DNA from: a virus
DNA length: 24,150 nt
Reading direction: 5' to 3' (one strand)
IMG/VR virus record: IMGVR_UViG_3300042434_002119
Location: 1 to 24,150 of that record
The notes under the pieces were generated by a model. That model made no database searches. It saw only the letters and a program-made list of their open reading frames with translations, and was not told where the DNA came from. This document shows, piece after piece, positions 1-24,150 of the stretch (positions are counted from its first letter, which is position 1; each line of letters opens with the position of its first letter). The translations under genes were made by a program, and so were the position numbers.

Positions 1-113
1 AAAGACATGAAATCGTTTCCAGTATCTTTAAATGAGATGCTCAAAGCAAAAAGCCCTATTGATATATCGCTCAAGCTTTCTAAGTGTATTTTTATTTCTT
101 CTAATTCATTCAT
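1..113 (-). CDS. Partial small protein, N-terminus only (unknown)
   Basis: A minus-strand reading frame starts with ATG at 113 and runs off the left edge after 37 codons. The start is preceded at a good distance by GGAG (mRNA sense), so it is probably a genuine gene. The visible N-terminus begins MNELEEIKIHLESLSDIS and reads like an amphipathic helix followed by a hydrophobic patch. It is the last gene seen in the leftward cluster and follows the tRNA-like RNA by about 30 nt. No family recognised. Confidence 0.6.
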   Translation of the reverse strand, partial: MNELEEIKIHLESLSDISIGLFALSISFKDTGNDFMS

Positions 114-142
114 TTCATATCTCCATTTTGTTAATAATTAAG

Positions 143-384
143 TGGTCATGACAAGGATTTGCACCTTGCAACAGAGTCGAGAGATTGTAGGCGTTTCGTG
201 GACGCCTCGTTCTCTGGTTTTTCGTCGGGCTGTCCGCAATCAATATCTCATTCAATTTATCACGATAACAAATCAAATTTAATAATATAACCACGTAACG
301 CAACACCAGCCATTTGACCCTTTTGAAGCAAACGGACTCTTCTTATCTTCTCCTTTATGCGTCTACCTATTCCGCCACACAACC
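143..384 (-). ncRNA. tRNA-Leu-like RNA with about 150 nt extra between D arm and T arm
   Basis: Read on the minus strand, the 5' end GGTTGTG (384-378) pairs over all 7 positions (with G-U pairs) with CATGACC (150-144), followed by an A at the discriminator position (143) and no encoded CCA. The next bases, TGGCGGAATAGGTAGACGCA (377-358), match the D arm typical of tRNA-Leu. A T-arm-like hairpin with loop TGCAAAT (163-157) precedes the 3' acceptor strand; base 55 is G instead of T and the stem is 6 bp. No anticodon arm with T33 can be placed after the D arm. Instead AGAGTC (340-335) pairs with GACTCT (178-173), and a hairpin AGGCGT/ACGCCT (207-189) lies inside. Total length is 242 nt against about 85 for tRNA-Leu. 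It could be a tRNA with a short intron or insertion, a degenerate tRNA, or a tmRNA-like RNA. It starts 7 nt after the stop of the upstream gene, so it is probably cut from that mRNA. Confidence 0.5.
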
Positions 385-391
385 GTAAACT

Positions 392-625
392 TTACTCTAC
401 TGCTATAGCTTTAAATCTTACTTCTACTTGTTCATTTCTGCCCCCTTCAATCCCTGTCTCGCCTTCATTTAAACCATTAAAAAATCCATTCTCAATGTCT
501 ATAAAAGCGTAATCAAATTTTTTTCCTTTTTCTATAGTTCCAAAATCTTCTAAAAATTCAATATTATGAAGATTTATACATCCGGGGTCTGCTTCATCCC
601 ACCCATCACTCTTTATTGGTAACAT
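392..625 (-). CDS. Small acidic phage protein, unknown
   Basis: A 77-residue frame whose ATG at 625 lies inside the 3' end of the upstream ATPase gene (20 nt overlap) and is preceded by a strong AAAGGAGGA ribosome site, so the two are probably translationally coupled. The sequence is acidic, with a Trp/Asp/Glu-rich start (MLPIKSDGWDEADPGC) and a predicted beta-rich middle. No motif recognised. Its position directly after a Sak4-like ATPase is one where phages often encode recombination or SSB-type accessory proteins, but nothing in the sequence proves that role. Confidence 0.65.
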   Translation of the reverse strand: MLPIKSDGWDEADPGCINLHNIEFLEDFGTIEKGKKFDYAFIDIENGFFNGLNEGETGIEGGRNEQVEVRFKAIAVE

Positions 626-1418
626 TTTTATCTTCCTCCTTTTTGATTTCTTCTAAAGCTTTTTTTTCAGCTTCTCTTTTTTTGATAAAATACATAAATA
701 AAGGGTTTTCACCATCTTTAAATCTAATCTCTTCTTTAATGCCTATTGTATTTTTTGAAGCTGAATTTTCACTTTTCATACAGCTAAAAATTCTTTCTCC
801 TGTATCGCCATTTCTTGCTCTTTCGTCCGAAACAGAAAATGGAACGGATATCTTTGCAACCAAATCAGAAAAATACGTGTAAACGGGTCTTGCTTGTTTT
901 GTAACGTCAATTGTTGCGCACAAATAATTTTCTGAAAAGCCAGCATGAACCATGCTTTCGTTTGTCATGTGAGCTAAATAAATAACCCACATACCTTTTT
1001 CATCTACTAACCTGCTGCATAAATCATGTATTTGCTTATGTTTTTCATAAGCTTTTTTGCCAGGAGCTCCAAAGCCTCCTGCAGACGATTCAAAAGTTTT
1101 TGGCTTGGCGGGGTCTTCATCCATTATCTGTTGTCTAATCAATAAATCCACAGCAGAAATAGAATCAATTACAACTGATTTGTATTCATGGTCTTCATTT
1201 ATTAAACCTGTTAAAACTTTAATAACATCATCTAATTTTTTTAAAATAGGCGTTGTATCTATCCCTTGGTTCTTTAATCCTTTTTCAGCTCTAATAAAAA
1301 GCGGCTTTGGAAATGTAGAGGCAAAAGTTGTTTTACCTACAGCCTCCGCGCCATAAACAGTAATAATAAATGATTTTTGTTTCTCTACTCTTGTTGTCAT
1401 GCTTTTTAATATAGACAT
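606..1418 (-). CDS. Phage nucleotide-binding protein, AAA_24 / Sak4-like RecA-fold ATPase
   Basis: A 270-residue protein with a Walker A motif near the N-terminus (GAEAVGKTT, residues 23-31) and a Walker B strand (SVVIDSIS, about residues 81-88), followed by the long RecA-core region and a charged Lys/Glu-rich tail. This layout matches the phage AAA_24 family, whose members include Sak4-type single-strand annealing or RecA-like proteins used in phage recombination. The function assignment rests on fold and motifs and is an inference. The ATG at 1418 is preceded by AAGAGAG; Met7 has no comparable site. It has its own sigma-70-like promoter at 1475-1447 and probably leads a short unit with the genes down to 113. 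Confidence 0.85.
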   Translation of the reverse strand: MSILKSMTTRVEKQKSFIITVYGAEAVGKTTFASTFPKPLFIRAEKGLKNQGIDTTPILKKLDDVIKVLTGLINEDHEYKSVVIDSISAVDLLIRQQIMDEDPAKPKTFESSAGGFGAPGKKAYEKHKQIHDLCSRLVDEKGMWVIYLAHMTNESMVHAGFSENYLCATIDVTKQARPVYTYFSDLVAKISVPFSVSDERARNGDTGERIFSCMKSENSASKNTIGIKEEIRFKDGENPLFMYFIKKREAEKKALEEIKKEEDKNVTNKE

Positions 1419-1446
1419 TTAAATACTCTCTTGTTTGTGTTTTTAT

Positions 1447-1475
1447 ATTATAACTTAATTTTCAAATAAAATCAA
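1447..1475 (-). promoter_or_regulatory. Sigma-70-like promoter for the AAA_24 gene
   Basis: On the minus strand TTGATT (1475-1470), a 17-bp spacer and a perfect TATAAT (1452-1447) precede the ATG at 1418 by about 28 nt. The gap between the membrane-protein gene (stop at 1510) and this gene holds nothing else but A/T-rich DNA. Confidence 0.65.
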
Positions 1476-1509
1476 TATTTTTTAAAATATTTTTTATTAT
1501 TTTTTAAGT

Positions 1510-2646
1510 TTAATTATTTCTTTTATTTTTTACGTACTGATAAAGCTGATAAGATCTTTTGTAAATAGATTCAGACAAAGCATATCCGGACAAAACAGAA
1601 GCTGAAGTAGTACCCACCACTGTTAATATTCCAAAAATTATATTTGCAATATTAGACTCTTGTTGATTAAACAAGACTGCTGAACTTTTCGATGCGTTTG
1701 ATCCCAGTCCATAATTTGAAATTGATTGTACAAACAAAAAAATTGCACCAAAAATAATCCTCAAAATATTTTGAAATTTTTCTGCCCCGAAATTTAAAAT
1801 TATTTCACTCATTTTTTGGGTAAACATTTTAAAACAGTTATAATGTAAATCTGAAAAACCATAACAAGCAGCCCCGCTAAGAACATAAGCTGTTATTTTT
1901 GTAAAAAGATTATCGTTAATTTTTTCTGAAACGACAGATGAAATAGAAGGGCAAATGGCAGTCATAACAACTAAGCTTGATATGTAGCACAAAACGCTCA
2001 TTAATTTTATAAAAAATCTTACTGCATTGTTTTGTTGCTCAAGAAACGCTTCATAATTAATAGATATTTGATTCCTAGCATCGCAAAAACCTGATAATGC
2101 TAAAAAACCTGATAATCCAGACATGATCGCTAATATTACATTTAACACATCACTTGCTTGCCCTTTATTTAAACCCAACGAATCAAATATTAAATCGGCT
2201 GATTTAGCAGATAAGAAACCTAACGCAACACTTCCAATCGGATTTAAAATTGATAATATTTTTTGTGTTTTATCTTTTTGTATTTCTACAGCAGCCCTTC
2301 CTCTGACAGGGGCTTCCGGTAAAGAATTTAAAGAGATTATAGATACACTTGCCATGCCTACTAATCCAAAAGAAAAGCTCATTAGATCTGAAAAACCAAA
2401 AGATTTTGCGCTTGCATTTGCGCCAATAAATCCAGCCGAGCCGCCCAACAAAGAGGCAATTATTTTTGAAATATATAAACAGCAATTTATTTTATGTTTC
2501 CCTTCGTCAGATCCAAAATAAGAAACGACGGGAAGGCAACAAGCCATTGAAAAATTTAAATTTTGATTAGGGACGCCTACGGGAAAATAAAATGGTATGG
2601 GAATATTAAAACCCATTTCAATGTCACTTACATTTTGTCTATACAT
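1510..2646 (-). CDS. Multi-pass membrane protein, unknown
   Basis: A 378-residue protein started by ATG 2646 with AAGAGGA at good spacing. About eight hydrophobic segments can be seen, roughly at residues 55-80, 90-110, 130-155, 165-190, 210-235, 245-265, 290-310 and 335-355. They are Gly/Ser/Ala-rich with short polar links, and the C-terminus is basic (YQYVKNKRNN). There is no transporter signature or family I recognise. It is large for this arm of small replication genes and lies between an alanine-rich gene cluster and the recombination ATPase. Accessory cargo, a superinfection-exclusion protein or a host-directed membrane protein are all possible; none is shown by the sequence. Confidence 0.75.
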   Translation of the reverse strand: MYRQNVSDIEMGFNIPIPFYFPVGVPNQNLNFSMACCLPVVSYFGSDEGKHKINCCLYISKIIASLLGGSAGFIGANASAKSFGFSDLMSFSFGLVGMASVSIISLNSLPEAPVRGRAAVEIQKDKTQKILSILNPIGSVALGFLSAKSADLIFDSLGLNKGQASDVLNVILAIMSGLSGFLALSGFCDARNQISINYEAFLEQQNNAVRFFIKLMSVLCYISSLVVMTAICPSISSVVSEKINDNLFTKITAYVLSGAACYGFSDLHYNCFKMFTQKMSEIILNFGAEKFQNILRIIFGAIFLFVQSISNYGLGSNASKSSAVLFNQQESNIANIIFGILTVVGTTSASVLSGYALSESIYKRSYQLYQYVKNKRNN

Positions 2647-2702
2647 AATAATATCCTCTTAAGTTTTTTAGTTTCATAATCTATCTCCTAATTTAACAAT
2701 CT

Positions 2703-2948
2703 TTATTTGATATTTTTTTTTAACGACTTACTACAATCAAATCCTGACCAGTCAATTGAGTAGTACTCTTCTTCTGAAAGAAACCTAGATCCAAGCTCTA
2801 TTTTTTCACCAAGATTATTAAGTATTTGTTGAACTAGGATCGGGTTAACTTTTGTTAAAATAGGGCCTGTGAATAAAAATGATGTAGCCCAAAATATTTC
2901 TTTAAAATCGGTGGAATCCAAAAACTGCTGCGGTGTTTGTTTGTTCAT
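2703..2948 (-). CDS. Small protein, unknown
   Basis: An 81-residue frame, ATG at 2948 preceded by CCGGAG at 6 nt. The N-terminal half is moderately hydrophobic (FKEIFWATSFLFTGPILTKV) and the C-terminal half acidic, ending in a lysine cluster. No family recognised. It sits between the alanine-rich gene and the membrane-protein gene, all on the same strand. Confidence 0.6.
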   Translation of the reverse strand: MNKQTPQQFLDSTDFKEIFWATSFLFTGPILTKVNPILVQQILNNLGEKIELGSRFLSEEEYYSIDWSGFDCSKSLKKNIK

Positions 2949-2970
2949 CTTTACTCCGGTTTTTTATTTA

Positions 2971-3495
2971 TTAATCTTCTATCTCAATCAAATTTCTTAT
3001 GTTTATTAAAATTTGATCTTTTATTTTTTGTTTTTCAGCATAAGCATTAGAAGCGAAAGCAGCATCAGCAACAAAAGCAGCATAAGCAGCAACATAAGCA
3101 GCATCATAAGCAGCATCAGCAGCAGCACAACAAGCAACGGCATAAGCAGCATGAATAGCATAAGCAGCATCATCTTTCAAAATTTTTGTTGTTATAGATG
3201 TATCACCATTACACCATTTTTCAACTGTTTCAATAGATTTAAAGGGTTCTTTTTCTCCTTTTTTTAAAAATTTCATGACTAATCTTACGTTTTGACAAGC
3301 TGAACTAACAATAGCTTTATGATCTACTCCCATTTCATTAGCTAACCAATATAGCCAAGAATATCTTTCACATGTATTCCAAGTTTGTTTCAAATCAAAG
3401 CTTTTTTCTTTGACCCAGTTAATAGCTTGACCGCATGCTTTAAGTTCATTTAGTTTTGATAAAAATTCTTCATTACTTAAATTTTTTAATTTCAT
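2971..3495 (-). CDS. Alanine-rich Imm-5-like protein, copy A
   Basis: A 174-residue protein. The N-terminal 100 residues contain the pattern ACGQAINWVKE...WNTCERYSWLYWLA, followed by an Ala-Tyr/Ala-Asp repeat stretch (about residues 108-150) and a conserved tail ending NLIEIED. The Cys/Trp N-terminal pattern followed by AAY/AAD repeats resembles proteins annotated as putative immunity protein Imm-5; the biochemical role is not established. It is a paralogue of the gene at 3938-4630 and shares the leader before ATG and the 3' end with it. Start ATG 3495 has AAAAGGTAATTAAT upstream. Confidence 0.75.
   Translation of the reverse strand: MKLKNLSNEEFLSKLNELKACGQAINWVKEKSFDLKQTWNTCERYSWLYWLANEMGVDHKAIVSSACQNVRLVMKFLKKGEKEPFKSIETVEKWCNGDTSITTKILKDDAAYAIHAAYAVACCAAADAAYDAAYVAAYAAFVADAAFASNAYAEKQKIKDQILINIRNLIEIED
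2977..3020. repeat. 44-bp tail repeat, copy 1
   Basis: An identical 44-bp stretch occurs at 2977-3020, 3944-3987 and 4911-4954. On the minus strand it encodes the C-terminal DQILINIRNLIEIE tail of the alanine-rich proteins. Here it is the 3' end of copy A. Confidence 0.9.
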
Positions 3496-3540
3496 ATTAA
3501 TTACCTTTTTTCTTTCTTTTCTATACTCATGATCTACCTA

Positions 3541-3801
3541 TCAACATTCAACTCTATTTTCTTTAATATATAATATATAAACTTTTTTGTTCTTATTTAA
3601 AGACTCTAAATACGATAAATTTTTATTTATTGAATCTGGCATATAACCAATCTTTTCAAGAAAAAAAGCACCAAAATATTTAGTATTATAATTTAATAGT
3701 AATTCAGATACTTTTATTTTTTCTGTAATCTCAAATACAGAGGAATAAATATACTCAGTCATAGCCAGAGCGGATCCAGAAACTTTATACTTTATACTCA
3801 T
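3541..3801 (-). CDS. Small protein, unknown
   Basis: An 86-residue frame starting MSIKYKVSGSALAMTEY at ATG 3801. No good ribosome site lies directly before it. Instead its ATG overlaps (ATGA) the stop of a 10-codon upstream frame that has one (3798-3830), so translation is probably coupled. The protein is rich in Tyr/Ile/Lys and no family is recognised. It lies between the two alanine-rich paralogues. Confidence 0.55.
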   Translation of the reverse strand: MSIKYKVSGSALAMTEYIYSSVFEITEKIKVSELLLNYNTKYFGAFFLEKIGYMPDSINKNLSYLESLNKNKKVYILYIKENRVEC

Positions 3802-3830
3802 ATTGTTAGCTCATCTATTTTCATCATCAT
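3798..3830 (-). CDS. 10-codon leader ORF coupled to the gene at 3541
   Basis: An ACGAGGAT ribosome site is followed by ATGATGATG and a short frame MMMKIDELTI ending at TGA 3800-3798. The stop overlaps the start of the next gene. This looks like a translational coupling leader; the product itself may have no function. Confidence 0.4.
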   Translation of the reverse strand: MMMKIDELTI

Positions 3831-3937
3831 ATCCTCGTTTTATTTAATTTTTATTGAAATCTTGCGCTCTAATCTTGCGCCAATAACTTTGCCTCCTATT
3901 CAATAAACTTATAACTTACATACGAACGTAAAATGCA

Positions 3938-4630
3938 TTAATCTTCTATCTCAATCAAATTTCTTATGTTTATTAAAATTTGATCTTGTATTGTTTGTTT
4001 TTCATAATCAGAGGCAACAGAGGAAGAATTAGCAGAAGCAGCAAAATCAGCAGAATCAGTAGCATAAGCAGCAGCATGAGCAGCATCATAAGCAGCAGAA
4101 TCAGCAGCAGCAGCAGCAGCATAAGCAGCATAAGCAGCATCATAAGCATAATCAGCATAAGCAGCATCATAAGCAGCAATATAAGCAGCATTATAAGAAC
4201 GATAAGCATCATCAGCAGCAGCCGCAGCAGCATCAGCAGCAAAATTAGCAGCATCAGCAGCAAAATTAGCAGCATCATCAGCAGAAGCATAAGCATCAGA
4301 AGCAGCAGATTTCAATATTTCTGTTGTTATAGATTCATCACAATTGCACCATCTTTCAACTTTATTAATAGCTTTTAAAGGTCTATCTTCTCCTTCTTCT
4401 ACAAATTTAAGAACCAGTTTTGCATTTTGACAAGCTGAATTAACAATAGCTTTGTGCTCTACTCCAATTCTACTGGCTAACCAATATAGCCAAGAATACC
4501 TTTCGCATGTATTCCAAGCCTGTTTTAAATCAAAGCCTTTTTCTTTGACCCAGTTAATAGCTTCACTGCATGCTTCAAGTTCATTTAGTTTTAATAAAAA
4601 TTCTTCATTACTTAAGTTTTTTAATTTCAT
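3938..4630 (-). CDS. Alanine-rich Imm-5-like protein, copy B (expanded repeat)
   Basis: A 230-residue paralogue of the gene at 2971-3495. The first 100 residues are largely the same, including ACSEAINWVKEK and CERYSWLYWLA. The Ala/Tyr/Asp repeat (about residues 110-205) is twice as long as in copy A. The C-terminal tail NLIEIED is again identical. The repeat is coded almost only by GCT triplets alternating with TAT/GAT, so length change by slippage is likely. Start ATG 4630 shares the AAAAAGGTAATTAAT leader with copy A, which means the duplication included the leader. Resemblance to Imm-5-like proteins is by pattern only. Confidence 0.75.
   Translation of the reverse strand: MKLKNLSNEEFLLKLNELEACSEAINWVKEKGFDLKQAWNTCERYSWLYWLASRIGVEHKAIVNSACQNAKLVLKFVEEGEDRPLKAINKVERWCNCDESITTEILKSAASDAYASADDAANFAADAANFAADAAAAAADDAYRSYNAAYIAAYDAAYADYAYDAAYAAYAAAAAADSAAYDAAHAAAYATDSADFAASANSSSVASDYEKQTIQDQILINIRNLIEIED
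3944..3987. repeat. 44-bp tail repeat, copy 2
   Basis: 3' end of the alanine-rich copy B, identical over 44 bp to 2977-3020 and 4911-4954. Confidence 0.9.
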
Positions 4631-4660
4631 ATTAATTACCTTTTTGTTTATAAAACTTAT

Positions 4661-4837
4661 TTAAAATGGGATATCGTCATCAAAATCTTTATTTTTCGCC
4701 TCCCTAGCTTTCATCATTTCATCAGAAATATCGTACGCTGATTTAGCGTACGCTTCAGGTTCTCCGCTGACACGTCCGCCAACCAGGAAACCCTGCATTG
4801 CCAACCCAGCAAAATAATCTCTTAGTTCAATATTCAT
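4661..4837 (-). CDS. 58-residue phage protein ending in an SSB-type C-terminal tip
   Basis: I chose ATG 4837 (MNIELRDYFAGLAMQG) because GAGGTG lies just upstream; a longer frame from 4906 lacks a site. The first 45 residues follow a pattern common in small phage proteins (RDYFA..AMQ ... EAYAKSAYDISDEMMKARE). The last eight residues are DFDDDIPF, the same as the C-terminal tip of E. coli SSB, which docks PriA, RecO, ExoI, the clamp loader and other repair and replication proteins. The protein has no OB-fold, so it is not an SSB. By inference it may recruit or sequester SSB-binding host proteins. It lies two genes downstream of the primase-helicase. Confidence 0.8.
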   Translation of the reverse strand: MNIELRDYFAGLAMQGFLVGGRVSGEPEAYAKSAYDISDEMMKAREAKNKDFDDDIPF

Positions 4838-4877
4838 ATTCACCTCACTTATGTTGTTAAACGTAATCAAAATTTTT

Positions 4878-4982
4878 TTACACTCCGCAAGTTTTGCAAA
4901 TGCCAACCCCTTCTATCTCAATCAAATTTCTTATGTTTATTAAAATTTGATCTTGTATTATTTGTTTTTTTTCAGCTTCCAT
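4878..4982 (-). CDS. 34-residue chimeric mini-ORF carrying the alanine-rich protein tail
   Basis: ATG 4982 overlaps the stop of the upstream gene (TAATG), with GTGGAAAG upstream. The frame reads MEAEKKQIIQDQILINIRNL, continues with IEIEG, and ends ICKTCGV. Its first 24 residues are the C-terminal tail of the alanine-rich proteins, so it is a fragment of a third copy that acquired a new start and a new end with a CxxC. It may be translated by coupling; no function is inferred. Confidence 0.45.
   Translation of the reverse strand: MEAEKKQIIQDQILINIRNLIEIEGVGICKTCGV
4911..4954. repeat. 44-bp tail repeat, copy 3 (remnant)
   Basis: Identical over 44 bp to 2977-3020 and 3944-3987 but without the rest of an alanine-rich gene, so it is the scar of a lost third copy. 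The match to copy 2 runs a few bases further (GTATT). Confidence 0.85.
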
Positions 4983-5404
4983 TACTTTCCACTTTCTTTT
5001 AAATTAACTAAAAATAATTTAGGCTCTTGTTGCTTTTCTTCTACATAATCAAGTCTACTAAAATTTAATCCTAACTTTAAAGCTTTCCTGTACAACTTTA
5101 AATCCAAAACATAAACAGGTTTTAAGCATTCTCGAAAAGGTTTTGGAAGTTTAATAAAATCCTCAATTATTCTTTTATGTTTCAACTCTCGTTTCACTTG
5201 TTTTACAATGCGAAAAAAACCATCACAATTTTCTGGTAGCCTTACAGTGAAAGAACCTTCATTTTTTTTATTTAAAATTTCCTTATTAAAATTTATTAAT
5301 TTACAGGCTATTTCTTTTCTTTTTTCTGTTATTTTTTTTTGCTCTAAAGATATTTGCTTGTATTCTTTATACAAACTTATTAAAAATTCATCAGATGGGC
5401 TCAT
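4982..5404 (-). CDS. Coiled-coil/charged phage protein, possibly DUF7173-like
   Basis: A 140-residue frame starting MSPSDEFLISLYKEYKQ at ATG 5404. Earlier in-frame ATGs lie inside the promoter described below. Residues about 10-45 form a charged helix. The C-terminal part has PKPFRECLKPVYVLDLKLYR, which resembles the closing pattern of DUF7173-type phage proteins; this is a weak assignment. The start is only 6 nt after the -10 box, so the mRNA is probably leaderless. It heads the unit that continues with the chimeric mini-ORF and the SSB-tip protein. Confidence 0.7.
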   Translation of the reverse strand: MSPSDEFLISLYKEYKQISLEQKKITEKRKEIACKLINFNKEILNKKNEGSFTVRLPENCDGFFRIVKQVKRELKHKRIIEDFIKLPKPFRECLKPVYVLDLKLYRKALKLGLNFSRLDYVEEKQQEPKLFLVNLKESGK

Positions 5405-5410
5405 TTTTAT

Positions 5411-5440
5411 ATTATACATTAAAATTAAATAAAAAGTCAA
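5411..5440 (-). promoter_or_regulatory. Near-consensus promoter, probably leaderless transcript
   Basis: On the minus strand TTGACT (5440-5435), 18-bp spacer, TATAAT (5416-5411), then six bases (ATAAAA) and ATG at 5404. The usual start of transcription about 7 nt after the -10 box falls on the A of the ATG. No Shine-Dalgarno sequence precedes this ATG. Confidence 0.75.
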
Positions 5441-5448
5441 GTTTATTT

Positions 5449-7080
5449 TTAATTATCGTTATACCTTAATTCTCTAAAACTTTTCACTTCTTTTTCAGAA
5501 ATATTATTATCGGGTAACTCTTCAAATACGGCTGAATACAATTCTTTATCTTCAAATTTAAATTGATGGCTTTTTATTTCGCCGCTTAGCGGTAAAAATC
5601 TCAAAGCATTTTTTTGCTCTTTACATGTAATATAAGTAATACCATCCTTTGTATTTACTAGCATTTCTGTATTTAGTGAGCCTGTAATAACAGAGGAGCC
5701 TCTAGCTCTGTCCGTTGTGCCATGCCCTGTGTGATGCACAACGCCCAAAGCAACAGACGGGAAAACTTCAAATATTTTTTGACATGAATTAAAAAATCTT
5801 GTCATATCTGCGCTTTCGTTTTCGTTTCCATTCCCATAATTTCTATTAAGAGTGTCAACAATAATCATTTTTATGTTTCGTCCGCTCATTTTTAAAGCGT
5901 TCAAATCATTCAAAAACGCAGACATTTCCTCTTTTTCTAAAAAATGAACGGGTGATGTTGTGATCATAAAGTTTTTATCAGTCCAATGATACCTATCGCA
6001 TAACGCTTTCACTCGTATGTTCACAGAATTAAAATCCTCACCGCAAATATAAAGAACGTCTCCGCCACCGTCAGAAAATTCATTGTGATAAACCCTAGCA
6101 TTGTTCGCTGCTGCCAAAGCTAGATACAATACAAAAAATGATTTCCCGTGCTTGGGTTGCCCAACAATAAAAAATATTGCTCCTGACTCTAAAAATGGGT
6201 CTAAAAACCATTTTGCTTCTCTGTAGCATGTTCCAAATTGAATAAGACTGCTGACTTTAAAAAAATAAGCTTTTACAGCTTCCACTCCTTCATTGCAGAA
6301 AACATCGCTAAAATCTTCTCCTTTATTTTTCGGGGAAATTATTAAGCAATTGGAAATTGTAGCCCGGCATTCCTCAGCTACTTTTAAGCCCGCATCATCA
6401 TTATCTGCTGCAATTAAAATTGAAATTGAAGGATTTTTTCTTCGCAGCGTTTCTGCCAAAAATTGAATATTTCCAGCCGACCATGCAACACAAACATTTT
6501 CTTTTGTCGATTCCCAAATTGAATAACCTGTGGCCCAACCCTCGCAAATTATAATTCTATTCTTGTTCTCCGAGGGAAAAGAAAAACAAGAGCCTTTTTG
6601 ACGACTACCCGACTCAAACATTTTAACGCCGTTTTGTGATATTTTCTGCAAACCTACGAGTTCGTTTTTAATGTTTTTCATCGGCAAAACAACATGTTTT
6701 TCGTTGCTTTTTATCAAGCCAGAAATAGAATGAAGATTAACTTTTTTCTTTTTTAGGTAATCATGATCTTGTATGCCAACAATAGTATTGTATTGATAAT
6801 TAAAAATACCGGTTATAATATCTGTTTGATCGTCTTTACTAATATACGATATCAACTCTTTTTTATTATCTGATTTAATTTCGGTAGGATAATAAAAAGT
6901 CCCCTCATTTCTGAAATCGCCATACGCACCAAAACATTCTCCATTTCTGACTGAATAAATAAACCAAGCAGGCTTTTTATTTTTAGATGAATCCGTCGTA
7001 GCGCAGCGATTGATTTTGCCTTCTATTGGATTGGTAAAATCAAACCCAATAGATTTTAAATGATCTAAGAAATTGTACAT
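5449..7080 (-). CDS. Phage primase-helicase: Toprim domain plus RepA-like helicase
   Basis: A 543-residue protein. Residues about 175-250 form a Toprim domain with the catalytic Glu in IIICEGWATG (E180) and the DxD pair in AADNDDAG (D226, D228). Residues about 290-500 form a RecA-like (AAA_25/RepA-type) ATPase with Walker A GQPKHGKS (307-314), Walker B MIIVDT (D409) and the VHHTGHG motif (about 448-454). The N-terminus (1-60) resembles the primase-associated region but lacks a clear four-Cys zinc ribbon. Such proteins lay down primers and unwind DNA for phage replication. The gene ends 45 bp before the promoter at 5440. Upstream lies a leader with alternative RNA folds. ATG 7080 has TTGAGG 6 nt upstream. 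Confidence 0.9.
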   Translation of the reverse strand: MYNFLDHLKSIGFDFTNPIEGKINRCATTDSSKNKKPAWFIYSVRNGECFGAYGDFRNEGTFYYPTEIKSDNKKELISYISKDDQTDIITGIFNYQYNTIVGIQDHDYLKKKKVNLHSISGLIKSNEKHVVLPMKNIKNELVGLQKISQNGVKMFESGSRQKGSCFSFPSENKNRIIICEGWATGYSIWESTKENVCVAWSAGNIQFLAETLRRKNPSISILIAADNDDAGLKVAEECRATISNCLIISPKNKGEDFSDVFCNEGVEAVKAYFFKVSSLIQFGTCYREAKWFLDPFLESGAIFFIVGQPKHGKSFFVLYLALAAANNARVYHNEFSDGGGDVLYICGEDFNSVNIRVKALCDRYHWTDKNFMITTSPVHFLEKEEMSAFLNDLNALKMSGRNIKMIIVDTLNRNYGNGNENESADMTRFFNSCQKIFEVFPSVALGVVHHTGHGTTDRARGSSVITGSLNTEMLVNTKDGITYITCKEQKNALRFLPLSGEIKSHQFKFEDKELYSAVFEELPDNNISEKEVKSFRELRYNDN

Positions 7081-7090
7081 AAAACCTCAA

Positions 7091-7178
7091 TAAAAAAGCC
7101 TAATTCACTTTAGGGTGTGGACTCTGCGGAATCCACACTTTAAAATAAACTAGGCTTTATTGACTCCGCAGAAAGTCC
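7091..7178 (-). promoter_or_regulatory. Leader with terminator and competing antiterminator-like fold
   Basis: In minus-strand sense AAAGCCTA (7158-7151) pairs with TAGGCTTT (7102-7095), closing a structure with an inner stem GTGTGGA/TCCACAC (7138-7132 with 7121-7115) and followed by a run of U. This looks like an intrinsic terminator. A second pairing is possible: GGACT-TT-CTGCGGA (7178-7165) with TCCGCAGAGTCC (7130-7119), 12 bp with a 2-nt bulge. It would use the inner loop and part of the inner stem, so the two folds exclude each other. It ends 11 nt before the primase-helicase ATG. A simple terminator for the upstream operon is the plainer alternative. Confidence 0.6.
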
Positions 7179-7240
7179 ATTGATTATAAACTATAATTAT
7201 TTTTTATCCAGTAATTTTTTAATTATAGATCGTCCATTAT

Positions 7241-7336
7241 TTATTTCCCCCGAATAGTTTTTATTGTATCCGCCGCACCATCTGCAAATCCCCTGTAATA
7301 TATTGCTTCAAGTTTATTTCTCATATAAGGGGGCAT
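7241..7336 (-). CDS. 31-residue phage mini-protein
   Basis: ATG 7336 with AAAGAGAT upstream opens a 31-codon frame, MPPYMRNKLEAIYYRGFADG followed by AADTIKTIRGK. The RGFADGAADT pattern looks like that of short phage proteins. A second, ATG-less frame over the same DNA, read in another phase, contains GICRWCGGYNKNYSGEINN and also looks coding-like, so the assignment is not certain. It follows the pentapeptide gene in the same direction and precedes the leader of the primase gene. Confidence 0.5.
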   Translation of the reverse strand: MPPYMRNKLEAIYYRGFADGAADTIKTIRGK

Positions 7337-7387
7337 ATTTTATCTCTTTAATATTAAAGCAATTTATTTAATGTAAATTTTTTTAAA

Positions 7388-8296
7388 TTAGCTCCTTCCA
7401 AAATAGGTTTCTTGCAAATTGGCTCCTTGCAAATAGGCTCCTTCCAAATCGGCAAATTGCAAGTTAGCTTTTCGCAAATCGGCCCATTGCAAGTCAGCTT
7501 TTCGCAAATCGGCTCCTTGCAAATTGGCTCCTCGCAAATTAGCTCCTTTCAAGTTAGCTTTTCGCAAATCGGCTCCTTGCAAATCGGCCCATTGCAAGTT
7601 AGCTTTTCGCAAATCGGCTCCTCGCAAGTCAGCTTTTCGCAAATCGGCTCCTCGCAAGTCGGCTCCTCGCAAGTCGGCTCCTTGCAAGTTAGTTTCTCGC
7701 AAATCGGCTCCTTGCAAATTGGCTGCTTTCAAATAGGCTATTAGCAAGTTGGCTTCTCGCAAATTAGCTCCTTTCAAGTCGGCTTGTTGTAAATAGGTTT
7801 CTTGCAAATAGGCTCCTTGCAAATTGGCTTTTTCCAAGTCGGCTTCTCGCAAGTCGGCTTTTCGCAAATTAGCTCCTTCCAAGTTAGCTCCTCGCAAATC
7901 GGCTTTTCGCAAATTAGCTCCTTCCAAGTTAGCTCCTCGCAAATCGGCTCCTTGCAAATAGGCTCCTAGCAAATCAGCCCATTGCAAATAAGCTCTTTGC
8001 AAATCGGCTCCTCGCAAGTTAGCTCCTTGCAAATTAGCTCCTAGAAAGTCGGATCCTCGCAAATCAGCTCCTTGCAAATTAGCCCATTGCAAATAAGCTT
8101 CTTGCAAGTTAGCTTCTCGCAAGTTAGCTTCTTGCAAATAGGCTCCTCGCAAGTTAGCTTCTTGCAAGTTAGCTCCTTGCAAATCGGCTCTTTGCAAATC
8201 GGCTCCTTGCAAGTCGGCTCGTTGCCTTAAAACGCCATTTGATATAATCCATTCTTTATGTTCAGCTATAATTTTTTGTAATTTCTCTATTTTCAT
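7388..8296 (-). CDS. Pentapeptide-repeat protein (about 53 repeats)
   Basis: A 302-residue protein. After a 27-residue N-terminal helix (MKIEKLQKIIAEHKEWIISN) it is made almost wholly of A(D/N)LxX pentapeptides, which fold into a right-handed quadrilateral beta helix. Repeats are regular to the end (...NLQETYFGRS). The N-terminal segment resembles the HxxW leader found in many pentapeptide proteins. Some family members (Qnr, MfpA) mimic DNA and bind gyrase, but most have no known role, and nothing here identifies a target. The DNA consists of 15-bp near-identical units and is prone to unequal recombination. Start ATG 8296 has AAGAGGG upstream. Confidence 0.9.
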   Translation of the reverse strand: MKIEKLQKIIAEHKEWIISNGVLRQRADLQGADLQRADLQGANLQEANLRGAYLQEANLREANLQEAYLQWANLQGADLRGSDFLGANLQGANLRGADLQRAYLQWADLLGAYLQGADLRGANLEGANLRKADLRGANLEGANLRKADLREADLEKANLQGAYLQETYLQQADLKGANLREANLLIAYLKAANLQGADLRETNLQGADLRGADLRGADLRKADLRGADLRKANLQWADLQGADLRKANLKGANLRGANLQGADLRKADLQWADLRKANLQFADLEGAYLQGANLQETYFGRS

Positions 8297-8360
8297 TTTT
8301 AAAACCCTCTTATTTTTTATTTTAAATTTTATTTTTTATTTGTGAAAATATTACCTATAT

Positions 8361-9587
8361 TTATTCTCCAAAAATTTCAATCTGTAATTTTTCTTCCCCC
8401 CGACGCACTTCTTCGCCAATAATTTGAAAATTATGCAATTTTGATAAATTGGCCAAAGCTTGCATAGCCTCTTTTCCAAGCGACTCCATTTGATTTAAAA
8501 ATATTATTTGACCAGGGTTTTCTAACTGCTTTAAAAGCACGCCAAGCATCATAATTTCGCTTGTTGACATTGTTTTGTCTGATACTAAGACACCTTTATA
8601 ATAAAGTCCATCATCGCTAATTTTCAGTCCTTCAAGCAAGTTTGATTTTCCTGCAATCATGCTTAATCGTTCAGATCTCATAACATCCAGTTTTGATTTT
8701 TCTTCTAACGCCGCTTTTTGATAAGTTTCTAATTCTGATTTTTTCTGTAAATAACTCATCCAATCATGGTATTTTTTTTGTTCTTCGTCTTGTTGTTTTA
8801 TTTTGTTTTCAATAATAATTGTATCAATTTCTAAATTATTTTTTAAAAACTCAGAAGCTTTTGTTAAGCTTTGCTGCGCATCCCCTTTTTTTGCCATCAG
8901 ATCGCCAATTTGTTTATTTATTTGTTGAATTTCTGTTTCACGCGACACGACGGCATCTTTTGCCTTTTTAATTGTTTCATTAACTTTTGTTGCATGTTGC
9001 AATTCTCGCATTAAATCTGATGTTTCTAACGGCTTGTCGCAAAATTGCGCTGAAGACATGTCAACAACATTTTGTAATGATTTTACAACCCTGTTTTTTT
9101 CTGTTACAGCGTTTTTAAATTTTTCTATTTCAGTTTCTAAAAAATCAATTTTTTGTCTCTCTTCAACAGGGTGCATTGATTTTAACATTCCCACCATTTC
9201 ACGCTGCCCGGCTTCTGTTTTTCCTTTTTCAACAAAATCCCAGACATTAAACTCAATTGCGCCTACTAAATCAGCTAAAAATGATAATGTTTTGTTTTTA
9301 ACGCCCGCCTCCGAAGTCGCTGTAATTTCTCGCTTGCCATCAATGATCTTAAGTTTTAATTTCCATTTTTGGCCGGATTTATCAATGACCATTTCGCCGT
9401 CTGCATTTAATCCCGGCGGCAATTCTTTTTTGTCGCCCAACACGACTTGGCAAAATTGAATAAGCGTACTTTTGCCTACTGCATTATCGCCGCATATTAA
9501 TATATTGTGTCCGTCAAAATTGGCCTCAAAATTTTCTAAACACCTGTATTTTTTAATTGACATTCTCTTTATTTTTATATTTGACAT
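8361..9587 (-). CDS. Phage RecF/SMC-like AAA ATPase with degenerate Walker B
   Basis: A 408-residue protein with Walker A GDNAVGKST (33-41), a central coiled-coil region (about residues 150-320, many Lys/Glu/Gln heptads) and a C-terminal ATPase half containing MSTSEIMML (signature-like) and QIIFLNQMESLG. At the Walker B position the usual Asp-Glu is Asn365-Gln366. The order N-ATPase half, coiled coil, C-ATPase half and the end QIIGEEVRRGEE match the phage RecF/SbcC-like AAA proteins (AAA_23 type). The family is thought to act in DNA metabolism; the exact role is unknown. Start ATG 9587 follows GGGGTGTTAAT. Confidence 0.85.
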   Translation of the reverse strand: MSNIKIKRMSIKKYRCLENFEANFDGHNILICGDNAVGKSTLIQFCQVVLGDKKELPPGLNADGEMVIDKSGQKWKLKLKIIDGKREITATSEAGVKNKTLSFLADLVGAIEFNVWDFVEKGKTEAGQREMVGMLKSMHPVEERQKIDFLETEIEKFKNAVTEKNRVVKSLQNVVDMSSAQFCDKPLETSDLMRELQHATKVNETIKKAKDAVVSRETEIQQINKQIGDLMAKKGDAQQSLTKASEFLKNNLEIDTIIIENKIKQQDEEQKKYHDWMSYLQKKSELETYQKAALEEKSKLDVMRSERLSMIAGKSNLLEGLKISDDGLYYKGVLVSDKTMSTSEIMMLGVLLKQLENPGQIIFLNQMESLGKEAMQALANLSKLHNFQIIGEEVRRGEEKLQIEIFGE

Positions 9588-9601
9588 ATTAACACCCCAT
9601 T

Positions 9602-9805
9602 TTAAAGATTTTTTTCTATTGACTTAAAATTAATATAATTATTAAAATAAATAAGACAATCTTTATTTGATAATATTTTTCGCTTGATTGCCTTTGCTTT
9701 ATTTTCTAGCTCATCAATATCTTTTTTTTCATGCTTTGCTTTTTTGATTGCAGCGTCAAAAAAGACCCATGATTGAACAGTATTTCTTATTTCGGACTTT
9801 TCCAT
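9602..9805 (-). CDS. Small charged helical protein, unknown
   Basis: A 67-residue frame, ATG 9805 with ACGGAG 8 nt upstream. It is strongly charged and helical (KKAKHEKKDIDELENKAKAI). No family recognised. It sits 14 bp before the RecF-like ATPase in the same operon and might act with it. Confidence 0.65.
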   Translation of the reverse strand: MEKSEIRNTVQSWVFFDAAIKKAKHEKKDIDELENKAKAIKRKILSNKDCLIYFNNYINFKSIEKNL

Positions 9806-9810
9806 TAAAT

Positions 9811-10107
9811 TTACTCCGTTTCAAAATCTTTTCTGTGTTTTTTGTAAAATATTTCATTTTTAAACAATATTTTTTTGAAAGGGGTTTTAAAAAAAGTTCC
9901 AAAAAAATCATTTTTAATAATTTCAGGAACGCCGTTTTTGACCCAAAAATCATACTCTAAAACAGCTTCATCATAATTTAAAAATGCTTCGCTTCGATCA
10001 AACCATTCCATTTCATATCCGCCAGCCTCAGAATAAAATAAACCTGATTGTTGTATTTTAAATCTTCCCGATCTTGTTTCAATTAATCTGATTTCTTCTA
10101 TTTCCAT
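9811..10107 (-). CDS. Small protein, unknown
   Basis: A 98-residue frame. I chose ATG 10107 (MEIEEIRLIETRSGRFKI), 8 nt after AGAGG, rather than a TTG two codons earlier that overlaps the stop of the KTSC gene. The sequence suggests a beta-rich first half (GRFKIQQSG...GGYEMEWFDRSEAFLNYDEA) and a basic, Phe/Lys-rich C-terminus. No family recognised. Confidence 0.65.
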   Translation of the reverse strand: MEIEEIRLIETRSGRFKIQQSGLFYSEAGGYEMEWFDRSEAFLNYDEAVLEYDFWVKNGVPEIIKNDFFGTFFKTPFKKILFKNEIFYKKHRKDFETE

Positions 10108-10109
10108 AA

Positions 10110-10334
10110 TCAAACCTCTTTCGTAAACTCATAAACATTTTTAATAGCAACATTAAAATATTTCCCAGCAGATTCAGCCGCAATTAAATTTTTACAAACC
10201 CCCGTAGGAACGTTAAAATATTTATAAGTTTCACCCGTCTTAAAATTAATTTTAATATCTTGTAAATCTAATTCATTGTCAAAATAAATTGAGTTTAAGT
10301 TTGATGATTCTAACACATAATTTTTAATTGTCAT
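10110..10334 (-). CDS. KTSC-domain protein
   Basis: A 74-residue protein that is essentially one KTSC domain: Ser-Ser near the start, then IKINFKTGETYKYFNVP, then AAESAGKYFNVAIKN and a final Tyr. KTSC (PF13619) is a small domain named after the C-terminus of some lysyl-tRNA synthetases and common in phages; its role is unclear. Start ATG 10334 lies 2 bp after the previous gene's stop, with GAGAAATAAG upstream. Confidence 0.85.
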   Translation of the reverse strand: MTIKNYVLESSNLNSIYFDNELDLQDIKINFKTGETYKYFNVPTGVCKNLIAAESAGKYFNVAIKNVYEFTKEV

Positions 10335-10336
10335 TC

Positions 10337-10582
10337 TTATTTCTCCAAAAATTTAAAAGATTCAAAAAAAGATTTTATAAAAGAAATTAAAATAAATTTT
10401 GTTTTATTAACTCTTTTTACTTCTGATTGACATTCGGCAATTTTATAATTAATATAACTAATATAATTTGTTCTTTCCTCTGAGTGAGTTTCTTCTACGG
10501 CCGCCCTTAATTCATCTTCTAATATAGCCGAATCAGACGCAATTCTTTTTAATTTTAGTTTTTTAATTTTTTCTGCTAGCAT
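10337..10582 (-). CDS. Small basic helical protein, unknown
   Basis: An 81-residue frame, ATG 10582 preceded by AAAGGAGAA. A Lys-rich helix at the N-terminus (MLAEKIKKLKLKRIASDSA) and a Phe/Lys-rich C-terminal helix (FILISFIKSFFESFKFLEK) suggest membrane or protein contact. No family recognised. Confidence 0.6.
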   Translation of the reverse strand: MLAEKIKKLKLKRIASDSAILEDELRAAVEETHSEERTNYISYINYKIAECQSEVKRVNKTKFILISFIKSFFESFKFLEK

Positions 10583-10583
10583 T

Positions 10584-10718
10584 TTATTTATTCTCCTTTT
10601 TTTGATTAAATTGATTAATTTGATTCCATTGTATTTCTGCTATTATCCTGAGCCACTGATTTACGTACGGATCTGATTCTTTATATTTAAAATTTTGATT
10701 CTCTGGTTTTTCAAGCAT
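10584..10718 (-). CDS. 44-residue small protein, unknown
   Basis: ATG 10718 is preceded by GGAG at 9 nt; the frame starts MLEKPENQNFKYKESDPYVN and continues QWLRIIAEIQWNQINQFNQ before a Lys/Glu tail. It ends 1 bp before the next gene's ATG, which argues that it is translated. An upstream in-frame ATG at 10733 lacks a site. No family recognised. Confidence 0.6.
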   Translation of the reverse strand: MLEKPENQNFKYKESDPYVNQWLRIIAEIQWNQINQFNQKKENK

Positions 10719-10719
10719 C

Positions 10720-10778
10720 TTAATAATCTCCATTTTTTGAATAAAGTGAATTTTCATTGGCTTTTTGCAAATTGGCTA
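10720..10778 (-). pseudogene. Frameshifted pentapeptide tail of the gene at 10779-11321
   Basis: Directly after the TAA at 10781-10779, the next phase reads IANLQKANENSLYSKNGDY and stops at 10720, just before the ATG of the next gene. Between TTC and GCC there are 5 bases (TAATA), where the 15-base period requires 6. The full-length gene at 7388 has CTAATA at a matching LIA pentapeptide. A single missing C explains the early stop. Confidence 0.7.
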
Positions 10779-11321
10779 TTAGAAATTATCTCCTCTAAAA
10801 TTAGCTCTTTCCAATTCGGCTCCTTGCAAGTTAGCTTCTCGCAAATCGGCTCCTTGCAAGTTAGCTCCTCGAAAATCAGCTCCTCGCAAGTTATCTCCTT
10901 TTGAATAAAGGGAATCTTCCCAGCTGCCGTAAAATTTTGCTGAAGTGCAGCACGCATAATCCAAAAAGAGGGAAACCCACATTTCAAGAGATTTATTTAA
11001 AATCGGACGACTTTTAAAAACATACCAATCGCCTGATTCATCTTTTGCAATAAAATTATAATTAGGATATTGAGCTAATATTTCTGCCCGTGTGTCCGTT
11101 TGCAAATCTTCATTAGAATTCACAGCAGGAATACGATTATAAAAAGATGTAGAATCATTTAACATAACCTCTCTCTCAAACTTAACTTTAAAAAAAGATT
11201 TTTCTTCTTCATAAACAAAATCACAAGAAAAGTACTTCCAATTATCAGCATGGTGATTGTCAATTGTTTTTAACAAATTTTTTAAATCAGTTTTAATCGT
11301 GATATAATCGTATTTAATCAT
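10779..11321 (-). CDS. Protein with short C-terminal pentapeptide stretch (frameshift-truncated)
   Basis: A 180-residue frame. Residues 1-140 form a globular domain of unknown family (MIKYDYITIKTDLKNLLKT...; Trp/Tyr/Cys-rich around residues 120-140). Residues about 143-180 are pentapeptide repeats (NLRGADFRGANLQGADL...). The frame ends at a stop created by an apparent 1-bp deletion; the repeat continues in the next phase to 10720. The ATG at 11321 overlaps the 3' end of the XRE gene by 8 nt, so the two are coupled. The N-terminal domain may be unaffected by the truncation. Confidence 0.75.
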   Translation of the reverse strand: MIKYDYITIKTDLKNLLKTIDNHHADNWKYFSCDFVYEEEKSFFKVKFEREVMLNDSTSFYNRIPAVNSNEDLQTDTRAEILAQYPNYNFIAKDESGDWYVFKSRPILNKSLEMWVSLFLDYACCTSAKFYGSWEDSLYSKGDNLRGADFRGANLQGADLREANLQGAELERANFRGDNF

Positions 11322-11553
11322 TTTTAATTTTCTCCAGCGAAACGTTTATTTTATAGCCTATTGATTGCGCATAATTTATCAATGTTCGAAGGCAAGGTGA
11401 ATGCTCTCTGCGTTCTAATCTTGATATAGCGCTTTTTCCTGTCATCAGTTGATCTGCAACAAAATCAAGTGTTATGCCAGAACTTTGCCTTAATTTTGAT
11501 AATTTTAAAACAACATCATCAATACCACAAAATTGTATACTATCTTTTTCCAT
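11314..11553 (-). CDS. XRE/Cro-CI family DNA-binding regulator
   Basis: A 79-residue helix-turn-helix protein. Residues about 16-70 match the HTH_XRE fold: LSKLRQSSGITLDFVADQL, then GKSAISRLERREHSPCLRTL (turn and recognition helix), then a final strand YKINVSLEKI. There is no extra C-terminal domain, so it is Cro-like in size; it could also be an antitoxin-type regulator for the coupled downstream gene. ATG 11553 follows AAGAGGG. Its operator is unknown; the inverted repeats at 14481-14553 and 18272-18283 are candidates only. Confidence 0.85.
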   Translation of the reverse strand: MEKDSIQFCGIDDVVLKLSKLRQSSGITLDFVADQLMTGKSAISRLERREHSPCLRTLINYAQSIGYKINVSLEKIKND

Positions 11554-11588
11554 TAGTCAACCCTCTTTTATTTATAAATTTAAAAATA

Positions 11589-11693
11589 TTATTTTTTATA
11601 AAAGCTAAGCCCAAAAATTCTAAATTCTGGATAAATTGCTTCGATTTTATGTCCACGTTTTTTATATTGCACTTTTTTTAGTTTTATAATCAT
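11589..11693 (-). CDS. 34-residue basic mini-protein
   Basis: ATG 11693 with a strong AAAGGAGAG site; frame MIIKLKKVQYKKRGHKIEAI, then YPEFRIFGLSFYKK. Basic (pI clearly high), alternating hydrophobic residues. No family recognised. Supported by its ribosome site and by fitting the operon spacing. Confidence 0.55.
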   Translation of the reverse strand: MIIKLKKVQYKKRGHKIEAIYPEFRIFGLSFYKK

Positions 11694-11719
11694 TTTTATA
11701 CTCTCCTTTTTGTATTTAA

Positions 11720-11776
11720 TTAAATCATTCTTAATAAAACAATTGTCGCTATTATTGCAATTATGTACAAAATCAT
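11720..11776 (-). CDS. 18-residue hydrophobic micropeptide
   Basis: The frame MILYIIAIIATIVLLRMI starts at ATG 11776, directly after the upstream stop (TAAATG), with the consensus GAGGAGGA 8 nt before. The peptide is one hydrophobic segment with a single Arg near the end. It could be a single-span membrane peptide or merely a coupling sequence; short membrane peptides of phages include lysis regulators and host-membrane effectors, but no role is shown. Confidence 0.45.
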   Translation of the reverse strand: MILYIIAIIATIVLLRMI

Positions 11777-11887
11777 TTAATTTTCCTCCTCATTGTTGTA
11801 ATCTTTAAAATTGTAATTAATATCATAATCAATATCATTTAGATTATGCTGCTCAATTTCTGGTAAATCATACTCATATATGCTCAT
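11777..11887 (-). CDS. 36-residue acidic mini-protein
   Basis: ATG 11887 preceded by ACGGAGAGATTAAA. Frame starts MSIYEYDLPEIEQHNLNDID and is strongly acidic throughout (ends NNEEEN), so it could be a DNA-mimic or binding peptide, but nothing demonstrates that. Its last codons encode the ribosome site of the next micropeptide. Confidence 0.55.
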   Translation of the reverse strand: MSIYEYDLPEIEQHNLNDIDYDINYNFKDYNNEEEN

Positions 11888-11920
11888 TTTAATCTCTCCG
11901 TTTATTTTTTATTTTAAATC

Positions 11921-12088
11921 TTATTTTTTATTTGCCTCTCTACATTTTTTTATTAAATTATCAACGGCTTCATATGCTAATAATCGTGTCTTAAATCCAG
12001 ATTGGCCATCTATAAATAAATCACAAAAATACAGATTATAGCCCCACGTTTTTTTATTTTTAAAAACTTCCACTGCATACCCAGTCAT
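11921..12088 (-). CDS. 55-residue small protein, unknown
   Basis: ATG 12088 overlaps the stop of the upstream gene (TAATG), with AGGGAAAAAA before it. Frame starts MTGYAVEVFKNKKTWGYNLY and continues with FIDGQSGFKTRLLAYEAVDN. Coding character is good; no family recognised. Confidence 0.6.
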   Translation of the reverse strand: MTGYAVEVFKNKKTWGYNLYFCDLFIDGQSGFKTRLLAYEAVDNLIKKCREANKK

Positions 12089-12360
12089 TATTTTTTCCCT
12101 AAATATTGTTTCATTAAAAGTGCAATTTCTTCTGAATATTGTTTCATTAAAATTGATGTTAACTTTTCTTCATATTCTGATTCACTTTTTAACCAATTAT
12201 CACCAACAAATGTGTTAACGTCGTCCAAATGCAGCTCAATAATTGATAATCCATAAGCTCCCAGATTGTATTTATCAAAATATATTTTTGCTTCTTGCTC
12301 AGTCTCAAAAAACATAAGATTGTATTTTATGCAAATATTACCTATTTTAAATCTTTTCAT
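12088..12360 (-). CDS. Small protein, unknown
   Basis: A 90-residue frame. I chose ATG 12360 (MKRFKIGNICIKYNLMFFET) because ACGGAGAGATAAA lies directly upstream; the frame is open 8 codons further without a site. There are no recognisable domains; the C-terminus carries a repeated helix MKQYSEE..LLMKQYLG. Confidence 0.65.
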   Translation of the reverse strand: MKRFKIGNICIKYNLMFFETEQEAKIYFDKYNLGAYGLSIIELHLDDVNTFVGDNWLKSESEYEEKLTSILMKQYSEEIALLMKQYLGKK

Positions 12361-12391
12361 TTTATCTCTCCGTTCAAAGTGCAAAATTTTA

Positions 12392-12598
12392 TTAACCGTA
12401 TTTTATTTTATATTTAACACATTCAGCCACAGCAGTATCAAAAATATGGATTTCAGCTTCGTTCATTTCAGCGACCGGTTTATAAGAGTTGCAAATTATA
12501 TTTAAAACGTACTCGGTGAAGTTGTGGTTTAATAATAATTCTTTGGTTTTAGGCAGCATATTTATAGCTTCTTGATTAAATTGTGATTGTATTGACAT
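12392..12598 (-). CDS. Small protein, unknown
   Basis: A 68-residue frame, start ATG 12598 (MSIQSQFNQEAINMLPKTKE) after ACGGAGATATAAA. It looks all-helical, with no motif. Member of the leftward operon of small genes. Confidence 0.65.
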   Translation of the reverse strand: MSIQSQFNQEAINMLPKTKELLLNHNFTEYVLNIICNSYKPVAEMNEAEIHIFDTAVAECVKYKIKYG

Positions 12599-12637
12599 TT
12601 TATATCTCCGTTTTAGCTTCAAATGGGAAGGACGCTA

Positions 12638-12922
12638 TTAATCGCCACTTATATCTAAATCACCTTTTTGATAAGGCTCTGTGATTTTTAATGTGGAAGT
12701 TTTATAAATCATTTCAAGCCAATCAAAAAATGTATCGTATTCGTTCCCTGCACCATCAAAACCTTCCGACATCACAAAATCCAATTCGTTTTGTTTGATT
12801 TTTTCTGGCGTTGTTTTATATTTTGTTGCTAGTTCTTCGTAGCTAATCATTTTTAATCTCTCCGTACCGTTAATTAATAATCTATATCCTATTTCGCCTT
12901 TTAGTTTTTCTAGTTTTATCAT
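12638..12922 (-). CDS. Small protein with two in-frame starts
   Basis: A 94-residue frame from ATG 12922 (site AGAAGGAGAA). A second in-frame ATG at 12850 (MISYEELATKYKTTPEKIKQ) has its own perfect cassette, ACGGAGAGATTAAAA, so a 70-residue form is likely and may be the main product. The shorter form contains a possible helix-turn-helix start (YEELATKYKTTPEKI) and an acidic C-terminus. Family unknown. Confidence 0.65.
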   Translation of the reverse strand: MIKLEKLKGEIGYRLLINGTERLKMISYEELATKYKTTPEKIKQNELDFVMSEGFDGAGNEYDTFFDWLEMIYKTSTLKITEPYQKGDLDISGD

Positions 12923-12982
12923 TCTATATTCTCCTTCTGTTAGTTAAATTTTAATCTATGCGCTTTGTCCGTGCGAAAAATA

Positions 12983-13390
12983 CTATATAAGTGTCAACGT
13001 AGGCAAAGGTAAATCTTGAACTTTTATTCCCAATAATCTCTCGTATTTTAATATGTCGTCTGAGTTTTTAAACCAAAATTGTTGTAAGATTGGGCGTTTA
13101 TCTCCAATCCGTATTTCCGTTTTTAAATTAATCGAATGTCGGATTTCATATATTACTGTATAATCATCTCTAGCATCGTGCAAAGCACGGATTAGATCAT
13201 CTGTGCGTAGGCATCTATGATGCAAATCGTATGTTATTGAATTTTTAGCCTTTTCACGATTTTTATAAGTGATAAGATTTACAGTATCTTTATTGATATT
13301 AATATGATACCCAGTGTTATCTAATTTATTAAATCCTAACTTTTTTAAATTGTTATACGTCTCATCTATATATCGTGATAATTGCGTCAT
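12983..13390 (-). CDS. Small protein, unknown
   Basis: A 135-residue frame from ATG 13390, preceded by ACGGAGAGATAGA. Begins MTQLSRYIDETYNNLKKLGF; mixed alpha/beta with many charged residues (RALHDARDDYTVIYEIRHSI). It ends in a Leu/Pro/Thr-rich tail. No family recognised. Confidence 0.65.
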   Translation of the reverse strand: MTQLSRYIDETYNNLKKLGFNKLDNTGYHININKDTVNLITYKNREKAKNSITYDLHHRCLRTDDLIRALHDARDDYTVIYEIRHSINLKTEIRIGDKRPILQQFWFKNSDDILKYERLLGIKVQDLPLPTLTLI

Positions 13391-13423
13391 TCTATCTCTC
13401 CGTTTTAGTTTTAACCCACTTAT

Positions 13424-13891
13424 TTAAGTTAAAACTCTATTTGTGATCAAGTTTGATTTTTTATAAAATAGTTCTGAAATGTCCCGTCGCAGAAGCTCCT
13501 CATTTTTTTTATCCGAACTGCCTTCCACTTTGTACACAAATAATTTTTGTCGTTTTTCATCCCCGGGGATTTCTACAATTAAATTAAACGTTGATACAGA
13601 CGGACAATTTTGTTTACAACACGTTAATTCCAAAGCACTTTTTAAACCGTGCGGTTTTTTTAAACAATCGTCTGTATGATTTATTTTTTCAGTTATCCAG
13701 CGTTTGCTAAAATATAAGCGTATTGTTTTTTCAACTTTGATATTCTTAGTGATCTCTCTGTTGCAAAAACGACAATCTAAATGATCGTGCTGTGTTTCGT
13801 ACCGTTCATCACAATCTATCGTTTTTAGTTCGTCTGCTACCAATTTAGCCGTCACAAAAAAATCGCTGAATTCGTATTGTATTTTGCTCAT
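13424..13891 (-). CDS. Cys-rich small protein, possible zinc binding
   Basis: A 155-residue frame from ATG 13891 after GAGGAGAATATAGA. It contains a Cys/His cluster (C27, H35, H37, C40, C43 in CDERYETQHDHLDCRFC) and more Cys at 76, 91, 92 and 96, which suggests one or two metal sites. The C-terminal half is mixed alpha/beta. No known family recognised. Confidence 0.65.
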   Translation of the reverse strand: MSKIQYEFSDFFVTAKLVADELKTIDCDERYETQHDHLDCRFCNREITKNIKVEKTIRLYFSKRWITEKINHTDDCLKKPHGLKSALELTCCKQNCPSVSTFNLIVEIPGDEKRQKLFVYKVEGSSDKKNEELLRRDISELFYKKSNLITNRVLT

Positions 13892-13921
13892 TCTATATTC
13901 TCCTCGTTTTTAGTTAATTAG

Positions 13922-14176
13922 TTAAGCTTCATCTTCAATTTCCATTTCTTTTTTATATTGCTCAATATCTGAAAAACTTATCCAATCCGGCGTAAAAGGC
14001 AAAGCTTGAAAAAGTTTTATCATTGTATCTATATGATCTTTAACATTTAAAGCCCAAAGTCGTTTCGGATTCCTCACCCCCCAGTTCAAAAAATATTCGC
14101 AATCCGTTTTTAATCTGTAAAGTAGTTGATAATTAAAATTGTCATCTTTTCTAGGTATTTCTAAGTCAATTGTCAT
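13922..14176 (-). CDS. LPD11-like protein
   Basis: An 84-residue protein with the core pattern RLKTDCEYFLNWGVRNPKRL, then LWALNVKDHIDTMIKL, then FTPDWISFSDIEQYKKEM. This matches my recollection of the large-polyvalent-protein-associated domain LPD11, usually seen in phage and mobile-element proteins; its activity is not known. Start ATG 14176 follows AAAGGAGAATATAAA. Confidence 0.75.
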   Translation of the reverse strand: MTIDLEIPRKDDNFNYQLLYRLKTDCEYFLNWGVRNPKRLWALNVKDHIDTMIKLFQALPFTPDWISFSDIEQYKKEMEIEDEA

Positions 14177-14206
14177 TTTATATTCTCCTTTTTTTATTAA
14201 TTTTAA

Positions 14207-14452
14207 TTAATTTACGTCTTCCCATTTTTTGATATTGTTATACTCTTCTTCATATTCTTCTTTAGTACTAAAGATTTTATGGACTATACTCCCCTCGCAA
14301 AATGAAATTATTTCTTTATTTTTCTTTGCAACATAACAGGAATAAGGCCATTCACCAAATTCTACTAATGCAAAATAACCTTCTGCTGCCATTGATTCCA
14401 TCCAAAAGTAGCCATCTTTAAATGTTATACTTTTTTTGATATTTATAGTCAT
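14207..14452 (-). CDS. Small protein, first gene of the long leftward operon, unknown
   Basis: An 81-residue frame from ATG 14452 after AGAGGTATAAAA. Beta-rich N-terminus (MTINIKKSITFKDGYFWMES) and an acidic helical C-terminus. Unknown family. It is the first gene after the promoter at 14587-14560 and its mRNA would begin with a large hairpin. Confidence 0.65.
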   Translation of the reverse strand: MTINIKKSITFKDGYFWMESMAAEGYFALVEFGEWPYSCYVAKKNKEIISFCEGSIVHKIFSTKEEYEEEYNNIKKWEDVN

Positions 14453-14480
14453 TTTTATACCTCTGTTTTATTTAATTAGT

Positions 14481-14553
14481 TATCAGCTAGCATCTCGTTA
14501 TCTCTATTTTTATTATCATCATTATTTTTGTTATTGATAACGTCTAGCTGATA
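14481..14553 (-). promoter_or_regulatory. Long hairpin at the 5' end of the leftward operon mRNA
   Basis: TATCAGCTAG (14481-14490) pairs perfectly with CTAGCTGATA (14544-14553), and CGTTATC (14496-14502) with GATAACG (14536-14542), leaving a 33-nt loop. The likely transcription start lies next to the outer stem, so the hairpin would be at the very 5' end of the mRNA. It may protect the transcript from decay or be an operator at DNA level. Confidence 0.65.
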
Positions 14554-14559
14554 CAAATT

Positions 14560-14587
14560 AGTATACTCCGTTTTATTTTAATTGCAA
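14560..14587 (-). promoter_or_regulatory. Sigma-70-like promoter of the leftward operon
   Basis: Minus strand: TTGCAA (14587-14582), 16-bp spacer, TATACT (14565-14560). The expected start falls about 7 nt on, at the base of the hairpin 14553-14481. Confidence 0.6.
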
Positions 14588-14795
14588 GCTTTTTTTAAAA
14601 ATATATTAAATATTTTTTAATAATAAATTTGTTGACAATTAAAGGCGTATGGTGTAGCAAAATATATTTAATTTTAATCAATAAAATTTTATAAACATAA
14701 ATAAAGATAATAAATATTAATAAAAGTCAAGCTGTATCCTTAAAAAACATAAAAATAAACATAGTTTTTGTATGTGTACAAAGTTGCTATGTTGC

Positions 14796-14824
14796 TTTAC
14801 AAATGCATTAAAAAATGCTAGACT
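14796..14824 (+). promoter_or_regulatory. Candidate promoter for a small structured RNA
   Basis: Plus strand: TTTACA (14796-14801), 17-bp spacer, TAGACT (14819-14824) with TG two bases ahead of the box. It lies just before the GC-rich fold at 14820-14905. The flanking A/T-rich DNA from 14590 to 14795 shows no gene. Confidence 0.4.
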
Positions 14825-14905
14825 GAAGGACTCTTTCGATTCCTGCGGAAGCGCCCCCCTTAGGGGGCGGCGCACGCGGGAATGAATCGGTAACCCTTCA
14901 GGTCT
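14820..14905 (+). ncRNA. GC-rich multi-stem hairpin, candidate small RNA
   Basis: Nested pairings: AGACTGAAGG with CCTTCA-G-GTCT (14820-14829 with 14895-14905, one bulge), CGATTC/GAATCG (14837-14842 with 14884-14889), CTGCG/CGCGG (14843-14847 with 14875-14879), and an inner stem CGCCCCC/GGGGGCG (14852-14858 with 14863-14869) with loop CTTA. This is one long, interrupted rod of about 86 nt in otherwise A/T-rich DNA. No open frame covers it. The strand is chosen from the promoter upstream. A DNA-level cruciform or a leftward terminator are alternatives. Confidence 0.5.
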
Positions 14906-15078
14906 GGGTAAAAAATAATCAATAAATTCTCTTTTAAATTTATCACCCTAATATATAGCAATTATGATAATAATTGTTTATAATATATACTATTTTAATC
15001 AATATAAATTTATTATATAATTATTATACCGTTTATGATGTATCATACGTACAAAGTTGTTATTCTGTTCAAAACAAT

Positions 15079-15107
15079 TTGACAATATAAATAATTTTTG
15101 GTTTAAT
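15079..15107 (+). promoter_or_regulatory. Promoter for the candidate RNA at 15114-15445
   Basis: Plus strand: consensus TTGACA (15079-15084), 17-bp spacer, TTTAAT (15102-15107). The expected start is near 15114. The preceding stretch 14906-15078 is A/T-rich without genes. Confidence 0.55.
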
Positions 15108-15113
15108 GCGGGT

Positions 15114-15445
15114 TGGTAACTATCAACGGACTGGTAGCCGAGATGACCTGTGACAGGTGGAGGCAATCAAAGGATGGTCAAAATGTATAGATTTTTATCA
15201 CGGATATTCGTCGACCCGAAAAGCCGGAGAACCGCAGTGGTGTGTGGTATCAACGATCAAACGTTGGATAAAATATATGCATGCAGTGAAGAGTAATATT
15301 TATACAGTATTAATATTGTACGCCGTAGGCTTGTTCAAATAAAAAGCATCATATAATGATGTCCTGCGATAGCTTTGTCTCGTATTTGCTATGTCGAAAT
15401 TCATGTGATTTTCTTTTGTGGGGGAACGTTAACTATACCCCCATA
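15114..15445 (+). ncRNA. Candidate structured non-coding RNA, about 330 nt
   Basis: A gene-free stretch with G+C clearly above its surroundings (15110-15275 especially) follows a good promoter. It contains a series of local hairpins: ACCTG-TGA-CAGGT (15146-15158), TATCAACG with CGTTGGATA (15248-15270), CATCAT-ATA-ATGATG (15347-15361), CGATAGC with GCTATGTCG (15367-15396) and TGGGGG with CCCCCA (15419-15443). The 3' end is uncertain; a T-run follows at about 15458. A 61-codon frame from a GTG at 15157 exists but I consider it less likely. Large phage RNAs such as ROOL or GOLLD exist, but I cannot match either one. Confidence 0.5.
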
Positions 15446-15492
15446 CAGTCGTTTCAATTTTTTAGGTATGTATATATTTTAATCAACAATAA

Positions 15493-15618
15493 TTATTTTG
15501 ATTTAAGATTATCGTTAGAATTAAATGCGTCCTTGTAACCATCAGGAGGTTCTTTAAATTCTTTTATGTGTCTTTCGTGACAATAAATACAATAAGGGGG
15601 CTTTTGACAACAATTCAT
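15493..15618 (-). CDS. 41-residue Cys-rich mini-protein
   Basis: The frame starts MNCCQKPPYCIYCHERHIKE at ATG 15618, 18 nt after the stop of the upstream gene, with AAAGG about 11 nt before. Cys3, Cys4, Cys10, Cys13 and His14/His17 could form one zinc site. The C-terminal half is acidic and Asn/Lys-rich. No family recognised. Confidence 0.5.
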   Translation of the reverse strand: MNCCQKPPYCIYCHERHIKEFKEPPDGYKDAFNSNDNLKSK

Positions 15619-15635
15619 TATTTTGTAAACCTTTA

Positions 15636-15881
15636 TTAAAAAGACGCGTAATCAAAAATTATTTCTGAGTGAAGTTTTGTAAGATAATCAATATCTTCTT
15701 TTTTTGAAGATATTTCTGTAAAATTAACAGAAGAAGAATCTTGAAACATAATAAAAAAATTAAAGCATTCTTTGCCATCCAGTTTATTATTTAAAGCAGA
15801 AACATAAATAACCTTACTTAAATCAATTGAAAAAACGTTTGGAACGTTTGGGCAAGATGAATATGAATAAATTTTTTTCAT
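15636..15881 (-). CDS. Small protein, unknown
   Basis: An 81-residue protein. ATG 15881 (MKKIYSYSSCPNVPNVFSID) is chosen because AGGAGG lies 7 nt before it; the longer open frame has no site. The middle (DLSKVIYVSAL ... FNFFIMFQDSSSVNFTEI) looks like a small beta-sheet domain and the end is helical. Unknown family. A 13-bp inverted repeat lies 25 bp upstream of the start. Confidence 0.65.
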   Translation of the reverse strand: MKKIYSYSSCPNVPNVFSIDLSKVIYVSALNNKLDGKECFNFFIMFQDSSSVNFTEISSKKEDIDYLTKLHSEIIFDYASF

Positions 15882-15906
15882 TTTAAAACCTCCTATATAA
15901 ATTAAA

Positions 15907-15951
15907 TTTGACCTCAAGCGCATGTGCATGCTTTATTTGCTTGAGGTCAAA
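15907..15951 (-). promoter_or_regulatory. Perfect 13-bp inverted repeat between two genes
   Basis: TTTGACCTCAAGC (15907-15919) is exactly complementary to GCTTGAGGTCAAA (15939-15951), with a 19-nt loop that contains the inner palindrome GCATGTGCATGC. In minus sense it ends in a short A/U-rich stretch, so it may be a terminator after the gene at 15978-16280, a regulated attenuator, or a protein-binding site. Confidence 0.6.
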
Positions 15952-15977
15952 ACTGTTAAAAATTAAATAAAAAACTA

Positions 15978-16280
15978 TTAAAACCCGGAAGTGGGGCTAT
16001 AATCTTTATCTTCGGCCAATCTTGAAACGTCAAACCATTGAGCTTCTATCAAAGCGGGGCTATTTGCTAAATTTACCTTTGGTTGCAATCTAATTTGAGG
16101 TATGCCGGTAATATAAAAAACAACAGCCGTTGCAACACCCGCAAACCCTGTTACTTGATCTACCATATCTTTTCCAAGAAGCTCTAACAAATTAACTTTT
16201 AAAGGCTCTTCTTTTTGGACAGCATCAGCTGCTGCCTTTTCTACTACTTCTTCTGTTTGATTTAATTCTTCTGTGCTCAT
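15978..16280 (-). CDS. Conserved small phage protein (VTGFxGVAT type)
   Basis: A 100-residue protein. ATG 16280 (MSTEELNQTEEVVEKAAADA) is preceded by AAGAGGG; the longer open frame lacks a site. After an acidic 40-residue N-terminus come LLGKDMVDQVTGFAGVATAV, then YITGIPQIRLQPK, then ALIEAQWFDVSRL. This resembles a widespread small phage protein with LGxxVxDxVTGFxGIA...GCxQ..V.P....AxWFDExRL whose function is unknown. It has its own strong promoter at 16392-16364. Confidence 0.75.
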   Translation of the reverse strand: MSTEELNQTEEVVEKAAADAVQKEEPLKVNLLELLGKDMVDQVTGFAGVATAVVFYITGIPQIRLQPKVNLANSPALIEAQWFDVSRLAEDKDYSPTSGF

Positions 16281-16363
16281 TTTTAATACCCTCTTATTGT
16301 TTAAATGCCAGTCTTTCCTGGCCGTCATTCACCCTTGAGGAAAGTAAATCGTTTATATTTTTG

Positions 16364-16392
16364 ATTATATTTTATAATTAATTAAAAGTCAA
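16364..16392 (-). promoter_or_regulatory. Near-consensus promoter
   Basis: Minus strand: TTGACT (16392-16387), 17-bp spacer, TATAAT (16369-16364), about 84 nt before the ATG at 16280. The first nine bases (TTGACTTTT) are the same as in the promoters at 5440 and 18279. Confidence 0.75.
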
Positions 16393-16465
16393 TAGAATGT
16401 TTTTAATTTTAATAATGTCTCAGTTTAAATTTTATGACCTTTCAAGCATATGATATAATTGTGGC

Positions 16466-16594
16466 ATGAGCAAGCCAAAAAGACCACGTAATTCAAATCA
16501 GTAAGAATTCCCAAAAAAACAAGTTTTAGCAAATAAAATAGAGAATGACCTGAAAGAAAGCCGTCAAATAAGCAATTTATTACGTATCATATAA
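16466..16594 (+). pseudogene. Possible decayed small gene with an in-frame stop
   Basis: TATAAT (16454-16459) is followed after 6 nt by ATG 16466, giving MSKPKRPRNSNQ, then TAA, then a further open stretch EFPKKQVLANKIENDLKESR up to 16594. The N-terminus resembles the common small-protein pattern KRPRDPNQ. The layout could be a broken gene or a 12-codon leader; the -35 region is weak. Confidence 0.3.
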
Positions 16595-16714
16595 GTTATA
16601 TTTATAATCATTGCCCTATCAAATAACCATCAAATAAGAATTTGTTAATTATCAACGAGTTACACAAAAACCCATCCATAACCCATCCATCCTATCAAAT
16701 AACCGTCAAATAAG
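16561..16714. repeat. Iteron-like direct repeats (TCAAATAA units)
   Basis: A 24-bp unit with the form CCTATCAAATAACCRTCAAATAAG occurs at 16615-16638 and 16691-16714 with one mismatch, and its second half CCGTCAAATAAG occurs at 16561-16572. Between them lies a tandem ACCCATCCAT pair (about 16668-16690). Evenly arranged direct repeats of this kind are typical of replication-initiator binding sites, but no initiator is identified. Confidence 0.65.
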
Positions 16715-16761
16715 ACACTACCGCAAATTTGGATTGATATTTTTGCGTGATAGTGATAGTA

Positions 16762-16795
16762 TTGCTGTGTACGTAAAATATTACGTACACAGCAA
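16762..16795. repeat. Perfect 15-bp inverted repeat, 4-nt loop
   Basis: TTGCTGTGTACGTAA (16762-16776) is exactly complementary to TTACGTACACAGCAA (16781-16795), with AATA between. No T-run follows on either strand in a terminator arrangement. It may be a protein-binding site, a cruciform or an RNA hairpin. Part of the gene-free block 16380-17174. Confidence 0.8.
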
Positions 16796-16926
16796 GGTAC
16801 TAAATACCTAGCATATTATCTTCTGGGAAGATGGTTACTATTCATCATTTTATACCTCCCCTAAGGTAATTCCCCTAGGCGTTTTTAGGCTTGTAGCCTT
16901 GTTTAAATTTGCAATATTTGCGTATT

Positions 16927-16996
16927 GCGCCTAATAGTGTCTTACCTAATAGTGTCTTAATTTAAAATAAATTAAGACACTATTAGGAGAAGGCGC
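16927..16996. repeat. Perfect 20-bp inverted repeat inside an outer GCGCCT/AGGCGC pair
   Basis: The arm at 16945-16964 is exactly complementary to 16968-16987, with AAA in the centre. Outer GCGCCT (16927-16932) pairs with AGGCGC (16991-16996). Between the outer and inner left arms a second copy of TAATAGTGTCTTA is present, so the right arm can pair with either. The core AAGACACTA recurs at 16712, 16974 and 17071 in direct orientation and at 16935 and 16950 inverted. Confidence 0.8.
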
Positions 16997-17148
16997 GTTT
17001 TTAACCATGGAGATACCCTTAAAAATCAAAGGGTTATCTATCTTTGTCAATAGATTATCAACCATGGAAAAAGACACTACCTTATATTCTACAGGGCGGA
17101 TCCGCTGCATAAGATCTTGATTTATAAAGGATTTAAGGTTGTTTGCAT

Positions 17149-17174
17149 CAATAAAACTAGGGAGTTGGATCCCT
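17149..17174 (-). terminator. Weak intrinsic terminator after the DUF3310 unit
   Basis: In minus sense AGGGA (17174-17170) and TCCCT (17163-17159) form a 5-bp stem followed by AGTTTTATTG. It starts directly after the stop codon of the gene at 17175-17492. Short, hence low confidence. Confidence 0.35.
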
Positions 17175-17492
17175 TTAATTTAATGCACTTGACAAAACTT
17201 CTAGCCTTTTATACTCCATCCTTCTTGACTGTTCCTTTAATTTTAAAATTAATTCTGATTTTAAATGACAATCTTCTAATGATAATATTTCTTTTATTTC
17301 TGATTGAAGATCAATTGGAAGCTCTTTTACGTCGTCGCATAAGTCAATTGCGTGAATTATGCAATAAAAAAACTCTTGATAAAGGCTCAAATACTTTGTA
17401 TTTTTGCAATTTTTTGACTGGCATCGATTCCTAATCCTCCACTCCCTTGTGTTAATAGTTTTGTCTTTATAAGGAGGCAATCTTAAAGTCAC
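17175..17492 (-). CDS. Small charged protein, unknown
   Basis: A 105-residue frame that begins with GTG 17492, overlapping the previous gene by 26 nt; no ATG is available, so the start is uncertain. It contains RCQSKNCKNTKYLSLYQEFF and a long charged helix (EIKEILSLEDCHLKSELILK). I prefer this to the overlapping plus-strand frame because it continues a minus-strand operon with tight spacing. No family recognised. Confidence 0.55.
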   Translation of the reverse strand: MTLRLPPYKDKTINTREWRIRNRCQSKNCKNTKYLSLYQEFFYCIIHAIDLCDDVKELPIDLQSEIKEILSLEDCHLKSELILKLKEQSRRMEYKRLEVLSSALN

Positions 17493-17664
17493 CCATTGGA
17501 ATAAAATCTTTTATTGTCTTGCGTATAGATTCGTTCATTATTCTGCCCTTCATATACTCAAAATCTTTTTTAAAAACATATTCAATATCTTTTTTTCTTA
17601 CCTTCCTAAGAAGCTCTAAATCCACCAATATAGAATCAATCCTTTTGCTCGACTTAAAATTCAT
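17467..17664 (-). CDS. Small basic protein, unknown
   Basis: A 65-residue frame from ATG 17664, 1 bp after the stop of the DUF3310 gene, with AGAGGG before it. Rich in Lys/Arg/Ile with helical character (LVDLELLRKVRKKDIEYVFK). No family recognised. Confidence 0.6.
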   Translation of the reverse strand: MNFKSSKRIDSILVDLELLRKVRKKDIEYVFKKDFEYMKGRIMNESIRKTIKDFIPMGDFKIASL

Positions 17665-17665
17665 A

Positions 17666-18007
17666 TCAGCCCTCTCTATACCCTGGAACAGCCGGCTTAT
17701 TTGCTATTGATCGCTTTTCTTTTATCCTGTCTATCTCAAATTCAATAAACTGCTTTGCCTTTTCTAAATCTTCAATTTCATCGTTCTTTTTCCCAGAACG
17801 AATAATGTATTTCATCGCCGAACCTTTGTTCATTGGCATTTCCTGCGTTAATTTTCTTGGCTCATACCGAATCCCACACTGACAATAAGCCTCCGCTTGA
17901 TAATGAAGCGGGTTCTTTATGTGGCAAGAATTAACACTTTTTGCCTTAACTCTATCCTCATGCGCTAATTTATCAGATGCCCTTGCCTTATCTACCCATG
18001 TGTTCAT
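17666..18007 (-). CDS. DUF3310-domain phage protein
   Basis: A 113-residue protein. Residues about 31-95 match DUF3310: NPLHYQAEAYCQCGIRYEP, then MNKGSAMKYIIRSGKK, then EIEDLEKAKQFIEFEIDRIK. DUF3310 proteins are widespread in phages, often near nucleotide-metabolism genes; their activity is not established. Start ATG 18007 has AAAGGTGAAA upstream. Second gene of the leftward unit from the promoter at 18276. Confidence 0.85.
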   Translation of the reverse strand: MNTWVDKARASDKLAHEDRVKAKSVNSCHIKNPLHYQAEAYCQCGIRYEPRKLTQEMPMNKGSAMKYIIRSGKKNDEIEDLEKAKQFIEFEIDRIKEKRSIANKPAVPGYREG

Positions 18008-18017
18008 TTTTCACCTT

Positions 18018-18221
18018 TTATTTAATTATTTCTATACTTCCATTTGAATGCTCCAAAATTATTAATGATGAAAACTTCCTGCCCGCGATCAACCCATGAC
18101 ACGATTTTAAAATTTTTACATTAAAATATTTTGTTTTTTTATATTCAAAACAATTTTCTATTATTTTTATTTTTTCATAATTTAGAAAATCGCAACCCGC
18201 TAAATGTAAAATTTTTAACAT
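18018..18221 (-). CDS. Small protein, first gene of the DUF3310 unit, unknown
   Basis: A 67-residue frame from ATG 18221 (MLKILHLAGCDFLNYEKIKI), directly downstream of the strong leftward promoter. The ribosome site is weak (TTGGAT). Beta-rich, Lys/Ile-rich. No family recognised; in this position it could be a regulator or anti-repressor, but no HTH is visible. Confidence 0.55.
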   Translation of the reverse strand: MLKILHLAGCDFLNYEKIKIIENCFEYKKTKYFNVKILKSCHGLIAGRKFSSLIILEHSNGSIEIIK

Positions 18222-18248
18222 AAAAAATCCAATATTTTGTTTGCGCCT

Positions 18249-18276
18249 ATTATACTTTTAATTTATTTTTTGTCAA
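18249..18276 (-). promoter_or_regulatory. Leftward promoter of a back-to-back pair
   Basis: Minus strand: consensus TTGACA (18276-18271), 16-bp spacer, TATAAT (18254-18249), 28 nt before ATG 18221. Its -35 box is 2 bp from that of the rightward promoter. Confidence 0.8.
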
Positions 18277-18278
18277 TA

Positions 18279-18307
18279 TTGACTTTTGTTTTTTTTAAAT
18301 ATATAAT
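18279..18307 (+). promoter_or_regulatory. Rightward promoter of the late operon
   Basis: Plus strand: TTGACT (18279-18284), 17-bp spacer, TATAAT (18302-18307), 33 nt before ATG 18341. The two -35 boxes together form the 12-bp palindrome GTCAATATTGAC (18272-18283). Confidence 0.8.
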
Positions 18308-18340
18308 TGTTTGTATTTTTAATTTTAACGAGGATATTTT

Positions 18341-18679
18341 ATGAAAGACGTGTTGCAAGATGATTTAAATTTATTAAACGACGAACAAAAAAAGCGTTAT
18401 ATTGAAGCAAAAACAAAAATTTTAAAATCAAACAAAAAAAGAGAAACGTTGATTTTAGAAGAATTAAAAGTTGATGAATTTTTTTCCACTTTAAATATTT
18501 TTAAAAAATTAATGGAAAAAGAATCTATCAGTCAAGTTAAATGGAATTATTCTACTTTAGGGGTGTATCTATCTAAGCTGGTAAAATCTAACCAAGCTGT
18601 TTGCAATAAAGTTGAAGGCTCTCGATCAAAAGTATATGCTTTAAAAAATTTAGGCGTTAATAATGAGGCCAATGGATAA
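18341..18679 (+). CDS. Small protein at the head of the late operon, possible winged-helix
   Basis: A 112-residue frame from ATG 18341 with ACGAGGA upstream. Residues 1-60 are charged helices; residues about 65-105 (KWNYSTLGVYLSKLVKSNQA...GSRSKVYALKNL) look like a small helix-turn-helix or winged-helix unit with a beta wing. It might be a late regulator or a small-terminase part; neither is shown. Confidence 0.65.
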   Translation: MKDVLQDDLNLLNDEQKKRYIEAKTKILKSNKKRETLILEELKVDEFFSTLNIFKKLMEKESISQVKWNYSTLGVYLSKLVKSNQAVCNKVEGSRSKVYALKNLGVNNEANG

Positions 18680-19085
18680 CAAAAATAAAAGTATTGCAAA
18701 ACTTGAACCTAAAATGTCTCAAGAGGTTGCAAATTATTTTTCAAATTATGTTTCCAGCAAAAAAATAAAAAATGAGCAAGACAGAAGAGCGCTTCAGCTT
18801 CTTTTTAAGTCGCTTTGTCCTGTTGATATTACCGATGCGATGATATGTTGTAATATAGTTACTTTGCAACATATCATAAATTCATCCAATAAAATTTACG
18901 TTTCAAATCTTGAAAGTGAGTCTTATTGCAGGGAATCTTACCGTCGTGTAAAAGATATGGGAACAAAAGCCTCTTCTTCTGCTGAGGTATTAATGAAATT
19001 ATTAGACTCAAGGACTCGGTATTTGAGCTCTAAAAATTTTATTTCGGACAGTAATGCGTTTATTGCTGATGTTGATATAAAATAA
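18663..19085 (+). CDS. Unknown late-operon protein, candidate small terminase
   Basis: A 140-residue frame from ATG 18663 (a second ATG at 18672 is equally possible; ribosome sites are poor for both, and the gene overlaps the previous one by 17 nt, so coupling is likely). Helical throughout, with NEQDRRALQLLFKSLCPVDI and YCRESYRRVKDMGTKASSSA. Size and position three to four genes upstream of the large terminase would suit a small terminase subunit, but I see no diagnostic motif. Confidence 0.6.
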   Translation: MRPMDNKNKSIAKLEPKMSQEVANYFSNYVSSKKIKNEQDRRALQLLFKSLCPVDITDAMICCNIVTLQHIINSSNKIYVSNLESESYCRESYRRVKDMGTKASSSAEVLMKLLDSRTRYLSSKNFISDSNAFIADVDIK

Positions 19086-19097
19086 TTATTTAAAATA

Positions 19098-19481
19098 ATG
19101 AACGAAGAAAATAAAGATTTTTTGACTATGCTTATGAGCATGTTATCTAATATGGTTTTAGTTAACGTGCCAGGGCTTAAAATACCAAATCTTATCAGAA
19201 AATTATCAACCATCAATAATATTGAATATGATATTGAGGCTTATGATTTTACTTTTGCCGATTGGATGAAAATTAATGGCGTTGATGAGAACTCATCGCT
19301 TGATACTGTTTTTAATTTTTTGCTTTTAAATATGTCTTTGTTTGGAATTGATGTAAAAGCACAAGCATATAAAGTGCTTTGTTTGTTGCGAGAATCCAGT
19401 AAATCAAAATCAAAAAGCCAGCTAGACGCTTTCCTTGATGGCGATGATGGTGAGATATCTATTGATGATTTATTAAAATAA
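19098..19481 (+). CDS. Unknown late-operon protein
   Basis: A 127-residue frame from ATG 19098, 12 bp after the previous stop. Hydrophobic helical first half (LTMLMSMLSNMVLVNVPGLK), acidic C-terminus (FLDGDDGEISIDDLLK). The ribosome site is weak. No family recognised. Confidence 0.6.
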   Translation: MNEENKDFLTMLMSMLSNMVLVNVPGLKIPNLIRKLSTINNIEYDIEAYDFTFADWMKINGVDENSSLDTVFNFLLLNMSLFGIDVKAQAYKVLCLLRESSKSKSKSQLDAFLDGDDGEISIDDLLK

Positions 19482-19492
19482 GAGGTGTAAAA

Positions 19493-19885
19493 ATGAAAGA
19501 AACGGTAGCATTTTATATAAATCAAGAAGAAAAAGTTTGTCTTGATTGTAAAAGAATTACATTAAGAATTTGCAATTTGGCAAAAGAAACTGAAAATTTG
19601 TTTGAGTTTTACATTTGTCCGGATTGTTTTTTAGAGAACCATTACAGCATAAAAAACAAAGATATTTACAAGAAATCTGAAATTCTTAAGATTAATACTA
19701 TTTATGATTATCAAGAAAATATGAGAAATGGTTCAATAGAACAACGAGCTGAAATGTTTCTTAAAATCTTATCTGGTAAAGATAATAAGGAAGAAAGGTT
19801 TGAATTTGCTACAAGGTTTGTTTCTGATATTCAGGCGATCGCAACAGGTAATTGCCTTTTATTTCAATTAAATAAAAAAATATAA
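19493..19885 (+). CDS. Zinc-ribbon protein, unknown role
   Basis: A 130-residue frame, ATG 19493 with AAGAGGTG before. Two CxxC knuckles (C16/C19 in VCLDC, C42/C45 in YICPDC) would bind one zinc ion. The rest is helical and charged. It resembles the N-terminal part of the next gene, which suggests a related pair. Confidence 0.7.
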   Translation: MKETVAFYINQEEKVCLDCKRITLRICNLAKETENLFEFYICPDCFLENHYSIKNKDIYKKSEILKINTIYDYQENMRNGSIEQRAEMFLKILSGKDNKEERFEFATRFVSDIQAIATGNCLLFQLNKKI

Positions 19886-19896
19886 GAGGGGTTACA

Positions 19897-20493
19897 ATGA
19901 AAATTAAAACAAAAAAACAATATGCATCTGATTTATTTTCTTTATTTCACGATGCGATAAAAAGAAAATGTTTTTATTGTAATATTGAATCAAAAGTCTT
20001 TACAAATTCCGATAATACTCCCTGGTGTTTTGATTGTTTTTTAAAAAGTGAAACTATAAAAAATCTATATAGAGACTATTGTAAAGGTAATAACATTTCT
20101 GAAGATGATCTTAACACAAAAGAAGATAAACGCATTAATAGAAAAATGTACTCTGATTGGTGCGGTATAGCTGAAAAAGTAAAAATGAAAAATATATCAT
20201 TTTCAGAAAATATATATTTGTTTCTTATTACCATTTTCCTTATAGCTTCTGCTTTTAATGTCAGTACGGCTTTTTTTATTTTATTGGCTTCGGTTTTTTG
20301 TAAATTTATTGAAATTTTTGCTTTAAATAAGTCAATAGATGACTTGGTACATTATTCTGAAAAATATTATATTGACAGGATAGATTCTTTTAAAAACAAA
20401 AAAGGATTTTTTTATTTTTTTAGCTATTCTTTAATGTTTGTCTCTAATGCTTTATTTTTTACAGGCATGATCGTTTTAGGATTTAGTTTATAA
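19897..20493 (+). CDS. Membrane-anchored zinc-ribbon protein
   Basis: A 198-residue frame, ATG 19897 with AGAGGGG upstream. The N-terminal zinc ribbon has C25/C28 (KCFYC) and C44/C47 (WCFDC). The C-terminal half has about three membrane segments (residues about 105-125, 126-142 and 170-195). The order soluble zinc ribbon then membrane anchor is unusual next to terminase genes. It ends 2 bp before the terminase start. Confidence 0.7.
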   Translation: MKIKTKKQYASDLFSLFHDAIKRKCFYCNIESKVFTNSDNTPWCFDCFLKSETIKNLYRDYCKGNNISEDDLNTKEDKRINRKMYSDWCGIAEKVKMKNISFSENIYLFLITIFLIASAFNVSTAFFILLASVFCKFIEIFALNKSIDDLVHYSEKYYIDRIDSFKNKKGFFYFFSYSLMFVSNALFFTGMIVLGFSL

Positions 20494-20495
20494 AA

Positions 20496-22145
20496 ATGTT
20501 TGAAGAAAAACTTTATAAACCATCAAAATTGTATGCTTATCGGTTTGACCCTGATATTGAAAAAAAATTTTTAGCTTTTGCCGCATCTTTTCGAGACGCT
20601 TTAAATAAAAAAGACAATTCAATTGTTGAAATTCTTAAAGAATTAAAATACAACCCCGTTAAATTTTGCAATTTTCTTTGCAAGACAATGTCAAGAGATC
20701 CTGAAACAAACCTTCAGACTGTCACGATGTTTGAATTAATGCCAAGACAAGCTGAAGTTCTTAACATTTTGTTTCATGAAGTTTTTATTAAGCAAAAAAA
20801 ATGTGTTTTTTTAAAATCACGTCAACAAGGCGCAAGCTGGATGATTGCCGCTCTTTTTGTTCATGTTGCTATATTTTTCCCCAACCAAACACTTTTAATG
20901 ACATCAAAAGATGAAAAATTGCTTTATGTTAAAGGCAATATGGTTACATTAATGGGAAAAGTTCAATTTATTGTTGAAAACCTTCCTTCTTGGTTTAAAG
21001 ATGCTGTCATTAAAAACTTTCTGCCTACTTCAAGTACTTTTATGATTTTAATTAATCGCTCTACTGTGCTCGGACAAACAGGCGTTAATGCGGGTTCTGG
21101 CGGAACGTCATCACTTGGCGTAAATGATGAATTTGATTTGCATGATAATCAGCAATCTATTCAGGCCGCTATGCAAATTGCTTGCGGTGGATTAATTTAC
21201 ATGTCAACCCTTAAAACAAAAGGGACTTTATTTTCAAAAATGGTCTTAAATAAAGCTTACATTCAAGTCAGGTTAAGCTGGGAAGATGACGTCAGAGTTA
21301 AAGACAAAAAGAAATTTAAAGCTGATATGGTAGAACTGCTTGGCCTTGAAACATGGAATCGTGAATATGAAATGAAGCATAGCGAGGGTGATGAGGACTA
21401 TTTAATTAAAGGAAAATGGATAGATGCAATGAAAGCTATAGACCCATTGCAAATTGAAAAAAAAATGTATCAAAATTACCCTATTGTTGCTGGATTAGAC
21501 TGCGCAGGGCAAGGTAAAGATAATAACGTTCTTCATATAAGGCAAGGTCCATTTCTATTGGGCGTTTATAAAATTCAAGAATGTTTTCCCAGAGAGCTTT
21601 ATGCATGGATTTTATCTGCTTACAAAATACATAATTTTGTTATTTTGGCATTTGATAGAATTGGCGTTGGGTATGGTATAGAAGGTGAGTTTAATTCTCA
21701 TCAAATGGACGGAAATTTGCCATTTTTTGTATGCCCTGTTAATAGTGCTACTCGCTTAGATGATACGAGAGACGAAATGCAAGAGCCTGTTTCAGGCGAA
21801 AATGTAGAGTTAATTTTTCTTAATTTAAGAGCTAGGCTTTGGTGGGAATACAGGGTCAGATTTGAAAAAACAATTGCAGCAGCAATGGAAGGGGCTGAAG
21901 CAATGGCGGCTCTCGAGCATGAATTAATTTTTGTTCAAGACGAAAGAATACTTGATGAGCTTCAAGTTTTCACCTATACTGCCGATAAAGTAATTCAAAT
22001 AATCTCAAAAAAAGATTTAAGAAAAAAACTTAAAAAATTTGGGTTAAAATCTCCCGATCATGCAGACGCTGATGTTTACACAATATATGCTCAGGAGCAA
22101 TATTTAGACAGGTTACAATATGAAAATCGCTTTGGAAAACATTAA
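20496..22145 (+). CDS. terL: Phage terminase large subunit
   Basis: A 549-residue protein, the expected size. The N-terminal ATPase has a terminase-type Walker A, LKSRQQGASW (residues 106-115), and Walker B-like LGVNDEFD (207-214, D211/E212). The C-terminal RNase H-like nuclease has VAGLDCAGQG (D335), ILAFDRIG and the late acidic motif DHADADVYTIY. It cuts and pumps DNA into proheads together with the portal. The ATG lies 2 bp after the previous stop, without a strong site, so coupling is likely. Confidence 0.93.
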   Translation: MFEEKLYKPSKLYAYRFDPDIEKKFLAFAASFRDALNKKDNSIVEILKELKYNPVKFCNFLCKTMSRDPETNLQTVTMFELMPRQAEVLNILFHEVFIKQKKCVFLKSRQQGASWMIAALFVHVAIFFPNQTLLMTSKDEKLLYVKGNMVTLMGKVQFIVENLPSWFKDAVIKNFLPTSSTFMILINRSTVLGQTGVNAGSGGTSSLGVNDEFDLHDNQQSIQAAMQIACGGLIYMSTLKTKGTLFSKMVLNKAYIQVRLSWEDDVRVKDKKKFKADMVELLGLETWNREYEMKHSEGDEDYLIKGKWIDAMKAIDPLQIEKKMYQNYPIVAGLDCAGQGKDNNVLHIRQGPFLLGVYKIQECFPRELYAWILSAYKIHNFVILAFDRIGVGYGIEGEFNSHQMDGNLPFFVCPVNSATRLDDTRDEMQEPVSGENVELIFLNLRARLWWEYRVRFEKTIAAAMEGAEAMAALEHELIFVQDERILDELQVFTYTADKVIQIISKKDLRKKLKKFGLKSPDHADADVYTIYAQEQYLDRLQYENRFGKH

Positions 22146-23862
22146 AGATTTTATCGGTCACGTAAAAGTATTTTTTCAGTTAAAAAAAGAACTCAGAGAT
22201 GATTTTTTAAAATCTATATCAGAAAACAAAAAAACAAAGAACGAGCTTGATAAGATTAACTCAGCTAACCCTCAATATCAACATTTACAAAAAATAAAAT
22301 TATATTTATCTGATGACTATGCGTATGACACGCTGGTGTCCGCTTGCAATAATCATTATGAAAAGGCATGTTCTATTGCTAAAGAAGTAGCAAGTAATCA
22401 TTCTGAATTGAGATTAAATGGAGTTCGTCATAATTCTGCTATTGGTGAGCTTAATAATTATTATGCTGGTATCGGCTCATCAAGGGACATGTCTAATTAT
22501 GACCAAAGAAGCACGCCGCAATACACTTTTCAGGAGATGTGGACAACGTTTTATCAAACATCCGCAATTGCAAAACAACTAATTGATGTTTTGACAGATT
22601 GGTATGCTGCCGATTGGGTTGATATTAAAATCAATGAAACGGGCAAAGAAGAAGAAAAAAATTTAAAAAAAGCCGAAAAATATATTGAGGATAATGAAAT
22701 AGATCAGATATTTATTGCTGCTGTCAGGCAAATGTTTATGCACGGAGGTTGTGCTTTATTTATAGATACTGACGACCCCGATTGGTCGGAACCGCTTGTA
22801 ATGACAAAAGGGAAAAAATTTTCTTTTAGGTTGGTTGATAAATCTTTAATGTACCCTGCCGGATTTATCAATATTTATGATATATCTAGAAAAAGTTTTA
22901 ATCATCCTTCTCATTGGAGGATGATATTTCAAGGAAATAATCAATCAGGACCTGTTCATGAAAGCCGTTTTATATTTTTTGTTCCTGAAGAGTTGCCTTT
23001 TTATGCCAGGATAAATCAATTGTGGTGGGGCATGAGTGCTTTAATTCCTGTAAGACAATATATTAATATTGTTGACAGGGGCTTCCATTCTACAGGAAAT
23101 CAAATTCAACAAGCCTCAATGGCTTTTTTAAAAAATTCTATTCGTGATAAAGCTGTCAATCCACGTTCTTTTAATTCTGGTTCTAACTATTATGGCGATA
23201 TAAAGAATCGAAACTTTCAATCTGCTTTAAATCAAAACGGAAGCGCCAATTGTTTGGATAAAGATGATGAAATACAAAGATTAGAAATTGGCAATTTAAT
23301 GGATCAGGTGCAGTCTTGCGAAAAAATAGTAAGTTATGTTTGCGTGGCTCATGGTATTCCACCTTCTATTTATTATGGTTCTGCTTCTGGCGGTTACCAT
23401 GCGTCAGATCCTGAGATAATGAATTGGTATAATAAAGTTTCATTGGGTCGAAAAAGGTATTTAAAAAGATCTTTAAAGAAAATTTTTGAATTAATGTCAA
23501 TTTCTTTATTTGGCGAAAAAGATATTATTGCTTATTCTTTTCCTAATCCTAACAAGCCTTCAAGATTGCAATCTGCTGATATAGGATTAAAAAATGCTCA
23601 AAAATATGCTATTATGAAAAAATTCGGGTTTCCAAACAAGCCGCTTGCACAACAAATAATAAGGGATGGCGATTTTGAAGATTTAACTTTAGAAGATTTA
23701 GATACTATTGTTGAAGATATGGACGGGTTTGATAAATTAATGTTAAAAAGTAACTCAATGGAAGGAAAAGACATAAAGGATGATAAAAATAAAAGCAAAA
23801 ATCCAACAAACTCTATTATGGGATCGAGTCCAGAATCAATAGTATCGGATGCATTATCATGA
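22120..23862 (+). CDS. Portal protein, DUF1073 type
   Basis: A 580-residue protein. After a helical N-terminus of about 100 residues come portal-family features: NYYAGIGSS, FQEMWTTFYQTSAIAKQLID, MFMHGGCALFIDTDD, a long stem region with NIVDRGFHSTGNQIQQASM, and VCVAHGIPPSIYYGSASGGY. This matches the DUF1073 portal family. Some database entries call this family 'anti-CBASS Acb1-like' because of shared domain names; nothing here indicates an Acb1 nuclease. It forms the ring through which DNA enters the head. It overlaps terL by 26 nt and the next gene by 4. Confidence 0.9.
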   Translation: MKIALENIKDFIGHVKVFFQLKKELRDDFLKSISENKKTKNELDKINSANPQYQHLQKIKLYLSDDYAYDTLVSACNNHYEKACSIAKEVASNHSELRLNGVRHNSAIGELNNYYAGIGSSRDMSNYDQRSTPQYTFQEMWTTFYQTSAIAKQLIDVLTDWYAADWVDIKINETGKEEEKNLKKAEKYIEDNEIDQIFIAAVRQMFMHGGCALFIDTDDPDWSEPLVMTKGKKFSFRLVDKSLMYPAGFINIYDISRKSFNHPSHWRMIFQGNNQSGPVHESRFIFFVPEELPFYARINQLWWGMSALIPVRQYINIVDRGFHSTGNQIQQASMAFLKNSIRDKAVNPRSFNSGSNYYGDIKNRNFQSALNQNGSANCLDKDDEIQRLEIGNLMDQVQSCEKIVSYVCVAHGIPPSIYYGSASGGYHASDPEIMNWYNKVSLGRKRYLKRSLKKIFELMSISLFGEKDIIAYSFPNPNKPSRLQSADIGLKNAQKYAIMKKFGFPNKPLAQQIIRDGDFEDLTLEDLDTIVEDMDGFDKLMLKSNSMEGKDIKDDKNKSKNPTNSIMGSSPESIVSDALS

Positions 23863-24150
23863 AAAATATACGAATAAATAGAATAGAATCAAGGTTAAAC
23901 GGAGTAGAACCTTCTCAAACTGATGAAGGTTACTGGTTATATAAAAACATAAAAATAGCTCGATCAGGCTTGTTTGATTGGGGTGTGTCAGAATTAGAGC
24001 AGGATGGAATAAGTAAAATATTTCCTGATTTAAAAAAAAATCAGGTTGTTAAACTTTTAAGACCTCCAGAGGCTTTTACTGTTGCGGTTTTAGAATCGGC
24101 TAATCTTAAATCTATTACGGATGATCATCCAAGAGATGGGCTTGTAAACC
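23859..24150 (+). CDS. DUF2213 phage protein, partial
   Basis: Starts at ATG 23859 in an ATGA overlap with the portal stop and runs off the right edge after 97 codons. The visible part reads TDEGYWLYKNIKIARSGLFD, then KLLRPPEAFTVAVLESANLK and SITDDHPRDGLV. This is the DUF2213 pattern (tolerable start, RPPE, TDDHP). DUF2213 proteins follow the portal in many phages and are thought to be linked to head maturation, perhaps as a protease/scaffold. Confidence 0.88.
   Translation, partial: MKNIRINRIESRLNGVEPSQTDEGYWLYKNIKIARSGLFDWGVSELEQDGISKIFPDLKKNQVVKLLRPPEAFTVAVLESANLKSITDDHPRDGLVN

Follow-up and report, generated by a model that had tools for sequence, protein, structure and literature searches.

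The locus studied here raises the question of why a small phage protein that is not an SSB should end in the very peptide with which bacterial SSB recruits its partners, and what such a peptide would do there. The last residues of SSB are a central docking hub in bacterial DNA repair and replication; this tip, DFDDDIPF in full in E. coli, docks into pockets of many partner proteins. In the window, which comprises all 24,150 bases of the virus record and is probably a fragment, a 58-aa protein carries the same eight residues. We suggest, with a confidence that we put at about even, that it is a short, helical member of a phage family of wide distribution, and that it recently gained an SSB docking peptide and is able to engage SSB partners. 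The features on which this argument turns are:

4661..4837, minus strand: ORF of the tip protein, 58 aa, stop codon within the coordinates

4664..4687, minus strand: codons of the DFDDDIPF tip, GAT TTT GAT GAC GAT ATC CCA TTT

4694..4831, minus strand: family domain, residues 3-48, defined by phrog profile matches and AlphaFold2 helices

Reverse-strand translation of 4661-4837 gives MNIELRDYFAGLAMQGFLVGGRVSGEPEAYAKSAYDISDEMMKAREAKNKDFDDDIPF (58 aa plus stop), with a C-terminus that is exactly DFDDDIPF and a stop codon immediately after the final F, which confirms the first-pass annotation of a 58-residue protein with this precise ending. The ATG at 4837 is preceded by GAGGTGAAT, with a strong Shine-Dalgarno sequence (GAGGTGA) at normal spacing, and is a better choice than the TTG start of the 81-aa version that had been listed.

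The body of the protein belongs to a known group. Profile matches extend over most of its length, the best being to phrog_2201 (residues 3-50, E 8.5e-10) and weaker ones to phrog_20565 (E 7.7e-8) and phrog_37111 (E 1.2e-5), all of them phage families of unknown function; a Pfam search of the 58-aa protein returned no matches. It shares with these families the core LRDYFAGLAMQG...AYxxADAML, and R6, A10 and A13 are invariant in both family alignments (A1 and A2), whereas family members stop near ...ARExx and lack the acidic tip. AlphaFold2, run with 41 sequences, predicts two helices at residues 5-19 and 27-54 with a mean pLDDT of 86.5 and values of about 64 in the final block of residues; the tip is located outside the family domain. 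A fold search of the PDB with the predicted structure gave no significant matches, and that of BFVD retrieved solely other small phage proteins (best E 9.5e-3).

At its extreme C-terminus the protein is identical to bacterial SSB and has the acidic, PF-ending tip that marks the SSB family; it differs from SSB in lacking the OB-fold ssDNA-binding domain, in place of which two helices are predicted, and the long Gln/Gly/Pro-rich linker, and in having only 58 residues in total. When the window was searched with SSB profiles the sole notable match was the tip ORF (E 7.3e-5), which we attribute to the shared tip. Thus the earlier view that there is no OB-fold is supported, the description as a common small phage protein is borne out by the phrog_2201 match, and the structure prediction that had been recommended yielded the two-helix model.

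The peptide itself is DDDIPF, the SSB-Ct of E. coli (PMC5928155), extended by two residues. Calculated from the amino-acid composition of the genes in the window, the probability of DFDDDIPF at a given C-terminus is 3.8e-11, and that of DDIPF 2.5e-7. Among 16,097 ORFs from fetched loci, 241 end in DDIPF, a count inflated by loci that were fetched on account of DDIPF, and none in any other ordering of D, D, I, P and F; this zero is informative. Among the matches listed, DFDDDIPF is the commonest tip, found in 118 of 219 distinct DDIPF-ending phage ORFs, a share inflated in that DFDDDIPF itself was the query in one of the two collecting scans, and an iterated SSB profile claims 169 of the 219. 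Taken together, the chance estimates, the ordering counts and the SSB-profile share indicate that the tip is real and of SSB type. That eight residues converged by chance would agree with the absence of the tip from every relative; however, at about 4e-11 per C-terminus and about 4e-9 for 100 ORFs this explanation is effectively refuted, unless astronomically many genomes were screened, and we regard it as scarcely credible.

Phages of Enterobacteriaceae, Pseudomonas, Burkholderia and Rhizobium, as well as environmental contigs, encode relatives of the protein, with the family domain either standing by itself or forming the terminal part of a longer protein. None of about 60 other distinct complete members in IMG/VR has the DFDDDIPF tip, their ends lying near ...MLKAREx, and an acidic SSB-like tip is thus not a trait of the phrog_2201/20565/37111 family. 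DNA patterns that combined family core, gap, tip and stop had no matches in IMG/VR, and versions with longer gaps or looser tips found unrelated proteins only and no family case, in collections from which the records closest to the window may be missing. Apart from the first scan, which was empty, the pattern scans as a group hit genuine SSBs, proteins that were DUF669-like or unrelated, and sites not in frame. The family-plus-tip pattern matched four times in about 85,000 prokaryote genomes, in three SSBs and one protein resembling DnaB helicase, and never in a family member. A Bacteroidales protein (L332:1380-2909), by eye similar to the DnaB replicative helicase, ends GDDDIPF. The family domain is present in 4 of 369 genomes (the class of one Methylococcales genome), and the members L365 and L366 from these loci both lack the tip; one pattern match in the same search fell at the place of L329, a true SSB, and was set aside. 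A further candidate, H89/MW202462, came from a search with hand-made consensus-like probes and was rejected, its alignment crossing a stop codon and its protein ending ...MLKAREQ.

Among GenBank phages, P0001 aligns through to its final residue only with proteins of two Rhizobium phages, which are identical to each other over all 88 residues and end SYYDEDRPF. This family relative (L362:2917-3183 in Rhizobium phage RHph_N2) has an acidic, PF-ending tail that is not the identical tip, and is possibly an independent case, loosely SSB-tip-like. Close relatives of the phage itself were sought with primase-helicase patterns, which had no matches in IMG/VR, and with the terminase, which gave only about 25% identity. 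The first-pass annotation had proposed aligning homologues to see which carry the tip, and had held that absence from all relatives together with a difference from the host SSB tip would speak against it; none of the relatives examined has the tip, so that the half concerning relatives holds.

The tip gene sits within a run of minus-strand genes, of which the following are relevant:

606..1418, minus strand: Sak4-like single-strand annealing recombinase, 270 aa (phrog_124, E 3.3e-31; PF13479)

2971..3495, minus strand: 174-aa paralogue of the 230-aa protein

3938..4630, minus strand: 230-aa Ala/Asp-rich protein (phrog_38757), next gene downstream of the tip gene, one of two paralogues that end ...DQILINIRNLIEIED

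4878..4982, minus strand: 34-aa ORF MEAEKKQIIQDQILINIRNLIEIEGVGICKTCGV, its start overlapping the stop of the upstream gene (TAATG)

4982..5440, minus strand: upstream gene, 152 aa as listed with a TTG start; phrog_24085 at E 0.014 only

5449..7080, minus strand: Toprim primase-helicase, 543 aa

8361..9587, minus strand: RecF/SMC-like AAA ATPase, 408 aa (PF13175/PF13476; phrog_1499, E 5.4e-33)

The primase-helicase, the RecF/SMC-like ATPase and the Sak4-like recombinase bear out the earlier placement of the gene near primase-helicase and recombination functions. The 230-aa and 174-aa paralogues are conserved at the N-terminus, MKLKNLSNEEFL, and contain long Ala/Asp/Tyr-rich repeats with 9- and 12-base steps.

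Evidence on how the tip may have been acquired comes from a 60-nt segment encoding KQxIxDQILINIRNLIEIE, which is present in three copies of 97-98% identity (2976-3035, 3943-4002 and 4910-4969). Two copies form the 3' ends of the paralogous genes, whose lengths are unequal and whose remaining parts are far less similar; the third, 98% identical to the copy at 3943-4002, falls inside the 34-aa ORF that immediately precedes the tip gene. The copies are exactly 967 bases apart, though the intervening segments differ. Short tail segments have, on this comparison of repeats, evidently moved at the locus, which makes the grafting of an ssb 3' end plausible. Given its absence from every other family member examined, the tip on the 58-aa protein looks like a recent graft. 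A donor was not found among the fetched tip-bearing genes, the best tails of which share 28 of 33 bases, an agreement mostly forced by the genetic code.

The nearby Sak4 offers a specific connection to SSB. In phage HK620, most of the stimulation of Sak4 by the phage SSB depends on the six C-terminal residues of that SSB, NDYPPF, and contact with Sak4 was observed only with SSB on ssDNA (PMC5928155). The present phage resembles HK620 in bearing a Sak4 and a tail like the bacterial SSB tip, as NDYPPF is (PMC5928155); it differs in that the HK620 protein is a real DUF669 SSB, an apparent tetramer encoded next to sak4, whereas the 58-aa protein is a non-SSB encoded about 3.2 kb from sak4. No DUF669 SSB adjoins sak4 in the window, and the ORF just downstream of it (392-625) has no family matches. 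A profile search found no SSB of canonical or DUF669 type within the 24,150-base record, and no degenerate or frameshifted SSB was found there; since the record is a 24-kb fragment, an SSB gene may lie outside it. For four related Sak4 genes that were examined, the next gene is annotated as, or resembles, an SSB/DUF669 protein, with tails of DFDDDVGF in H103, DVDDEIPF in MW202675 and none in the two others. Gene order in Alteromonas phage PB15 (Sak4-like ATPase, then a 128-aa protein, then an SSB-like gene) suggested that the tip ORF might occupy the position of ssb; this idea was dropped, because the window's 152-aa neighbour does not match the PB15 128-aa protein.

Several explanations of the tip can be weighed on this basis. 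The main rival to a docking peptide is a functionless graft, in which recombination joined an ssb 3' end, from host or phage, to the gene and the tail has been carried neutrally. We hold this to be a serious, if tentative, alternative: the tip is unique both within the set of about 60 distinct relatives and in the family-plus-tip pattern scans, its occurrence in one record only provides no sign of selection, and another shuffled tail segment is present at the same locus. Neutral tails usually decay, however, and this one is letter-perfect, with its stop codon right after the final F, and the presence of similar tips on further phage proteins that are not SSBs suggests that such a graft can be useful. 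The docking-peptide reading draws on the exactness of the eight-residue tip, far beyond chance, on its position outside the family domain where model confidence falls, and on the recurrence of the same kind of tip on non-SSB phage proteins; the mosaic tails at the locus, a Sak4-like recombinase on the same strand, given the dependence of HK620 Sak4 on an SSB tail (PMC5928155), and the want of an SSB in the record, when four related sak4 genes adjoin an SSB/DUF669-like gene, also speak for it. Against it stand the single record in which the tip is known and the possibility that an SSB lies beyond the 24-kb fragment.

A narrower proposal is that the phage encodes no SSB and that the 58-aa protein provides its Sak4 with an SSB tail in trans. 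The encoding of Sak4 on the same strand, the stimulation of HK620 Sak4 through the tail of its SSB (PMC5928155) and the contrast between this record and the four Sak4 relatives all lend themselves to this idea; yet contact in HK620 was seen only with ssDNA-bound SSB and no DNA-binding domain is known in the 58-aa protein, sak4 and the tip gene are some 3.2 kb apart, the tails of Sak4-linked SSBs vary and the record is a fragment, and we consider it quite improbable. A little less doubtful, and still unlikely, is the more general notion of a dedicated trans-acting protein, by which an SSB-less phage would mount the docking peptide on a small helical scaffold distinct from any SSB. Were this true, such a protein would recruit or retune recombination proteins, whether its Sak4 or host SSB partners, and the hub function of SSB would be separated from its DNA-binding function.

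Returning to the docking peptide, we propose that the 58-aa protein gained it as a new C-terminal tail by tail grafting, so that it most likely displays the SSB tip without the SSB body. The flexible tail could then dock into the pocket with which SSB partners bind the tip; candidate partners are PriA, RecO, RecQ, ExoI and the chi subunit of the host, or the Sak4 that the phage encodes. Such binding might bring these partners to whatever the helical domain binds, or the tip might occupy the partner's pocket so that SSB cannot. Of these two possible effects we slightly prefer recruitment over blocking, since a single SSB-tip peptide binds its partners weakly and a small protein with one tip would block well only at high abundance. 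If the proposal is correct, moving the tip from SSB to another protein would give a phage an easy means of capturing or blocking a large number of host enzymes together, and the 58-aa protein would be a small natural inhibitor or recruiter for study.

Both the tip and the small family are already known, and it is their combination that is new; our literature search found no paper on a non-SSB phage protein with a DFDDDIPF-type tip. Other non-SSB phage proteins for which a DDIPF ending was observed are two DEAD/ResIII helicases (L036 and L202, the L202 query being a fragment with a few altered N-terminal residues that leave the helicase assignment unaffected), an AEP primase (L065) and a thioredoxin-like protein (L073). 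Like the 58-aa protein they bear an SSB-type tip on a non-SSB body; their bodies are unrelated to it and mostly those of large enzymes. The recurrence of the tip on such proteins, helicase and primase among them, makes a wider survey worthwhile. Elsewhere in the window, the minus strand at 7388-8296 encodes a 302-aa pentapeptide-repeat protein with about 50 in-register 15-base repeats, and a second, shorter pentapeptide-repeat protein is found at 10779-11321.
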